64,000 nucleotides of DNA from Pectinatus sottacetonis (lineage in GTDB: Bacteria; Bacillota; Negativicutes; Selenomonadales; Selenomonadaceae), in contig NZ_WIQK01000001.1 of the NCBI RefSeq assembly GCF_015732155.1, positions 1,374,001 to 1,438,000 on the forward strand, given 5' to 3'. This document shows positions 1 through 64,000 of this stretch, piece by piece. Numbering within the stretch: position 1 is the stretch's first letter; the number at the start of each line of letters is the position of its first letter. Both the position numbers and the translations under genes were made by a program. A model generated the notes under the pieces. It was not told the origin of the DNA, searched no databases, and saw nothing but the letters and a program-made list of their open reading frames with translations.

Positions 1-2
1 AC

Positions 3-326
3 TTGGCATTATGTGATTTTGCTATGCCAGCGGTTATAAGGCGAGGTAACTTACTCGTAACATCATCAACAAATGGAAAGAGTCCCGCTATGGCCAGAGA
101 AATCCGACGTGAATTAGAAAAATTTCTCGATAATGGATATGCTCCCTTTATTGATAAAATGGCAGAATTAAGGCAGAAAGCAAAAAAAGCCATACCAACA
201 TTTCAGCAGCGGGAAGACTTTTGGCGGCAGGTACTTGACGAGGATATATTAAAGTTAGTAAGAATGGGTAAGATTAAAGAAGCGGAGGATAAGATTTGTA
301 ATGCAATTAGCAGTTTTAGGGCTTAA
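3..326 (+). CDS. Precorrin-2 dehydrogenase / sirohydrochlorin ferrochelatase-like, C-terminal part (cut by window edge)
   Basis: The reading frame is open at the left edge, so only the last ~107 residues are visible. The stretch CDFAMPAVIRRGNL followed by SSTNGKSPAMAREIRRELE matches the Met8p/CysG-N family, which oxidises precorrin-2 to sirohydrochlorin with NAD+ and can insert iron to give siroheme. The downstream helical segment is the usual C-terminal domain of this family. It overlaps hemA by 26 bases, so the two are translationally coupled at the head of a tetrapyrrole operon. The visible Met is probably internal and the true start lies outside the window. Family assignment is firm; which of the two activities dominates is not visible. 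Confidence 0.85.
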   Translation: MALCDFAMPAVIRRGNLLVTSSTNGKSPAMAREIRRELEKFLDNGYAPFIDKMAELRQKAKKAIPTFQQREDFWRQVLDEDILKLVRMGKIKEAEDKICNAISSFRA

Positions 327-1617
327 TCATAAGACCGCACCAGTACCAATTCGTGAAAAATTTTCTATAAGTCAAGACAGTGTTATTGACGGACTTCATC
401 ATATTGATGACTATGGTGCTATAATGGAAGCCGTTATTTTATCTACGTGCAACCGCACTGAGATATATGCAGTCCTGGATGATGGAGATAATGGCAGAAG
501 CATATTGAAAAGATTTTTATTTGATTTGACTGGTAATGAAGATGAGATAGATTGTTACTTGTATTATTATCCTGCCAGAGCATGTATAAAGCATTTATTT
601 GAGGTAGCCTCCAGTCTTGATTCTCTGGTAATAGGAGAAGGGCAGATTTTGAGCCAGGTGAAAAAAGCATATGCCGTGGCGCGGGAAAATGCGGCTACGA
701 GTACGGTTTTAAATACTTTATTTCATAGAGCGATAACTACAGGCAAAAGAGTGCGTACAGAAACTCATATAGCATATAGTGCCGTATCAGTAAGCTATGC
801 AGCTGTAGAGCTTGCTAAAACAGTATTCAGTAATAATCTGAAAAATTCTTCAGCACTTATTTATGGTGCCGGAGAAACGGCTGAACTTACGGCAAAAAAT
901 CTTTTGGGGAAGGGAATAAAAAAGATTTATATTGCTAACCGCCATATTCAAAAAGCACAGACACTGGCAGAGAAATTTGCTGGTTCAGCGGTGCCATTTG
1001 ATAAAGCATTTACTATGGCTGATGATGTAGACATAGTAGTGACCTCGACAGGCGCGCCGCATTATGTAGTAAAACCGTGGGAAACACAGCAGTTTATGGC
1101 ACGCAGAAAAGGAAGACCGCTGGTATTTATTGATATAGCCGTTCCACGTGATGTAGATCCTGATGTTGAAAACATAAAGGGCGTTATTTTATATAATATA
1201 GATGATCTTAAAGCAGTTGTTGAAGACAATATAAAGCGCCGTGGGCAGGAAGCCCAGGTCGCCCGCAAAATAATAAATGAAGAAGTAGAAGGGCTTATTG
1301 AAAGATTCCGCTATTTATCATTCAGGCCGGTAATGGTCCTGTTGACTGATAAGGCTGACCGTATACGGCGCCGTGAAGTAAAAAGGGCGATGAATAAACT
1401 TGAAGATATTACTCCCGCCCAGGAAAAAGCTGTAGAAAATATGTCTAAAATGATTGTGAGAAAACTCTTGCGGGAACCGATGAGCAAATTAAACAGTTCA
1501 GCAGGAACACCACAGGAAAAATTTTACATAGAAGCTATGAAGAAATTATTTAAACTCGATATGTTTAAGGAGAAAAATAGTGAGGAACAAAATAGTTATA
1601 GGTACGCGCAGCAGTAA
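301..1617 (+). CDS. hemA: Glutamyl-tRNA reductase
   Basis: This enzyme reduces glutamyl-tRNA(Glu) to glutamate-1-semialdehyde with NADPH, the first step of C5-pathway heme synthesis. The 438-residue protein has family length. The catalytic cysteine is C50 in LSTCNRTEIY. The segment SLDSLVIGEGQILSQVKKAY (105-124) is diagnostic, the Rossmann motif GAGETA is at 189-194, and a helical dimerisation tail follows residue ~320. It starts inside the end of the upstream siroheme gene and its own 3' end overlaps hemC by 38 bases. Genes for steps 1, 2 (hemL), 3 (hemB) and 4 (hemC) are all in this cluster. Confidence 0.97.
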   Translation: MQLAVLGLNHKTAPVPIREKFSISQDSVIDGLHHIDDYGAIMEAVILSTCNRTEIYAVLDDGDNGRSILKRFLFDLTGNEDEIDCYLYYYPARACIKHLFEVASSLDSLVIGEGQILSQVKKAYAVARENAATSTVLNTLFHRAITTGKRVRTETHIAYSAVSVSYAAVELAKTVFSNNLKNSSALIYGAGETAELTAKNLLGKGIKKIYIANRHIQKAQTLAEKFAGSAVPFDKAFTMADDVDIVVTSTGAPHYVVKPWETQQFMARRKGRPLVFIDIAVPRDVDPDVENIKGVILYNIDDLKAVVEDNIKRRGQEAQVARKIINEEVEGLIERFRYLSFRPVMVLLTDKADRIRRREVKRAMNKLEDITPAQEKAVENMSKMIVRKLLREPMSKLNSSAGTPQEKFYIEAMKKLFKLDMFKEKNSEEQNSYRYAQQ

Positions 1618-2512
1618 ATTAGCCTTATGGCAGGCAAATTACATTGCTGACTGTATAAAAGAAAAGTATCCTGATAAAACAGTGGAACTTTTGCATATTA
1701 CAACTAAAGGCGATCGGGTACTTGAGGTTCCTCTTGCTAAAATAGGTGGAAAGGGACTTTTCACTAAGGAAATAGAAACGGCAATGCTGGAAAAGAAAAT
1801 AGATATGGCGGTACACAGCTTAAAGGATATGCCGACAGTCCTTCCTGCAGGATTGAAATTAGCAGTAATCAGTAAAAGAGCAGATGTTGGAGATGCTTTT
1901 GTAAGTTTAAAATATAAAAAGTTTTCTGAGCTGCCGAAAGGTGCTAAAATAGGTACTTCAAGTCTTAGACGCAAGGCTCAGCTCCTGCATGTGCGCCCGG
2001 ATCTTATGATCTGTGATTTGCGCGGCAATGTAAATACAAGGCTCAGCAGGCTTGAACAAGGACAGTTTGCTGGAATTATTTTAGCGGCAGCAGGTCTTAA
2101 CCGGCTGGGATTTAGCAGCAAAATAACAGAAATATTGCCTAGGAAAGTTTGTCTGCCGGCAGTAGGCCAGGGAGCGTTAGCGATAGAAACAAGAGAAAAT
2201 GATGAAGAAATATTATCTTTGATAAGATTTTTACATGATACGAAAACAGCACAGGAAACAATGGCAGAAAGAGCTTTCCTGAACAGGGTTGAAGGCGGCT
2301 GTCAGGTGCCGGTAGGCGTATATGCGACTGTTACTGCTGATAAAATAACAATTGAAGCAGTTATAGCATCACTGGATGGTAAAAGGCTGCTGCGGGATCG
2401 GGTAACAGGCCCTGTTGGTGAAGCTGATTTACTGGGACGAGATATAGCTGAAAAGCTTTTAGATAAAGGCGGGCTGGCTATAATGCAGGAAATAGGTTTG
2501 CTTAGAGGATAA
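1580..2512 (+). CDS. hemC: Hydroxymethylbilane synthase (porphobilinogen deaminase)
   Basis: It polymerises four porphobilinogen units into hydroxymethylbilane. The protein is 310 residues. The catalytic aspartate is D83 in VHSLKDMP, the arginine-rich substrate region is TSSLRRKAQL (126-135), and the dipyrromethane-cofactor cysteine is C241 in EGGCQVPVG. The start is a GTG at 1580, placed 7 bases after an AAGGAG and inside the hemA reading frame, which implies translational coupling. An in-frame ATG start is absent nearby. Domain order and length are normal. Confidence 0.97.
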   Translation: MRNKIVIGTRSSKLALWQANYIADCIKEKYPDKTVELLHITTKGDRVLEVPLAKIGGKGLFTKEIETAMLEKKIDMAVHSLKDMPTVLPAGLKLAVISKRADVGDAFVSLKYKKFSELPKGAKIGTSSLRRKAQLLHVRPDLMICDLRGNVNTRLSRLEQGQFAGIILAAAGLNRLGFSSKITEILPRKVCLPAVGQGALAIETRENDEEILSLIRFLHDTKTAQETMAERAFLNRVEGGCQVPVGVYATVTADKITIEAVIASLDGKRLLRDRVTGPVGEADLLGRDIAEKLLDKGGLAIMQEIGLLRG

Positions 2513-2558
2513 GAATAGCAAAATTATATATAAATTTAAAAGCATTGTGGAGGGAAAA

Positions 2559-4070
2559 ATGGCAGGAATAGTTTATCTTATTGGAGCAGGCCCGGGAGAT
2601 CCGGGGCTTTTGACATTAAAGGGCTGTAAATGTATAAAAAAAGCTGATGTAATTGTTTATGATTATCTGGCGGATAAAAAATTGCTGGCATATGCAAAAA
2701 AAAATGCTGAACTTATTTATGTAGGTAAAAAAGCCAATAATCATACTATGAAACAAGAAGATATAAATCAGGTGCTTGTTAATAAGGCCAAAATGGGAAA
2801 AATCGTAGCACGATTAAAAGGCGGTGACCCGTTTGTATTTGGCCGTGGCGGAGAAGAAGCACTGGCACTTAAAAAAGCTGGACAGATTTTTGAAGTTATT
2901 CCGGGAGTTACTTCTGCCATTTCAGCTGCAGCTTATGCCGGGATACCGGTTACGCATCGAAAAGTAGCGGCATCATTTGCTGTGATAACAGGACACGAGG
3001 ACCCTAGTAGAAAAGAATCAGGTCTTAATTGGAAGAATTTAGCAGTAGGTATAGATACATTGGTTTTCCTGATGGGCGTGGGAAATTTGCCACATATAAC
3101 AAAACAGCTTATTGCTAATGGCAGGGCAGCAGATACACCGGCAGCACTTGTAAGATGGGGAACAAAACAACAGCAGGAAGTATTGGTTACTACTGTGGCA
3201 AATGCGGCAGAAGATGTCTATAAATACGGGTTAAAACCACCGGCTGTATTTATTGTCGGCGATGTTGTTAAATTACGGAATGATCTGCGCTGGTTCGATA
3301 ATAAAAGATTATTTGGCAGAAAGATCATTGTTACAAGAGCCAGGCAGCAGGCTTCAAAGCTGACAGCAAAATTAACAGAATTAGGAGCTGAATGTATAGA
3401 AGCTCCTTCTATACAGATACAGGATCCGGATGACAGCTTTGCTAGTATGGATAAGGCAATAAGCAATATAAGTACATATAACTGGCTGGTTTTTACAAGC
3501 ACTAATGGAGTGGACAGATTCTTTGCCCGCCTGTACAGTAAAGATATGGATGTACGCAAATTATCAGATATAAAAGTGGCAGCAATAGGCAGTTCTACAG
3601 CAAAAAGTCTTTTGAAATACGGTATAAAAGCAGATATTGTTCCACAAGAATTTAGAGCAGAAGCTATAATAGAGAAAATAATGCCTTATATTGCCAAAAA
3701 CATAAAAATATTGATACCGCGGGCAAAACAGGCGCGGGAAATATTGCCGGAAGAACTGCGTAAAGCAGGAGTGGTAGTGGATGTAGTACAATGTTATAAA
3801 ACAGTGACCGCTGATTTTGACTATAGTGGTATTGTAGAAAAACTGCAAAATCATGAAATAAATATGATAACATTTACCAGTTCATCTACGGTAACTAATT
3901 TCATAAAACTTATCAATAATAAGGTAAGTTTACTCGATAACGTAATAAAAGCATGTATTGGTCCAATTACGGCTGAAACATGTAAAGCAAATCGAATAAA
4001 GCCAGATATTATTGCACAAACATACACTATTGATGGATTAGTAAAGGCAATAGAAGAATTTACGGATTAG
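2559..4070 (+). CDS. cobA-hemD: Fused uroporphyrinogen-III C-methyltransferase / uroporphyrinogen-III synthase
   Basis: A bifunctional protein of 503 residues. Residues 1-245 are a SAM-dependent uroporphyrinogen-III methyltransferase (GAGPGDPGLLTL at 9-20, GGDPFVFGRGGEE at 88-100), which makes precorrin-2. Residues ~253-503 are HemD, starting at LFGRKIIVTRAR and containing the typical VFTSTNGVDRF, which cyclises hydroxymethylbilane to uroporphyrinogen III. The fusion is common in Firmicutes and Negativicutes and ties flux to siroheme/cobalamin. I chose ATG 2559 because GGAGGG lies 6 bases upstream; an in-frame GTG at 2547 precedes that ribosome site. It lies 46 bases after hemC and is followed by the promoter of an unrelated transporter. 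Confidence 0.95.
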   Translation: MAGIVYLIGAGPGDPGLLTLKGCKCIKKADVIVYDYLADKKLLAYAKKNAELIYVGKKANNHTMKQEDINQVLVNKAKMGKIVARLKGGDPFVFGRGGEEALALKKAGQIFEVIPGVTSAISAAAYAGIPVTHRKVAASFAVITGHEDPSRKESGLNWKNLAVGIDTLVFLMGVGNLPHITKQLIANGRAADTPAALVRWGTKQQQEVLVTTVANAAEDVYKYGLKPPAVFIVGDVVKLRNDLRWFDNKRLFGRKIIVTRARQQASKLTAKLTELGAECIEAPSIQIQDPDDSFASMDKAISNISTYNWLVFTSTNGVDRFFARLYSKDMDVRKLSDIKVAAIGSSTAKSLLKYGIKADIVPQEFRAEAIIEKIMPYIAKNIKILIPRAKQAREILPEELRKAGVVVDVVQCYKTVTADFDYSGIVEKLQNHEINMITFTSSSTVTNFIKLINNKVSLLDNVIKACIGPITAETCKANRIKPDIIAQTYTIDGLVKAIEEFTD

Positions 4071-4079
4071 ACAGGCCGT

Positions 4080-4108
4080 TTGACAAGATAATGAGGCGTT
4101 GTTATAAT
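4080..4108 (+). promoter_or_regulatory. Sigma-A type promoter of the amino-acid ABC operon
   Basis: A perfect TTGACA (4080-4085) and TATAAT (4103-4108) are separated by 17 bases, directly after the cobA-hemD stop codon. The next gene starts at about 4169. The transporter genes therefore have their own strong vegetative promoter instead of depending on the heme operon. Confidence 0.85.
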
Positions 4109-4168
4109 TAAAAAATATTATAATATTGTAAAAGTATAGTAAATTGTTTAAAAGGGTGGATGCGGTTT

Positions 4169-5020
4169 ATGAAATTGACAAAAAAAATTATGGCTCTGGC
4201 CACAGCAGGAATTCTTGCTGTGGGAGCAGCTTTAACTATTGCAGGCTGCGGGTCTAACAGTTCCAGCAGTTCAAACCAGAAGGTTCTGCGTGTCGGTCTG
4301 GAATGTGCTTATGCTCCGTATAATTGGGCGCAAAGTGATAATTCTAATGGGGCAGTGAAAATTGCTGGTTCAGATCAGTATGCAATGGGCTATGATATTC
4401 TTATGGCTAAGAAGATTGCCAAGGGAATGGGTTATAAGTTAGAAATACATAAAATTGAATGGGACGGTCTTATTCCAGCAGTCAGCACTGGCAAGATAGA
4501 TGCTGTTATAGCAGGCATGAGTATTACTAAGAAACGTGAAGAAACAGTTGATTTTACGAAACCATATTATACGGCATCAATTGTGGCTCTCGTAAAAAAA
4601 GATGGAAAATATGCTAATGCTAAAAGTGTTGCCGATTTAAAAGGTGCTGTTGTTACATCACAGCTTAATACTGTATGGTATAAAATGATTGATCAGATAC
4701 CAGAAGCAGATAAACAACCGGCAATTGATAATGTACCTGGAATGATTGTTGCTTTGACATCAGGTAAGGTAAATGTTCTTATTGTTGATAAACCTACAGC
4801 GATGGGAGCAATATATGCTAATCCTGACTTGAAAATGCTTAATTTTAAGGGGGATGGCGCTTTTAAAGCATCGCAGGAAGATGTGGCACTTGGCATAGCA
4901 ATCAAAAAAGGTAATACAGACCTGGTAAATAAAATAAATGAACAGCTGGCAAAAATAACGGAAAAAGATCGTGAAGATATGATGAAAGAAGCTATAAAGG
5001 ATCAGCCGTTATCAAAGTAA
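4169..5020 (+). CDS. Polar amino-acid ABC transporter, substrate-binding lipoprotein
   Basis: An extracellular solute-binding protein of family 3 (PBPb). It has a lipoprotein signal peptide with a lysine-rich start and lipobox IAGC, so Cys27 would be lipidated. The mature part begins VLRVGLECAYAPYNW and contains GYDILMAKKIAKGMG and IIAGMSITKKREETVDFTKPYY-like family motifs typical of glutamate/glutamine, arginine or cystine binders; the ligand cannot be told. It is followed by a matching permease and ATPase. ATG 4169 sits 9 bases after a GGGTGG; an in-frame ATG at 4160 is too close to that site but cannot be excluded. Confidence 0.9.
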   Translation: MKLTKKIMALATAGILAVGAALTIAGCGSNSSSSSNQKVLRVGLECAYAPYNWAQSDNSNGAVKIAGSDQYAMGYDILMAKKIAKGMGYKLEIHKIEWDGLIPAVSTGKIDAVIAGMSITKKREETVDFTKPYYTASIVALVKKDGKYANAKSVADLKGAVVTSQLNTVWYKMIDQIPEADKQPAIDNVPGMIVALTSGKVNVLIVDKPTAMGAIYANPDLKMLNFKGDGAFKASQEDVALGIAIKKGNTDLVNKINEQLAKITEKDREDMMKEAIKDQPLSK

Positions 5021-5056
5021 GTCCTGTTATAAAATAACATACGGCACAAAGATGTG

Positions 5057-5092
5057 AGGGGGGCGGTAAAAACTGTTCCCCTTATATTTTTG
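5057..5092 (+). terminator. Intra-operon hairpin, partial terminator after the binding-protein gene
   Basis: An 11-bp uninterrupted stem including G-U pairs (5057-5067 with 5072-5082, loop AAAA) is followed by a T-rich run TATATTTTTGT. It lies between the binding-protein gene and the permease gene of one ABC operon. Such hairpins commonly lower expression of the membrane genes relative to the binding protein. The position supports that role; read-through efficiency is unknown. Confidence 0.6.
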
Positions 5093-5168
5093 TGGTCTAT
5101 TAAATACAAACATAGTATAATTAATAATATAATTTTTAGAAACGGATAAACAAAAGGAGAGTGCGTAA

Positions 5169-5966
5169 ATGACGACAGATATGCCAACAAGTTTTTTTGG
5201 CTGGACGCTATTTATTCTTCACCAATATGGCGGAGCTTTTTTACAAGGAGCGGGAATTACGCTGCTATTAGCTATTGTAGGTACTTTTATAGGATGTGTT
5301 ATAGGTCTCTTAGTAGGAATAGTCCAGACTATTCCTATAGATGAGAGGACTAATACCGGAGTAAAGACACTTAATAAAATAGTACAGTTTATATTTGCGG
5401 CTTATGTAGAAGTTTTTCGCGGTACGCCAATGATGGTTCAGGCAATGGTTGTATACTATGGGTCTATGGCAATATTTCAAATAGATATGTCGGCAATGAC
5501 AGCAGGCTTTTTGGTCGTGTCTGTTAATACAGGAGCCTATATGGCAGAAACAGTGCGCGGTGGGATAATTTCTATTGATAAGGGACAGACAGAGGCTGCT
5601 AAAGCAATAGGAATGAACCATTTTCAGACTATGTATACTGTAATTTTGCCGCAGGCACTTAAAAATATTATGCCGCAGATTGGCAATAACCTGATCATAA
5701 ATATAAAAGATACATCCGTACTCAATGTCATATCGGTAACGGAACTTTATTTTGTTTCAAAATCAGCAGCAGGAGTATATTATCGTTATTTTGAAGTCTT
5801 TTTTCTCACCTGTGTAATTTATTTTATTATGACATTTGCAGCATCGCGAATTTTACGGTATTTTGAAAGACGCATGGCGGGATCAAGTGATTATCAGTTG
5901 GTAAATGATCCAATGGCTGATCCTACAGGGATATTTCCCAATACCCCGAGCAAAGGAGGAAAATAA
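5169..5966 (+). CDS. Polar amino-acid ABC transporter, permease
   Basis: A 265-residue inner-membrane permease of the HisM/GlnP type, with hydrophobic segments near 25-55, 70-100, 110-125 and 210-228. The family motif EVFRGTPMMVQ is at 81-91. The cytoplasmic EAA loop (EAAKAIGMNHFQTMYTVILPQ, 142-162) contacts the ATPase. It starts at ATG 5169 after AAGGAGA and ends one base before the ATPase start, so the pair is tightly coupled. With the lipoprotein upstream it forms a complete importer, with homodimeric permease likely. Confidence 0.93.
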   Translation: MTTDMPTSFFGWTLFILHQYGGAFLQGAGITLLLAIVGTFIGCVIGLLVGIVQTIPIDERTNTGVKTLNKIVQFIFAAYVEVFRGTPMMVQAMVVYYGSMAIFQIDMSAMTAGFLVVSVNTGAYMAETVRGGIISIDKGQTEAAKAIGMNHFQTMYTVILPQALKNIMPQIGNNLIINIKDTSVLNVISVTELYFVSKSAAGVYYRYFEVFFLTCVIYFIMTFAASRILRYFERRMAGSSDYQLVNDPMADPTGIFPNTPSKGGK

Positions 5967-6722
5967 GTGAGCACAGCTAAAAAAGAATCTATCTTGGAAG
6001 TAAGGCATTTAGTAAAATATTTTGGTGAACGTGAAATATTAAAGGATATAGATTTTAAAGTGGAACAGGGAAATGTAATAAGTGTAATTGGTGCGTCTGG
6101 TTCAGGTAAATCAACAATGCTGCGCTGCATAAATTTATTGGAAATACCGACTTCAGGAGAAATTTCCTTTGAAGGAAAAAATATTTTGGATTCGCATACA
6201 GATATCGCATTATATCGTACAAAAGTAGGAATGGTGTTTCAATCATTTAATTTATTTAATAATATGACAGTCTTGCAAAATTGCATGGCTAGTCCTGTGA
6301 CTGTACTGAAACGCAATAAAAAAGAAGCTAGGGAGAAAGCAATGGAATATCTGCAGAAGGTGGGCATGGCGCAGTATATAAATGCACGGCCGGACCAGCT
6401 TTCGGGCGGGCAGCAGCAGCGTGTGGCGATTGCCCGGGCATTGGCAATTGAACCACAGATATTGCTTTTTGATGAGCCAACTTCAGCTTTGGACCCGCAA
6501 ATGGTAGGAGAAGTTTTAAGTGTAATGAGAAGTTTGGCTGATGAAGGACTTACCATGATAATTGTTACGCATGAAATGGCTTTTGCCCGTGATGTTTCTA
6601 CGCGTGTTATATATATGGCTGACGGGGTAATAGTTGAGGATGATACGCCGCAGGAGATTTTTGGCAATCCTAAGAATGACCGGACAAAAGAATTTTTGGC
6701 ACGTTTTACCGATAATAGATAA
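5967..6722 (+). CDS. Polar amino-acid ABC transporter, ATP-binding protein
   Basis: A 251-residue ABC ATPase of the GlnQ/HisP family. Walker A is GASGSGKST (42-50), the signature is LSGGQ (145-149), Walker B is ILLFDEP (165-171), and the D-loop SALDP follows. It energises import by the permease that ends immediately upstream. The start is a GTG at 5967 with AAAGGAGG 7 bases before it; no ATG is available nearby. It ends just before an independent hemB promoter. Confidence 0.95.
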
Positions 6723-6732
6723 TACTGTTGGA

Positions 6733-6761
6733 TTGGGATACAGAATAATTTGTGATATAAT
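6733..6761 (+). promoter_or_regulatory. Promoter of hemB-hemL
   Basis: TTGGGA (6733-6738), a 17-base spacer and TATAAT (6756-6761). The predicted transcript would begin near 6768. That excludes the upstream in-frame ATG at 6762, which overlaps the -10 box, as the hemB start on this transcript, and points to ATG 6825. Confidence 0.7.
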
Positions 6762-6788
6762 ATGAATCAGGTTCAATATTTTTCTAAA

Positions 6789-6827
6789 AGAGGTGACGAA
6801 GAGGAGCTATATCCTCTTAAGTTTATG
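6789..6827 (+). promoter_or_regulatory. hemB ribosome-binding site split from the start codon by a hairpin
   Basis: A strong Shine-Dalgarno AGAGGTGA (6789-6796) is 28 bases from ATG 6825, too far for normal initiation. Between them is a perfect inverted repeat, AAGAGGA (6799-6805), loop GCTATA, TCCTCTT (6812-6818). When folded it removes 20 bases and leaves an effective spacing of 8. The repeat and distances are read directly; function in initiation is inferred. Confidence 0.55.
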
Positions 6828-7817
6828 AATGAAAAAAATTTTCCCCAAAAATTACGTCCCCGTCGTATGCGTATCACACCGGCAATTCGTTCTATGATCA
6901 GAGAAACAGAAATTTCTGTAAAGGATTTTATATATCCTATTTTTGTTGTTGCCGGTAAAAATGTTATGCAGGAAATACCAAGTATGCCTGATTGTTACCG
7001 CATATCAGTTGATAATGCGGTGAAATTAGCCAAAGAGATATGGCACTTGGGAATACTGGCTGTAGAAGTGTTTGGCCTGCCGGAATATAAGGATGAAATC
7101 GGTTCTTCCGCATGGGATATGAAAAGTCCGGTGCAGCGTGCTATCGATGCCATAAAGCAGGCTGTTCCTGAAATGACTATTGTGGGTGATGTGTGTCTTT
7201 GCCAGTATACAACACATGGTCATTGTGGTAAACTGTGCGGGCATTATGTAGATAATGATGCCACTTTAGAATTACTGCAGAAAGTTGCGGTGAGCCAGGC
7301 AAAGGCTGGTGCTGATATAGTTGCTCCGTCGGATATGATGGATGGAAGAGTGGCGGCTATTCGCCAGGCACTCGATGATGAAGGTTTTATAAACACATCT
7401 ATTATGTCATATGCGGTAAAATATGCCTCGGGATACTATGGACCATTCAGAGATGCAGCAGATTCTGCACCATCTTTTGGTGATAGACGTTCATACCAGA
7501 TGGACCCGGCAAATGCACGGGAAGCGATAAAAGAAGTCGATCTTGATCTGCAGGAAGGGGCCGATATGATCATCGTAAAGCCGGCACTGGCATATCTGGA
7601 TATAGTAAGACGAGTACGGGAACATATAAATCTGCCGCTTATTACATACAATGTAAGTGGTGAATATGCTATGGTCAAGGCGGCGGCTAAAAATGGCTGG
7701 ATTGATGAAAAACGTATTGTCCTTGAAACTTTGACAAGCATGAAAAGGGCTGGGGCCGACAGTATAATAACATATCATGCTATTGATGCTGCTAAATGGC
7801 TGCGGGAAAAAGAATGA
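6825..7817 (+). CDS. hemB: Porphobilinogen synthase (delta-aminolevulinic acid dehydratase)
   Basis: It condenses two 5-aminolevulinate molecules to porphobilinogen. Counted from ATG 6825 the protein has 330 residues, the usual length. The Schiff-base lysines are K199 (MSYAVKYAS) and K252 (IVKPALAYLD). The zinc-ligand cysteines are C124, C126 and C134 in the CLCQYTTHGHC region, so this is a zinc-type enzyme. The open frame extends to 6762, but that ATG overlaps the promoter -10 box and has no ribosome site. hemL follows 48 bases later in the same orientation. Confidence 0.96.
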   Translation: MNEKNFPQKLRPRRMRITPAIRSMIRETEISVKDFIYPIFVVAGKNVMQEIPSMPDCYRISVDNAVKLAKEIWHLGILAVEVFGLPEYKDEIGSSAWDMKSPVQRAIDAIKQAVPEMTIVGDVCLCQYTTHGHCGKLCGHYVDNDATLELLQKVAVSQAKAGADIVAPSDMMDGRVAAIRQALDDEGFINTSIMSYAVKYASGYYGPFRDAADSAPSFGDRRSYQMDPANAREAIKEVDLDLQEGADMIIVKPALAYLDIVRRVREHINLPLITYNVSGEYAMVKAAAKNGWIDEKRIVLETLTSMKRAGADSIITYHAIDAAKWLREKE

Positions 7818-7865
7818 TATGAATGTTTTTAAGTAAGAAGGATTTTAAGGAAAGCTGGGAAAGTT

Positions 7866-9188
7866 ATGCTTCATTTGGAAAAGTCACACGCGGCCTTTAT
7901 TGAAGCGAAAAAATTGATGCCGGGCGGAGTGAATAGTCCGGTGCGTTCATATAAAAGTGTCGATTGTGATCCGCCGTTTATTGATCATGCCAAAGGCAGT
8001 AAAATCTATGATATAGACGGCAACGAATATATTGATTATGTCGGTTCATGGGGGCCTATGGTAGTAGGCCATGCCCATCCTAAAGTTGTTGAAGCTTTGG
8101 AAAAGGCAGTGCAGAAAGGAACTAGTTATGGAGCTCCAACGCTGCTGGAATCGGAACTGGCCAAGATGGTTATGTCTGTTTATCCGTCAATAGAGAAGAT
8201 TCGTATGGTTAATTCCGGTACAGAAGCCACAATGAGTGCTATTCGCGCGGCGCGCGGCTATACAGGTCGGGAAAAATTTGTTAAATTTATCGGCTGTTAT
8301 CATGGACATGCAGACAGCCTTTTGGTTAAAGCAGGTTCGGGTGCAGCTACCTTTGGTGTGCCTGACAGCCCTGGTGTCACTAAGGGAACAACAAAAGATA
8401 CTGTTACAGTCCCTTACAATGATACGGCGGCGATAACGAAGGTTATGGAAGAACAGGGAGATGAAATTGCGGCCATTATTGTTGAACCTGTGGCAGGAAA
8501 TATGGGATTGGTTTTACCTAAACAGGGATATTTGCGGACACTGCGGGAACTTACAGAAAAACATGGAACAGTTTTGATCTTTGACGAAGTAATGTGTGGT
8601 TTTCGTGCTTCACTGGGGGGAGCACAGGCGGCTTATGGCATAAAACCAGATATGACATGTCTGGGAAAGATAATTGGTGGCGGACTACCAGTAGCAGCTT
8701 ACGGTGGAAAAAAAGAAATTATGGACATGATTGCCCCGATTGGACCGGTTTATCAGGCAGGCACCTTAAGTGGCAATCCTCTGGCAATGACAGCAGGTAT
8801 TGCTACATTATCTATACTTACGGCGGAACCAGAGGCTGGTCAGCCTGACTACAGTCGTATGCTGACATTGAAAACAAAGAAATTACTGCTGGGCATGCAG
8901 GAAGCTGCACATAATGCAGGTATAAAGATCCAGATACATCAGGCGGGGTCTATGTTTGGTATATTTTTTAATGAAAATGAAGTTTATGATTATGATACTT
9001 CGGCAGCATCAGATCAGGAAGCATTTAAGGTTTATTTCAAAGCGATGCTTGAACAGAATATTTATCTTGCTCCATCACAATTTGAAACTTTGTTTGTGAG
9101 TGGTGCGCATACGGAGGAAGATATTGAAAGAACAATAGCAGCCTGCCGAAATGCTTTTAAGAAAACAGCAGAATTTTTGCAGAAATAA
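7866..9188 (+). CDS. hemL: Glutamate-1-semialdehyde 2,1-aminomutase
   Basis: A PLP-dependent class-III aminotransferase that converts glutamate-1-semialdehyde to 5-aminolevulinate. It has 440 residues. The pyridoxal lysine is K268 in [17 protein letters not shown]. The N-terminal [17 protein letters not shown] and the [15 protein letters not shown] phosphate-binding segment (117-130) are HemL hallmarks and separate it from other aminotransferases. It closes the heme cluster. The next 369 bases hold a new promoter and riboswitch for an unrelated operon. Confidence 0.97.
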
Positions 9189-9321
9189 ACTGTAACAAGA
9201 TTTGGAAGAAAATATTATGGCATATTCTGTTGCAATAAGGGGTGTCAGGCATACTTACCGTGACAGGGTAAAATCAATTAACCGTTAAGAGTAAATTAAC
9301 TATGGGAATAAATATTAACAG

Positions 9322-9350
9322 TTGACATTATAAAAATATTTATTTATAAT
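9322..9350 (+). promoter_or_regulatory. Strong promoter of the pfl operon
   Basis: Perfect TTGACA (9322-9327) and TATAAT (9345-9350) with a 17-base spacer. Transcription would start near 9357, some 25 bases before the riboswitch. The rest of the hemL-pflB gap upstream of 9322 shows nothing I can name. Confidence 0.88.
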
Positions 9351-9379
9351 ATCGATGTAGAAAAGTTTAACTAACAGTA

Positions 9380-9447
9380 GATACGGAACTGGCGGAATTG
9401 TGGGTTACCACAGGGGACTGTATCACTTAAAGTCGGCCGCCTGGGCA
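9380..9447 (+). ncRNA. ZTP riboswitch (pfl motif)
   Basis: The aptamer shows the conserved pfl-motif pieces in order. GATAC (9380-9384) pairs with GTATC (9420-9424). AACTGGCGG precedes a hairpin TGTGG-GTTA-CCACA (9399-9412), then AGGGGA follows. The invariant CCGCCTGGGCA (9437-9447) closes the motif, and its CCGCC is complementary to GGCGG at 9391-9395. This RNA class binds ZTP/ZMP (AICAR phosphates) that accumulate when 10-formyl-tetrahydrofolate is short. The motif was first named from its position upstream of pfl genes, exactly as here. Binding would favour anti-termination and raise PflB/PflA. Confidence 0.93.
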
Positions 9448-9480
9448 GAGGTACATTTGCTCAGGCGGCTTTTTGTTTGT
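9436..9480 (+). terminator. Riboswitch expression-platform terminator
   Basis: A 12-bp stem (9436-9447 with 9458-9469, one G-U pair) is followed by TTTTTGTTTGT. Its 5' arm is the CCGCCTGGGCA of the ZTP aptamer, so aptamer folding and terminator folding are mutually exclusive. This is the expected arrangement for a ligand-on transcriptional switch. Confidence 0.9.
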
Positions 9481-9557
9481 CCTGAAAATGTATTTCTATA
9501 ATTGATCTAAATTTTTTGACGAAGATGAAAAAACATTTGTTTTAGGGAGGACACATC

Positions 9558-11789
9558 ATGAGTGATTATTGGATTGATTTTAAAAAAGGCAGATGGCAGA
9601 GCGAAATTAATGTAAGAAATTTTATTCAAAAAAATTATACACCATATGAAAATGGTACAGAATTTCTTGCAGGGACAACAAAAAGAACTGAAACAGTATG
9701 GAATAAATGCAAAGTACTTTTAGAACAAGAACGGGCAAAAAACGGAGTGCTTGATGTTGATACAGAGAAAGTATCATCAATTACATCACATGCTCCCGGT
9801 TATATAGATAAAGAAAATGAGGTTATTGTTGGATTACAGTTGGATGAACCGTTAAAACGCGGTGTTATAGTTAACGGTGGACTGCGTATGGCGGTACAAG
9901 CCTGCGAAGAATATGGCTATGAACTCAGTCCCAAAATAAGAGAAATTTATTCTAAATATGTAAAAACACACAATGATGTAGTGTTTTCCTTATATACACC
10001 TGAAATGCGTAAAGCCCGTTCATTAGGACTTTTAACAGGGCTGCCTGATGCTTATGGTCGTGGGCGTATAATAGGGGATTACAGGCGCATTGCCCTTTAT
10101 GGGATAGATGCTTTGATCAAGCAAAAAGAAGATGATAGGATAATTTCTTTTGCGGGTGAAATGTTAGAAGAAACAGTTCGGTCAAGAGATGAAATTGCGC
10201 AGCAGATAGCAGCATTGAAAGAATTGAAAGCAATGGCCAGAACTTATGGTTTTGATATAAGTTGTCCTGCTCAAAATGCAGTGGAAGCAGTACAATGGAT
10301 ATATTTTGGCTATTTGGCAGCAGTCAAAGAGCAGAATGGAGCGGCAATGTCGCTTGGACGGGTATCAACATTTATTGATATTTATATAGAACGTGATTTT
10401 AAGCGGGGAATATTGACAGAATCCCAGGCGCAGGAAATTATAGACCAGTTTGTTATAAAGCTTCGTTTAGTACGTATGCTGCGTACGCCGCAATATAATG
10501 AACTTTTTGCAGGTGACCCTATATGGGTTACAGAAGCCATAGGCGGAATGGGAGAAGATGGGCGTACTCTGGTCACAAAGACATCTATGCGTATGCTGCA
10601 TACACTTATTAATCTGGGGCCAGCTCCGGAACCTAATATGACGGTACTTTGGTCACCACGTCTGCCGGAAGAATTTAAGCGTTTTGCAGCAGATGTTTCA
10701 ATAAAGACAAGTGCGGTTCAATATGAAAATGATGAAGTCATGCGTCCGGTTTACGGTGATGATTATGGCATTACCTGTTGTGTATCGGCAATGAAGCTGG
10801 GAAAAATGATGCAATTTTTTGGGGCAAGAGCAAATTTAGCTAAATCCTTATTATTAGCTATAAATGGAGGAAAGGATGAAAAAACCAATAAACAGCTTGC
10901 ACCGGAAATGTCATTACCACAGGGTGAATATCTTGATTATGAAGATGTCAGAAAAAAATATTCCCAGGTATTGGAATGGCTGGCAGGTCTTTATGTAAAT
11001 ACAATGAATATCATTCATTACTCGCATGACAGGCATGCTTATGAAGCCGAACAAATGGCTCTGCATGATAGTAAAATCGAACGTCTTATGGCTTTTGGTG
11101 TAGCGGGATTATCTGTTGCTGTCGATTCACTTAGTGCGATAAAGTATGCAAAAGTAAAACCTATCCGCAATGATGCTGGTGTGGCAGTTGATTTCACCAT
11201 AGAAGGAGATTTCCCTAAATATGGCAATAACGATCCACGAGTAGATGTTTTTGCCAAAGAAATTACCCATGAATTTATTACTGATCTTAGAAAATATCCG
11301 GCATATCGCGGAGCAAAGCATACTCTTTCAGTATTGACAATAACTTCAAATGTAATGTATGGGAAGAAAACTGGTACAACGCCTGATGGCAGAAAACTTG
11401 GAGAACCATTGGCTCCAGGGGCTAATCCGATGCATGGACGTGATAAAAATGGTGCTTTGGCAGCCATGAAATCGATAGCAAATATATCTTATGATGATTG
11501 CCGTGATGGTATTTCCTATACATTTTCCATAGTTCCCGGTGCTTTGGGAAAGACCAGTGAAATACGTATAAAAAATCTTACAGCATTACTCGATGGATAT
11601 AGTAAATGTGATGCACACCATATAAATGTAAATGTACTTGACCGCGCTGTACTTCAGGATGCTATGAAACACCCGGAAAAATATCCGCAGCTTACAATAA
11701 GAGTATCCGGTTATGCAGTTAACTTTATTAAACTTGATCGGGAACATCAGGAAGAAGTTATTGCCCGGACATTTTATGAAGCTATTTAA
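9558..11789 (+). CDS. pflB: Formate C-acetyltransferase (pyruvate formate-lyase)
   Basis: A glycyl-radical enzyme that splits pyruvate with CoA into acetyl-CoA and formate. It has 743 residues. The active-site cysteine pair C407-C408 lies in [10 protein letters not shown], and the radical glycine is G718 in RVSGYAVNF near the C terminus. Both are needed and present, and the pair of adjacent cysteines separates PflB from glycerol or choline lyases. The ribosome site GGGAGG precedes ATG 9558. It is followed 53 bases later by the activase gene and sits behind a ZTP riboswitch. It implies strictly anaerobic formate production. Confidence 0.96.
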
Positions 11790-11842
11790 AGGCAGGATTA
11801 ATAATTTGTAGTCATTTGGGGCAGGTATAAAGGAGAAAAACA

Positions 11843-12571
11843 GTGAAGGGATATTATCACTCAAAGGAGACATTTGGAACAGTTGACGGCGCGGGGATTC
11901 GATACGTTCTTTTTTTAGCAGGATGTAATCTGCAATGTGCTTTTTGCCATAATCCTGACACATGGAAACGTGGTAGTAAGATGATTGGCAGCCAGGAAGT
12001 AATTAATGAAGTCAATGAATACCGATCCTTTTATGAAGCATCAGGCGGTGGTTTTACGATGAGTGGTGGAGAGCCGATGATGCAGCCAGAGTTTGTGGCA
12101 GAGGTTTTTCATCTGTGTAAAAAAAATAATATTTCCACGACTCTTGATACATCAGGATTATGTGCTAAAGAAGCATTTATGAAGGTGCTGCCTTATACGG
12201 ACCATGTGTTGTTTTCCTTAAAAGCAGCTTTACCAGCGCTGCATAGAAAATTAACGACGGTAAAGACAAATACAGCGATTATTGAAAATCTGTGTATTGT
12301 TGCCAAAAGAAAACCTGTAACGCTTAGGTATGTTGTAATGCCGGGAATTACCGATTCTGAAATTGAAATAGCGGCATTTATACATATTATTCGTTCTTTG
12401 CCGGCGATAGATTTATCTGTGGATTTATTGCCGTACCATAAAATGGGTATACCTAAGTGGAAAGCATTGAAAATGCCATATTCACTGGATTATGTCGAAC
12501 CTCCAAGAGCAGAAGTAATGGCAGAAGTAAAAGTTCAGCTGACTGCTGCCGGTATACGTATGGCTTATTGA
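11843..12571 (+). CDS. pflA: Pyruvate formate-lyase activating enzyme
   Basis: A radical-SAM enzyme of 242 residues that installs the glycyl radical on PflB. The cluster-binding motif C28-x3-C32-x2-C35 lies in GCNLQCAFCHNPDTW, which is typical of PflA. MSGGEPMMQPEF (~73-84) is the SAM-binding GGE region. The start is GTG 11843, 7 bases after AAAGGAG. Gene order pflB-pflA is standard. A weak hairpin (about 12600-12633) separates it from the convergent permease gene. Confidence 0.95.
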   Translation: MKGYYHSKETFGTVDGAGIRYVLFLAGCNLQCAFCHNPDTWKRGSKMIGSQEVINEVNEYRSFYEASGGGFTMSGGEPMMQPEFVAEVFHLCKKNNISTTLDTSGLCAKEAFMKVLPYTDHVLFSLKAALPALHRKLTTVKTNTAIIENLCIVAKRKPVTLRYVVMPGITDSEIEIAAFIHIIRSLPAIDLSVDLLPYHKMGIPKWKALKMPYSLDYVEPPRAEVMAEVKVQLTAAGIRMAY

Positions 12572-12661
12572 TTTGTCGCAATCATAATCCTACATTGAAT
12601 AATAAATGAATACAGTTTAAAGATTCATTATTATAGATTTTATTTTGCAACTAATCTTTTA

Positions 12662-14347
12662 TTAAATATGATATTTTTGCTGTCTATGTTTTTTATCAGT
12701 AAATATGTTCATACATAAAAAAATAATAAGAGTCAAAATCATACAGAATACTGCCATGCACATTCCTAGAGAAACATCGCCCTGCTCAAACTCGTTCATT
12801 ATAAATGTAGATATGACTTGTGTGTTAGTTGGTGCCATGAGGCTTGGCGCTACTAGTTCGCGTAAAGATACGATAAATATCATCATCCAGGAGGCAAACA
12901 TTTCACGTGAAATTAAAGGAATAATAATACGCAGTAATATGGATATAGAGTCAGCACCGCAAACACGGGCAGCAGAAATAAGTGATGGAGATATCTGGAA
13001 AAGGGCAGCTTTAGTATATTGGATAGCAAAAGGAAGGAAAAGACATATATATGCTAACAATAATATGCCTTTAGTATTATATAATGGAATGATTAGTGAA
13101 ATTTTGTCCCAGAAAATCATTATACCAAGTGATAAAACAATACCAGGAATCATAGCAGGAAGTAAACTGATGCCTTCTATCAACTGGGCAGTTTTACTAT
13201 TTTTATGCCATATATATATTGCAATCATTGTACCAAATAATACAGCAATGCATGCTGCAATAAAGGACAGACATAAGCTATTGACCATGGCATCCATTGC
13301 TTTATTACTGTGGGAAAAAAAGAAATCTTTATAATGAATAAATGACATATTACTCAGTGCCAGTCCTTTTCCCAGTAGTTTCATAAATGATACTGAGAAT
13401 ACGGTAAACCAAGGAATTATTGCCGAACAGAAAAATAAAAACAATAGAAATAATTTACCGACTATTGGTATTACACGTTGTTTATCATATTGAACGATTG
13501 TCCTTTTCGTTCTGCCACTAAAATCATATCCTTTCCCACTAGATACCCGTTGCAAGTACCATGCTCCCAGGCAGATTATTGTTAGAATGATCGACAGTGC
13601 CGAGGCACTGCCAAACTGTATTGGAGCCAATGTTGCCATATCATGGATACTTGTTGTGAATACGGAAAATCCTATACGCTGACCGAGTGTTGCTGGTGTG
13701 CCATATTCAGATAATGTACGGACAAAAATGAGAAATGCACCAGCTGCAAAACTCGGAGTTAGCAAGGGGAAAAGAATTTTAATAATTCTTTCTTTAAGGG
13801 ACGCACCGAAAACAGCAGCACTTTCTTCCATGGATACTGGGATTTCAAGCATAGCATTTTTCAATATGGTGACAAGAAAGGGAAATCCATGGAGACTCAT
13901 AACAAGTACAAGTCCTTCTAGTGAGAAAAAATGTACAGCTGCTGTAGCAGCCGATGGCATTATTTGTTCTAATAAACCTCTTTTTTGCATAAATAGTATC
14001 CAGCCCATTGCTGCAATATAAGGTGGTGTCATGAAGGGAATCAGGAATATGATATCTAGCCAGCGCTGAACGGCAGGTGTTGCCCGTGATATGAAATAAG
14101 CAGCAGGCCACGCTATAATGGAGGAAACTAGTGTAACAAGTATTCCCAACAAAAGGGAATGAAAAATAGTAATATCATTCCCGGGAATACTCCAAGCCTT
14201 TATGGCTTCGCGTATATCCAATGTACCAATAGGGAATACAGCTGTTCGAAAAATACTGAGTAGAGGCAGTAAAATAAGGATAAAAAGAATGCCCAACAAA
14301 AAACATGTTGTTGCATTCTTTCTTATTATATAATAGTATTTTTCCAT
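12662..14347 (-). CDS. ABC transporter permease, iron(III)/aminoethylphosphonate type, two-domain
   Basis: A 561-residue inner-membrane protein with about twelve hydrophobic segments in two similar halves, each with a binding-protein-dependent permease domain (EAA-like loops near MEESAAVFGASLKERIIKIL and SAARVCGADSISILLR). This fused layout is that of FbpB/ThiP/PhnU-type permeases for ferric iron, thiamine or 2-aminoethylphosphonate. Its ATG overlaps the region just after the binding-protein stop codon and lacks a strong ribosome site, so translation is probably coupled. The substrate is not determined by sequence. Confidence 0.88.
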   Translation of the reverse strand: MEKYYYIIRKNATTCFLLGILFILILLPLLSIFRTAVFPIGTLDIREAIKAWSIPGNDITIFHSLLLGILVTLVSSIIAWPAAYFISRATPAVQRWLDIIFLIPFMTPPYIAAMGWILFMQKRGLLEQIMPSAATAAVHFFSLEGLVLVMSLHGFPFLVTILKNAMLEIPVSMEESAAVFGASLKERIIKILFPLLTPSFAAGAFLIFVRTLSEYGTPATLGQRIGFSVFTTSIHDMATLAPIQFGSASALSIILTIICLGAWYLQRVSSGKGYDFSGRTKRTIVQYDKQRVIPIVGKLFLLFLFFCSAIIPWFTVFSVSFMKLLGKGLALSNMSFIHYKDFFFSHSNKAMDAMVNSLCLSFIAACIAVLFGTMIAIYIWHKNSKTAQLIEGISLLPAMIPGIVLSLGIMIFWDKISLIIPLYNTKGILLLAYICLFLPFAIQYTKAALFQISPSLISAARVCGADSISILLRIIIPLISREMFASWMMIFIVSLRELVAPSLMAPTNTQVISTFIMNEFEQGDVSLGMCMAVFCMILTLIIFLCMNIFTDKKHRQQKYHI

Positions 14348-14348
14348 T

Positions 14349-15377
14349 TTATTGTCCAGGGTGCATCAATGCTGTAAATTTTTTCATAATTTTTGTTGAT
14401 TGCTGTGTCATCTGTTCCCAATTGGTTTTTATTTGAGTAATGGAGGAAAGCGGTATTCGATTGTTTTGGATAATATCGTTGCGACCGGGCAGTAAATATG
14501 CTGCAGCTATTAGTTTTTGGGCATCTTTCGAGAGCAGATAATCCATGAATTTTTTGGCATTTTCCTGATCAGGAGCAGCTTTCAGGATCATGGCTGGCCG
14601 TGGATTTACAACTGTACCACCTTTGGGATAATAAATAGCAATAGGTTCGCCTTTTTTTATATAAGAAAATGCATTATAATCAACACCAGCAATTAATATT
14701 CCTTTTTCGCCAGTAAGTACTGATGATAGAGCAGCTTTATTAGCACCTCTGATATGCATACCCTGAGCAGCCATTTCGTGCAATATTTTCCAACCGTTGT
14801 CACCTTTTGCTGTAATCCATCCATCAATAAAATCCTTGCAAGATCCTGATTTTTTAGGGTCTGGAATTATCATTTGATTTTTATATATTGGATTTGTAGC
14901 TAATTCATTCCAGTCTGCATCAAGTTTTGGAAAAATAGAAGTATTGTAAATAACTCCTACAGCAGATGCACTTATACCATATATCATATGGTTATTATCT
15001 TGCCATTTGGCAGTTAGTTTATCGGCATTCTTTGGTTGATAGGCCAGCAAAATATTTTGCTTTTTTAATGACAGGCCGTCAGACCATGATGCCAGCATTA
15101 TCACATCAGCTTGTGGATTTCCTTTTTCTGCTTCTAATCTGGCCAGGATTTGTCCAGTTGTACCTTGGAATTGTTCTACTTTAATACCGGTCTTTTTAGT
15201 AAAATCAGCAGCAAGCTTATCGTCAAGACTGGCAGGGCTTGGCATATAGATAACGACTTTATTTGATGATTTAGTGGGTGCCGCCTGGCTATTTACAGAA
15301 TTTCCACAGGCAGCTAAAAGTGCACATATCGAGATAAATACGAGTATTGCGATTATTCTTCTCCCAAAAATTTTCAA
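14349..15377 (-). CDS. ABC transporter substrate-binding lipoprotein, iron(III)/AEP family
   Basis: A 342-residue solute-binding protein of the ferric-ion/spermidine-putrescine/aminoethylphosphonate cluster. It has a lipoprotein signal with lipobox LAAC (Cys24). VVIYMPSPASLDD, then a region ending ARLEAEKGNPQADV, then GYLLPGRN-like sequence near the end (AAAYLLPGRNDI) follow the FbpA-like pattern. The two adjacent tyrosines that bind iron in FbpA are not evident, so iron is only one option. The start is TTG 15377, overlapping the ATPase stop by 4 bases and preceded by GGGGG at 8 bases. Gene order is ATPase, binding protein, permease. Confidence 0.85.
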   Translation of the reverse strand: MKIFGRRIIAILVFISICALLAACGNSVNSQAAPTKSSNKVVIYMPSPASLDDKLAADFTKKTGIKVEQFQGTTGQILARLEAEKGNPQADVIMLASWSDGLSLKKQNILLAYQPKNADKLTAKWQDNNHMIYGISASAVGVIYNTSIFPKLDADWNELATNPIYKNQMIIPDPKKSGSCKDFIDGWITAKGDNGWKILHEMAAQGMHIRGANKAALSSVLTGEKGILIAGVDYNAFSYIKKGEPIAIYYPKGGTVVNPRPAMILKAAPDQENAKKFMDYLLSKDAQKLIAAAYLLPGRNDIIQNNRIPLSSITQIKTNWEQMTQQSTKIMKKFTALMHPGQ

Positions 15378-16345
15378 TTCTTTTTTCCCCCATTTATATT
15401 AATAATACTATTTGGTGATATATATATATTAATAATACTTCCTTTTTCCCGCTGGCTATCAGTATAAATAGTCCAGATTTTATCTCTGTAAAGGAGGTTT
15501 AATTCATAATATCCACCCATATAATGTACATTTTCTACTTCAGTACGGAAGGAAAGGTCTCCCTGCTGCCTGGACATATGGATAGATTCAGGTCGAAACA
15601 TTTGATTTTCTCCTAGCCAGTTGGATTTTCCAATAAAAGAAGCTGTAAATAAAGTAGCAGGATTTTCATAGATAGAACGTGGCGTGTTGTATTGCTGAAG
15701 AATACCGCTGGATAATACAGCTATATGATCTGCCATACTCATTGCTTCTTCCTGATCATGCGTAACTAATATAGAAGTCACATGAAATTTAGCAGCTAAA
15801 CGCTGCAGTTCCTTCCTCATTTCAATTCTCAGTATGGCATCAAGTGCTGACATTGGTTCGTCAAATAAAATACAGCTGGTTGTGCAGGCAATAGCACGAG
15901 CTAAAGCGACGCGTTGCTGCTGCCCGCCGGATAACTGATCGGGATACCGTTCTGAAAAATGTTCCATATGGACAGCATGTAATATGTCTGGTACTATTTG
16001 AGGTATAGTATTCTTTTTCTTTTTCATGCGAAGGCCAAAAGCCACATTATTATATACAGTCATATGCGGCCATAGAGCCATGTCTTGAAATACAAAACCA
16101 AGGTCTCGTTTCTCCGGAGGTATAAAAATATTATTTTCTTTTGAAAAAACGAGTTTATCATCAAATAGAATATCCCCGCTGTCAGGCTGCTCAAGCCCTG
16201 CAATCATACGCAGCAGCGTTGTTTTACCACATCCGGATGGGCCAAGAATTACAGTAAAAGAATGTTCTTCTATTATCATAGATAAATCAGAGATTATAGC
16301 TTGTCCCCCAAAATTTTTGTAAATATGTTTCAGTTCTATTTTCAT
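15374..16345 (-). CDS. ABC transporter ATP-binding protein, iron(III)/AEP/polyamine type
   Basis: A 323-residue ABC ATPase with Walker A GPSGCGKTT (35-43), signature [14 protein letters not shown] and Walker B CILFDEPMSALD. A C-terminal regulatory extension of ~80 residues is typical of FbpC/PotA-like importers. The ATG at 16345 has AGAGGGG 7 bases upstream; the open frame continues to a TTG at 16369, but that lies inside the palindrome and has no ribosome site. It is the first gene of a three-gene importer operon. Confidence 0.9.
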   Translation of the reverse strand: MKIELKHIYKNFGGQAIISDLSMIIEEHSFTVILGPSGCGKTTLLRMIAGLEQPDSGDILFDDKLVFSKENNIFIPPEKRDLGFVFQDMALWPHMTVYNNVAFGLRMKKKKNTIPQIVPDILHAVHMEHFSERYPDQLSGGQQQRVALARAIACTTSCILFDEPMSALDAILRIEMRKELQRLAAKFHVTSILVTHDQEEAMSMADHIAVLSSGILQQYNTPRSIYENPATLFTASFIGKSNWLGENQMFRPESIHMSRQQGDLSFRTEVENVHYMGGYYELNLLYRDKIWTIYTDSQREKGSIINIYISPNSIININGGKKN

Positions 16346-16362
16346 TATGTTCCCCTCTACCG

Positions 16363-16381
16363 TATCCAATACTATTGGATA
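16363..16381. promoter_or_regulatory. Perfect 19-bp palindrome, likely operator of the ABC importer
   Basis: TATCCAATA-C-TATTGGATA is an exact 9-1-9 inverted repeat ending 17 bases before the ATPase ATG, just ahead of its ribosome site. Such a position suits a repressor site covering the transcription start. It resembles no metal-regulator box that I can name with confidence (not the Fur consensus). Confidence 0.6.
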
Positions 16382-16494
16382 GACTCACATACATTAACAG
16401 TAACATAGAGTGTACATATGATTGTTATTAAAATGTAAACAAAATATTAAAAATACAAATATTATTATTAGTAATGAATAAAATAAAAGCATAT

Positions 16495-16541
16495 AAAAAA
16501 GTCAGTCATTAATAAAAATTATTAATGACTGACTTTTTTTA
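16495..16541. terminator. Bidirectional intrinsic terminator-like hairpin
   Basis: AAAAAA, a perfect 14-bp stem (16501-16514 with 16520-16533, loop AAAAT) and TTTTTTT give U-runs on both strands. It lies in the gap between the importer operon and the glutamate synthase genes. No gene clearly ends into it on the plus strand, so it may be a relic of a lost gene. Confidence 0.75.
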
Positions 16542-16736
16542 TTTAAGACTATAGAAATATATTATTAAGGCAATTATTTGGCTTGATAAAGCCAGCAGGC
16601 AGCTGCCAATCCATGTATAGTGCTAAACTCAGGCACCGGTAAATGAACCGGTTGCCCCGCCTAAAAAAACGTTATCATATATACAGCAGTATTGCGGCTG
16701 CGGGCATTTTCATTTAATTGGCGAATACGAATATGA

Positions 16737-16868
16737 TTGCTCACGTTATATGATGTGGCAGCGGAAAAAGAGATAAAAAAAGTGATAAATCATCCTTGGG
16801 TAGGTAAATTATCTTTTGAACATACAGTGTTCTTAACACCGGAAAATAATTTTAAAATATATAGTTAA
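16737..16868 (+). pseudogene. Remnant of a MmyB-like transcriptional regulator C-terminus
   Basis: This frame reads as the end of a protein containing INHPWVGKLSFEHTVFL and finishing in FKIYS before a TAA. The HPxVGxLxFxxxxF pattern followed by a short VY/IY tail is the C-terminal signature of XRE-family MmyB-like regulators. Upstream frames are broken by stops (an in-frame TGA lies at 16734) and no N-terminal helix-turn-helix is readable in 16560-16736. I therefore read it as a decayed gene. The remainder of 16382-17088 holds the terminator above and an imperfect hairpin below, and nothing else that I recognise. Confidence 0.4.
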
Positions 16869-16997
16869 ATGGCATTGCTTATAAAAGTGATGCCATTTAA
16901 ACATCCCTGACTAAAAGGTGTTCTTCAAATAGATATGCTGTGCTTTTATTTGATGCCAATCTGGTTGCTATACTGTCCATTTCTGCTATAAAGGAAT

Positions 16998-17038
16998 GAG
17001 GTTGCCGCTGAAGTAAAATTACTTGATGCGACAACCCC
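16998..17038 (-). terminator. Imperfect hairpin downstream of the glutamate synthase operon
   Basis: On the minus strand GGGGTTGTCGCATCAAGTA folds back on TACTTCAGCGGCAACCTC with a short loop and small bulges. It lies 50-90 bases after the last gene of the operon. The T-run is poor (ATTCCTTTAT), so termination would be weak. Its end resembles the GGGGCTGT(C/G) termini of two elements at 50149 and 53383. Confidence 0.45.
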
Positions 17039-17088
17039 GCTATCGATTTTCGGTCAATTATTAAATTATAATATCAGATCGTGTATTC

Positions 17089-19428
17089 CTATTTTGTTTC
17101 ACCGGTGCGGTACATTTTTATAGGTTCATCATTTGCTTTTAACTCCCATATACCACAAGGGCATATACCGGCGCAGATGCCACAGCCGATACACTTTGCC
17201 GGATTGGATTTATATTCGATAATTCCCATACCGTGATCTATTCTATCAATGGCTTTTTCCGGACATGCTTTTTGACAGGTTTTGCAGTCACGGCAGGTCC
17301 CGCAGCTTACACAGCGGTCTACATCTCCAGTTGGTTCAGGGATATCATCATGGTGATATTTCTCAAAGAATTCTTTGCCTAATGTCTGTGCAGGAACTTC
17401 TTTTTTTTCAGGGAAATCAGGCACTGATTTTTGCATGACGTAAGCATCTGCGTAATAAGCTGCTTTATTTCCTGAACCGATAGCATCTACTAAGCGGCCT
17501 GGTTTTATGATATCACCCGCGGCAAAAACGCCATCCATGATGGTATTGTCTTTTGCTGGGACGAGCCAGTCGCGGAATTTCTTTATTTGCTCATTTTGCG
17601 GGAGATAATCTAAAATAGGTGCTTCACCGATAGACACGATGACCATATCACCCTTTACAAATCTGCCAGTATTATCGTAAATACCTTCATCAGTTATTTT
17701 GGTGGTCATAAAAGGCCAGATAAGTTTGCCGCCTAGTTTTTCTATATGGTCAATTTCATTGGCAAAAGCAGCGGGTTTTTGCACATCAATACAGGTGACA
17801 GTTTCTGCTCCCATATCATAGGCACCACGGGCTGTATCCATTCCCGAATTTCCGCAGCCGATAACAATGACATTTTTGCCAACTTTAGGATGTTCACCAC
17901 GATTTACTGCCTTTAAGAAAGATAAGCCCATGATTAATTTTTCGGCACCTTCCCAAGGGAAGTATCTTGACTTATGTCCGCCTGTTGCCAGGATAACAGC
18001 ATCATTTTCTTTTTGCAAGGCAGTAAATTTGTCCTTGTCTATTTTACATTTGGGAACAAATTTTACGCCGGCAGTTTCTATGCGTTTTAATTCTGCCTGT
18101 AATAATTCATGGGATAAACGGGCACGGGGAATTACCTGTTCTAATTTACCGCCGATTGCATCAGCGTCATCATATACTGTTACGGAATGTCCCCGCTGGA
18201 TAAGCTGCCAGGCAGCTCCCAGACCGGCAACGCCACCACCGATAACGGCAATTTTTTTACCGGTTTTTTTGTCAGGAATAGTTATTTTTGTATATACTGA
18301 TTGAAAACCTAAGGAGCCAATTTGTACTGCTTCATCAATTTTTCCGCGGGTACATGCCTCCATACAGGGATTAGGACATACTGATGCACATACAGAGCCG
18401 GGAAATGGAGTATATTCAAGAATGAGCTTTACGGCTTCTTCCTGGTTATCTTTACGCAGCATTTTATAGCGCAGTTGTGTAGGAATATGGGCAGGACAGG
18501 CAAATTCGCATGGAGCAGCGTATTTGGCATTGTTCCACATGGGAACGCGCTGACGATAGAGTCCCTTTTCGACCAAGTTTTTTACAGCAAAATCATCTAC
18601 GGCAACATCACTGAACATCCCACCCTTTATCCATTCATTTGAGCGAAAAGTTTTCATGTCAGTATGTTTTACCGATTGTCTTTGTTTGGTTTCAAAAGAT
18701 AAAGGACTTAATTTGTGCCATTGTTTCCAATCGGATAATTCCGTTCGCAAATCCAGCTTATTGATAGATGCCAGAAATTCATCCATGCCGTTGTTAAGGA
18801 AAGTAATGTCATTATCATTTAATTCTTCCAGCATGATATCAGCAGGATGATCGTGTGAAAGGCCTCTAAAATAAACAGTACCGCCTACCATACCAACACA
18901 GGGACGTTCACCGAGTACGGAAGTGAAATTTTCACTGTCGAATCCGCATACTACGGCGCGGCCGCCACCCATAAATTCGAAAGAAAAACTGCCTACATTT
19001 TTTAATATCCATAATTCTGGTTCTTCATAAAGTGGGTCATGCTTCATTAAAGAACCTGTACGAGTGCCGCCTCTGCCGCCGATATATATTTTCCCACCGG
19101 CAGAACAATGACCAGCAGTATCTCCGGCATCACCGTTTACTATTATTTTTCCGCCGGCATTAAGCCAGCCGACATCTGCCGATACTGAACCATCAGCGAT
19201 GATTTCTGTATTATTAAGACACATTGACCCGAGCCGCTGTCCCGCATTTGTTACATGAAAATGAAGTTTTTTACCTTCAGGATGCCATAATGGACCGCCG
19301 ATATCATGCTGACCTGAGGCAGCTATTTCAAAGTCTGTTTCGCCATCAGCTACAGCACTGCCTATAGCAAGTAGCAGATCCTGAGTGGACATGCGGTCAT
19401 GTCCTTTTATCGTATCTAATTTAAACAT
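17089..19428 (-). CDS. Glutamate synthase: GXGXG domain fused to NAD(P)H-dependent small subunit with C-terminal ferredoxin
   Basis: A 779-residue fusion. Residues ~1-205 are the glycine-rich right-handed helix (GXGXG) that normally ends the large GltB subunit. Residues ~300-700 are the GltD flavoprotein: a CPAHIPTQLR segment with cluster cysteines, an FAD motif GGGVAGLGAA (397-406) and a second nucleotide motif GCGNSGMDTARGA (524-536). The C terminus has two 4Fe-4S motifs (CVSCGTC at 706-712, CIGCGICAGIC at 746-756). It would pass electrons from NAD(P)H to the FMN subunit encoded just upstream. Domain splitting and reassembly of this type occurs in archaea and some Firmicutes. Confidence 0.9.
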   Translation of the reverse strand: MFKLDTIKGHDRMSTQDLLLAIGSAVADGETDFEIAASGQHDIGGPLWHPEGKKLHFHVTNAGQRLGSMCLNNTEIIADGSVSADVGWLNAGGKIIVNGDAGDTAGHCSAGGKIYIGGRGGTRTGSLMKHDPLYEEPELWILKNVGSFSFEFMGGGRAVVCGFDSENFTSVLGERPCVGMVGGTVYFRGLSHDHPADIMLEELNDNDITFLNNGMDEFLASINKLDLRTELSDWKQWHKLSPLSFETKQRQSVKHTDMKTFRSNEWIKGGMFSDVAVDDFAVKNLVEKGLYRQRVPMWNNAKYAAPCEFACPAHIPTQLRYKMLRKDNQEEAVKLILEYTPFPGSVCASVCPNPCMEACTRGKIDEAVQIGSLGFQSVYTKITIPDKKTGKKIAVIGGGVAGLGAAWQLIQRGHSVTVYDDADAIGGKLEQVIPRARLSHELLQAELKRIETAGVKFVPKCKIDKDKFTALQKENDAVILATGGHKSRYFPWEGAEKLIMGLSFLKAVNRGEHPKVGKNVIVIGCGNSGMDTARGAYDMGAETVTCIDVQKPAAFANEIDHIEKLGGKLIWPFMTTKITDEGIYDNTGRFVKGDMVIVSIGEAPILDYLPQNEQIKKFRDWLVPAKDNTIMDGVFAAGDIIKPGRLVDAIGSGNKAAYYADAYVMQKSVPDFPEKKEVPAQTLGKEFFEKYHHDDIPEPTGDVDRCVSCGTCRDCKTCQKACPEKAIDRIDHGMGIIEYKSNPAKCIGCGICAGICPCGIWELKANDEPIKMYRTGETK

Positions 19429-19444
19429 ATCTTACTGTTCCTCC

Positions 19445-21076
19445 TCAGCATACGTATTGAATACCTAATTGTTCGGCAATGGCCTTGTCGGTTGATACCA
19501 ATGCATCGCTGCGTCCTACAGGTAAAGAGCTGTTACCAATAGGTGCCATAAGTTTACGTAGTTCTTTATCAAAAGTAAGGACATAATCAACAATTTTCTG
19601 TGCACCGCGGTCTACATCAAGGCGTTTCACGAGACGAGGGTCCTGAGTGCAGATGCCTGTTGGGCATTTGCCGGTATTGCAAGCATTGCAGCGTCCGTGT
19701 TCATTGCCTACACAGCCTAATAGTTGAGTAAGCAGTCTGCCGATAAATACACCGTTAGCACCGAGGCAGATCATTTTGAAAGCATCGGCAGCGGCATTAC
19801 CGGTCATGCCAATACCTCCGCCTCCATAGAGAGGAATTTGTCCCTGCAGGCCTTGTCTTACAGCAGCAAGATAACAATCACGAATTTTAGATACAATCGG
19901 ATGGCCTGTATGATCAAGAGAGATTTCATTAGCGGCCCCAGTACCTCCTTGTATTCCGTCAATAAAGAAGCCACCGCATATCTGATAGGGATCACGTAGC
20001 AAATTATTGTAAACGGATACGGATGTTGCAGAGGCAGCACATTTTATAGCAACAGGGACTCTAAAGCCAAAAGCAGCATTTAATGATAAGTGCATTTTTT
20101 GGACAGATTCTTCTATGGAGTATAGTCCCTGGTGATTTGGCGGAGAGGACAGGGTGGCTTTAGGAACGCCGCGGATGGCTTGTACGTGTTCAGCTACTTT
20201 GGCTGCCTGTAGTAACCCTCCATCGCCTGGTTTTGCTCCTTGCCCAATTTTTATGAGGACACCGGCAGGGTCTACTTTCATTTTAGGCAGGGCTTTTATT
20301 ATTCTGTTCCAACCAAAATGTCCAGAAGCAATTTGCAGTATCATGTATTTAAGCTGTTCCGATTCCAGTAATTTGCTGGGCATGCCGCCTTCACCAGAAC
20401 TCATGCGGACTGGAAGACCACATTTTTCATTAAGATAAGCTGTAGCCATGGCAACAGCTTCCCAGGCGCGTGTGGATAAAGCTCCAATTGACATATCAGA
20501 AAAGATGAGCGGGTATATCCAGCGTACGGGAGGTGCCTTGTGGGCCATTGTTAGTTTACCGTCCTTTAGCGTAAAAGGAAGGGATTTAGCAGGCAGTACA
20601 CGGCCAAAAGGAGCTCTGATATCAAAAGTATGCCGCTGCGAATCAAGTGCGGGGTCAGTCATTTGACTGATACGTCCGACGATTATATGATCAAGTGTGC
20701 GTTGTGCATTAAGATTAGTTCTGCCGCCGCGTTTTATAGGGCCATCGTCGCGTGATAATAATGTCTGGCGATTGTCATAATTCCGTACAGGCTTGATAGC
20801 ATTATTGGGGCATACTTTTTCGCACATACCACAGCCGATACAAGCATTGGCAATATTTTTAACCTGTTTTATTACTGGTATAGTTTTATGCGAATGTAAA
20901 GGATTTGGTTTTATATCTTCAGAATAAATTTTATCGACACGCATGACCCCGGCTTGTATGGCTCCTATTGTACAGGTGGAGATACAGCTGCCGCACATTG
21001 TACAGCGTTCAGCAATATATTCAATATTCCATTTTAAATCGGCTTTACCAATATCCTGTATTTTTATTGCTTCCAT
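19445..21076 (-). CDS. Glutamate synthase central FMN-binding subunit with N-terminal ferredoxin domain
   Basis: A 543-residue protein. The N-terminal ~100 residues carry two 4Fe-4S motifs (CTMCGSCISTC and CIGCGMCEKVC). The rest is the FMN/3Fe-4S alpha/beta barrel that makes glutamate from 2-oxoglutarate and ammonia: SGEGGMPS, LIKIGQGAKPGDGG, GGTGAANEISLDH and a cysteine-rich CNACNTGKCPTGICTQDP near the end. It starts at ATG 21076 behind GGAGGTG and overlaps the glutaminase-subunit gene by 13 bases. Together with its neighbours it forms one complete GOGAT distributed over three polypeptides. Confidence 0.93.
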   Translation of the reverse strand: MEAIKIQDIGKADLKWNIEYIAERCTMCGSCISTCTIGAIQAGVMRVDKIYSEDIKPNPLHSHKTIPVIKQVKNIANACIGCGMCEKVCPNNAIKPVRNYDNRQTLLSRDDGPIKRGGRTNLNAQRTLDHIIVGRISQMTDPALDSQRHTFDIRAPFGRVLPAKSLPFTLKDGKLTMAHKAPPVRWIYPLIFSDMSIGALSTRAWEAVAMATAYLNEKCGLPVRMSSGEGGMPSKLLESEQLKYMILQIASGHFGWNRIIKALPKMKVDPAGVLIKIGQGAKPGDGGLLQAAKVAEHVQAIRGVPKATLSSPPNHQGLYSIEESVQKMHLSLNAAFGFRVPVAIKCAASATSVSVYNNLLRDPYQICGGFFIDGIQGGTGAANEISLDHTGHPIVSKIRDCYLAAVRQGLQGQIPLYGGGGIGMTGNAAADAFKMICLGANGVFIGRLLTQLLGCVGNEHGRCNACNTGKCPTGICTQDPRLVKRLDVDRGAQKIVDYVLTFDKELRKLMAPIGNSSLPVGRSDALVSTDKAIAEQLGIQYVC

Positions 21077-22170
21077 CTTTGCACCTCCAGATCATTGTCA
21101 ATAACAACTACTTCTCTTTCATTAGGATAAATATCTTTTGTCATATCACGATCAGGCATAATTTCGTTTAGACCGCAGACTTCTGAAGATATAGCAACCG
21201 TTGTATCAGTTCTTCCAACAACGACAGGACGAAGTTTTTTGGAATCACAGCAGGTAAGCATGCGGCCGTCAGGTAGGTTGGCAATGATAGTATTAGGGCC
21301 ATTTATTTCCAAATGCGCCAGAGATTGTCTAATGGCTTTTAATACATCTTTGTCTTCACGTTGTTCGATTTCGGCGAAAGGCAGGGGCGTAATAACATCC
21401 TTATAATATTTTATCGGCCATTTTAGTTCATGCAGTACATAATGAAGTGTATAAAGAAAATTTTGCGAATCAGATTCAAAACCAACATATCCTCGATGCA
21501 GAGATTTTTGAAATTCTTTATTTTTGGTATAAAATGTATTTTCACCATTAGCACAAAGTGTATAGCCTTGCAGAAAGAAAGGGTGAGCAGCATAACGCAC
21601 AATATCGTAATTGGTATTTTGACGGCATTGAACAACAATACTTTTTGCCATTAGGCAGCCATTATCATCCCAAAGTCTGAAATACGTTGCTATATCACGT
21701 GGATCACCAATTTCCTTGAGCGTCAGGACATCAGGCCAGAAGGAATATACATAGCCTTCATCGGCATTTTCCAGAATCTGACGTAATTTTAATCGGATAT
21801 CTAAAAGTAATTCTTCTTTTTCTGACATTGGTTTATCCCGATAATATTCAGGATAGTCATAATTTCGGAAAATGTAATATGGCATTGCTTTTATATCAAG
21901 CCCCGGCTGGTCATTTGGTACTGGAATCCATTCTGAAACCTGTTCAAAATTATGACTGTCCATAAAGTCTTCGACCATTTGTGCGCCGCGCTGCGTGCAA
22001 GCTAATGAAAGCAGTGGTTTATCTTTATATGGTGTAAAAATACCATATAAATCCTGCATAACCATGGCAAAACCGGAATTATCATGGCCTTCTTGCTGCG
22101 GCAGCATAAGATATAAAGCTTTTGATGGACTAAAAGCTACTTTACTTTTTATTGAACCTATTCTACACAT
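21064..22170 (-). CDS. Glutamate synthase glutamine amidotransferase (class II) subunit
   Basis: A 368-residue stand-alone Ntn-type glutaminase domain, which releases ammonia from glutamine. The chosen start gives Met-Cys2-Arg-Ile-Gly, so the catalytic N-terminal cysteine is exposed after Met removal. QQEGHDNSGFAMVM is the expected glutamine-site region. The frame stays open upstream to 22335, but that part contains a terminator hairpin and no ribosome site, so I treat it as untranslated leader. Two subunits that complete GOGAT follow with overlapping or close genes. Confidence 0.88.
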   Translation of the reverse strand: MCRIGSIKSKVAFSPSKALYLMLPQQEGHDNSGFAMVMQDLYGIFTPYKDKPLLSLACTQRGAQMVEDFMDSHNFEQVSEWIPVPNDQPGLDIKAMPYYIFRNYDYPEYYRDKPMSEKEELLLDIRLKLRQILENADEGYVYSFWPDVLTLKEIGDPRDIATYFRLWDDNGCLMAKSIVVQCRQNTNYDIVRYAAHPFFLQGYTLCANGENTFYTKNKEFQKSLHRGYVGFESDSQNFLYTLHYVLHELKWPIKYYKDVITPLPFAEIEQREDKDVLKAIRQSLAHLEINGPNTIIANLPDGRMLTCCDSKKLRPVVVGRTDTTVAISSEVCGLNEIMPDRDMTKDIYPNEREVVVIDNDLEVQRWKQ

Positions 22171-22234
22171 ATAGTTCGCCCCCAAATAATACACAATATC
22201 AATAGCATCAGGTAAGATATTAAATTTACAGACT

Positions 22235-22269
22235 AAAAAATCATATATTGGCAATAAACCAATATATGA
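22235..22269 (-). terminator. Attenuator-like terminator in the glutamate synthase leader
   Basis: On the minus strand TCATATATTGG pairs perfectly with CCAATATATGA (11 bp, 7-base loop) and is followed by six T residues. It lies ~115 bases after the predicted transcription start and 65 bases before the first gene. It would stop transcription unless prevented. The sensor is unknown. Confidence 0.75.
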
Positions 22270-22272
22270 TGC

Positions 22273-22290
22273 ATCAGCATCGATGCTGAT
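22273..22290. promoter_or_regulatory. Perfect 18-bp palindrome in the glutamate synthase leader
   Basis: ATCAGCATCGATGCTGAT is its own reverse complement and abuts the attenuator stem on its upstream side; a second palindrome TGATGCATCA (22267-22276) overlaps both. It may act as an alternative RNA fold with the terminator or as a protein-binding site. Confidence 0.5.
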
Positions 22291-22390
22291 TTGCTTGTCG
22301 CAATAAAAGGCATAAATTCCATTACCAAAAAACATATGTTGCTATATAATTATATAAAATGATTAAAATATGAATATAGACGCATATATA

Positions 22391-22419
22391 ATTATATTAA
22401 TGTATTCTTATACTGTCAA
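22391..22419 (-). promoter_or_regulatory. Promoter of the glutamate synthase operon
   Basis: On the minus strand TTGACA (22419-22414) and TATAAT (22396-22391) are both perfect, with a 17-base spacer. The transcript would start near 22384 and carry a ~214-base leader. The remaining gap to 22785 is very AT-rich with many TATAAT-like words and no gene that I can support. Confidence 0.85.
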
Positions 22420-22784
22420 TAAAAAAATTCCTATTTATCCGTAAAATATTGTATTCTTTAAGCATTTTGCTTAGAATAAGTATTTGTTAATATAAAAATA
22501 TATGTATAATATACATATATGGCATAAATATACATAAGAAAAACGAAACGTAATAAAAATAATATAATGTATAATTGTAATTATAATGGTGGATTATAAG
22601 TAAAAGAATATATATTTATAAAAAATATGTATTGAATTGTATTACAGTATACAAAATACCTATAAATAATAAAAAATATTATTTAATTTATATATTTTTA
22701 GTTATTTTGTATATTTTTACATTGGAAAGATTTCTTCATAATAAATAGGAAAATATATTATAAAAAATAGTAATCTTGTAAACA

Positions 22785-22822
22785 AAATACACTATAGCGT
22801 ATAAATATGCTATAGTGTATTT
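22785..22822 (-). terminator. Terminator after the M23 peptidase gene
   Basis: A perfect 14-bp stem (22785-22798 with 22809-22822, 10-base loop) lies 37 bases after the stop codon. On the minus strand it runs into TTTTGTTTAC. The stem ends are A/T-rich, so it may also work on the other strand. Confidence 0.75.
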
Positions 22823-22858
22823 GCTTTAGATAATAAGTTAATTTCCTATTTTTCCATA

Positions 22859-23773
22859 TTATAAATAACCAGCTGGATTTACAGGTCGACCGTTAATACG
22901 CACTTCATAGTGAACATGAGGTCCAGTACTGAATCCGGTACTGCCCATATAAGCGATGATTTGACCACGCTGTACATGTTGTCCTACTGATACGACAACA
23001 CTCGAGGCATGTCCGTAACGGGTCATTACTCCGTGTCCGTGGTTTATATCGACCATGTTTCCATAGCCACCGGAATTCCAGCCAGCTGCAGTTATTATTC
23101 CATCTGCAGTAGCTCGGATTGGTGTACCATAATTATTGGCGATGTCAATGCCTGGATGAAAGTCAGTGCCATTCCAGCGAAAACCATAAGGAGAGGTTAT
23201 TGTTCCTTTTGCAGGCCATCCTAGAGGAATAGTATAAGCTTTTTTAACGGCAGTTTCCTGCTCGTTGTGTTTTACCATAAGAGCTTGACGAAGATCTTCT
23301 AAATTTTTTTGGTGTACAGTCATTTGTTTTTGAATGTTGGAAAGAACTTCAGATAAGTTTTGTGTGTTGGGGGCTATCCATGGACCGCCTTGCCCACCTT
23401 TTCCTAATTTATCAACATTATCGGTTGGTTGAATATTTATGTTAGCAATGGATTTTAACTCATTTTCTGTAGAAGTCAGCTTATTCAAAGTATCTTGCAT
23501 TTTACTGGCTTTTTGTGCCAGATCAGTGAGCTGTTCTTGCTGGATTGTATTAGCCTTCTGTAGTTGCAAAATTGTTTGCTGGTTTACTTTATTAGAAAAA
23601 AAAGTATAGCCGGCAAAACAAAATCCTGCAAGCAATAACAATACAAGGATGATAAGGGAAACTAATCCATATTGCAAAAGTTTTGCGGTAAGATGGATAC
23701 TACGAGTGGTACTGCCATCACCAGAAATAATTTTTATTGTATAGTCATGGAACTTTTGGGTGTTGCTAGACAT
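22859..23773 (-). CDS. M23-family metallopeptidase, membrane-anchored
   Basis: A 304-residue protein with a cytoplasmic N-terminus of ~30 residues, one membrane segment (~32-55), a coiled-coil region (~58-170) and a C-terminal lysostaphin-type peptidase domain. The zinc ligands are visible in HPGIDIANNYG (HxxxD) and GPHVHYEV (HxH). It would cleave peptidoglycan cross-bridges or act as an activator of other hydrolases outside the membrane. GGAGG precedes the ATG. Single-gene unit with a terminator after it. Confidence 0.93.
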   Translation of the reverse strand: MSSNTQKFHDYTIKIISGDGSTTRSIHLTAKLLQYGLVSLIILVLLLLAGFCFAGYTFFSNKVNQQTILQLQKANTIQQEQLTDLAQKASKMQDTLNKLTSTENELKSIANINIQPTDNVDKLGKGGQGGPWIAPNTQNLSEVLSNIQKQMTVHQKNLEDLRQALMVKHNEQETAVKKAYTIPLGWPAKGTITSPYGFRWNGTDFHPGIDIANNYGTPIRATADGIITAAGWNSGGYGNMVDINHGHGVMTRYGHASSVVVSVGQHVQRGQIIAYMGSTGFSTGPHVHYEVRINGRPVNPAGYL

Positions 23774-24054
23774 TAGGAAAATCCTCCATGTATCAGAAGT
23801 TTACGATATAAAAATACGCAAACCTATATTTATATGAGTCTTTATAATATGGTTATAGATAAATTTTTATAGTTAACTAATGCAAAAATTGATTGATCAG
23901 ATAATTAAGCAGTCATTAAATCAGTAGTAATATCGCTGCGATTTTCCCAAAATTACCAGTAAAAGGCAGTAGTAAAGTTGTTCTGCCGGAGGCATATGAT
24001 ATTGCGGGAAATAGTAAGACAAAAAACAAAGAAAACACGAAAATAAACAGTGAA

Positions 24055-24891
24055 TTATGTTTCATCGTAGATACCTTTCAGTAAGGTTTCCTTTCGCAGG
24101 GAAAGACATTCACAGGACCGTTTATCTGGCAGACTGCGTATAGTATTGAGGATTATATTACCAATCATAGGTGCGTCATCATAAAATATGTCTTCCAATT
24201 CATCATGTGACCAAGATTTTCGTATACCTTCACCATAATTAACTACATAATACAATCCTGCATAGCAGGCACCTATTTCGCGTGCCAGATAAACTTCCGG
24301 ACAGATGCTTTGTCCCACTATATCTGCACGACCGTTTAGCATAGCAATTTCGGCAGGACTTTCAAAATGGCGACCGTCTGTATTGGCATATGTGCCACGA
24401 GTGAAAATACGTCCCTTAAAAAATTTTTTTGTTGTTTCAATAAGTGCTTTTCGTATTTGTGGGCAAAGTGCATCACGCATTACCAGTAGATACTTGCCTT
24501 CGAGTCCGACATCTTTACGAACAGATAAATCAAGATAATCATCAGGAATGAGAAAGTCGCGCGTGTCCAATAGTTTGTTTATTGTTCCCACGCCGCCTTC
24601 AGAGATAATCCTTTTTACGCCTGCTTCACGAAATATCCAGAATAATTGTCTTGAAGCATCAGCACGACTTACACCGCTGCGCCAGCCATGCATTTTACAG
24701 GTAAGTATTTTTTTAGCGGCAACTGAAAATAAACGCAGTTCAGATGATTGGCCGTAAGGTGTATCAAAAATCAGATTGTCAGCAAGAATATGCACATCTT
24801 CGTCAGTTGTATTTGCCGGGAAATTACTGGATAAGGTACCGGAACCGCCGATTATGGCAAATTCTGCTGAAGGAATGATTTTTTTAATCAA
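24055..24891 (-). CDS. MTAP/PNP-family nucleoside phosphorylase, probably in the futalosine pathway
   Basis: A 278-residue purine-nucleoside/MTA phosphorylase homologue. Family signs are AIIGGSGTL near the N-terminus (phosphate-site glycine loop), EAGVKRIISEGGVGTIN and VGQSICPEVYLAREIGACYAGL. It starts at a TTG 7 bases after GGAGGT and sits 42 bases after mqnC in the same orientation. In futalosine-type menaquinone synthesis a nucleosidase (MqnB or an MTAN) must remove the adenine or hypoxanthine base before MqnC acts, and no MqnB is visible here. I infer it may serve that step by phosphorolysis. Methylthioadenosine salvage is the alternative. Confidence 0.75.
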   Translation of the reverse strand: MIKKIIPSAEFAIIGGSGTLSSNFPANTTDEDVHILADNLIFDTPYGQSSELRLFSVAAKKILTCKMHGWRSGVSRADASRQLFWIFREAGVKRIISEGGVGTINKLLDTRDFLIPDDYLDLSVRKDVGLEGKYLLVMRDALCPQIRKALIETTKKFFKGRIFTRGTYANTDGRHFESPAEIAMLNGRADIVGQSICPEVYLAREIGACYAGLYYVVNYGEGIRKSWSHDELEDIFYDDAPMIGNIILNTIRSLPDKRSCECLSLRKETLLKGIYDET

Positions 24892-24932
24892 ATAATTTAC
24901 CTCCGTTTATATATAATAGATTTGTATAGTAG

Positions 24933-25964
24933 TCAATCATACATCTTTATGATATTGTAAGCTGTATCTCTCTGGGCGGGGATTTTGTCAGCTTTGCGTA
25001 TGAGGTCAGACATAGTATTTACTGACATTTGATGCGATGTTCCAGCAGCCTTGACAACATTTTCCTCCAGCATAATACTGCCAAGATCATCAGCACCGAA
25101 TGCCAGTGTCATTTGCCCTATGCTTTTGCCTTGCGTAACCCAAGAACCTTGAATATGGCTGATATTGTCAAAATAAAGACGTGACACGGCCAGTGTTTTT
25201 AAATAATCCCAGGAAGATGTCTTTTTACCGCCTAGTTTGGTGTTCCCTGGTTGAAAAGTCCACATAATAAAAGCACGGAACCCATTGGTTTCATCTTGCA
25301 GCTGGCGTATTTTTTGCATATGCTCAATGCGTTCCTCAATTGTTTCGCCTAGACCAAGTACCATTGTGGCTGTTGTTTTCATTCCGATCTTGTGGGCACA
25401 GCGCATAATATCAAGCCAGTCATTAGTCATTATTTTTTTAGGACTGACTATTTGTCGTACTCTGTCAACAAGAATTTCAGCTCCGCCGCCGGGAAGAGAG
25501 GAAAGTCCGGCATCTTGGAGCCGTTTTAATACTTCAGTGAAAGAATAGCCCGTGATATTACTGAAATGTAATATTTCCGTAGCGGTAAAGGAATGTATGA
25601 CAACGTCAAATTTCCTTTTTATGGCCCGGAGAACATCAATATAATATTGAAAATCTACATCAGGATGCAGTCCACCCTGCAGCATTATTTGTGTTCCACC
25701 AGCGTCAACTGTGGCTTGTACCTTTTTTAATATATCATCTATAGATAATAAATATGCACCTGGGTCGTTTTGCGGGCGGTAAAAAGCGCAAAAGTTACAT
25801 TCGTTTATGCAAATATTAGTATAATTAATATTCCTGTCAATTATAAAAGTTACGATATTATCAGGGTGCATTTGCCGGCGAATTTTATCAGCCTGCTGTC
25901 CTAAGGCCAGTATATCACCATTCTTTAATAGCGAGATGGCTTTCTTGTCAGATAATCTTTCCAT
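24933..25964 (-). CDS. mqnC: Cyclic dehypoxanthinyl futalosine synthase
   Basis: A radical-SAM enzyme of 343 residues, acting in the futalosine route to menaquinone by cyclising dehypoxanthinylfutalosine. The cluster motif is C52-x3-C56-x2-C59 in CINECNFCAFYRP. IMLQGGLHPD, HSFTATEI and LPGGGAEILVDRVR are hallmarks that separate MqnC from MqnE and CofH. AAGGAG lies 8 bases before the ATG. It ends a run of three homologous radical-SAM genes, with 16 bases between it and the one upstream. Confidence 0.93.
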   Translation of the reverse strand: MERLSDKKAISLLKNGDILALGQQADKIRRQMHPDNIVTFIIDRNINYTNICINECNFCAFYRPQNDPGAYLLSIDDILKKVQATVDAGGTQIMLQGGLHPDVDFQYYIDVLRAIKRKFDVVIHSFTATEILHFSNITGYSFTEVLKRLQDAGLSSLPGGGAEILVDRVRQIVSPKKIMTNDWLDIMRCAHKIGMKTTATMVLGLGETIEERIEHMQKIRQLQDETNGFRAFIMWTFQPGNTKLGGKKTSSWDYLKTLAVSRLYFDNISHIQGSWVTQGKSIGQMTLAFGADDLGSIMLEENVVKAAGTSHQMSVNTMSDLIRKADKIPAQRDTAYNIIKMYD

Positions 25965-25980
25965 AAAAAATACTCCTTAT

Positions 25981-27072
25981 TTAGTTTTTATTTACTGGAT
26001 TATATAAGGAATCACGTTCCACTGGAACATAGCCCGCCTGTTGAATTATGTGGGTGAGATCATCTTTTGTCATCATATTGCTTTCTTTAGCTCCGGCGGC
26101 ATGAATGATTTTTTCTTTGCCTACAGTACCATCTAAATCATCGGCACCAAAAACCAGGGATAATTGTGCTATTTCTTTAGTAAGCATTATCCAAAAAGCC
26201 TTAATGTGATCAATATTGTCAAGGATAAGGCGGGAAATAGCAATAAATTTAAGGTTTTCCCATGCGGTGACTGGCTTTATGATATAGTTTAAAGCTAATT
26301 TTGTATGCAGTGGATAAAAAGGAAAAGAGATAAAGGCATTAAATCCGTTAGTTTTGTCCTGAATATCGCGCAGCTTGAATAGATGGTGCAGGCGATGTTC
26401 TTTGGATTCGATATGTCCATATAATATAGAAGCATTAGTAGGTATTCCCATACTATGTGCTGTTTCTACAACATTTATCCATTCTGCGGAGGAAGCTTTT
26501 TCAGGGCAGATGATTTTTCTGATATTATCATCTAGGATTTCGGCACCCCCACCGGGAAGGGAAGACAGTCCGGCGGCTTTTAATTTTTGCAGGACTTGTC
26601 TTATAGAAAAGCTGCTGATTTTAGCGAAATAAGCAATTTCAACGGGTGTAAAAGCTTGTATATGGATTTGAGGAAGAATGTTTTTTATTGTTTGCAGTAC
26701 TTGAATATAATATTCAAAATTAATATCGGGATATAAGGAACTGACAACATGTATTTCTGTTAAATGGGGGTCATTATGCCAGGCAGCTTTGACCGATGCA
26801 GCAATATCCTTTAAAGATAATAGATAGCCTTTTTTACTGCCTGGTTTTACAGAAAAAGCACACAATGGGCATAATGCAGTACAGGTATTGCTTAGATTTA
26901 TGTGGTGATTAATATTGAAATATACGTCCTTTTTGCTGTGTCTTTCTTTTGCGGCCCTTGCCCACTGGGCTAGATCCAAGATAGAAGAATTGTTATAAAG
27001 CAGCATTGCCTCATCAAAGTTTAGGCGAGAGCCGTTTTCAGCTTTTTTTTCAGCAATAGTCAAATTGTTCAT
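25981..27072 (-). CDS. MqnE-like radical-SAM protein, diverged tandem copy
   Basis: A 363-residue homologue of aminofutalosine synthase. C64-x3-C68-x2-C71 (CTALCPLCAF) is intact. The shared segments AFTPVEIAYF, LPGGGAEILDDNIR and ILYGHIES are clear. The conserved GLHPD loop seen in both neighbours reads SSLYPD here, so a glycine and a histidine near the substrate site are changed. I chose ATG 27072 because GAGGT is 5 bases before it; the frame opens at 27084. It lies 18 bases after the other mqnE-like gene. Function may equal MqnE, or differ. Confidence 0.85.
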   Translation of the reverse strand: MNNLTIAEKKAENGSRLNFDEAMLLYNNSSILDLAQWARAAKERHSKKDVYFNINHHINLSNTCTALCPLCAFSVKPGSKKGYLLSLKDIAASVKAAWHNDPHLTEIHVVSSLYPDINFEYYIQVLQTIKNILPQIHIQAFTPVEIAYFAKISSFSIRQVLQKLKAAGLSSLPGGGAEILDDNIRKIICPEKASSAEWINVVETAHSMGIPTNASILYGHIESKEHRLHHLFKLRDIQDKTNGFNAFISFPFYPLHTKLALNYIIKPVTAWENLKFIAISRLILDNIDHIKAFWIMLTKEIAQLSLVFGADDLDGTVGKEKIIHAAGAKESNMMTKDDLTHIIQQAGYVPVERDSLYNPVNKN

Positions 27073-27090
27073 GGTGTACCTCACTTATCA

Positions 27091-28176
27091 TTAAAATGTA
27101 CGAATAATATTGAAGTTACAATCACATTCAGCAGGAATGCGTCCAGTTTCTTTTATTGTCCTTATTAATATATCTTTTGAAAGTGCTTTTTGTGAGCTGA
27201 CTCCGGCAGCATGCATGATTTTTTCATTACCGATAGTTCCATCAATATCATTTGCGCCGAACCCAAGTGCCAGCATAGCTATAGGAAGAGTCAACATTAC
27301 CCAGTATGCCTTTATGTTGTGGACATTGTCGAGCATAAGACGACTGATCGCCATCGTTTTTAAGTCATCCCAGACACTGGTTCGTGTTATGCTTTTTTCC
27401 AAGGCAGTATTATGAGGCTGGAAAGGAAAGCAGATAAAAGTCTGTAGGCCGCCAGTTTCATCCTGTAAATTGCGTAGTGTGATTAAATGATTTATGCGTT
27501 GCTCTATAGTTTCTATGTGACCATAAAGCATACTGGCATTTGTTTTTATTCCCAATTTATGAGCAGTACGGGCTACTTCCAGCCATTCAGCGGAAGTGGC
27601 TTTATTAGGGCAGAGTTTTTGGCGTATATTGTCATCAAGAATTTCCGCGCCTCCTCCGGGCATTGCTTCCAGTCCGGCAGCAATAAGCTCAGTTAAAACT
27701 TCCCGTATAGATTTACCGCTGATTTTTACAAAATGCATGATTTCTACACCGGTAAAGCCTTTTAAATGTAATGCAGGAAAAGTTTTTTTGATAGTTTTTA
27801 CTATATCCAGATAATATTCGTAAGGCCAGTCAGGATGCAGTCCGCTGACAATATGAAGGTTTTTCATAGCGGGATTTTGTGCAGCTTTATCTATCATAGC
27901 AATAACAGCCTGTTTAGTGAGGGCATAAGCATTTTTGCTGCCTTTTTTACAACCAAAAGCGCAAAATTTACATTGTCCGACACAAATATTAGTTAAGTTT
28001 ACATGGAGATTTATATTGTAGTATACATAATCGCCGCTTATTTTTTTTCGCATGGTATCAGCAAGATACCCAATTCTGGCTAGATCATTAGAAGCATAAA
28101 GTGCTAAGCCGTCTTCTTTTGTCAATCGTACGTTATTTAATAGTTTGTTTTCTATTTTATCTAAGGTATTACTCAA
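27091..28176 (-). CDS. mqnE: Aminofutalosine synthase (MqnE)
   Basis: A radical-SAM enzyme that joins 3-[(1-carboxyvinyl)oxy]benzoate to SAM-derived adenosine in the futalosine pathway. It has 361 residues. The motif C65-x3-C69-x2-C72 lies in CVGQCKFCAF, and HIVSGLHPDW and LPGGGAEIL-type (MPGGGAEILDD) segments follow. It is the more canonical of the two tandem copies. The start is a TTG at 28176 with AGAGGAG 9 bases upstream; the frame itself opens at 28236 without a ribosome site. It heads the mqnE-copy-mqnC-phosphorylase gene run. Confidence 0.9.
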   Translation of the reverse strand: MSNTLDKIENKLLNNVRLTKEDGLALYASNDLARIGYLADTMRKKISGDYVYYNINLHVNLTNICVGQCKFCAFGCKKGSKNAYALTKQAVIAMIDKAAQNPAMKNLHIVSGLHPDWPYEYYLDIVKTIKKTFPALHLKGFTGVEIMHFVKISGKSIREVLTELIAAGLEAMPGGGAEILDDNIRQKLCPNKATSAEWLEVARTAHKLGIKTNASMLYGHIETIEQRINHLITLRNLQDETGGLQTFICFPFQPHNTALEKSITRTSVWDDLKTMAISRLMLDNVHNIKAYWVMLTLPIAMLALGFGANDIDGTIGNEKIMHAAGVSSQKALSKDILIRTIKETGRIPAECDCNFNIIRTF

Positions 28177-28318
28177 AATATAGTACTCCTCTAAAAAAAT
28201 TACTAAAGGATCTAAGTATTGCCCTACTATATGCATATAATAATGAAATTAGGTGGCATGAATGTGAATATATCATGATTCTTTATGCTGAGCGGCAGAT
28301 AAATCCTTAAGTTTTAAA

Positions 28319-28392
28319 CGATAGAATAATTACAAATATCTGGCAGTCAGATAATAAAGATCTATCGAATGCTGCTTGTCCTATAAATTATA
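28319..28392 (-). promoter_or_regulatory. Putative -10 box and nested inverted repeat in the mqn operon leader
   Basis: On the minus strand TATAAT lies at 28392-28387 with only a weak -35. About 20 bases later is a nested repeat: CGATAGA/TCTATCG (28367-28361 with 28325-28319) enclosing ATCTG-ACTGC-CAGAT (28352-28338). The leader from there to the mqnE start is ~200 bases. Structure is read directly; regulation is inferred. Confidence 0.4.
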
Positions 28393-28478
28393 CTACAAAG
28401 TACATAAGGAGAAAATAGACAAATTGTCAAATTGGGCTGCTGCTTCTTAGAATAAGATATATTTCTACCGGGAAAAAT

Positions 28479-29507
28479 TTAATTTTCACATAATCTGATT
28501 ATTATATCTTCAAATAAAATGGGTGTGTCTTGTCCAGATTTTATTTTATAATCAGCATCGGCAAAGTTTACTATAGCAGTCCGCAGTGATTTTATATCGA
28601 AATGTTGAGCCTGGTTCATTAATTTTTCTGCAATAAACGGAACAAGGCCGATGTTTCTGGCAATAGTTTGTTTACTTAAGCCTTGCAATAGATAATATTT
28701 AATTTTCCATAATTGATTGATATGGCGTGTTAATATTACTAAAATCTTTATGAGATTGGCTCCAGCATTTTTCTCTTTTTCTAACAAAAATAAAGCTTCT
28801 TTTACATTTTTGTTTCCCACGGCTTCAGCTAGAGCAAAGACGGATATTTCCGGTAGGCCAGATAATATGTTTATCAAGTCATTTTTGGTTATAATTTGCT
28901 TGTCTGTATAAAGGGAAAGCTTGTCAAGTTCCTTGTCGAGAAATCCCAAAGAAATTTTTTGCATAAGTCCGATAGTAGATAATAAATAATGATATGCTTG
29001 GGTATCAGGGCGTTTATGCATTTCCCTGAATTTGTCGTTGAGCCATTCACTTATGTTATAGGCACGTATAGGATTAGTTTCTACAACACAGCCGTATTTG
29101 TCTATAGCTTTATATATTTTACGTCTCTTATCAGGTTTTTCATCTGTTTCTAATATCAAGGTGGTAAAGTCGGGAATATTTGCTAATAAACTAAGCAATT
29201 GTTTTTCTCGATTTTCAGCAGTTTTGCTTTTTTTGTCTTTGAGCAGATTATTATTATGAACCAGTATAATATTTTGCTTATTAAAAAAAGGCAGGGTAGA
29301 ACAAGCTTCAATAATACTATTTATAGAAACTGTATCGTCAAATTTACTTATGGAAGTTTGGCTATTTTCATTGCTGTTTTCAGGTAAAAGTTTATGAATT
29401 AACGCCCGGAAAAATTTATCTGTAAGAAATTTTTCTTCACCGGCAATTAAATACAATCTTTTTAAGTCATTTTTTTGTAAAGTTCTCAGAGCATCTTTAT
29501 ACTGCAA
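28479..29507 (-). CDS. holA: DNA polymerase III, delta subunit
   Basis: The clamp-loader delta subunit, which opens the beta clamp. The 342-residue protein has the HolA layout: LYLIAGEEKFLTDKFFRAL at the N-terminus (a degenerate AAA+ P-loop), LILETDEKPDKRRKIYKAI in the middle, and C-terminal ALFLLEKEKNAGANLIKILVILTRHINQLWKIK-type helices. The frame opens at GTG 29516, but the AAGGA is only one base from it. TTG 29507, 10 bases after that site, is the more plausible start. It follows comEC in the same orientation with a 15-base gap, the common comEA-comEC-holA order. Confidence 0.9.
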   Translation of the reverse strand: MQYKDALRTLQKNDLKRLYLIAGEEKFLTDKFFRALIHKLLPENSNENSQTSISKFDDTVSINSIIEACSTLPFFNKQNIILVHNNNLLKDKKSKTAENREKQLLSLLANIPDFTTLILETDEKPDKRRKIYKAIDKYGCVVETNPIRAYNISEWLNDKFREMHKRPDTQAYHYLLSTIGLMQKISLGFLDKELDKLSLYTDKQIITKNDLINILSGLPEISVFALAEAVGNKNVKEALFLLEKEKNAGANLIKILVILTRHINQLWKIKYYLLQGLSKQTIARNIGLVPFIAEKLMNQAQHFDIKSLRTAIVNFADADYKIKSGQDTPILFEDIIIRLCEN

Positions 29508-29522
29508 ATAGAACACGTCCTT

Positions 29523-31883
29523 TTAATTAATATAAGGATGAATACTGCATCTGTAACCATCTGTGGAAAATACAACAGCTCCATTCTTGTCAGTTCGATA
29601 AATTTTGCTGCCGACAGCATGCAGCCGCTTTAATACATTTATATCAGGATGACCGTATTTATTATCAGCACCGACTGATATTACAGACCATCTGGGATGC
29701 ACTTTGGTTAAAAAGAGCATGTTACTAGATGTATTTGAACCATGGTGAGCTACTTTTAAAACTGTACAAGATAGATCAGCTGTATTTTGTTTAACTAAAG
29801 TTTTTTCTTCTTCTGCTGGTGAATCACCGGTAAAAAGGGCACTGAAATTTTTATATGTAACTTTGATGACAACAGAAGTTTCATTAGTAGTATCTTTATT
29901 TTGCGGCTTTCCGGCATAAAGTACCGTGAACTTTACATCATCAACAATAAATGTTTGGCCAGTAGTTACAGGAATTACTTTATTCATTATATCGCTTTGG
30001 GGTGGAATATGCCACAAGGCAGCATATTGGATACGATTTTCGTGACCGATAAAAACGTTTTTTACTGGAAGCTTTTGAATGATGCTGCCAGCTCCTTTGG
30101 CATGGTCACTGTCGATGTGACTTAGAAATATATAATCAAGAGAAGTTACACCATAGTGATAGAGATAAGGAATATCTACGCGTTTGCCAAGATCATAATC
30201 CCCACGGGGATTGCCTCCCGTATCAATCATCACTGTTTTTTGATGTGGTGTTATTATGAGGGCTGCATCACCTTGGCCCACGTCAATAAAATGAATAGTA
30301 AGTTCATGTGGTTTTAAGATATTGTAAATAAAAATAGTTGTTAAGATACAAAGAAATATGGAGAAAATAAGGCTATGCATTTTTATTTTGTTAATGCAGA
30401 AAACGCGGTACGGTTTATATAAAAGAATAAGAAAAGCAATATAATATAATAAACTGCCGGGCAGTGTAAGATAAGGCAGATAAACACTGCTTGCCGGCAG
30501 AATAGATAAAAACTTGGTTGTTTCGTGAACAAATCCAAGCAGCAGACTGCATATTATCAAGATAATACTGCTGAGAAAAGGGAAAAAAATATTTAAGATA
30601 ATAGCGGATAAAGCTAATATAATAATACCATCAACGATGGGAACAGCAACAATATTGGCAAGTAAGGAACTCAGTGATATGGTATGGAAATACCATGATA
30701 GAAATGGCAGACAGAATAATTGAGCACTTAAAGTTATGGATAATGGTAGTGCTGCAAATGGTGGCATAAAGCAAAGTAATTTTCGGAAAAAAGGGGCACC
30801 ATAAAGAAGACCGGCAGTAGCGGCAAAGGATAATTGGAAACTCACATCAAATAGAAGACCTGGCGAAAAAATGAGCATAAAAAGGCCGGCAAGGGTGAGC
30901 AAATAACGGGAGTGACTTTCCCGTCCAAAAGTAAGGGCGGCATAGGAAAGTATACCCATTGAGGCCGATCTTACAACGGGAGGAACCATCCCAGAAAGAA
31001 AAGAATAAACAATTATTATAAAAGATAATATAATAAAAATTAGCCATTTTTTTAAATGGAATATTTGTCCAAATCCGATAATGGTTCCGGCTAAAAGTGT
31101 AATGTGCGAGCCGGAAACAGATAATATATGAACTATGCCGGTGGTGGTAAATGAATCCAAAAGGTCAGGATCTATTCCAGCATAACCACCGAATAACATG
31201 GCAAAAATAGCTGCTGCATCAGCGTTTGGCATTATTTTTTTCATGGAAGCACGGATATTTTCACGGATTTCAGCCATCTTCTTGGCAAAAGGCAGGATAT
31301 CTAGTTTAGTTATTTTCATGTTGCTGTGAGCTGTTACGGCAGCAAATATATTCTGCTGCCGGGCTGTTGCTATGGTATCAATGCGTCCAGGATTTTTATA
31401 GGAAGATAATTTACATATTTTTCCTGTTAAAGCTATTTTGTCACCGATTGATGCTGTGGGCAGAATTTTTTGCCGGACATATAGATAATAACCACCACTG
31501 GTGGTTTTGCCATTGCTACTTAATGCAGACATTTTATATGTAATATGGTAAAAGCCAACAGCATCTTTATGTATCTGAGGTTCATCCTGTACTATACCGG
31601 TTATTTCTTGCTGCCGACCTATGAGCATAGAAATATTATCAGTAGGAATGTCCTGATATAGAAGGCAGCGCTCTAAACCAATGGTAAAAAATAGTAAAAT
31701 TATAATTAAGAAAGTATATTTATTTTTTTTTATGGTACCATAAAATGAAAGGATAAATAATATAATCACTATAATAGAAATAATTTTCAGGGAAAAGAGA
31801 AAATATGTACCAGAAATGATTCCGGACATAAGACTTATAAAAATAGTGTTTTCCAGAAATAGAGGATATTGGCCATATTTCAT
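29523..31883 (-). CDS. comEC: DNA internalization-related competence protein ComEC/Rec2
   Basis: A 786-residue membrane channel for uptake of transforming DNA. Order: N-terminal membrane segments with an OB-like external domain (~70-190), the competence domain with many membrane helices (~220-500; HILSVSGSHITLLAG is characteristic), and a C-terminal metallo-beta-lactamase domain with VGQGDAALI, HIDSDHAKG and ALFTGDSPAEEE, which retains the histidine and aspartate ligands of an active nuclease. Its ATG overlaps the comEA stop by 4 bases. Full length, so DNA uptake may be functional. Confidence 0.95.
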   Translation of the reverse strand: MKYGQYPLFLENTIFISLMSGIISGTYFLFSLKIISIIVIILFILSFYGTIKKNKYTFLIIILLFFTIGLERCLLYQDIPTDNISMLIGRQQEITGIVQDEPQIHKDAVGFYHITYKMSALSSNGKTTSGGYYLYVRQKILPTASIGDKIALTGKICKLSSYKNPGRIDTIATARQQNIFAAVTAHSNMKITKLDILPFAKKMAEIRENIRASMKKIMPNADAAAIFAMLFGGYAGIDPDLLDSFTTTGIVHILSVSGSHITLLAGTIIGFGQIFHLKKWLIFIILSFIIIVYSFLSGMVPPVVRSASMGILSYAALTFGRESHSRYLLTLAGLFMLIFSPGLLFDVSFQLSFAATAGLLYGAPFFRKLLCFMPPFAALPLSITLSAQLFCLPFLSWYFHTISLSSLLANIVAVPIVDGIIILALSAIILNIFFPFLSSIILIICSLLLGFVHETTKFLSILPASSVYLPYLTLPGSLLYYIAFLILLYKPYRVFCINKIKMHSLIFSIFLCILTTIFIYNILKPHELTIHFIDVGQGDAALIITPHQKTVMIDTGGNPRGDYDLGKRVDIPYLYHYGVTSLDYIFLSHIDSDHAKGAGSIIQKLPVKNVFIGHENRIQYAALWHIPPQSDIMNKVIPVTTGQTFIVDDVKFTVLYAGKPQNKDTTNETSVVIKVTYKNFSALFTGDSPAEEEKTLVKQNTADLSCTVLKVAHHGSNTSSNMLFLTKVHPRWSVISVGADNKYGHPDINVLKRLHAVGSKIYRTDKNGAVVFSTDGYRCSIHPYIN

Positions 31884-32440
31884 AACAGAATCCTGTCTTT
31901 TATTTTTGTCAGTTTGGCAGTACCTATACCATGTACATTTTTCAGTTGCTCTATAGTTTTAAAAGCACCATTTTTTTGGCGGTACTGAATTATGCGGGAG
32001 GCCATAGCTGGGCCAATCCCGGGAAGCTTGCTGAGCTGAGTGGCATCGGCAGTGTTAATGTTAACTTTTTCCTGGTTTTTGTCGGAGGAATTAACACTGT
32101 TTGTTTCAATAGATGTTTTTACCGGAACTTTTATCTGCATTTCGTCTTGTATTTTTTGGGCTAAATTAATACCCTGTGGATCAGCTGTTTCGCTCAAACC
32201 CCCACACTGTTTTACTGCATCAACGATGCGCGCTCCAGCGGGCAGAGTAATGACACCGGGTTTATTTACAGCACCTGTTACATAGACAACAATGGTATTA
32301 TTTTGTTCTCCGCTAGGAGTGATACAAGTTTTGTTTTCCAGGGAAACACTGCTGGTATGGTAATGAGTGTAAAATATGGATACAGTTGCTGCGGCGGTTA
32401 TGAGAAGTAGTATAATAAGTTGTTTTTTAAACATAGGCAT
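31880..32440 (-). CDS. comEA: Competence DNA-binding protein ComEA
   Basis: A 186-residue receptor that binds double-stranded DNA outside the membrane. It has a membrane anchor (~7-25), an SLBB domain (VYVTGAVNKPGVITLPAGARIVDAVKQCGG) and a C-terminal pair of helix-hairpin-helix motifs (INTADATQLSKLPGIG and LKNVHGIGTAKLTKIK). AAAGGA is 7 bases before ATG 32440. It is directly followed by comEC, giving a standard competence operon. Confidence 0.95.
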   Translation of the reverse strand: MPMFKKQLIILLLITAAATVSIFYTHYHTSSVSLENKTCITPSGEQNNTIVVYVTGAVNKPGVITLPAGARIVDAVKQCGGLSETADPQGINLAQKIQDEMQIKVPVKTSIETNSVNSSDKNQEKVNINTADATQLSKLPGIGPAMASRIIQYRQKNGAFKTIEQLKNVHGIGTAKLTKIKDRILL

Positions 32441-32634
32441 AATAAAATCCTTTGAAAATAAACAAAAAATAACGAAAATTCAATCTTAATTATACAGACC
32501 AAATTTAAATTTATGGTTTAATTTTAGCAGTATGCGAAGACTGCTGTATACCGAAGTACCTAATAATATAGTTTTTTGCCCATTGTAGAGAGGTGGAATA
32601 TTTTTTATACGGGCAATGCCATATCCGAAGTGAA

Positions 32635-32674
32635 GTCCCATAGGGATAACTTACCATTGTAACATCTATGGGAC
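32635..32674. repeat. Inverted repeat GTCCCATAG ... CTATGGGAC
   Basis: A perfect 9-bp inverted repeat with a 22-base loop lies ~30 bases after the HIT-like gene and ~195 bases before comEA. No T-run follows on either strand, so it is a poor terminator. The rest of the 261-base gap shows nothing clear. Confidence 0.4.
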
Positions 32675-32701
32675 TGTTTATGACAAGAGAATTAGTCGTT
32701 G

Positions 32702-33469
32702 TTATAAAACATTGGAATATAATTTTTGCATTTCTTTTGCTATTACATGAAGATTATTAGGGCGCAGCCGTAGATTGTAGCCAATAAAAAGTGGTGAAGT
32801 AGGAAACCGAGGCATTATTTTCACAGTAATATAGCCATCAATTCGATAGAAAAATATATTATAACTTTTACAACGTTTGTTAAAATGATTCATTATATAG
32901 TCGACCGATATTTTTATAAAATCAGCAATAGTATCAGTTTCACTGTTATTTGTTGTAAGGATATTTAGCTCACAAAAACCCAGGCGCGGTTGCGTAGATA
33001 CATTGAGTTCTACATGGCGCCTTTTAGCGACGGGAATGCCAATGAATTCGTCTTTTTCATACATTAGTGAAGCCTCTGTATGCTTTAGACCGATTATCTG
33101 CATATGGGGATGGCGCATGGTACCACCAGATAATGGACCATAGTTTTTGAAAAATAGTACAGATTTATATTTGCCTGAATCAAGCATAGCAAACCAGTGT
33201 CTGATGCCAAAATGTATGAGTCTGTGCATATGCTCCCTACTGTAATCAGGAATATCACTTCCACAATAGCGTGTTTCTAGAAGGACTGTCTGATAAGCAT
33301 CTTCTAAAACATTGTATTTATTTTCTAGTAATGTTAATTCACCACAGGTATCAATGATGTTTTCAAGATGAGTATAATCACAAAAGGGACATTTAGCATT
33401 TTTGTTAATAATTGTTTCTGGCTTATTTCTGCCTATTGATGTATTAAATTCTATAATATTTTTTTCCAT
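32702..33469 (-). CDS. DUF4931 / GalT-like HIT-superfamily protein
   Basis: A 255-residue protein related to galactose-1-phosphate uridylyltransferases and HIT hydrolases. CPFC (27-30) is a zinc-ribbon half near the N-terminus, and the catalytic-type H-x-H-x-Q motif is H120-P-H122-M-Q124. It looks like the DUF4931 family, which lacks a defined substrate. GAGGGAC precedes the ATG. It stands alone, divergent from the flippase gene. A nucleotidyl-transfer or hydrolase role is only a family inference. Confidence 0.75.
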   Translation of the reverse strand: MEKNIIEFNTSIGRNKPETIINKNAKCPFCDYTHLENIIDTCGELTLLENKYNVLEDAYQTVLLETRYCGSDIPDYSREHMHRLIHFGIRHWFAMLDSGKYKSVLFFKNYGPLSGGTMRHPHMQIIGLKHTEASLMYEKDEFIGIPVAKRRHVELNVSTQPRLGFCELNILTTNNSETDTIADFIKISVDYIMNHFNKRCKSYNIFFYRIDGYITVKIMPRFPTSPLFIGYNLRLRPNNLHVIAKEMQKLYSNVL

Positions 33470-33650
33470 TACAAGTCCCTCGGAATAATAATTTTCTAAC
33501 AGCGGTAATATTTTTAAATATAAATTATACTAGCGTAGTTTAAAGATAAATGCTATAATTTTTAAGTTAACATTTAAAGGTTATAATTATGAATGAATTT
33601 GCTGTTGAATATATTATATATAATTTCAGTAAAAAAGGAAAATAAAAGTT

Positions 33651-35336
33651 TTGTTTAAAATGAAGCAGGTGCTGACGATAAATACACAAACTACTACTGA
33701 AAAAGAAAATGATAAAAATAAATCCTTTCTAAAAGGAACACTTATATTAACAGTAGCCGGAATCGTTGTTAAGGTTATAGGGTCATTGAACTGGATATTT
33801 GTGTCACGTGTTTTGGGTGGAGAGGGAATAGGGCTATATCAAATGGCATTTCCCATTTACTTTTTGGCGTTTAATATTTCTACTGCTGGAGTGCCAATTG
33901 CTATTTCTATAATTACAGCTGAACATGTGGCACTAAAGGATATATGGGGTGCCAAACGGGTTTTTCATATATCTATGACATTGATGTTTTTTACAGGTAT
34001 TTTATGCAGTTTGTTAACATATTTTGGTGCGCAATGGCTTATAGACTGGCATTTTATCCGGGATCCACGTGCTTATTATGCGGTTGTGGCATTGTCTCCA
34101 GCAATATTTTTTGTTACTATTCTAGCAAGTTCACGTGGTTATCTGCAAGGCTGGCAACGAATGACACCAACAGGGGTATCGCAGATCGTAGAACAGATTT
34201 TTCGTGTTATAACGATGATATTGTTTGCACAGCTTTTACTGCCTTATGGCTTGGAATATGCTGCTGCTGGAGCGAGTCTGGGAGCTGTAGCTGGAGCTGT
34301 GGCTGGTCTGCTTGTCTTAATATATTTTCATTGGCAGTTAAACAAAGATATCAGTAAGAAATATGGAACACATCTTGCTCCTCCACCTAATACGAAAGTT
34401 GAATCGGTTGGCCGGATAATGAAAAGAATATTCAAATTATCATTACCTGTTTCAGCAACAAGTATTATGCTGCCGATTGTGGCTAATCTTGATTTGATGA
34501 TAGTACCGCAAAGACTTGAAGTGGCTGGTTACACAGTCAATGAAGCAACTAAGTTATTCGGGTATTTGACAGGGATGGCGGTGCCGCTGGTCAATCTGGC
34601 CACGATATTGACAGCGGCACTAGCAATAAGTATTGTGCCGGCTATTTCAGAAGCACGGATGCTGAGAAATTATGATAGCTGTTTCAAACAGACTGCTGGT
34701 GCGATACGCATAGCAAATTTTATTTGTTTCCCGGCTTTTGTAATTGTTTTTATATTAGCAGTACCAATAGCTAGTCTTATTTATAATGCTCCTGGAGCTG
34801 GACCAGCTGTATGGGTATCGGCTTTTTCGATAGTTCTACTAGGTCTACACCAGATTACCACAGCTGTTTTACAGGGACTGGGGCATCCTACGGTTCCCAT
34901 GGTGAATATGATTATTGCGGCAATTGCCAAAGTCATTTTGAATTGGACGCTCACAGCGCAGCCTTCGCTGGGAATTATGGGAGCTGCATGGGCAACAGCT
35001 GCGGATATAGGAATTGCCGCACTTATTAATTTATATTTTCTTCATAAATATATAGGGTATAAAATAGAGTTTAAACAGGTAGCAAAAAATATCATGGCCG
35101 CGGCGGTAATGGCAGTGATAATTTATGCGACCTATCATCTGATCATGTTTAAGCTGTCTAGTAATGCTATTGCAACATTAAGTTCTGTATTTGTAGGTGC
35201 TGTTGCCTATATAGTAGTTCTTTTATTAGTGAGAGGAATTTTGGAAAGCGATATGGAAGCCATCCCAGTGGTTGGTAAATTTGCTATAAAGGGTCTGCGG
35301 AAAATAGGTGTGTTTAAAGAAGCATCTCAGGAGTAA
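33651..35336 (+). CDS. SpoVB/MurJ-like polysaccharide flippase
   Basis: A 561-residue integral membrane protein of the MOP exporter superfamily with about 14 hydrophobic segments. The opening SFLKGTLILTVAGIVVKVIGS and RVLGGEGIGLYQMAFPIYFL is characteristic of the SpoVB/YtgP branch, which flips lipid-linked wall precursors. It starts at TTG 33651, 10 bases after AGGAA; an ATG three codons later is 19 bases away and less likely. It is followed by a lipid-kinase gene with a 6-base gap. A peptidoglycan or polysaccharide lipid carrier is the probable substrate; sporulation itself is not implied. Confidence 0.88.
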   Translation: MFKMKQVLTINTQTTTEKENDKNKSFLKGTLILTVAGIVVKVIGSLNWIFVSRVLGGEGIGLYQMAFPIYFLAFNISTAGVPIAISIITAEHVALKDIWGAKRVFHISMTLMFFTGILCSLLTYFGAQWLIDWHFIRDPRAYYAVVALSPAIFFVTILASSRGYLQGWQRMTPTGVSQIVEQIFRVITMILFAQLLLPYGLEYAAAGASLGAVAGAVAGLLVLIYFHWQLNKDISKKYGTHLAPPPNTKVESVGRIMKRIFKLSLPVSATSIMLPIVANLDLMIVPQRLEVAGYTVNEATKLFGYLTGMAVPLVNLATILTAALAISIVPAISEARMLRNYDSCFKQTAGAIRIANFICFPAFVIVFILAVPIASLIYNAPGAGPAVWVSAFSIVLLGLHQITTAVLQGLGHPTVPMVNMIIAAIAKVILNWTLTAQPSLGIMGAAWATAADIGIAALINLYFLHKYIGYKIEFKQVAKNIMAAAVMAVIIYATYHLIMFKLSSNAIATLSSVFVGAVAYIVVLLLVRGILESDMEAIPVVGKFAIKGLRKIGVFKEASQE

Positions 35337-35342
35337 TACGAA

Positions 35343-36224
35343 ATGAAAAAATTTGTTCTTGCCTATAATCCGGTGTCAGGAGATGCTATGTTTAAACGAA
35401 AACTGGATCAGCTGATTGCAGTGTTCCAGGAACGATATTGTATTCTGGTACCATATAGAACGGGGTTACATAATGAAGATTTTGTAAGAGTTGTCAGTAT
35501 GATAAAGCCAGAAGGAATTATAATTGCTGGCGGTGATGGAACTCTCAACGAAATTATAAATATAATGCTAAAAAATAAGATAGACCTGCCTATTGCGGTT
35601 ATACCAAGTGGGACGTCAAATGATTTTGCTTCGGGGCTGTCATTGAATTTAAGTGAATTTGAATTATATTTGGATGCAATTATTGCGAAGAATACTATGT
35701 CTGTGGATGTTGGTTATACTGGCGATAAATATTTCATAAATGTGGCAAGTGCAGGAACACTTACTTCTGTGGCGCATGACGTTGACCGGAGGCTGAAAAT
35801 GACTTTTGGTAAGTTGGCATATTATTTGCGGGGCATAGGTGAGTTGCCGAGATTTCGGGCACTTGATATGATGGTGGAAACTGATGGAATAATAAAAAGG
35901 GTAAGCGCATTTTTTGTGCTTATAGTTAATAGTAATGTAGTAGCTGGACTAAAAAATGTTTCAGTAAATGCTAAATTGAACGATGGTAAGCTCGATCTGA
36001 TAATGCTTAAACAGTGTAAACTATCTGAATTAGTGGCTTTTACCGCAGAAACGGTTGCGGGTAAAGCTGTGGTTGGTAATAAAAATATTGAATATATTCA
36101 GGCAGCGGCGATAAAGATTAGTAGTAATAAAATTGTTGAAAGCGATATAGACGGAGAACCGGGACCAGTGCTGCCGTTAGATATAAAAACAATACCATTG
36201 GCAATTAATATATACATAAAATAA
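35343..36224 (+). CDS. YegS/DgkB-family lipid kinase
   Basis: A 293-residue diacylglycerol-kinase-type catalytic protein. The nucleotide-binding motif GGDGTLNEIINIM lies at ~64-76, and IAVIPSGTSNDFASGL at ~86-101 is the family GT-x-ND segment. The C-terminal part carries the DGE-like (IDGEP) end. It would phosphorylate diacylglycerol or a related lipid at the membrane. It follows the flippase gene closely, consistent with lipid-linked envelope metabolism, and ends in a strong terminator shared with accC. Confidence 0.9.
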   Translation: MKKFVLAYNPVSGDAMFKRKLDQLIAVFQERYCILVPYRTGLHNEDFVRVVSMIKPEGIIIAGGDGTLNEIINIMLKNKIDLPIAVIPSGTSNDFASGLSLNLSEFELYLDAIIAKNTMSVDVGYTGDKYFINVASAGTLTSVAHDVDRRLKMTFGKLAYYLRGIGELPRFRALDMMVETDGIIKRVSAFFVLIVNSNVVAGLKNVSVNAKLNDGKLDLIMLKQCKLSELVAFTAETVAGKAVVGNKNIEYIQAAAIKISSNKIVESDIDGEPGPVLPLDIKTIPLAINIYIK

Positions 36225-36237
36225 AAGTATACTTAAT

Positions 36238-36276
36238 AAAAGGTTATGATTCCGCATGCGAAATCATAACCTTTTT
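36238..36276. terminator. Bidirectional terminator between convergent genes
   Basis: AAAAGGTTATGATT pairs with AATCATAACCTTTT (14 bp) around a CGCATGCG-containing centre, with A and T runs on the two sides. It lies 14 bases after the lipid-kinase stop and 26 before the biotin-carboxylase stop, so it serves both. Confidence 0.9.
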
Positions 36277-36301
36277 ATTTTTATTTATTTTTAAGCATTA
36301 A

Positions 36302-37801
36302 TTACATATAATATAATCCCGAATTTATAGCGATACGCATATCATTGTCTACTTTTTCCTGGGACCATTCAGAAGGATCCTCATGTTTTTCATCTTCTTG
36401 TTTTGTCTGAGTATTTGGTAAAACAGGCGGCTCAGATTTGGAAATGGTTTCTTTAGAAATTGGCTTGGTATAATGATATTTAGAAAAATGATCTTTTATG
36501 AAGCGTGTATCAATATTGCCAGTACGGAAGTAAGGGTCACGCAATATTTTTTTATGCAGGGGAATAGTTGTTTTAATCCCATCAATGGTAAATTCGTCCA
36601 AAGCACGTTGCATGATTTTAATAGCATCGCCACGGGTCCGCCCATGTACAATGATTTTTGCTATCATGGAATCATAATATGGAGAGATACTAAGACCGGC
36701 ACATACGCCACTGTCAACGCGCACACGCGGACCGCCTGGTTCAATAAAGAAATTTACTTTTCCTGGTGATGGAAGAAAATTATTTTCTGGATCTTCTGCA
36801 TTTATACGGCATTCAATAGCATGCCCGGTATTTTTTATGTCAGATTGTTTAATATCAAGTGGTTCACCTGCAGCAATACGTATCTGGGTACGCACTAGAT
36901 CAATACCGGTAACTGCTTCAGTTATAGCATGTTCTACCTGTACACGTGGATTTATTTCCATGAAATAAAAGTCATTATCATGCAGATTTAGTAAAAATTC
37001 TACTGTACCGATGTTACTGTAATGAACACTCTTAGCAGCTTTTATAGCTAAATCTCCTACACGTCTGCGCATATCAGGAGTTAAGGCCACCGAAGGCGAT
37101 TCTTCCAGTAGCTTTTGGTTACGGCGCTGCAGAGAACATTCCCGTTCACCTAATTGAAGGACCGTGCCATAATTATCGGCTATGATTTGCACTTCTATAT
37201 GGCGTGAATGATTGATATAGTGTTCAAAGTAATATTTAATATCTTTTAAATTGGTGATATGTAATATCTTTTTTAAATCATCTTCACTATTAGCTACGAT
37301 CATTCCTTTACCGCCACCGCCAGCAACAGGTTTTAAAATTACAGGATAACCTACTTCAGCAGCTTTTTTTATAGCATCTTCTTCATCAATAAGTGGATCA
37401 CTGCCTTTAGACATGGGAATCCCAGAGGGAACCATTGCGGCACGGGCAATATCTTTGTCGCCAACTTGCCGGATAGTTTCTGGGTGAGGTCCTATCCAAG
37501 TCATACCGGCTTTTGTTACACGTTCAGCAAAATCGGCATCTTCAGATAGAAAACCATAACCAGGATGTACAGCATCAGCTTCGGTATCAAGGGCTGCCCG
37601 CATTAAAGCATTATAATTTAAATATGATAAGGCAGCATCAGCCGGACCAATATTATAAGCTAGATCGGCCAACTTGACATGCATAGCGTCCTTATCTTCA
37701 TCGGAATATACGGCAACAGATTGAATGCCCATTTCTTTGCAAGCCCTGATGATACGGACAGCAATTTCACCACGATTAGCAATTAAAATGCGTTTAAACA
37801 A
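36302..37801 (-). CDS. accC: Biotin carboxylase of an acyl-CoA carboxylase
   Basis: It carboxylates biotin on a carrier protein using ATP and bicarbonate. It begins FKRILIANRGEIAVRII, with the ATP-grasp loop PVAGGGGKGM, HIEVQIIADNYG and MEINPRVQVEHAITE all in place. The 499-residue length exceeds the usual ~450 by a tail rich in Lys, Glu and Pro (after ~445). The start is a TTG at 37801, 8 bases after AGGAG; the frame opens at a GTG at 37810. No biotin-carrier or carboxyltransferase gene is adjacent, so the partners lie elsewhere. Acetyl- or propionyl-CoA specificity cannot be read. Confidence 0.9.
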   Translation of the reverse strand: MFKRILIANRGEIAVRIIRACKEMGIQSVAVYSDEDKDAMHVKLADLAYNIGPADAALSYLNYNALMRAALDTEADAVHPGYGFLSEDADFAERVTKAGMTWIGPHPETIRQVGDKDIARAAMVPSGIPMSKGSDPLIDEEDAIKKAAEVGYPVILKPVAGGGGKGMIVANSEDDLKKILHITNLKDIKYYFEHYINHSRHIEVQIIADNYGTVLQLGERECSLQRRNQKLLEESPSVALTPDMRRRVGDLAIKAAKSVHYSNIGTVEFLLNLHDNDFYFMEINPRVQVEHAITEAVTGIDLVRTQIRIAAGEPLDIKQSDIKNTGHAIECRINAEDPENNFLPSPGKVNFFIEPGGPRVRVDSGVCAGLSISPYYDSMIAKIIVHGRTRGDAIKIMQRALDEFTIDGIKTTIPLHKKILRDPYFRTGNIDTRFIKDHFSKYHYTKPISKETISKSEPPVLPNTQTKQEDEKHEDPSEWSQEKVDNDMRIAINSGLYYM

Positions 37802-37876
37802 AAATATCACTCCTAGTTATACAGTATATATTGTGAAAAACAAAACTTAGTAAGGTATTTTTTTATTTTAATGAAA

Positions 37877-37913
37877 CCTGTATAAACAATAATGAATAAT
37901 TGTTCTATACAGG
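37877..37913. repeat. Inverted repeat CCTGTATA ... TATACAGG in the accC upstream region
   Basis: An 8-bp outer repeat encloses ACAAT/ATTGT, giving a hairpin of ~37 bases. It lies ~76 bases upstream of accC. It lacks a U-run. It may be an operator. The remaining bases of the 37802-38240 gap are very AT-rich with no ORF that I can support. Confidence 0.4.
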
Positions 37914-38240
37914 ACAAATTTATTCTATATCACTGATGAACATAAGTCAAGTTAATGATATTATTAATAAATAGTAATATAATATTTAACAGTACTTATG
38001 TCTATCACCAAAAAACAAAAGCTATATAAATTTATTTAGTAATGTATAAAAATAATTTTGGCGATAAATAATGTAAATTTCTTGTTTTGCAGATAGTATT
38101 AATTGGAAAATGTTTATTACAAGAAGCTTTTTGATATACAAAAAAGAAAGTTTTAATAATATCATAAATATTTTTACAAAAAAAGTTTTTTTACAAAAAT
38201 TTATTTATCACAGGAAAAAATTTATTAAATGATATACTAC

Positions 38241-39236
38241 TCATAAATTATGATTATCAGCAGCAAATTTAATACCAGCGTTAATTCTTACATTGGTCAG
38301 GACACGCATTACATTCTGTGAATGTTTAAGTAATTTATAACAGGAAGATAAATCATTATCTTTATATATTTGGTTAAAGGCAATAAATTCATCTGTCATG
38401 CGATTATCATATTGTTCCCCATCAAAAGCTTCATAATTATTATTGGTTTTTAATATGGTATTGCGGCAGATATTAGTGGGACCATTTAAATGAATATAAC
38501 CTTTTTCTCCCTGGATAAGTACACCGCTGATACTTTCAGAATCTTTTGCGGCACTGCAAGTGGCAATGGTATCGTTATAAGTTAAAATGACTGTACCAGA
38601 AGTATCAATACCGTTACTGGCAATATTGGGGTAATATGTTGCTGACAAGGGCATTCCCAGTAAGCCGATGACGAAATGCAGATTATATATATTCAAATCG
38701 TATAGGCATCCACCAGAGAGTTTAGGATCAAATGCCGGAAGGACAATTCCTTTAAGAAAGTTATCATAGCGGCTGGAATATTGAAAATAATTGGCCTGAA
38801 TAATTTTTAAAGGACCTAAGTCTGGTAAATGTTTGCGGATAAATTGGTAATTGGGAGAATATAATAAAGTTATAGCTTCAAAAAAGAATAAATTATTTTT
38901 TTCTGCCATAGCTATTAAAGTATTTAATTCATCAATATGCGAAGTAACTGGTTTTTCACATATAATATGTTTTCCGGCCATAAGAGCTTTTTTAGCATAT
39001 TTGTAATGCATATTATTAATAATACCTATATAAATAAAATCAATGCTATTATCTGCGAGCATGGCGTCATAATCAGTAAAAATACTTTTGATGTTGTATT
39101 TGTCAGCGAGTAAAGAGGCTTTTTGCCTGCTTTTAGGGCGTGCGCATATTGCGCAGGGAAAAATAGTGTCTACATTATGTAATGCATCTAAGCATGTTAC
39201 AACAATACCACCAGTACCTACTATTCCTAAATTCAA
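38241..39236 (-). CDS. Gfo/Idh/MocA-family NAD(P)-dependent oxidoreductase
   Basis: A 331-residue oxidoreductase with an N-terminal Rossmann fold (LGIVGTGGI) and the family's CEKPVTSHIDEL segment, where the lysine of EKP is catalytic. The C-terminal beta-sheet domain includes SGGCLYDLNIYNLHFVIGL, typical of the dehydrogenase branch of sugar-acting enzymes. The frame opens at GTG 39245, but AAGG stands 8 bases before TTG 39236, which I prefer. It stands alone and divergent from addA. The substrate, probably a sugar or inositol derivative, is unknown. Confidence 0.85.
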   Translation of the reverse strand: MNLGIVGTGGIVVTCLDALHNVDTIFPCAICARPKSRQKASLLADKYNIKSIFTDYDAMLADNSIDFIYIGIINNMHYKYAKKALMAGKHIICEKPVTSHIDELNTLIAMAEKNNLFFFEAITLLYSPNYQFIRKHLPDLGPLKIIQANYFQYSSRYDNFLKGIVLPAFDPKLSGGCLYDLNIYNLHFVIGLLGMPLSATYYPNIASNGIDTSGTVILTYNDTIATCSAAKDSESISGVLIQGEKGYIHLNGPTNICRNTILKTNNNYEAFDGEQYDNRMTDEFIAFNQIYKDNDLSSCYKLLKHSQNVMRVLTNVRINAGIKFAADNHNL

Positions 39237-39403
39237 ATGAGTCACCTTCCATTTCGGTTTACAGCAATATTCATTTATGATAAAAGATTATGTATATAAA
39301 AATTATATATAATTTTTATATTATTTACAATGAATGAATATAAGTATACAAAATACAAATAATTAAAAAGTATTTTCAGTTGTTTTAAAAATAATATGGC
39401 AGA

Positions 39404-39412
39404 TGTTATAAT
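39404..39412 (+). promoter_or_regulatory. Extended -10 promoter of addA
   Basis: TG-T-TATAAT (39404-39412) is an extended -10 element 48 bases before the addA ATG. The -35 region is A/T-rich without a clear TTGACA, which suits an extended -10 promoter. Confidence 0.55.
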
Positions 39413-39459
39413 AAACGTAATTATTTTAGTAGTAGACATATTTTTAAGGAGGAAAAATT

Positions 39460-42400
39460 ATGCCATGGTCAAAAGAGCAAAAGGAGGCTATAACAGTACG
39501 CGGGAAAGATATTCTTGTAGCAGCAGCAGCTGGGTCGGGTAAAACAGCTGTTTTAGTGGAAAGAATTATGAACTTGCTCTTATATGATAAGATGGATATA
39601 AATGAAATTTTGGTTGTTACATTTACAAATGCGGCAGCAGCTGAGATGCGGGATCGTATAGGGAAAAAACTGGAGGAAAATTTATCTCTGGCAGCACAGG
39701 ATGGGCATGTGGATATAGTTAAAAAATTAGAGCGCCAGCTTATATTGCTTAATGCAGCAGATATATCTACACTTCATTCATTTTGCCAAAGTATTATACG
39801 ACGAAATTTTCATAAGATAGATGTTGATCCTAAGTTTCGTTTGGCAGGAGAACAGGAAATAACGCTGTTGAAACAGGATGTATTGGCAGAATTGCTGCAG
39901 GAAGAGTATGAGCGGGACAACAACGAGTTGTTTCTGCAATTTGTTGATTCTTATGGTAGTGAACGCGGCGATGATGCAGTATATGAAATAATTCTGCATG
40001 TTTATGAATATGCAGTAAGCCAACCTTTTCCACAGCAATGGCTCAATGAACTACCACGTCATTTTATGCTCGCAGCTAATGGTAAAATAGAAGATACTAT
40101 ATGGATGGATATAGCAAAAGCTGATATAAAAGAGGGATTGGAAGAATGTTTTTGCCTTAATTCAGCAATGGAAAAAGCAGTAACACAGGCGGGCAGTAAA
40201 GTGAAAGCAATTGCTGAAGATTTTGTTTTATTGACGGATATAAGTGATGTGTTGTTGTCATCATGGAAAGATTTATATATTGTTATGAGTGAACTGAAAT
40301 TTTCAGTGATGCGCCTGCCGGAAGATATACCTGATGAACTTAAGGAATGGCTGAAGAGTAAACGAAAAAGAATAAAAGATATAATTTTCTCTTTGACAAA
40401 GGATTTTTTTCAGATGCCGCCTGAAAAGTTGATGCAGGATCTGCGGGGACAGCAGGCTAATATAGAATTTATATGTGCTTTGACAAATGAATTCATGCGG
40501 AATTTTGGGATGGCTAAGCATGAAAGAACGATTGCTGATTTTGATGATTTAGAGCATTTTGCGCTTCAAATTCTTGCAGCCCCGGAATCTACGGCACATA
40601 AACTTTTGCCTACAGAACAGGCGAAAGAGCTGCATAAGAAATATAAGGAAATAATGGTAGATGAATATCAGGATACCAATGGAGTACAAGAGGCAATTAT
40701 ATCTTTGGCTGCGGGAGAAAATCATAATAAGTTTTTGGTAGGGGATGTAAAACAAAGTATTTATCGTTTTCGTCTGGCTGAACCTAGGCTGTTTCTGGAG
40801 AAATACAACAATTATCCGCAAAAGCCTGAATTCCATCAGCGAATAGATTTGATAAAAAACTTTCGCAGTAGGGAAAATATCCTGCAGGCTGTGAATTTTA
40901 TATTTTTTCAAACTATGACAGAAAAAGCAGCGGAAATAAATTATGGAGAAAAAGAAGCTTTATCCTGTGGTTTGCCGTATCCTGACGATGATAATTCGTT
41001 GGCAGGGCCTGTGGAACTTATTTTGCTTGAGAAAGATAAAAAGTTGTTGTCCATTTGCACGGAAACAGGAGAAGATGATGATGAAAATTTAACAGGGTTC
41101 GGGGTGGAGGCTGACTGTATAGCTAAACGCATAAAAAAATTAATTAATGAAGGGAAAAAAGTTTTTGATAAAAAAAGCGGCAGATACAGGCTTTTAACCT
41201 ATAAGGATATAGTTATTCTTATGCGATCAGTGGTAGGTAAGGCTGATAAATTGCTAGAGGTTTTGCGCGATAATGATATCCCTTCATATGCAGCAGTAAA
41301 CAGCGGTTACTTTGCGGAAACAGAAGTGCGGATTATGATTTCGTTGTTACAGATAATAGATAATCCCCATCAAGATATTCCTTTGGCCGCAGTATTATAT
41401 TCACCAATAGTAAATTTAACAACAGAAGAATTAGGACAGATAAGGCTGTGTGATGCTGACAGTGACTTATTTAGTGCGTTAATGAAAGCTTGTCAGGCTG
41501 GTGTAACGGTGGATGTTGAATTAAAAGATAAACTGGCTGAATTTTTACAGCATTTGAAGCAGTGGCGGTCATTGGCCAGGCAATGCAGTGTACCTGAACT
41601 TATATGGCAGTTATATGATGATACCGGATATTATGACTATTGCGCCGGCATGCCGAGCGGTTTATTGCGCCAGGCTAATTTACGCATGCTCTATGATAGA
41701 GCCGCGGACTACGAAGAAACAGATTACCGGGGATTATTTCGTTTTCTGCGGTTTGTAGATAAGATGAAAAAAAACGGTAATGATCTTTCTGTAGCCAGGA
41801 CATTGGGAGAAAATGAAGATGTAGTCAGAATAATGACAATCCATAAGAGCAAAGGCTTAGAGTTTCCAGTAGTAATAATTGCTGATTTAGGGAAAAAAAT
41901 AAATTTAGCAGACAGCCGGCAGGCATTGCTCATTCATAAAAAATATGGATTGGGACCGTATGTATATGATAATAGATATAATGTGAGGTATCCTACTTTT
42001 GCCAGACAAACTATTGCCCGCCAGATAATTAAAGAAAGCAAGGCTGAAGAGTTACGTGTTCTTTATGTAGCAATGACAAGAGCCAGGGAGAAACTTATAT
42101 TGACAGGAACGGTCAGAAATATAGAAAAGGCAGCAGCGGGCTGGTGTGAAAATTTGGCCGATGCGCTGACATTGCCAGCTTACAAAGTTCTCAATGCCAA
42201 CACTTATCTCGATTGGATATGTCCAGCATTATCGAGGCATAAAGATGGACAGGTCTTTTTTCAATTATGTAAACAGCTACAGCCGGAAAAGAATATCAGT
42301 CTGCCATATGAAAATTCTTCATGGAAGATAAAGATAAAAGAAAGTTTCACTGCGAAAACAAAAAAAGAAGCTGTTGATGCAGTGAATGTATTTAAAATGA

Positions 42401-43113
42401 TAAAAAAGAAGCAGTTTTTTCCTGCTACAACTAGTAAGGATTGGGTAGATAGACGTTTAAGCTGGCATTATCCAGAGCAGTTTAATATAGACATACCTTC
42501 AAAATTATCGGTAACAGAAATAAAACATCGGCTTGAGCCAGTAGATGATGCAGTAAATCTTTTTGCCGATAATGATTATGTCCGGCCACAGTTTCTGCAG
42601 AAAAGTTCAGCTATGACAGGATCTGAATATGGTACGCTTATGCATAGTGTAATGCAGCATTTAGCGTTAACAGGATCTTTTACCGAGGAAGAAATAAAAG
42701 AACAGTTGAATAAGATGGCTGCTGATGAAATTATATTGCCAAGTCATATTGCCTATGTCAACTGTCAATCTATTCGCAAGTTTATCTATTCTCCTATAGG
42801 TAAACGGATGCGGTGTTCTAATAACGTACGGCGGGAAATGCAATTTTCCCGTATGCTTGCAGCAGCTAGGTTTTATGATGTCCCTTCTGATAAGAAGATA
42901 TTTATCCAAGGAGTAGTTGATTTGTTATTTAGTGAGGATGATGGGTTGGTCCTGGTAGATTATAAAACAGATAATTGTACAGTTGGAGATGCTGTACGCA
43001 GGTATAATGTCCAGCTGAATCTGTATAGTCAAGCTGTGGCTGATATCCTAAAAGAAAAAGTAAAGGAACGTTATTTATACTTGTTCCATAGTGGTGAGAT
43101 TATCAGAATTTGA
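39460..43113 (+). CDS. addA: ATP-dependent helicase/nuclease subunit A (AddA)
   Basis: A 1217-residue UvrD-type helicase with C-terminal nuclease, the RecBCD counterpart for double-strand-break repair. Walker A AGSGKTA is at 24-30, VTFTNAAAAEMRDRI is motif Ia, VDEYQDTNGVQ is motif II, KSKGLEFPVVIIADLG is motif V, and YVAMTRAREKLIL is motif VI. The nuclease motif GVVDLLF...LVLVDYKTD is near residue 1150. AAGGAGG precedes the ATG. The usual addB partner is not next to it: the upstream gene is an unrelated oxidoreductase on the other strand and the downstream gene is FtsA-like. Confidence 0.95.
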   Translation: MPWSKEQKEAITVRGKDILVAAAAGSGKTAVLVERIMNLLLYDKMDINEILVVTFTNAAAAEMRDRIGKKLEENLSLAAQDGHVDIVKKLERQLILLNAADISTLHSFCQSIIRRNFHKIDVDPKFRLAGEQEITLLKQDVLAELLQEEYERDNNELFLQFVDSYGSERGDDAVYEIILHVYEYAVSQPFPQQWLNELPRHFMLAANGKIEDTIWMDIAKADIKEGLEECFCLNSAMEKAVTQAGSKVKAIAEDFVLLTDISDVLLSSWKDLYIVMSELKFSVMRLPEDIPDELKEWLKSKRKRIKDIIFSLTKDFFQMPPEKLMQDLRGQQANIEFICALTNEFMRNFGMAKHERTIADFDDLEHFALQILAAPESTAHKLLPTEQAKELHKKYKEIMVDEYQDTNGVQEAIISLAAGENHNKFLVGDVKQSIYRFRLAEPRLFLEKYNNYPQKPEFHQRIDLIKNFRSRENILQAVNFIFFQTMTEKAAEINYGEKEALSCGLPYPDDDNSLAGPVELILLEKDKKLLSICTETGEDDDENLTGFGVEADCIAKRIKKLINEGKKVFDKKSGRYRLLTYKDIVILMRSVVGKADKLLEVLRDNDIPSYAAVNSGYFAETEVRIMISLLQIIDNPHQDIPLAAVLYSPIVNLTTEELGQIRLCDADSDLFSALMKACQAGVTVDVELKDKLAEFLQHLKQWRSLARQCSVPELIWQLYDDTGYYDYCAGMPSGLLRQANLRMLYDRAADYEETDYRGLFRFLRFVDKMKKNGNDLSVARTLGENEDVVRIMTIHKSKGLEFPVVIIADLGKKINLADSRQALLIHKKYGLGPYVYDNRYNVRYPTFARQTIARQIIKESKAEELRVLYVAMTRAREKLILTGTVRNIEKAAAGWCENLADALTLPAYKVLNANTYLDWICPALSRHKDGQVFFQLCKQLQPEKNISLPYENSSWKIKIKESFTAKTKKEAVDAVNVFKMIKKKQFFPATTSKDWVDRRLSWHYPEQFNIDIPSKLSVTEIKHRLEPVDDAVNLFADNDYVRPQFLQKSSAMTGSEYGTLMHSVMQHLALTGSFTEEEIKEQLNKMAADEIILPSHIAYVNCQSIRKFIYSPIGKRMRCSNNVRREMQFSRMLAAARFYDVPSDKKIFIQGVVDLLFSEDDGLVLVDYKTDNCTVGDAVRRYNVQLNLYSQAVADILKEKVKERYLYLFHSGEIIRI

Positions 43114-43138
43114 ACGGGGGATGCAGGAAAAATAAATA

Positions 43139-43270
43139 AAAAACTGCCATGTGTAGGCATTTTCCCTCATGATCATGCAATATGCTACTTTTTCCTGTTT
43201 GTTCACAGAAGTATAGTAGTGGGATGCATATTATGAAGTAATGTCATTCAGATGGCAGTATTTTTATGAG
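43139..43270. repeat. Inverted-repeat-bounded segment between addA and the FtsA-like gene
   Basis: CTGCCAT (near 43143) and ATGGCAG (near 43252) face each other at the ends of a ~115-base segment with A- and T-rich outer flanks and internal palindromes (CATGATCATG). It sits between convergent genes and may act as a terminator through a long imperfect fold. I cannot classify it further. Confidence 0.3.
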
Positions 43271-43313
43271 AAAAACAGAGCTTTGTTTTGCAGAAAAATA
43301 TAATATAAAAGAA

Positions 43314-45506
43314 TTATATATTATTTTCGTTAAGCGGAGTCAATACAATTTTTATATTGTCATTTTCATTTACAGGGGCAGTAAATTCTGCCGGAATATT
43401 ATTTTTTAAAATTTGGAAGGTCACACGACTGTCCGGCTTTGGTGGAGTAAAATCAGCAGCTAAAAGTACATCACTTATAATAGTCGGTGATTTTTTCCCC
43501 GGAGTACAGATAATATTGTCGCCTTCTTTTAATAAGTAATCAAGAGCTGCTGGCTTTTCGTTAACAGAAATTGCCGCCGAAGCTGAGGTATGTACAGTAC
43601 ATGGTTTGTCATTGAACAGTACAGTGATGACAGAAGAAATGTCCATGTGATTCAATATTGTTTTTAAAGAAATCCTGGCCGGTTCTACAAAATCTATTTC
43701 ATCATTTTCTTTTACTTTATCGGATAAATAAGCATTTGTACCATTTAATTTTATTTTGGGAGAGCTTTCTGCGGTTTTTTCTAAACCGTTTAATGTGTAA
43801 TGATATATGGTATTGTCTATAGCATAGCCGGCATATTCTAAAGCATTGGCAATACTGATTGAAGAAGTGAGGATGATTTCATCTTTATCGTGTAGTATAG
43901 TAGCAAGATTATGGGAAGGAATATCATTTATTAGGCAAAGCTGTTTGACATTTATTTTTTCACCATTTATATATAGGGAAATTGTTTCTATAGTATTTAC
44001 TATATCACCTAAATGTATACAGGGAGATGTTCCATCGTCACCATGTTCAATAGTTATATGGCATTTTTCTTTTATTTTATCATTAAGAGATGCGTCCTGT
44101 CCGTTGAGTTTTAATTTTGCCAATGTTCCCATAGAACCGCTTATAATTTTATTTTTACCGTTTATGCTCAGCATTATGCCCATACCGGGCCGACCGTTAT
44201 ATTTATGAAGGTTGATTCCTGAATTTAGAAAAGCATCAGCTATAGTAAGTTCTTTAAAATTGAACATATTATATTCTTTTTCGTTTATATAGACAGAAAT
44301 CAAATTTAAAGTCTGGTTTGATATCGTTTTTAAAATACCAAGTGGAGTGACAGCATCAGGGGCTTTTAAAGTATCAGGAATATCAGTAATGGTATCCACT
44401 TTATCTGGTTTTCTAACAGCTACCCGAGCGGCGGGTAGACTAAGTTCTTTGGCTACTTCTGTTGCCAGGTTAGGGGTCAAGGCCCCACCACCAACTAACA
44501 TGACAGCCTGAGGAGCTGTTGTATTTAAAGTTAATATTTGTTTGGCAATTGCCTGTGCCAGACCAGAAATATTTTTACTTACATTATTAATGATTTCTTC
44601 ACTTTTTAGGGAATATTCCATGCCCAGAATATCATTGAATTTTATTTCATTATCAGTTTTAGTTGATAATTTTCGTTTTACTTCTTCTGCAACGTTGAAA
44701 TCAAGCAGATATTGTTTTGATATAGCTTCAGTTATTTCATCGCCGGCCATTGGTACCATCCCATAAGCGACAACTGCACCGTCTTTAGTTATGGCAACAT
44801 CAGAAGTACCGGCTCCTATATCGACAAGCACGAGATTTAAGTGGCGCATTGTAGTTGGGATAAGGATGCTTATAGCTGCGATAGGTTCTAAGGTCAGGGC
44901 CTGCATTTCAAGTCCCGCAGCAGTGAGAGCAGACTGCATTGAATCAACAACCTGACGTGGTAGAAAAGTAGCAATAACATTGGCAGTTGCGTTTTGTCCG
45001 CGCTGACCAATAAGACTTTTTATTCTCGTGCCGTCAAGTGTATAAGATACAGTGCTATAGCCTACACAGTAATAGAATGAAGTGTCTTCGACTATATGGG
45101 AATCAGCCAGTTTTTTTTGGGCCGCTTGTACGGCCATAAAATCAAGATGATTCTGCTGCTCAGCTGAAATAGTTCCATTAATTTCTATTTCGGCTGAAGC
45201 GGTCATTGTATATAATGCTCTGCCAGCTGCAGCAACCGATACTTTTCTCAGTGGACAAGTTCTTTGTTCTAGATTTTTTTTTACTATAGATATTATTTTA
45301 GCAACCTGTGGGACATCGTGTATCTGCCCATCGAGCATAGAGCGAGTTTTATGTTCCTGGCGTTCAGTGTCAATTATTTTTAATGCAGTTTTGGTGTTTT
45401 TTGCAACAATACCTATTACGCTTCTTGTTCCGATATCTAAAGCGAAAACAATATTTTCAGTAGTTGTGTTGTTAGGAGAATGTTGCCCAGAAATTGGTGT
45501 TGTCAT
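43314..45506 (-). CDS. FtsA/PilM-type actin-like ATPase with tandem beta-grasp C-terminal tail
   Basis: A 730-residue protein. Residues ~20-395 match FtsA-type ATPases: phosphate-1 motif ALDIGTRSVIGIV (22-34), phosphate-2 VDIGAGTSDVAI (~228-239), adenosine motif VMLVGGGALTPNLA. After ~410 come five units of 55-70 residues, each ending in a similar strand-turn-strand: DKIKEKCHITI (~470), LHDKDEIIL (~539), DKVKENDEIDF (~595), LLKEGDNIICT (~660), VNENDNIKI (~713). This end is the form of ubiquitin-like beta-grasp domains (ThiS/SLBB). No FtsA C-terminal amphipathic helix is visible. It is encoded alone, not with ftsZ. A role in envelope or septum protein assembly is inference. Confidence 0.75.
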   Translation of the reverse strand: MTTPISGQHSPNNTTTENIVFALDIGTRSVIGIVAKNTKTALKIIDTERQEHKTRSMLDGQIHDVPQVAKIISIVKKNLEQRTCPLRKVSVAAAGRALYTMTASAEIEINGTISAEQQNHLDFMAVQAAQKKLADSHIVEDTSFYYCVGYSTVSYTLDGTRIKSLIGQRGQNATANVIATFLPRQVVDSMQSALTAAGLEMQALTLEPIAAISILIPTTMRHLNLVLVDIGAGTSDVAITKDGAVVAYGMVPMAGDEITEAISKQYLLDFNVAEEVKRKLSTKTDNEIKFNDILGMEYSLKSEEIINNVSKNISGLAQAIAKQILTLNTTAPQAVMLVGGGALTPNLATEVAKELSLPAARVAVRKPDKVDTITDIPDTLKAPDAVTPLGILKTISNQTLNLISVYINEKEYNMFNFKELTIADAFLNSGINLHKYNGRPGMGIMLSINGKNKIISGSMGTLAKLKLNGQDASLNDKIKEKCHITIEHGDDGTSPCIHLGDIVNTIETISLYINGEKINVKQLCLINDIPSHNLATILHDKDEIILTSSISIANALEYAGYAIDNTIYHYTLNGLEKTAESSPKIKLNGTNAYLSDKVKENDEIDFVEPARISLKTILNHMDISSVITVLFNDKPCTVHTSASAAISVNEKPAALDYLLKEGDNIICTPGKKSPTIISDVLLAADFTPPKPDSRVTFQILKNNIPAEFTAPVNENDNIKIVLTPLNENNI

Positions 45507-45545
45507 AAATTTTGAACCACGTGTAAAGCGTGGTATGTCACCTCT
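45507..45545 (-). promoter_or_regulatory. Ribosome site split from the start codon by a hairpin (FtsA-like gene)
   Basis: On the minus strand AGAGGTGA (45545-45538) is followed, after three bases, by a perfect hairpin ACCACG-CTTTACA-CGTGGT (45534-45516), then nine bases and the ATG at 45506. Unfolded spacing is 31 bases and folded spacing is 12. It repeats the hemB arrangement with the same AGAGGTGA sequence. No other in-frame start suits that ribosome site. The rest of the gap to 45900 holds an AT-only 11-bp hairpin (45743-45770). Confidence 0.5.
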
Positions 45546-45905
45546 TTTTATAATATTGTGGGAATATTCGTTGTTTTATTTATAAACGTTTTTTATTGAA
45601 TTACAGGAGAATAATAATTGGTGAATAATAAAAAATCAGGTTTGTTTTGGAGCAGAGAAACGATTAAAAATAATAATAGTTTCTGATTTTGGAATTTCCT
45701 GACTGGTATAGGTAGCTGTTTGTATAGAAAAAATAACAGCTATTATAATAAAATATTATTTTTATTATAACATAATAATATAGTAAAATATATTTACTTT
45801 TTTATAATGATAGTAATTGATAAGGCAGAGAATAAATGAACAATAAAGTCTGTAAGTATAGATTGTAATTTACTATATAATTTAGTAGAATGGAGGCAGT
45901 ATCAA

Positions 45906-45944
45906 ATGGAATTAAACGGAGGCAGTATATATGGGCGAAAATAG
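45906..45944 (+). CDS. Possible 12-residue leader peptide overlapping the DAK2 gene start
   Basis: ATG 45906 is preceded by GGAGG at 45892-45896 and reads MELNGGSIYGRK before a TAG at 45942. The next gene's ATG (45931) lies inside it in another frame, and the same 11-base word GGAGGCAGTAT occurs in front of both starts (45892 and 45917). It may couple or tune translation. It could also be a chance duplication of the ribosome site. Confidence 0.35.
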   Translation: MELNGGSIYGRK

Positions 45945-47223
45945 GGAAATTATAACAGGCAGCGATTTTAAACGTATGATCGCCGGTGCATACAGTGCTT
46001 TTTTGCTTGAATATGAAAATATAAACAGCCTGAATGGTGATTCACTTTCGGATAAAGTTTGTCCAGGTACAAATATGCTTCGGACCATGGGAGCAGCAGC
46101 GATGGCTGTTAAAGATAATAGTAATAAAGGCATAGGGGCAATTGCTTGCGCGGTAAGTAACTGTGCTATTTTGGGCGCACGTGGTAATTCAGGTGTACTT
46201 TTGGCGCAGATCTTTCGGGGAATAGCCAAAGGACTGGCAGGAAAGTATGAGGTAAATTCATCGGTATTCGGAAAGGCGTTTCAATATGGTATTTTATATG
46301 CACACCGTACTTCACCGGAAAATGTAGAGCGACCTATTATTATCACAGCTAAAGCCGTAGCTAAGGGGGCATATAAGGCTGTACGCGAAAATAGGCCCAT
46401 TTCAGAGATTTTAGCGGAAGCGATAAAAGCAGGAAAAAGAGCTTTAATAAATACAAAAGATGATGATACAGGGGTTATTGATGCAGGAGCTAAGGCTTTA
46501 ATGGTATTGCTGCAGGGATGTCAATCTGGGTTGGATGGAAATTTTGTTTCTCCAGCAGTAGTGTTTTCGTCAGGAACTAAGAAATCGCATACAGTTCCTG
46601 AACCAATTCATGATATAGTGCATCCTTATTGTATTCAGATTACAATATATAATTGTAAAGTGCATGTTAGTGATGCCAAAGAAATATTGGCAAAATATGG
46701 AAATATGGTTGTAGTTAAGAAAAAAATGCATGATGTATTGATGCATTTGCATACACAATGTCCAGGAGCAATTGTTGAACAGATAGTGGGTTGGGGAAAT
46801 TCTTATGAAATTCACATTGATAATATGGCAGAATTGCACAAACCACTGATTTTAGGACAGCCAGCCAATAAATTGGTTGTGTTGGCAGTAGCGGAAAATG
46901 AGGCAAAAGCAGCATGTTTGCAGGAATATGGAGCAACTACTATTCTGGCAGAAAGCGGTGAAGGCTTGACTGTAGGAAATTTTGTGAATACAGTGCATAG
47001 TGATATAGCAGAAAAATATATTTTTCTGCCTGATAATGTTAGTATGAACCTTATGCTATATCAAACAAAGCGATTGCTGGGAAAACGTGTTGAAATTATT
47101 TATACTAGTGACTTTACAGAGCAGATAAGGGCATTGCATGAATATGATGCTGAAGATTCGCTGGAAAACAATGTTAGAAAAATGCAAAATGCTGTAGAAA
47201 AGCAACGTAGTAATGACAAATAA
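45931..47223 (+). CDS. DAK2-domain (FakA/YloV-like) protein with altered metal site
   Basis: A 430-residue homologue of fatty-acid-kinase subunit FakA: an N-terminal DAK2 (DhaL-type) domain (~10-200; GARGNSGVLLAQIFRG and TGVIDAGAKALMVLLQG) and a C-terminal half of FakA type ending KRLLGKRVEIIYTSDF. In active FakA the Mg-ATP is held by aspartates in a PDGDTGTNM loop. Here the aligned loop reads SDKVCPGTNM, so both aspartates are replaced (K and C). It may be a non-catalytic or divergent member. Starts at ATG 45931 behind GGAGG. No fakB lipid-binding gene is in the window. Confidence 0.8.
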   Translation: MGENREIITGSDFKRMIAGAYSAFLLEYENINSLNGDSLSDKVCPGTNMLRTMGAAAMAVKDNSNKGIGAIACAVSNCAILGARGNSGVLLAQIFRGIAKGLAGKYEVNSSVFGKAFQYGILYAHRTSPENVERPIIITAKAVAKGAYKAVRENRPISEILAEAIKAGKRALINTKDDDTGVIDAGAKALMVLLQGCQSGLDGNFVSPAVVFSSGTKKSHTVPEPIHDIVHPYCIQITIYNCKVHVSDAKEILAKYGNMVVVKKKMHDVLMHLHTQCPGAIVEQIVGWGNSYEIHIDNMAELHKPLILGQPANKLVVLAVAENEAKAACLQEYGATTILAESGEGLTVGNFVNTVHSDIAEKYIFLPDNVSMNLMLYQTKRLLGKRVEIIYTSDFTEQIRALHEYDAEDSLENNVRKMQNAVEKQRSNDK

Positions 47224-47259
47224 ATGAATAAATAAACGTTTATTGTAATAAATATACAT

Positions 47260-47301
47260 AAAAAACATTTCAGCCTGATATAAAGATTGAAATGTTTTTT
47301 T
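47260..47301 (+). terminator. Intrinsic terminator after the DAK2 gene
   Basis: AAAAAACATTTCA (47260-47272) pairs with TGAAATGTTTTTT (47288-47300) across a 15-base loop, and a run of seven T follows. It lies 37 bases after the stop codon. Confidence 0.8.
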
Positions 47302-47305
47302 GTAC

Positions 47306-47543
47306 TTATCCACAGGCTTATATTGTGGTAGAGAGAAAAAAAATCCTATATTTTGTATTTAATAAAAGTCCTTTGTGATAAAAACCTTGTAAATATAAGT
47401 CTGGATGGCATCATTAGCAGAGATAAAGTTTTTTGCTTGTGAATTTATATACTGTGAATAAATAGAATATACCTGTGGACAAAAAAAGCTTTAATTATAA
47501 AAGATATAGAAGTTATCCACAATTTTATTATATTTGTGGATAA
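47306..47543. promoter_or_regulatory. Cluster of DnaA boxes
   Basis: Three perfect TTATCCACA boxes (47306-47314 plus, 47513-47521 plus, 47535-47543 minus) and two one-base variants (47453-47461 reads TTATTCACA on the minus strand, 47474-47482 reads TTGTCCACA on the minus strand) lie within 238 bases of non-coding, AT-rich DNA. The last two perfect boxes face each other 13 bases apart. Random expectation for one 9-mer is far below this density. No dnaA, dnaN or gidA is nearby and gene orientations do not switch here, so a regulatory or titration site is as likely as an origin. Confidence 0.7.
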
Positions 47544-47664
47544 AATTGTGCGTAACTATATATTTATGTTTGTTGAATTTTTATGCAAAATATGTATTTG
47601 TATTGTATTGATTGAAATAGAATTGCAGCATTATCCTGACAGGAGTAAGTATAAACTTTGCTGC

Positions 47665-47693
47665 TTGTGGGAAAAAAATGTATTTGTTATAAT
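47665..47693 (+). promoter_or_regulatory. Promoter of the 51-residue protein gene
   Basis: TTGTGG (47665-47670), a 17-base spacer and TATAAT (47688-47693). The transcript would start near 47700, about 50 bases ahead of the small gene and 120 bases after the DnaA-box cluster. Confidence 0.65.
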
Positions 47694-47749
47694 TAGTATA
47701 GTTTTCAGAAACAACAATACTATAAGCATAGGAGGTGGTATAAACTTAT

Positions 47750-47905
47750 ATGGCAGACGAAATAAGACAAAAAATTCAAAAAAGAATAGAAGAACTGAAA
47801 AAAAGAATGAACTATGATGCAAATGATCTTGAATATGAAACACATTTACATATAATGCGTGATTTACAGCAAATACTTGATAACAGTGGCAAAAAAAATA
47901 CATGA
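47750..47905 (+). CDS. Small charged protein of 51 residues, unknown function
   Basis: An ORF starting MADEIRQKIQKRIEELKKR and ending in GKKNT, rich in Lys, Glu and Arg in its first half, predicted to be helical throughout. It is supported by a strong ribosome site GGAGGTGG (47731-47738), by its own promoter, and by separation of 55 bases from mqnA in the same orientation. I do not recognise the family. Heptad-like spacing (I-x3-I-x2-L pattern) suggests a short coiled coil. A longer ORF in another frame over the same DNA (47536-47817) has no ribosome site. Confidence 0.7.
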   Translation: MADEIRQKIQKRIEELKKRMNYDANDLEYETHLHIMRDLQQILDNSGKKNT

Positions 47906-47960
47906 AGGCAAATTCATGTTATTTATAGTAGTAATATTAAAATAGTAGGGAGATAAAAGA

Positions 47961-48821
47961 ATGCAGCCACGTGTGGGACATATAAATTTTCTTAATTGCC
48001 TGCCATTGACGTATAGTTTATTGCAATGTGGTTATCATAAGGGCATGTCACTGGCATTGGCAGTGCCAGCTGTTTTAAATAAATCTATGTTGGAAGAAAA
48101 ATTGGACATAAGCCCAATGTCATCAATTGCTTATGCCAGAATGTCAGATAAGCTTTTACTGCTGCCAAACATAGGGATTGTTTCTGATGGAAGCGTACAA
48201 AGTATCATTTTAGTATCACGTAAACCGATTGAAAACATGGAAGGAGAAAAAATTATTCTCACAGCACAGTCGGCAACATCGCACTGTCTGTTAAAAATAA
48301 TTATGCAAAAAGGATATAATTGTAGTCCTCTATACAGAACAGCAAAAGTTGATCCAGTACAGTTATTTGCTGAAAATGATGAAAGTTCAGCGATATTGTT
48401 AATTGGCGATGATGCGCTGTATGTAAATCATAACAGAATGAAAAATTTGTATTATTATGATTTAGGAAGTGAATGGAAAAAATTAACGGGCCTGCCAATG
48501 GTTTATGCTGTTTGGGCAGTTAATAGCAGTTTTTTGCAGTCACATAAAAAACAGGCTGAAAAAATATATATAAAATTAAGAGGTGGATTTGATAATGGAA
48601 TAAAAAATAAGTTACAGGTAGTAAACTGGGCAGAAACAAAAACGCCTTTTTCCCGACAGCAGCTTTTTAATTATTTTGATGTTATAATGTATAATGTAGG
48701 TCAGAAAGAATTACGAGCTTTGGCAGTTTTTTATAAGTATGCTGTTGAATGTGGATTATTATCAGTAATACCTTCAATGGAAATGATGAGTATAACCAAT
48801 GTTCGGGAAATATCCAGGTAA
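47961..48821 (+). CDS. mqnA: Chorismate dehydratase (MqnA)
   Basis: The first enzyme of futalosine-type menaquinone synthesis, dehydrating chorismate to 3-[(1-carboxyvinyl)oxy]benzoate. The 286-residue protein has a periplasmic-binding-protein-like fold. VGHINFLNCLPLTYSL at the N-terminus and EEKLDISPMSSIAYARMSDK are characteristic, and VYAVWAVN (~194-201) is the usual hinge. GGGAG precedes the ATG. It stands 20 kb from the mqnE/mqnC genes, so the pathway is split over two loci; mqnD and mqnB are not in the window. Confidence 0.92.
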   Translation: MQPRVGHINFLNCLPLTYSLLQCGYHKGMSLALAVPAVLNKSMLEEKLDISPMSSIAYARMSDKLLLLPNIGIVSDGSVQSIILVSRKPIENMEGEKIILTAQSATSHCLLKIIMQKGYNCSPLYRTAKVDPVQLFAENDESSAILLIGDDALYVNHNRMKNLYYYDLGSEWKKLTGLPMVYAVWAVNSSFLQSHKKQAEKIYIKLRGGFDNGIKNKLQVVNWAETKTPFSRQQLFNYFDVIMYNVGQKELRALAVFYKYAVECGLLSVIPSMEMMSITNVREISR

Positions 48822-48932
48822 AAATACATGTTTTATTGTATTGTGTGATTATTTGGCAGGAATACGTCAATATTGTATATTAGGCAGACTAATATACAAT
48901 GCAATAATATTTAATTATAACGAGGTATATTT

Positions 48933-49226
48933 ATGGGCGAATATCTTATTTGTGATAAATGTAAATATAATTCTTATTCCAAGTATTGTTATCCTTGTGC
49001 GGGATGTAAACATTCAAATTATTATAAATTTTTTACTCCGGCAGTCAATGCATTTATCGGACAGTGTCCTTTGTGTGGAACACCATATGATGAAGGTGAT
49101 ATATCTATTATAAGAGATTTAAATATTGGTCCATATAGTGTTTTGAAGTGTACTTGCCATAATGCAGAATGCAGGCAGACCAGTATATACAAGATAGGGA
49201 CTTATCTGGAAAAAAGCCGAAAATAA
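48933..49226 (+). CDS. Cysteine-rich 97-residue protein, probable zinc-ribbon, unknown function
   Basis: The protein has ten cysteines in paired motifs (CDKC at 7-10, CYPCAGC at ~19-25, CPLC at ~45-48, and a CTC...C set near residue 80), which suggests two small zinc-binding folds. There is no signal peptide or membrane segment. ACGAGG lies about 10 bases before the ATG. Its 3' end overlaps the convergent gene by 25 bases. I do not recognise a named family. Confidence 0.65.
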   Translation: MGEYLICDKCKYNSYSKYCYPCAGCKHSNYYKFFTPAVNAFIGQCPLCGTPYDEGDISIIRDLNIGPYSVLKCTCHNAECRQTSIYKIGTYLEKSRK

Positions 49227-49690
49227 TTTTGGGGATCAAGTGCAGCCCATGCAATACAACGGGCGAAGGGCGAAAGCCATTCTAGACATTTTTTATCCAT
49301 AATAACGCCGGGTTCTACTCTGCTTATAAGATAGGGCAGTCGGGGTTGTTCAATGGTACACTTTTCACCTAATTTTCCCGCGAGTATCTTGCTGAAAATA
49401 GTATAATTTATCTGACTGTAGCCGCAGGTCATTAAATGTGCTTGGGCCCAGGAGGGATTTTGCATTTTTATATATAGTTTGGTAATGCCGCCGTCACTAT
49501 CAAGCATTGTTTGTATGTGATATGTTTTATTGCATAATTTAATTTCTGCTCCTTTAGGACTTATGGTTTGGGGAAATAAATTCAATATGATATTATACAT
49601 TTCATCAGTGAGATCTTGTTTAGTATAATTTTCATTTTTTCCGTCATGTAAGGTGACATGGTAAATTGAAGAAAATAATGTATTATGCAT
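49202..49690 (-). CDS. Hypothetical protein, 162 residues
   Basis: No family recognised. It is soluble by composition, with no signal or membrane segment, and has several Trp/Tyr and a PSWAQAHLMTCGYSQINY segment. ATG 49690 is 7 bases after GGAGGAG. The frame opens at a TTG at 49705 that lies in that ribosome site and is unlikely. It overlaps tail-to-tail with the cysteine-rich gene and is followed on the same strand's upstream side by another small unknown gene. Function unknown. Confidence 0.6.
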   Translation of the reverse strand: MHNTLFSSIYHVTLHDGKNENYTKQDLTDEMYNIILNLFPQTISPKGAEIKLCNKTYHIQTMLDSDGGITKLYIKMQNPSWAQAHLMTCGYSQINYTIFSKILAGKLGEKCTIEQPRLPYLISRVEPGVIMDKKCLEWLSPFARCIAWAALDPQNYFRLFSR

Positions 49691-49735
49691 AATTGGCTCC
49701 TCCAAGCATCAACTTAGCGTATTATATTTGTCGTG

Positions 49736-50038
49736 TCAGTCAGTTAAATGATGGCTAGACATTTTTTTTATATAACGATCTGTGGCAAAATCCAGCATTT
49801 CCTGCCATGAAGAAAATTTAGTATTTTTAGCAACGTGCTTATCCATGATTTTTTCAGATAAATTTTCAAAATCTCTTTGACAGGTAATAGAAAATTGCCC
49901 ATTAGCAAGAAAGCGGTCAAAATTTTTGTAATGGGTGTATTTTTTCATAAAACCAATATCAAAAACATTTTCGAAATTAAAATATATAGGCTGTGAAAAA
50001 TCAGGAAGTTTATAATAGCCGGAAAGTTTTATTTTCAT
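49736..50038 (-). CDS. Hypothetical protein, 100 residues
   Basis: A basic, soluble protein (MKIKLSGYYKLPDFSQ at the start, ending KKMSSHHLTD) without recognised domain. AAGAGGT is 9 bases before the ATG, which supports real translation. It lies 45 bases upstream of the 162-residue gene in the same direction, so the pair may be co-transcribed. No functional inference is justified. Confidence 0.6.
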   Translation of the reverse strand: MKIKLSGYYKLPDFSQPIYFNFENVFDIGFMKKYTHYKNFDRFLANGQFSITCQRDFENLSEKIMDKHVAKNTKFSSWQEMLDFATDRYIKKMSSHHLTD

Positions 50039-50148
50039 AGTTAAAGACCTCTTATAATAATAAAGATTTTATAATTGAAATAAATAGTTTATATATTAAG
50101 AATAGCATATTTTATTATAGATAGTCTAGTATGGCGGGGTACCGATAT

Positions 50149-50234
50149 AAAAAAAGAGGCTGTGACAAAATGAGAAATCATTTTGTCCACGGCTCCTTTT
50201 TTATTTGTCAGGGCGTTATTTCACAGCCCCTTTT
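50149..50234. terminator. Hairpin element, bidirectional terminator after the chemoreceptor gene
   Basis: A 17-18 bp imperfect stem (50156-50173 with 50178-50195, GAAA loop) is flanked by A7 and T6 runs, so it can terminate on both strands. The outer ends AAAAGGGGCTGTGA (minus strand, from 50234) and TGTCACAGCCTCTTTT form a second, competing pairing over the whole 86 bases. Its termini resemble those of the element at 53383. Confidence 0.75.
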
Positions 50235-50266
50235 ATATTTTAAATTTTTTTACAGCTTGTCTTGAT

Positions 50267-51988
50267 TTAAATCCTGAATTCTTTAATAGCATGCTGAAGT
50301 TCTTCTGCCATTTCTGCCAAATGGCGGCTGGCAGAAGCGATTTCTTCCACAGAAGCAGATTGTTCTTCAGTGGCAGCAGAAATAGTCTGCGTTTCTTCGG
50401 AAGATTTTTTACTTTCAGTATCGATTTTCTGTACGGCATCGACAACATTGAGTGTATGACCGGTTACTTCCTCTATAGCAGCGGATATATCACGTATCTG
50501 GTCGGTAATGCTTCTGATCATATGCAGTATTTCTTTAAAACTTTCGCCAGCATTAGATATAACGGCAGCGCCTGTTTCTACTTCTTTTTTGCTGGCATCC
50601 ATGAAGGATACAGCATTGTCTGTTTTAGCCTGAACCTGCTCGATAAGTTCAGTTATTTTTTTAGCGGCATCCTGTGACTGTTCAGCTAATTTTCTTACCT
50701 CCTCGGCTACAACAGCAAAACCTTTGCCCGCTTCTCCAGCTCTTGCTGCTTCTATAGCAGCATTCAGGGCCAGCAGATTAGTTTGTCCTGATATATTGGA
50801 AATAACATCTACTATTTGGCCGATTTGTTTTGATTTTTCTTCCAGATCACCGATAACATCAGCTGTACTGTTAGTTTTTTCTTCTATGGTTTTCATCTGG
50901 GTTACAGCATGATTTATAGCATCTTCACCGTTATTAGCAGTATTGGCTGTTTTTTCTGCTGCACCGGATACTGTTTGTATGTTTAGAGCAACTTGGTCAA
51001 TAGCACCAGAAATCTGTTGAGTAAGATTATCAGCATTTCCAGCTAATTGTAATTGTGAACCGGCACTGTTAGCAACTTCAGTTACAGATGTAGCAATCTG
51101 ATTAGCAGCTTGTGCAGATTGATCAGCACTGGCAGTTAATTCTTCTGATGCTGAGGCAAGATGGTCAGAAAGCAGGGAAGAATGTGTGACGAGTTTTTTT
51201 ATGTTAGCGCGCATTGTGTCAAGGGCTTGTGAAACGATTCCAAATTCACTTTTATCTTGCAGACTGCTTTTGGGAATATCTTTAGAAAAATCGCCATCGG
51301 CTAAGAATGTTATATAGTTAACAAAATTATCAAGTCGAAATTTTATTTGTCGTGTAATAAATAATCCTAATAATATACCTATTATAATAGTTGCGAGTGT
51401 AATGGACACAAATAAAGTATTGGCAATAGCAAAATCATGTTTGTTTTGTTCATTCATTTCTTTAGCTGAATTTATAGTTGATGTCGCTAAGGCACTCAAT
51501 GTATGAGAAAAATCTTCTGATAAAGCTTTACCTTTTTGATCAAAGATCGTACTTGCTTCATCATGTTTATTTTGTTTAGCTAATGAGGTGATAATTTCGC
51601 GTGTATTACGATAGTTTTCCAGGGGAGTATATACATTGTTAAGTTTAGTTTTTTCTTCTTTGGTCATAGGTAACTGTTCAAATTTTTTTAAATTATCACT
51701 TATAGTTTGACTCCGAGCGTTGATATCATTGTATAGCTTGTCTTGTTCAGATATATTTTTTGTTCGGATCAATTCACTGATATCAGCTTCAATTTTTCGC
51801 CCATGAGTGCGGTTATCATAAGTTAATTCAACGGCAGCCAGTTTTTCAGAATACATCTTATCCATAGCGGTGTTGGTCTTGTTAAGAAAATAAAAACCGG
51901 TAAATCCTACACAAATTACTCCGATTAAGAGTAGTGTGACAAGTAAAACTAGTCTCTGCATGATTTTTAAATTGTTAATCCAGTTCAA
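50267..51988 (-). CDS. Methyl-accepting chemotaxis protein
   Basis: A 573-residue transmembrane chemoreceptor: membrane helix ~12-33, a four-helix-bundle sensor domain (~34-185), a second membrane helix (~188-210), HAMP (~212-265) and the long signalling coiled coil. The conserved tip [20 protein letters not shown] and [10 protein letters not shown] are present. The start is TTG 51988, 10 bases after AAGGGG. A perfect 16-bp palindrome TTTCTAATATTAGAAA (52003-52018) lies directly upstream. It implies a motile cell. The ligand is unknown; the sensor belongs to the 4HB class. Confidence 0.93.
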
Positions 51989-52002
51989 GGAAACTCAACC
52001 CC

Positions 52003-52018
52003 TTTCTAATATTAGAAA
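52003..52018. promoter_or_regulatory. Perfect 16-bp palindrome ahead of the chemoreceptor gene
   Basis: TTTCTAATATTAGAAA is an exact palindrome that overlaps the 5' side of the ribosome site (AAAGGGG). It could be an operator or a translational hairpin. The rest of the gap to 52200 shows nothing clear. Confidence 0.4.
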
Positions 52019-52204
52019 TAAACTATTGGTAATAACCTAGTAAAATACTTCTCTAAAATATAGAAAATTCCTTTAAGTGAAAAATTTATTGCAGGATGAT
52101 TGTTTGATCAATTAATGTAAAGCGTTTTGTAACAGGCGGTCAAAATTTGGCTAAATTTACTTAGTATATGGGTAGATGATGAAATTAATTTTAAAAATAT
52201 TATA

Positions 52205-52233
52205 TTGTTGTAAAGGATATTATTGAGTATAAT
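52205..52233 (+). promoter_or_regulatory. Promoter of the secreted-protein gene at 52309
   Basis: TTGTTG (52205-52210), a 17-base spacer and TATAAT (52228-52233). The transcript would start near 52240 and carry a ~70-base leader. Confidence 0.7.
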
Positions 52234-52308
52234 AAGGATTAATATAAAATATTAATTATATTATATGGAACTATATATAATTAATGAAATAATATGGGGG
52301 AATAAATT

Positions 52309-53310
52309 TTGAAGGAAAAACTGCTAAAGATAATATTTGCTGTTTTTATATTTTTGGGATTTTTAGGCATAAGGGGCTATGCCCAGTCATTAGATATAAA
52401 TAGTGGGCATATTGATGATCCAAAAGCCAAGTTGCTCTATGAAGAGGCTCTTTCCAATATGAATACATCAAGTGCTGATTATTTGGTGAATATAAATGTA
52501 AATAATAAAATGGGGGAAATAAATATTGTTGATGATATAAAATATCAGCAAAGTCCGTTTTTAATGAAGCAAGATATAAGTATTCTGCTGAATATGATGA
52601 ATCAACAAGTTCCTCGTAATATTTTATCTATGTTGCAATATACAGAAACAGATGGAAATAATTTAAGAAGTTTTGTTGCGTTGAAAGGGGCAGACGGTAA
52701 ATACGGACACTGGATTGTTAACGAAGTGCCTATGTCAAATGATTTAGAAATGTATTTGCGTGATGTTGCCGCACCGGACCAAAAATACAGAGAACAAACA
52801 CAAAAAATAATGGAGTCTGTTAGAGAGATATATATAACAGGTGAGGATGAAAATACTCAAAAATTACAAGTGATCTTTGATAGTAAAAAATTATTCAGCT
52901 ATGCAAATATGATTAAGGCAAGATCTTTCATGATGAATTTACCATCTGATCAGAAGCAGCAGATCTGGACTATAATGATGCAAATGTTTGAAGCCTTGCA
53001 GGATAGCGGGAATATTAAAGGAACTATTGTTATAGATAAACAGACTCATAGGATAACGGCGATGAATGTTGATGTAACTCCACAGATAAGAGCATTAGCC
53101 AATTCTGCCTTAAAAATGATAAATACTATGGATATGGATAAAAACAAGTCATTAGTGGGAACACAGGCTGATCAGGAAGCTTTTAAACAAATGATGGAGT
53201 CAGTAACAGCAGAAATATCAGTAAAAGTAAAACCTGTTAATAATATAATGGAACTGGCTATTCCTAATAGTATTCGCAAAATGGCAAAAAAAGTAGATTT
53301 AATGAAATAG
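52309..53310 (+). CDS. Secreted protein, LolA/DUF6612-like, unknown function
   Basis: The 333-residue protein has an N-terminal signal peptide (lysines, then FAVFIFLGFLGI, then AQS cleavage region at ~25). The mature part has the layout of outer-membrane-lipoprotein-carrier-like beta proteins (DUF6612): repeated LLYEEALSNM / VNINVNNKMGEI / KQDISILLNMM strands and a C-terminal helix set. It starts at TTG 52309, 8 bases after GGGGG; no better start is close. It stands alone between a chemoreceptor and a MoxR operon. A lipid- or cell-wall-binding role would be a guess. Confidence 0.6.
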   Translation: MKEKLLKIIFAVFIFLGFLGIRGYAQSLDINSGHIDDPKAKLLYEEALSNMNTSSADYLVNINVNNKMGEINIVDDIKYQQSPFLMKQDISILLNMMNQQVPRNILSMLQYTETDGNNLRSFVALKGADGKYGHWIVNEVPMSNDLEMYLRDVAAPDQKYREQTQKIMESVREIYITGEDENTQKLQVIFDSKKLFSYANMIKARSFMMNLPSDQKQQIWTIMMQMFEALQDSGNIKGTIVIDKQTHRITAMNVDVTPQIRALANSALKMINTMDMDKNKSLVGTQADQEAFKQMMESVTAEISVKVKPVNNIMELAIPNSIRKMAKKVDLMK

Positions 53311-53382
53311 CCAAATCCTGCATTGTGAATAAAATGATGTATAATTTAGCTTAAAAAGTTTTATGCCTGCCGTGATAAAACT

Positions 53383-53528
53383 AAAGGGGCTGTCGCATGA
53401 ATGCCATTGACCTTATAAAGATGCAATCCACTGCCGCTGTGCGGCTCTTTCTGTTAAGAAAGGAAATAAGGGGAAGGAATTGTGCATATTTATAGATACA
53501 AAGGTTACTTGTGACAGCTCCCTTTTTT
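53383..53528. mobile_element. MITE-like inverted-repeat element, 146 bp
   Basis: The ends AAAGGG-GCTGTCGCA (53383-53397) and TGTGACAGCTCCCTTT (right end, to 53525) are near-perfect inverted repeats. The element has no ORF and contains an internal hairpin (GCCGCTGTGCGGC). TGATAAA occurs just outside both ends (53373-53379 and 53530-53536). Termini like those of the element at 50149 suggest a dispersed family. As a fold it may also terminate transcription before the MoxR operon. Confidence 0.45.
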
Positions 53529-53594
53529 ATGATAAATAAAAAACTGCCTGATGTTTATATATCAGCACATAATTTTAAAGTAAAGGTGAAAATA

Positions 53595-54545
53595 ATGAAA
53601 GTTAATAATATAAAAATGCGTGAGATAATAGACGAAATGAAAAAAGCAGTGGTAGGCAAAGACGAAGTATTAGAAAAAATATTAATGGCTGTATTAGCAG
53701 GTGGACATATCTTGATAGATGATATACCAGGTGTGGGTAAAACTACTATATCGCGTACTTTGGCTAAAGTCCTGGGCTTATCACAAAAACGCATACAGTT
53801 CACGCCGGATATTTTGCCATCTGACATAACGGGATTTTCTATGTATGATAAAAAAACCGGCGAATTTCACTATATGCCCGGAGCGGCAATGACTAATATA
53901 TTGTTAGCTGATGAGATCAACAGGACATCTCCACGGACACAGTCGGCACTTCTTGAAGTAATGGAAGAAGGTACTGTTACCGTTGATTCTGTTACAAGAA
54001 GGGTACCTGAACCATTTATTACAATAGCAACACAAAACCCATTGGGTTTTGCAGGAACGCAGGAATTACCAGAATCGCAGATAGATAGATTTTTAATAAA
54101 ATTAACACTAGGCTATCCTAGTATTAGTGAAGAAATAGAAATATTAAAGGGAACATATAATGATACAGAAGAACAGCTAAAAGGTATTTTAACAGTAAGG
54201 GAATTACTTGAGTTGCAGCAGGAAACAAAAAAAATACATGTAGATGACAGTATTTATGAGTATATTGCAAAATTGGCAAAAGCCACACGGGAATCTAAAT
54301 ATATTTCATTGGGAGTAAGTCCGCGGGGAAGTATTGCTTTGATAAATATGGCTAAGGCCAGAGCTATGTTTTTTGCGCGATCTTATGTGCAACCGGGAGA
54401 TGTCCTGTCAAGTATTCAATCTGTTTTCAGTCACAGGTTGCTAATTAACGGCAAAGCGGGATTGGAACATCTATCAACTGAGATTATATTAAACAAAATA
54501 GTACAGGCGATACCATTACCACAGATAACGGAGCAGGATAAATGA
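53595..54545 (+). CDS. MoxR-family AAA+ ATPase
   Basis: A 316-residue AAA+ chaperone with Walker A GGHILIDDIPGVGKTT (~32-47), Walker B LLADEINR and sensor ATQNP. MoxR proteins act with DUF58 and transglutaminase-like partners, encoded just downstream. The frame opens at 53511 in another start, but ATG 53595 has AAAGGTG 6 bases upstream and gives the usual length; the earlier start lies within the MITE-like element. It overlaps the DUF58 gene by 4 bases. Confidence 0.93.
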   Translation: MKVNNIKMREIIDEMKKAVVGKDEVLEKILMAVLAGGHILIDDIPGVGKTTISRTLAKVLGLSQKRIQFTPDILPSDITGFSMYDKKTGEFHYMPGAAMTNILLADEINRTSPRTQSALLEVMEEGTVTVDSVTRRVPEPFITIATQNPLGFAGTQELPESQIDRFLIKLTLGYPSISEEIEILKGTYNDTEEQLKGILTVRELLELQQETKKIHVDDSIYEYIAKLAKATRESKYISLGVSPRGSIALINMAKARAMFFARSYVQPGDVLSSIQSVFSHRLLINGKAGLEHLSTEIILNKIVQAIPLPQITEQDK

Positions 54546-55693
54546 TAATAAGATGGATAATATATTTTTTTGCGTTGTTGTATTCATTTATTATATATGT
54601 AATGTATTCTCAGTATCAGGCGTTTATGCTGTTTGCACTGATTGCGGCAATTCCGTTGCTTTCTTTTATTAGTCTGTTGATAGGAGTAAAAACGGTGAAG
54701 GTATATTTTCATAATGAAACTTTTACCATAAATAATGGAGAAAAGCTAAAATTGCCATATATGATTAAATATAAGTCATTACTGCCATTAGCAGATTTTT
54801 GTATCATTGCAGAGGAAAAAAATGGCTGGGGAGAAATTCTTGTCAGAAAAGTTATAAATAACAATGAAATTATTTTTAACAAGAAACAAAGAAATTATAT
54901 ATACGATGCAGAGTGTTGTGGAAAAACAGAAATCAATATACGGAGTATAAAATTTTATGCATTATTAAATCTTTTTACTTATACTAAAAATATAGATAGA
55001 CAATGGATGGTATTTGTTATGCCGTTGATATATGAAAAAAGTAATGATTCATTAACTACAGCTGATAATAAGGTATATAGACATACTTCATATAATAGCT
55101 TAGGTAATGTATCTGGTATTAGACTGTATAAAATTGGCGATAACAGCCGATTTATTCACTGGAAAGCATCATTGGCTCATGATGAGTTTTATGTAAAGGA
55201 ACATGAATTTTTAAATGATGAAGAAGAAAGGATATTATTGTTTGACCTTTCTGATGATAGTGATACAGCAGCAAATAACGCTGTTTTTACCAGTGTATAT
55301 AATATAGGACTGCACTTTATAGAACAATATGGAAATTTCTTTTTGGCCTACTTGGGACAAAACAGCAGGTTCCTTATACGTAAAATAACAAATAAAAAGA
55401 TGCTGGATGTTTCAATGGTTGAATATATGGAAAACAGTTGTTTTCAAAAAAATATGGTCAATTGGCGTTTATTTATAGCTAAAAAAACAACTTATAGATA
55501 TAAAGCTGTTTATGTTTCGGCAGAAGAAGAAAAGATTAGAAGTTCTTTAAATGAGAGCAATTATTGTAATAATATAAAATTAGTTATTATCAACGATGGA
55601 CAAAAGACATCTGTTAGATCGCATGAAGCTGATATTATATATATAAATAAAAATTATCTGTCGGAAGATATAGCAGGGGTATGGACACTATGA
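54542..55693 (+). CDS. DUF58-domain membrane-associated protein
   Basis: A 383-residue protein with two membrane helices at the N-terminus (~4-22 and ~27-45), then a beta-rich part and the DUF58 motif IRLYKIGDNSRFIHWKASLAHDEFYVKEHE. These proteins are predicted to have a von Willebrand A-like fold and to work with MoxR ATPases. Its start overlaps the moxR stop and its end overlaps the next gene by a few bases, so the three are one operon. Specific biochemical role is not known for this family. Confidence 0.88.
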   Translation: MIIRWIIYFFALLYSFIIYVMYSQYQAFMLFALIAAIPLLSFISLLIGVKTVKVYFHNETFTINNGEKLKLPYMIKYKSLLPLADFCIIAEEKNGWGEILVRKVINNNEIIFNKKQRNYIYDAECCGKTEINIRSIKFYALLNLFTYTKNIDRQWMVFVMPLIYEKSNDSLTTADNKVYRHTSYNSLGNVSGIRLYKIGDNSRFIHWKASLAHDEFYVKEHEFLNDEEERILLFDLSDDSDTAANNAVFTSVYNIGLHFIEQYGNFFLAYLGQNSRFLIRKITNKKMLDVSMVEYMENSCFQKNMVNWRLFIAKKTTYRYKAVYVSAEEEKIRSSLNESNYCNNIKLVIINDGQKTSVRSHEADIIYINKNYLSEDIAGVWTL

Positions 55694-58080
55694 AAAAGGA
55701 AAAATCATATTACAGTAGAATAGGACAGACTTTTTTATTGTGGTGGGGTTTGATTACTATATTAAACTGCCTTTACTCGTATGCGGGATTTTCGCTGACG
55801 ATTAAAGAAATTACTTTTTCATTAATAATTTGCCTGGTTTTATATTTACTAAACTTTATTGATAACAAGTCAAGAAAATTTATAACATGTATTATATTAC
55901 TGGGGATAGGAATATATTTTATTTATAGATATAATCAGCAGTTATATATAAGTCTGCTGTATACAGCTAATGCTTTTATAAATTCTTTTAAAGAACCGTA
56001 TCATCTTAATCTCATTTGCTTAAAAGTGCCATATAATGTGGAACATATCGCACAGATACAGGCAGCATTCTTGCTTTTGGCTATCATGGCAATATTTTTT
56101 CGAGTATTTATGTCCAGTAAAAGAGGTTGTATACTACTCTTACTGATAACAGCACCGTTATATATGATGGGTCTATATTTTGATGTATTTCCTAGCATGA
56201 GCGGTATAGCAGGAATGGTTTCATTTTGGACAGCAATGGGAATATATATAAATGGAAATTTTACATCAAAAACATATATATATGCAGTTTTTGCTGTAAT
56301 AATGATATTTGCTGCCGGAGCGGTAATTCAGAGAACAATACCACAAAGTGAGTATAAACATCCAAATTTTGCACAATATATACCACAGAGTATAACAAAT
56401 CTGCTTAATGAATATCTATCACCTAGTGGCAGGGCTACAGCTATGGATGATATACTCCATGGTATCAATGGGCGGGGGCAGCTTGGAGACATGGACAGTC
56501 TGACCCAAACTGGACGTAAAATGATGCAGGTTGAAACGTCTTTGCAGGCAGTGCAGGGAAATTTATACTTGAGAAATTACTCAGGGGCAATATATAAAAA
56601 TAATTCATGGTATGATTTGCCAGAGAAAGATTATGAGTGGAACAGTCATATCTTTGATACTTATTCAGCTGGTGCATGGTATGATCAGAGTGTAATTATT
56701 TTTAGTGCATTGCAAAATGATCAGCATGGACAGGATCTGCTGCAAAAATACATACAGGGGACAGACACTAATGGCAACATTTTTCTAGCACACCAATTTA
56801 AGATAACAAGATTGTATGATGGTGTCAGGCAAATTTTTTTACCATATAATGCTGATGTATCCAGCAGTATTTTTAAATATGATAAGCTGTCTGTCAGAAA
56901 TAATAAGGGAATTTATCAGGTTACCGCATATAATATGCCATCAGATTATAGTGGAGTTGATTTATTCCTGCAGCAGTATAGCGGCAGCAATAAATTTATC
57001 AACTATTATTATCATACCGAAAGGGAATATAGAAAATTTGTTTATGAATATTACAGGCAGGTGCCACCGGGAATTTTAGATAAATTTGCTGAAAAGTTCC
57101 CTATACCTGAGGCTGTTACGCCAAAACAAAAAGATGCGTTTATTGCTGCATTGCAGGCATATTTCCAAAAAAATTATAAATATACGACAGCACCGGGGAA
57201 ATTGCCGCCGGGTCAGGATTTTGTCAGCTATTTTTTGAATAAATCCCATGAAGGTTATTGTACTTACTTTGCTTCAGCAGCGGTGCTGATATTGCGCAAG
57301 GCAGGAATTCCAGCCAGGTATGTTGTTGGATATGCAGTTCCCAATAAAATTATTGCTCGAGCTGAAATTGTAGGGATAGACAGTAGTAATGATAATATAC
57401 ATTCGTTTACTGTAATTGATAAACAAGCTCATGCCTGGGTAGAAATATATCAGGATGGTTGGGGTTGGCGACCGGTAGACTTTACGCCGGCGGATGTTGT
57501 AAGAAAACAATCTTCGTCAGTAACTCAAAATCACACTTCTGTGCATAAACCGTCAGTGGGGCAGCAGAATAATGGTGAAAATAGAGTAAAAAATGAACAA
57601 AAACAGGTAGTAAAGAAAATTGATAAGACAGATGGAAGCCATATGGAAGTAAATATAAAATCAGTAGTAGGAATATTGTTAGTATGTATTTTATTATTGC
57701 TGGTGTATAGGATAAAAAAGTATAATATGATAATAAAACAAATATTTTATCCAGATAATATTACAATAAAAAGGCACCAGCATATACTAAAGCTGTATGA
57801 TTATATGGAAAAATTGGTTTATTACCGAAAAATTATACATGTACCTGATATGGAATATTTAAAATATGCGTCATATTTGTCTGAAAAAGAAATACAATGG
57901 TGTAATATTCCTATAAAAGATTTTATGGTTATTGTGTTAAAAGCCCGGTTTAGTGAAGATGAAATATCATATGAAGAATGGGATACGGCTGTTACTGTTG
58001 TAAAAAATATGCGTATGACCATTTACGATAAGTTGAATATATGGCAGAAAGTTTTATTTAAATATATTTACGGATTATAG
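55690..58080 (+). CDS. Transglutaminase-like membrane protein (TgpA-type)
   Basis: A 796-residue protein with six to seven membrane helices in the first ~220 residues, an extracytoplasmic transglutaminase-like core (catalytic Cys at ~521 in EGYCTYFASAAVL, His in HAWVEIY, Asp in RPVDFTPA), one more membrane helix near 660, and a C-terminal DUF4129-like domain. It starts at ATG 55690, ten bases after AGGGG (an ATG at 55681 is too close to it). It completes the MoxR-DUF58-transglutaminase operon that is widely conserved; it probably acts on exported proteins or peptides. Confidence 0.9.
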   Translation: MKKEKSYYSRIGQTFLLWWGLITILNCLYSYAGFSLTIKEITFSLIICLVLYLLNFIDNKSRKFITCIILLGIGIYFIYRYNQQLYISLLYTANAFINSFKEPYHLNLICLKVPYNVEHIAQIQAAFLLLAIMAIFFRVFMSSKRGCILLLLITAPLYMMGLYFDVFPSMSGIAGMVSFWTAMGIYINGNFTSKTYIYAVFAVIMIFAAGAVIQRTIPQSEYKHPNFAQYIPQSITNLLNEYLSPSGRATAMDDILHGINGRGQLGDMDSLTQTGRKMMQVETSLQAVQGNLYLRNYSGAIYKNNSWYDLPEKDYEWNSHIFDTYSAGAWYDQSVIIFSALQNDQHGQDLLQKYIQGTDTNGNIFLAHQFKITRLYDGVRQIFLPYNADVSSSIFKYDKLSVRNNKGIYQVTAYNMPSDYSGVDLFLQQYSGSNKFINYYYHTEREYRKFVYEYYRQVPPGILDKFAEKFPIPEAVTPKQKDAFIAALQAYFQKNYKYTTAPGKLPPGQDFVSYFLNKSHEGYCTYFASAAVLILRKAGIPARYVVGYAVPNKIIARAEIVGIDSSNDNIHSFTVIDKQAHAWVEIYQDGWGWRPVDFTPADVVRKQSSSVTQNHTSVHKPSVGQQNNGENRVKNEQKQVVKKIDKTDGSHMEVNIKSVVGILLVCILLLLVYRIKKYNMIIKQIFYPDNITIKRHQHILKLYDYMEKLVYYRKIIHVPDMEYLKYASYLSEKEIQWCNIPIKDFMVIVLKARFSEDEISYEEWDTAVTVVKNMRMTIYDKLNIWQKVLFKYIYGL

Positions 58081-58135
58081 GATCGTATGGGCTCGTATAA
58101 TAATATACATTCTGGTTTGATAAGGAGGGAAGATA

Positions 58136-59302
58136 ATGGAACGATATGTAATGCATGTTGATATGGACGCGTTTTTTGCTTCAGTGGAACAAGTGGATAA
58201 TCCTGAGCTAAAAGGAAAACCAGTTATTGTAGGTGGTAATAAAGAACGCGGCGTAGTTAGTACAGCATCTTATGAAGCACGGAAGTATGGTGTTCATTCA
58301 GCAATGTCATCGGTAAAGGCCCATAAACTGTGTCCTCAGGGGATTTTTCTACCAGTTAGGCATGAGCGGTATCATGAAATATCACAACAGATTTTTTTAT
58401 TGTTTCAGGAATTTTCTCCAATAGTAGAACCCTTATCCATAGATGAAGCTTTTCTTGATATTACTGGAATGGAAGGAATATATGGGAACCTGAAAAAATA
58501 CGCTGCTGATCTTAAACAGCGTATTTTAGCACAGACGGGTATATATGCTTCTGTAGGGATAGCACCTAATAAATTTTTGGCAAAAATAGCGTCTGATCTA
58601 GATAAACCTGATGGATTAGTTATAATTGATCATGGACAGGAAAAAAATTTTATTGCCAATCTTCCTATTACAAAATTATGGGGTGTTGGTAGCAAAACAG
58701 CAGATAAATTGTATAATATGGGATGTAGCAAAGTAAAGAATATTTTACAGGTGGATCGGCAATTGCTGAAAAATACTTTTGGTGAAAAAACGGCAGTACA
58801 TTTATGGCAGCTGGCCAACGGTATTGACGAGCGTGAAGTAAAAACTGGGCGAGAAGTAAAATCAATAGGGAATGAACAGACTTTCGATGAAGATATAGTG
58901 GAGAGATCAATTATCAATAAAAAATTTTTGGAATTAGCAGAAAAAGTCGGCTGGCGGTTGCGCCAGAAAAAAGTCAAAGCGAAAACAATAAGTATTAAGG
59001 TTCGCACAGATTCTTTTATTACTTATACACGCAGTGTTACATTGAGTAAATCTACTAATTTTGACGAAACTTTATATCATGCCGCGCAGCGGCTGTTTGC
59101 GGGATTAAGTTTCAAGGGGCGCATTCGGCTACTGGGGTTGACTGGTAGTAATTTATCAGCATTTGAAGAGCAGTCATTGTTTGTAAATGATGAAAAAAAA
59201 GACCAATTGTACAAAACAATTGATCAAATAAAAAAACGATTTGGGATAAACTCAATAACCAAAGCACAATTACTAGAGGAAAAACAAAAAAATAAACAAT
59301 AA
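58136..59302 (+). CDS. dinB: DNA polymerase IV (Y-family)
   Basis: A 388-residue translesion polymerase. Catalytic acids are D9 in HVDMDAFFASVE and D103-E104 in PLSIDEAFLD; VVSTASYEARKYGVHSAMSS is the finger region. The little-finger domain ends with EEQSLF (~344-349), a plausible beta-clamp binding motif. AAGGAGG precedes the ATG. No SOS box (CTTGCG..CGCAAG or GAACATATGTTC type) is obvious upstream. It follows the transglutaminase gene by 55 bases and may be read from its promoter. Confidence 0.95.
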   Translation: MERYVMHVDMDAFFASVEQVDNPELKGKPVIVGGNKERGVVSTASYEARKYGVHSAMSSVKAHKLCPQGIFLPVRHERYHEISQQIFLLFQEFSPIVEPLSIDEAFLDITGMEGIYGNLKKYAADLKQRILAQTGIYASVGIAPNKFLAKIASDLDKPDGLVIIDHGQEKNFIANLPITKLWGVGSKTADKLYNMGCSKVKNILQVDRQLLKNTFGEKTAVHLWQLANGIDEREVKTGREVKSIGNEQTFDEDIVERSIINKKFLELAEKVGWRLRQKKVKAKTISIKVRTDSFITYTRSVTLSKSTNFDETLYHAAQRLFAGLSFKGRIRLLGLTGSNLSAFEEQSLFVNDEKKDQLYKTIDQIKKRFGINSITKAQLLEEKQKNKQ

Positions 59303-59316
59303 ATACTTCCCTGGAA

Positions 59317-60111
59317 CTAGCTGAGCAGCATGCGGTCATTATCCATTTTACTGCCCGAAGCTTGTTCGAACATAGATAAAAGATCATTTACAGTAAGGTC
59401 TTTTTTATCTTTGCCTTTTACATCAATGATGATTTTTCCATTGAACATCATAATCAGGCGGTTTCCAAAGCGGAGTGCATCGCGCATGTTATGAGTGATC
59501 ATCAAGGTAGTAAGGTGTCTGCTGGTAATGATGTTATCAGTCATGGAAAGAACTTTTTCAGCTGTTTTGGGATCAAGAGCAGCTGTATGTTCATCTAAAA
59601 GCAACAGCTTAGGATCACCCATGGTTGCCATTAATAAGGTTAAGGCTTGTCTTTGTCCACCAGATAAAAGTCCCACCTTGCTTTCTAGTCGATCTTCTAG
59701 TCCCAGGTTTAAAGTTTGAAGTAATTCCTTAAATTTATTACGTTCACTTTTACGGGCACTCCAGCGCAGGGATGGTGTTTTGCCGCGTCTGGAAGCAATA
59801 GCAAGATTTTCTTCTATCATCATACCAGCAGCTGTTCCCATCATGGGATCTTGAAAAACACGGCCAATATATCGAGCTCGTTTATGTTCTGCCCATTTTG
59901 TGATATCAGTATTAGCAATAATTATTTTTCCTTCATCTATAGGAAAAGTACCAGCAATAGAATTCATTAATGTTGATTTACCAGCACCATTACCACCGAT
60001 AATAGTGACGAAATCACCGGGATACAGATGAAGCGATAGCCCACTTAAAGCAATTTTTTCGGTAATAGTCCCGGGATTAAAAGTTTTTGATATATTTTTT
60101 ACTTCAAGCAT
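59317..60111 (-). CDS. ABC transporter ATP-binding protein of a TrpXYZ-like importer
   Basis: A 264-residue ABC ATPase with Walker A GGNGAGKST, signature LLSGGQRQALTLLMA and Walker B LLLLDEHTAALD. ATG 60111 is 7 bases after AAGGAAGG and the start overlaps the permease stop by 8 bases. The frame opens at 60174 without a ribosome site. The dedicated binding protein and permease genes upstream belong to the ABC_sub_bind (TrpX-like) class. Confidence 0.92.
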   Translation of the reverse strand: MLEVKNISKTFNPGTITEKIALSGLSLHLYPGDFVTIIGGNGAGKSTLMNSIAGTFPIDEGKIIIANTDITKWAEHKRARYIGRVFQDPMMGTAAGMMIEENLAIASRRGKTPSLRWSARKSERNKFKELLQTLNLGLEDRLESKVGLLSGGQRQALTLLMATMGDPKLLLLDEHTAALDPKTAEKVLSMTDNIITSRHLTTLMITHNMRDALRFGNRLIMMFNGKIIIDVKGKDKKDLTVNDLLSMFEQASGSKMDNDRMLLS

Positions 60112-60991
60112 GATTTGCCGCCTTCCTTTTTCTTTCATTGATTTTAGCTTGGAATAACGGTAACGAGAGAGCAAGAGTAACTAAAATAGCAGTAAAAAGC
60201 TTTAGATCATTCGGAGGCATACCAAGTTGCAATACTATGGCAATGACTATGCGATAAACAATAGAGCCTAAAATAACGGAAATGAGGCAGTTTCTGAAAC
60301 TTTTTGTGCCAAATAAAACTTCACCAATAATGACAGAAGCAAGACCAATAACGATAGTGCCTACTCCCATACCCACATCAGCAAAGCCGTTGCTTTGGGC
60401 TACCAGTGCGCCGGAAATTGCTACCAAGCCATTGCTTAATAATAATCCTAATACTATTGTGAGATCTGTATTAATACCATTGGCACGTATCATATTTTGG
60501 TTAAATCCAGTAGCGCGTACAGCAGCGCCTATTTCCGTGCCGAAAAACCAGTAGTTTATAATGCTGACGACAAGCACGATTATAAAACCAATAATTAAAA
60601 TCGTCATTTGTCTGCTTAATGATGAGGGAAAAATAGTAAAAATAGTATCAATCTGCAGCAGAGAAATGTTAGCTTTGCCCATTATGCGGAGATTGACAGA
60701 ATAAAGAGCAATCATCGTCAAAATTCCTGCCAAAAGAGCGGGGATTTTTAGTTTTGTATGTAAAACTCCAGTTATAACACCACTGAGCATGCCAGCGATG
60801 CAAGCAATAATTATTGCCAACACAGGATTGTAACCGGCTGTCAGCAATGAGGCAGCAGTGGCAGCTCCTAAAGGAAAGCTGCCTTCAACTGTAAGATCGG
60901 CGATATCAAGAACACGAAATGTCAGATAAACGCCAATAGCCATTACGGCCCATAAAAGTCCCTGTGAAATAGTAGAAATTATTAAGTCCAA
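60104..60991 (-). CDS. ABC transporter permease of a TrpXYZ-like importer
   Basis: A 295-residue inner-membrane permease with about eight hydrophobic segments and the branched-chain/LivH-like EAA-type segment ATGFNQNMIRANGINTDLTI (~150-170). DIADLTVEGSFPLGAAT is typical of permeases that pair with the TrpX/ABC_sub_bind binding proteins. It lies 23 bases after the binding-protein gene and is coupled to the ATPase gene by overlap. Substrate not evident; aromatic amino acids are the usual assignment. Confidence 0.88.
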   Translation of the reverse strand: MDLIISTISQGLLWAVMAIGVYLTFRVLDIADLTVEGSFPLGAATAASLLTAGYNPVLAIIIACIAGMLSGVITGVLHTKLKIPALLAGILTMIALYSVNLRIMGKANISLLQIDTIFTIFPSSLSRQMTILIIGFIIVLVVSIINYWFFGTEIGAAVRATGFNQNMIRANGINTDLTIVLGLLLSNGLVAISGALVAQSNGFADVGMGVGTIVIGLASVIIGEVLFGTKSFRNCLISVILGSIVYRIVIAIVLQLGMPPNDLKLFTAILVTLALSLPLFQAKINERKRKAANHA

Positions 60992-61014
60992 ATTAATTCT
61001 CCTAAGGTTAGATA

Positions 61015-62016
61015 TTATTCAATGATATCCGCATTTTTTTCCAGATCAGCTGGAATAGTAATACCAAGAGTAGCGGCGTCTTTTTTATTTATAGTTATTT
61101 TTAGATCCTTGGCCGTTTCGATAGGCATATCAGCGGGTTTTGATTTTCCGTCCAGGATGTCTGCTGCCATGTGGCCTGTCTGTATCCCCAGTTTATAATA
61201 GTCGATGCCATATGTAGCCAGTCCACCTTTTTTTACCATATTTGGTTCTGCACATATAACAGGAATCTTAGCAGCATCAGTTATAGCAGTGAGTGTAGGC
61301 ATTGCAGAGGCAATAATATTATCAGTTGGTTCATAAAATACATCAACACTGCCTACGAGACTCTGGGCAGCCTGCTGGATATCATTGACAGTCGAAACAG
61401 TGGCAGTTTTTACGGTCAGGCCTTTTGATTCGGCATATTGAGTCATTGCTTTTACTTGAATTTCTGAATTAATTTCGCTGGAAGAATATACAGTACCTAT
61501 TGTTTTAGCGTTGGGAAATAACTTTATTAAAAGATCGATTTGTTTTTTTATCGGACTCATATCACTGGTTCCTGTTACATTGCCGCCCGGTTTTTCATCA
61601 GAAGTGACGAGACGGGCTGCCTTGTAATCAGTTATGGCTGTACCTACAATGGGAATTTTTTTTGTAGCATTAGCCATTGTTTGAGCAGCAGGAGTAGCAA
61701 TAGCACAGATCAAATCATCATTATTGGAAACAAAACGCTGGGCAATATTCTGCAGGTTGGACTGATCTGCCTGCGCGTTTTGCTGGTCGACTGTGATGTT
61801 TTTTCCTTCCACATAACCGCGATCTTTAAGTCCCTGGATAAATCCTTTATTAGCAGCATCAAGCGCGTTATGTTCTACTAATTGGATTACTCCTATTTTA
61901 AAAGATTTTTTTTGGCTGTTGTTGGCTGATTGGGAACCACATCCGGCAATAAGGCTGCTGGCAAAAACAGCAGCGAGAGCTAATACAGTGAATTTCCAGT
62001 TTTTCATTATAAACAT
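61015..62016 (-). CDS. ABC transporter substrate-binding lipoprotein (ABC_sub_bind family)
   Basis: A 333-residue lipoprotein of the TrpX-like family: signal peptide with lipobox LIAGC (cysteine at ~26), mature part FKIGVIQLVEHNALDAANKGF, then VGTAITDYKAARLV and GGLATYGIDYYKLGIQTGHMA, all characteristic. ATG 62016 is 10 bases after AAAGGTG; the frame opens at 62094 without a ribosome site. It heads a three-gene importer operon. No T-box or tryptophan leader is visible upstream, so the ligand is uncertain. Confidence 0.9.
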   Translation of the reverse strand: MFIMKNWKFTVLALAAVFASSLIAGCGSQSANNSQKKSFKIGVIQLVEHNALDAANKGFIQGLKDRGYVEGKNITVDQQNAQADQSNLQNIAQRFVSNNDDLICAIATPAAQTMANATKKIPIVGTAITDYKAARLVTSDEKPGGNVTGTSDMSPIKKQIDLLIKLFPNAKTIGTVYSSSEINSEIQVKAMTQYAESKGLTVKTATVSTVNDIQQAAQSLVGSVDVFYEPTDNIIASAMPTLTAITDAAKIPVICAEPNMVKKGGLATYGIDYYKLGIQTGHMAADILDGKSKPADMPIETAKDLKITINKKDAATLGITIPADLEKNADIIE

Positions 62017-62311
62017 ATGAGAGCAGCACCTTTCTAAATTAATGTTAAACATTATAAATACAGATAACTTTGCGATGCATGCGAAACTTATCAATGAATC
62101 ACATAGTTACAAACTATTAATATCAATACATTATACAAGATTAACAAAAAAAAATCTACTGCACATATAGGATATATATAATAAATAAATAATATTTTGA
62201 TTCTTTCATATTATTAACATTGATATTAATAAAGTGAAATAGTAAAAAAATAGCATAAAAGTTTTGCTAAAATATTATTGAAGATAATGAATAATACGCT
62301 TATATGCATAT

Positions 62312-63130
62312 TTATAATAAACTGATAAGGTCTTTTATAGAGCAGATAAATTTTGCTCTGTTGCTGCGTGCCGGTGAAGAACTTGAACTCATATTTAGAC
62401 TTATATTGAAGAGGTTTTCCCCAGGGATCGTAATATGCCCCGTTTTAACTAATATTGTGGTTACAGTGCCGTTAGAAGGAGCACGTATGACAGTTTCAGC
62501 TATTTTTTTATTGATTTTTTGCATAAGTATAGTGGTGTCAGTAAGCTGTTTTTCATAGTATAAAACATCAGCAGGCCGGCTGCCGGCAGTGACTAAAATA
62601 TAGGCTTCCTCTGCAGTATGATGCACTGATTGAGCTGTTGCAAGATTGTTCTTGGCAACAGTAAATTTCCTCTTGGAAATATAGTTATGCAAAAAAAGAT
62701 TATTGGCGTTGCTATAGTTTTTCTGTGCATTAATTAAGTTAACTGTTGCTAGGTCAAGTGCCTTTTCTGTCTGAGTGATTTTGGAGATACTGTTACTCTG
62801 CTTTGCAGCAACAAGTTTTCTTTGTATAGTAGAAAAATTATTTTGTTCAGTTGCCAATTCTGAACGGAGTTTTGTAGAATCAAGCCGGGCAAGGATCATT
62901 CCTTTTTTTACAATAGTACCATTTTTAACATTTATCTCGATAAGACGGGCTTTCATTGTTGATCTTACAGAAATCGTTTGAATATGGTGATGAGTACCAG
63001 GGGGAAATATATAATTAAAGAAACAATGCAGGCAGCTTACTGCTAATGCTATAAGTAGAAATATGATTATACTTAGAACTAAAAATTTTTTATTATGCAT
63101 AATATTTGGGTAGATTTTCATAGTTGGCAT
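62312..63130 (-). CDS. HlyD/EmrA-type membrane-fusion protein, probably C-terminally shortened
   Basis: A 272-residue adaptor with a cytoplasmic start, one membrane helix (~16-38), a first lipoyl half, a long helical hairpin (~80-190) and the second lipoyl half ending near IRAPSNGTVTTILVKTG and GENLFNIS. Normal family members then continue into a beta-barrel domain; here only ~30 unrelated-looking residues follow. No MFS, ABC or outer-membrane partner gene is nearby. GGAG is 9 bases before the ATG. It may be a decaying gene. Confidence 0.7.
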   Translation of the reverse strand: MPTMKIYPNIMHNKKFLVLSIIIFLLIALAVSCLHCFFNYIFPPGTHHHIQTISVRSTMKARLIEINVKNGTIVKKGMILARLDSTKLRSELATEQNNFSTIQRKLVAAKQSNSISKITQTEKALDLATVNLINAQKNYSNANNLFLHNYISKRKFTVAKNNLATAQSVHHTAEEAYILVTAGSRPADVLYYEKQLTDTTILMQKINKKIAETVIRAPSNGTVTTILVKTGHITIPGENLFNISLNMSSSSSPARSNRAKFICSIKDLISLL

Positions 63131-63263
63131 ATAATTTTACTCCAGTTTATAAAGTATAATTACATAAATATTAACATTAACGCCAATATGGGACAATAAT
63201 CTGATAAAAAATAAATTACTTATAAAATTCATTATAAAATTAAAATACTCATTTATTATATTA

Positions 63264-63292
63264 TTCACAAAATAGTATATAAATGTTATAAT
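63264..63292 (+). promoter_or_regulatory. Strong extended promoter with no ORF behind it
   Basis: TTCACA (63264-63269), a 17-base spacer and TATAAT (63287-63292) preceded by the extended -10 TG (63284-63285). The predicted transcript begins at about 63299. No plausible ORF follows on the plus strand before the terminator at 63517-63567. Confidence 0.7.
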
Positions 63293-63298
63293 AGATAT

Positions 63299-63567
63299 GG
63301 ATAGATTAGCGGCTTTTTCTTGTTTTATAATACTTATAATGTTGATAGCAATGTATTAATAAAATAATCAACCTGATTTTGTTCAAGGAAAGTTTATTTT
63401 ATTAAGGCGATAGATAATGTTTTGGAATATCACATGTTATACCCCCTCCCGTTGACATTATCGGGCAAGATATAGTCGCCGTACTATCCAGATCCTTTGT
63501 TAAATTTATTGTAAGGAAAAAGACTGCGACCGTTTCTTAGTAGAAGCGGTCGCAGTCTTTTTTAATA
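63299..63567 (+). ncRNA. Candidate structured non-coding RNA, about 190 nt plus terminator
   Basis: The predicted 5' end GGATAG (63299-63304) pairs with CTATCC (63484-63489), and CGGC (63310-63313) with GCCG (63478-63481), closing a 191-base fold. Inside are a perfect 12-bp hairpin (63356-63367 with 63394-63405) and GATAATGT with ACATTATC around a 34-base loop (63413-63420 with 63455-63462). GGCGA/TCGCC is an alternative outer closure of the second hairpin. A 20-bp terminator ends the unit. Size and closing stem are reminiscent of 6S RNA, but I cannot match its conserved central bubble, so the class is open. Confidence 0.5.
63517..63567. terminator. Strong bidirectional terminator between panB and the RNA candidate
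   Basis: A 20-bp stem with one G-U pair (63517-63536 with 63543-63562, loop TTAGTA) has A and T runs on the two sides. It begins at the panB stop codon on the minus strand and also ends the plus-strand unit that starts at 63299. Confidence 0.9.
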
Positions 63568-64000
63568 TAATTTTTTTAAGACAGATTCGTTAATAGTAAA
63601 AGTATGTTTTTTTTCAGGAAATTGTCCTGATTTAACGTCTTCAGCATATGAGGTTATTGATTTTTCAATAATATCTTTTAAGTTTGCATATTGTTTAACA
63701 AATTTAGGGGTGAAATTAGAATACATTCCTAATATATCATTTATTACAAGAATTTGTCCATCGCAATAGCGGCCAGCACCAATTCCGATGGTAGGAATAT
63801 GAATTTTTTCTGTGATTATTTTGGCGAGATCTTCTGGTACTGCTTCCAATACAATACTAAAAACACCAGCATCTTCAAGAGCCAGGGCATCTTCAATTAG
63901 CTTATGGGCTGTTTTTTCTTCCTTGCCCTGTACTTTAAAGCCGCCAAAAATATTTATCGATTGTGGGGTTAAGCCGATATGTCCCATTACAGGAATTTGA
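63562..64000 (-). CDS. panB: 3-methyl-2-oxobutanoate hydroxymethyltransferase, C-terminal part (cut by window edge)
   Basis: The visible ~145 residues are the end of PanB, which makes ketopantoate from 3-methyl-2-oxobutanoate and methylenetetrahydrofolate for coenzyme A synthesis. [34 protein letters not shown] and [22 protein letters not shown] are hallmark segments. The frame is still open at base 64000, so the N-terminal half lies outside. It ends directly into a strong terminator. Confidence 0.95.

Follow-up and report, generated by a model that had tools for sequence, protein, structure and literature searches.

Clusters of DnaA boxes outside oriC have been described in both Bacillus subtilis and Escherichia coli. 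In B. subtilis, such clusters (Okumura et al. 2012, as presented in the accessible parts of reviews and of PMC4447404) are found mostly near the origin, one of them between gcp and ydiF, and the accessible text of two further articles (PMC5295017, PMC13220808) reports that the loss of six DnaA-box clusters results in early initiation. In the same species, sda is activated by DnaA, according to the accessible text of one article (PMC4447404). For E. coli, the available part of one study describes boxes that are conserved at high density around the origin, as would suit titration (PMC12371093). Two other types of E. coli site are datA, whose essential boxes share one direction, and DARS, whose members have a common spacing, with box I pointing against boxes II and III, both as stated in the available portion of a single article (PMC5742627); according to the accessible part of a review (PMC10380432), DARS require their boxes to be arranged head to head.

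The two triads of E. coli K-12 that were taken as DARS1 and DARS2 in this study both show boxes at offsets 0 (+), 14 (-) and 26 (-), which agrees with that description. We presume DARS1 to be the bioD-uvrB site and DARS2 the rppH-mutH site. Judged by their distances, DARS1 and DARS2 are not origin-proximal.

In this study we examined a cluster of DnaA boxes in a Pectinatus species whose genome comprises 2.69 Mb in two contigs. The window, that is, the whole stretch of DNA analysed, spans 64,000 nucleotides (C1:1,374,001-1,438,000), and positions given without a contig or locus name refer to it.

Results

A DnaA-box cluster in non-coding DNA

Three perfect DnaA boxes (TTATCCACA), namely box 1 (47306-47314, +), box 4 (47513-47521, +) and box 5 (47535-47543, -), together with two one-mismatch boxes, box 2 (TTATTCACA, 47453-47461, -) and box 3 (TTGTCCACA, 47474-47482, -), occupy 238 bp of AT-rich non-coding DNA, exactly at the positions claimed in the preliminary description. 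A sixth box (TTACGCACA, 47547-47555, -), 12 bp past box 5, is decayed and carries two mismatches; the corresponding position is a perfect box in one of four Pectinatus relatives and has one mismatch in the other three. Boxes 4, 5 and 6 constitute a conserved triad (47513-47555, +; boxes I, II and III), in which two boxes converging 22 bp apart are followed, another 12 bp outward, by a third (hereafter the 22/12 triad). When windows were simulated with a first-order Markov model of the window and scored over 238-bp spans, none of 1,000 equalled the observed density, no span exceeding three boxes with at most one mismatch (five observed) or two perfect boxes (three observed). Genome-wide, 66 perfect boxes were counted.

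The cluster lies between the end of an ORF for a DAK2/FakA/YloV-like protein (45931-47223, +) and the start of a 51-residue ORF, p51 (47750-47905, +), the remaining ORFs called in this gap being overlapping frames. An ORF for an MqnA-type protein (Pfam VitK2_biosynth; 47961-48821, +) is found downstream of p51. By eye, a terminator-like inverted repeat with a T-run follows the FakA/YloV-like gene (47262-47301, +), and a Sigma-A-like promoter (TTGTGG, 17 bp, TATAAT; 47665-47693, +) precedes p51. The motif TTGTGGT beside box 1 (47323-47329), invariant in the alignment of all five Pectinatus genomes, is a possible candidate for a weak convergent DnaA half-site and does not amount to a full DnaA box. 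The cluster had also been described as having no replication genes nearby, which holds for its immediate neighbourhood and not for the wider window, since holA (DNA polymerase III delta) is encoded 18 kb away (28479-29516).

Elsewhere in the window, three tandem radical-SAM genes (24933-28236) comprise one MqnC and two MqnE-like genes, one of the latter scoring just under the NCBIfam MqnE cut-off, and the opposite strand encodes an FtsA-like protein of 730 residues (43314-45506) that is considerably extended at its C terminus. A search with the MqnA protein of the genome_contigs collection (84,980 species genomes) gave 23 pattern matches, none of which was confirmed.

Conservation of the cluster within Pectinatus

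The genome containing the window (G000) was compared with those of four relatives, Pectinatus brassicae (G001), P. haikarae (G002), P. frisingensis (G003) and P. cerevisiiphilus (G004). The cluster occupies the same location in all five genomes with near-fixed spacing, the offsets from box 1 being 0, 145-147, 167-168, 206-207, 228-229 and 240-241; P. cerevisiiphilus has one additional box at offset 126. The distance from box 1 to the triad is thus near-constant (206-207 bp), and boxes 4 and 5 are offset by 22 bp in every genome. Box 1 has the same sequence in all five. Pairwise identity reaches 92% in box columns versus 52% in the other columns of the cluster. In all five genomes p51 lies 3' of the cluster, three of them carrying about 1 kb of extra DNA between p51 and mqnA. 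The promoter columns (47664-47698) show 79% pairwise identity, and the distance from box 1 to the -10 element is 378-386 bp in four genomes and 340 bp in P. brassicae.

The inverted repeat between boxes 1 and 2 was also considered as a bender site, and this was rejected given that, by eye, the repeat resembles a terminator in the four relatives (A-tract, hairpin, T-tract). In the window, a terminator-like repeat precedes box 1 and the repeat between boxes 1 and 2 is decayed, again by eye. A second imperfect inverted repeat is located near 47375-47410.

Position relative to the replication origin

The dnaA frame is located at C1:1,259,759-1,261,288, in a region whose flanking ORFs we take to be rnpA and dnaN. 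Box clusters occur on both flanks of dnaA, where GC skew shifts from -0.203 (1.24-1.26 Mb) to +0.099 and then +0.201. The position of dnaA and the GC-skew switch place the cluster 161 kb away from oriC, on the right arm, a distance equivalent to 6.1% of the chromosome contig. The suggestion that the cluster is the chromosomal origin is therefore not supported, as it lies neither next to dnaA nor at the skew switch.

The 398-kb origin region and a 400-kb control, made up of 20 stretches over the rest of the genome, were screened for spans with at least four boxes per 250 bp. Five were identified, all between 1.25 and 1.42 Mb (one at -8 kb, two flanking dnaA, one at +54 kb and the window cluster), and none in the control. 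Furthermore, three boxes grouped at +192 kb (1,452,514) share the core of the triad, and oriC itself contains a one-plus-two triad with offsets 11/12 beside dnaA (L033:12703-12734).

The cluster 8 kb left of dnaA (L033:4918-5135; C1:1,251,917-1,252,134) has five perfect boxes and contains a 44-bp palindromic element, TTATCCACA-N26-TGTGGATAA; elements of this kind, of 44-45 bp, occur in at least the four Pectinatus relatives and G011, G013 and G020. Since convergent ORFs end on either side of it, this cluster is no ordinary promoter site. Another stretch (L034:6151-6701; C1:1,314,150-1,314,700), upstream of a rubrerythrin-like gene, holds 10 boxes within 183 bp, with additional ones outside this span.

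Comparison with described DnaA-binding sites

The Pectinatus locus shares with the B. subtilis clusters a dense set of DnaA boxes outside oriC and an origin-proximal position. In both organisms there are several clusters outside oriC, including one between gene ends, and most of the B. subtilis positions listed in the accessible text are origin-near. The two differ in YabA, which was detected in the B. subtilis control but in none of the 21 genomes searched here. With datA, as far as the available source text describes it, the locus shares the presence of a box cluster outside oriC and near it, but box directions are mixed in Pectinatus, whereas the essential datA boxes are unidirectional. The resemblance to the DARS1/DARS2 core consists of one box facing two tandem boxes and a tandem offset of 12. 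The facing offset is nevertheless 14 in E. coli and 22 in the Pectinatus triad (0/14/26 versus 0/22/34), and the Pectinatus site has perfect boxes I and II and is near the origin. The triad of the organism's own oriC agrees in topology and in tandem spacing; its distance from box I to box II is less by roughly one helical turn, and it is situated at dnaA. Among the roles initially put forward, a titrating or datA/DARS-type site is the best supported as a class, through its origin-proximal position, near-fixed geometry and DARS-like topology, with the reservation that DARS spacing differs.

Distribution of the triad in Negativicutes and other bacteria

A 22-bp convergent pair (at most one mismatch) was found in 37 of 60 related genomes, against three for a reversed control, and was absent from 23, including G010, G013 and G022. 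The 22-bp offset, first seen in the window, was checked both by this control and, across 200 Negativicutes genomes, by a search that favoured no particular offset, in which the tandem spacing was fixed and the facing spacer allowed to vary from 0 to 30 bp (I-II offsets 9-39). The latter recovered 66 exact triads in 46 genomes, which, being related, are not independent counts; control matches were zero, and 154 genomes had no exact triad at any facing spacing. Facing offsets were 11 (22 triads), 12 (8), 13 (6), 14 (1), 21 (1), 22 (19), 23 (1), 33 (5), 34 (1) and 35 (2), with none at 15-20 or 24-32, a pattern that would correspond to spacings near one, two and three helical turns. By hand count, the 19 triads at offset 22 belong to 17 genomes and 12 families. 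The copy in the window was missed by the strict pattern (no match in G000) because box 6 is decayed.

To describe the pairs themselves, 42 distinct 22-bp pairs were assembled from 47 chosen loci, mostly gathered by the 22-bp pattern. In two of the genomes read (L089, L099) the 22-bp pair adjoins dnaA itself. Removal of two dnaA-adjacent pairs from the set left 40 non-oriC pairs. A third box stood exactly 12 bp outward (+34) in 32 of these and within 1 bp of that place in 34, and was missing there in six; the background elsewhere averaged 0.3 per position and strand, with a maximum of four outside the triad. The pairs were mostly intergenic, eight of the 40 overlapping an ORF of at least 120 residues, versus 1,881 of 2,350 random positions sampled from all 47 loci. 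The neighbouring genes vary (Nramp/mgtC, ppk, a tadA-like deaminase, ptsI, a decarboxylase/degS pair, thiM and others), and some loci are found again in other genera, such as mgtC in Pectinatus (G000, G001, G004), G011 and G033. Another recurring locus encodes a protein of about 105-110 residues (L111:3806-4138) with no Pfam or NCBIfam match, which adjoins a 22-bp pair in seven genomes.

Seventeen modules, one-mismatch modules included, could be placed in nine genomes with dnaA on the same contig. Of these, 15 are separated from dnaA by no more than 11.5% of the chromosome, a limit picked after viewing the data, as do eight of the 10 distinct loci obtained by collapsing them by hand; the two distant modules are at 469,676 in G000 and 3,416,134 in G040. 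Two close-set cases, a second pair at a distance of 92 bp in G033 and an overlapping pair in G052, each entered the count once, modules on contigs other than that of dnaA (e.g. in G001, G003, G027 and G053) were left unplaced, and the placements are approximate in genome size for G002 and G004 and in the rounded dnaA position for G004 and G052.

A strict-triad scan of genome_contigs returned 76 stretches, 18 labelled Negativicutes (hand count); by label, many others belong to Clostridia/Clostridium and a few to Bacteroidota, Trueperaceae or Bacilli. Seven of the 76 contain dnaA, and 10 contain dnaA or a homologue in the position of dnaN. The triad is thus not exclusive to Negativicutes and can belong to oriC elsewhere. 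In the literature on Negativicutes DnaA boxes, Firmicutes DARS, the Pectinatus origin and cluster spacing, the best-listed titles and abstract beginnings, which mostly leave out subscription papers, mention no such triad.

The p51 family and candidate regulators of DnaA

In p51, 28 of 51 columns are invariant among the five Pectinatus genomes, and the protein is predicted to form a helical hairpin (mean pLDDT 79, pTM 0.55). No Pfam match over cut-off, no NCBIfam match and no Foldseek match at E<=0.001 were obtained, and the protein was on these grounds not assigned to any known small regulator. Sda and Spo0E are small helical hairpins too, and a relation of p51 to either is neither shown nor excluded by the predicted model. 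Of 120 genomes, 55 contain a member of the family, and 50 of these are not Pectinatus. The 700 bp upstream of the gene, read for 25 homologues from these 50, contained no perfect DnaA box in any case and a one-mismatch box in one. Boxes do not, therefore, accompany the gene across its family, and p51 is an unlikely explanation of the conservation of the cluster; regulation of p51 as the conserved role is accordingly disfavoured. The earlier proposal of a DnaA-regulated promoter for the 51-residue gene is weakened by this result and by the occurrence of the 22-bp pair beside other genes.

YabA was detected in none of 21 genomes, the control being positive in B. subtilis and L. lactis. No Hda scored over cut-off in the same 21 genomes, with one of 14 control genomes positive, and the best match to the Hda model was a frame of DnaA size (473-563 residues) in 20 of the 21; divergent versions of either protein could escape such detection. 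A second DnaA-like match at C1:1,729,019, considered as an Hda-like regulator, proved to be the IS21 helper ATPase IstB.

Discussion

The existence of p51 homologues without boxes, along with 22-bp pairs beside unrelated genes, indicates that the site itself appears to have been kept and not one promoter. Considering also that YabA and Hda went undetected and that precedents exist in B. subtilis and E. coli, we lean towards interpreting the locus as an origin-proximal, extra-oriC DnaA-binding site that acts as a sink or assembly site. Several DnaA molecules would assemble on regularly placed boxes. The nucleus of this assembly would be the core triad, in which box I (+) is followed by boxes II (-) and III (-) at 22 and 34 bp. 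Located about 6% of the chromosome from oriC, the locus would be duplicated soon after initiation, and the doubled sites would absorb free DnaA and so contribute to postponing the following initiation, an effect that has been proposed for the clusters of B. subtilis. We infer that the locus binds and titrates DnaA and affects initiation timing, and the cluster probably helps to set initiation frequency. Against a sink stand the small number of boxes, six compared with 66 perfect boxes genome-wide, the two of 17 placed modules that are far from the origin, the many genomes of the class without the 22-bp pair or an exact triad, and the occurrence of the pair or triad beside dnaA in some genomes and outside the class; the kept 22- and 12-bp spacings, which titration alone does not explain, suggest a specific assembly.

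The strict spacing, arguing for a defined assembly, and the DARS-core topology (box I opposite to II and III, the latter offset by 12 in both cases) would also suit a switch of nucleotide state, in which head-to-head DnaA molecules on boxes I and II, aided by box III, alter the bound nucleotide, either by ADP release as at DARS or by ATP hydrolysis as at datA. We consider such a switch unlikely: the I-II offset is 22 and not 14, a value seen in a single one of the 66 triads; the perfect boxes I and II of this site contrast with the E. coli cores, where five of six boxes depart from TTATCCACA at one or two positions; the placed modules are mostly origin-proximal, unlike DARS1 and DARS2; and Hda, which would produce ADP-DnaA, was not detected. 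In addition, the similar 11/12 arrangement at oriC of this genome implies that this topology is not confined to sites of nucleotide exchange. The triad may work like DARS, but with a facing offset of 22 instead of 14 it is not classed as one. A DnaA-controlled promoter of p51, perhaps also serving mqnA and comparable to sda in B. subtilis, would account for the cluster being upstream of p51 in all five genomes even where about 1 kb precedes mqnA, for the conserved promoter sequence and for the regular distance from box 1 to the -10 element in four of them. This appears rather unlikely to us in view of the lack of perfect boxes upstream of the 25 homologues, the shorter distance in P. brassicae, the 109 bp separating the last box from the -35 element in the window, and the 22-bp pairs that elsewhere adjoin ppk, a tadA-like deaminase, ptsI, degS, mgtC and thiM; an effect on the p51 promoter specific to Pectinatus may nonetheless exist.

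A chromosome-organising site, at which DnaA, or a second factor at TTGTGGT, tethers origin-proximal loci, would agree with the several separate clusters in one arm and give a role to the invariant and otherwise unexplained TTGTGGT motif, and we hold it to be highly improbable. Scarcely credible is a cryptic or back-up replication origin, which the dense boxes and AT-rich DNA might recall, as the oriC-like clusters at dnaA coincide with the GC-skew switch and neither an initiator nor a helicase-loader gene was noted among the adjacent ORFs.

Conclusions

Our preferred interpretation, an origin-proximal sink or assembly site, bears on how DnaA is limited in Negativicutes, where YabA and Hda were undetected in 21 genomes. 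As a tentative and doubtful extension, the 22/12 triad might represent a widespread DARS-like head-to-head assembly of Negativicutes, one helical turn longer than its oriC version, that changes the nucleotide state or oligomeric form of DnaA and might constitute a main control of initiation where Hda and YabA are undetected. A compact, repeated and mostly origin-proximal three-box element with fixed spacing is a ready test object, and the spacing series 11, 22 and 33 makes it possible to test directly what part the geometry of the boxes plays when DnaA assembles.
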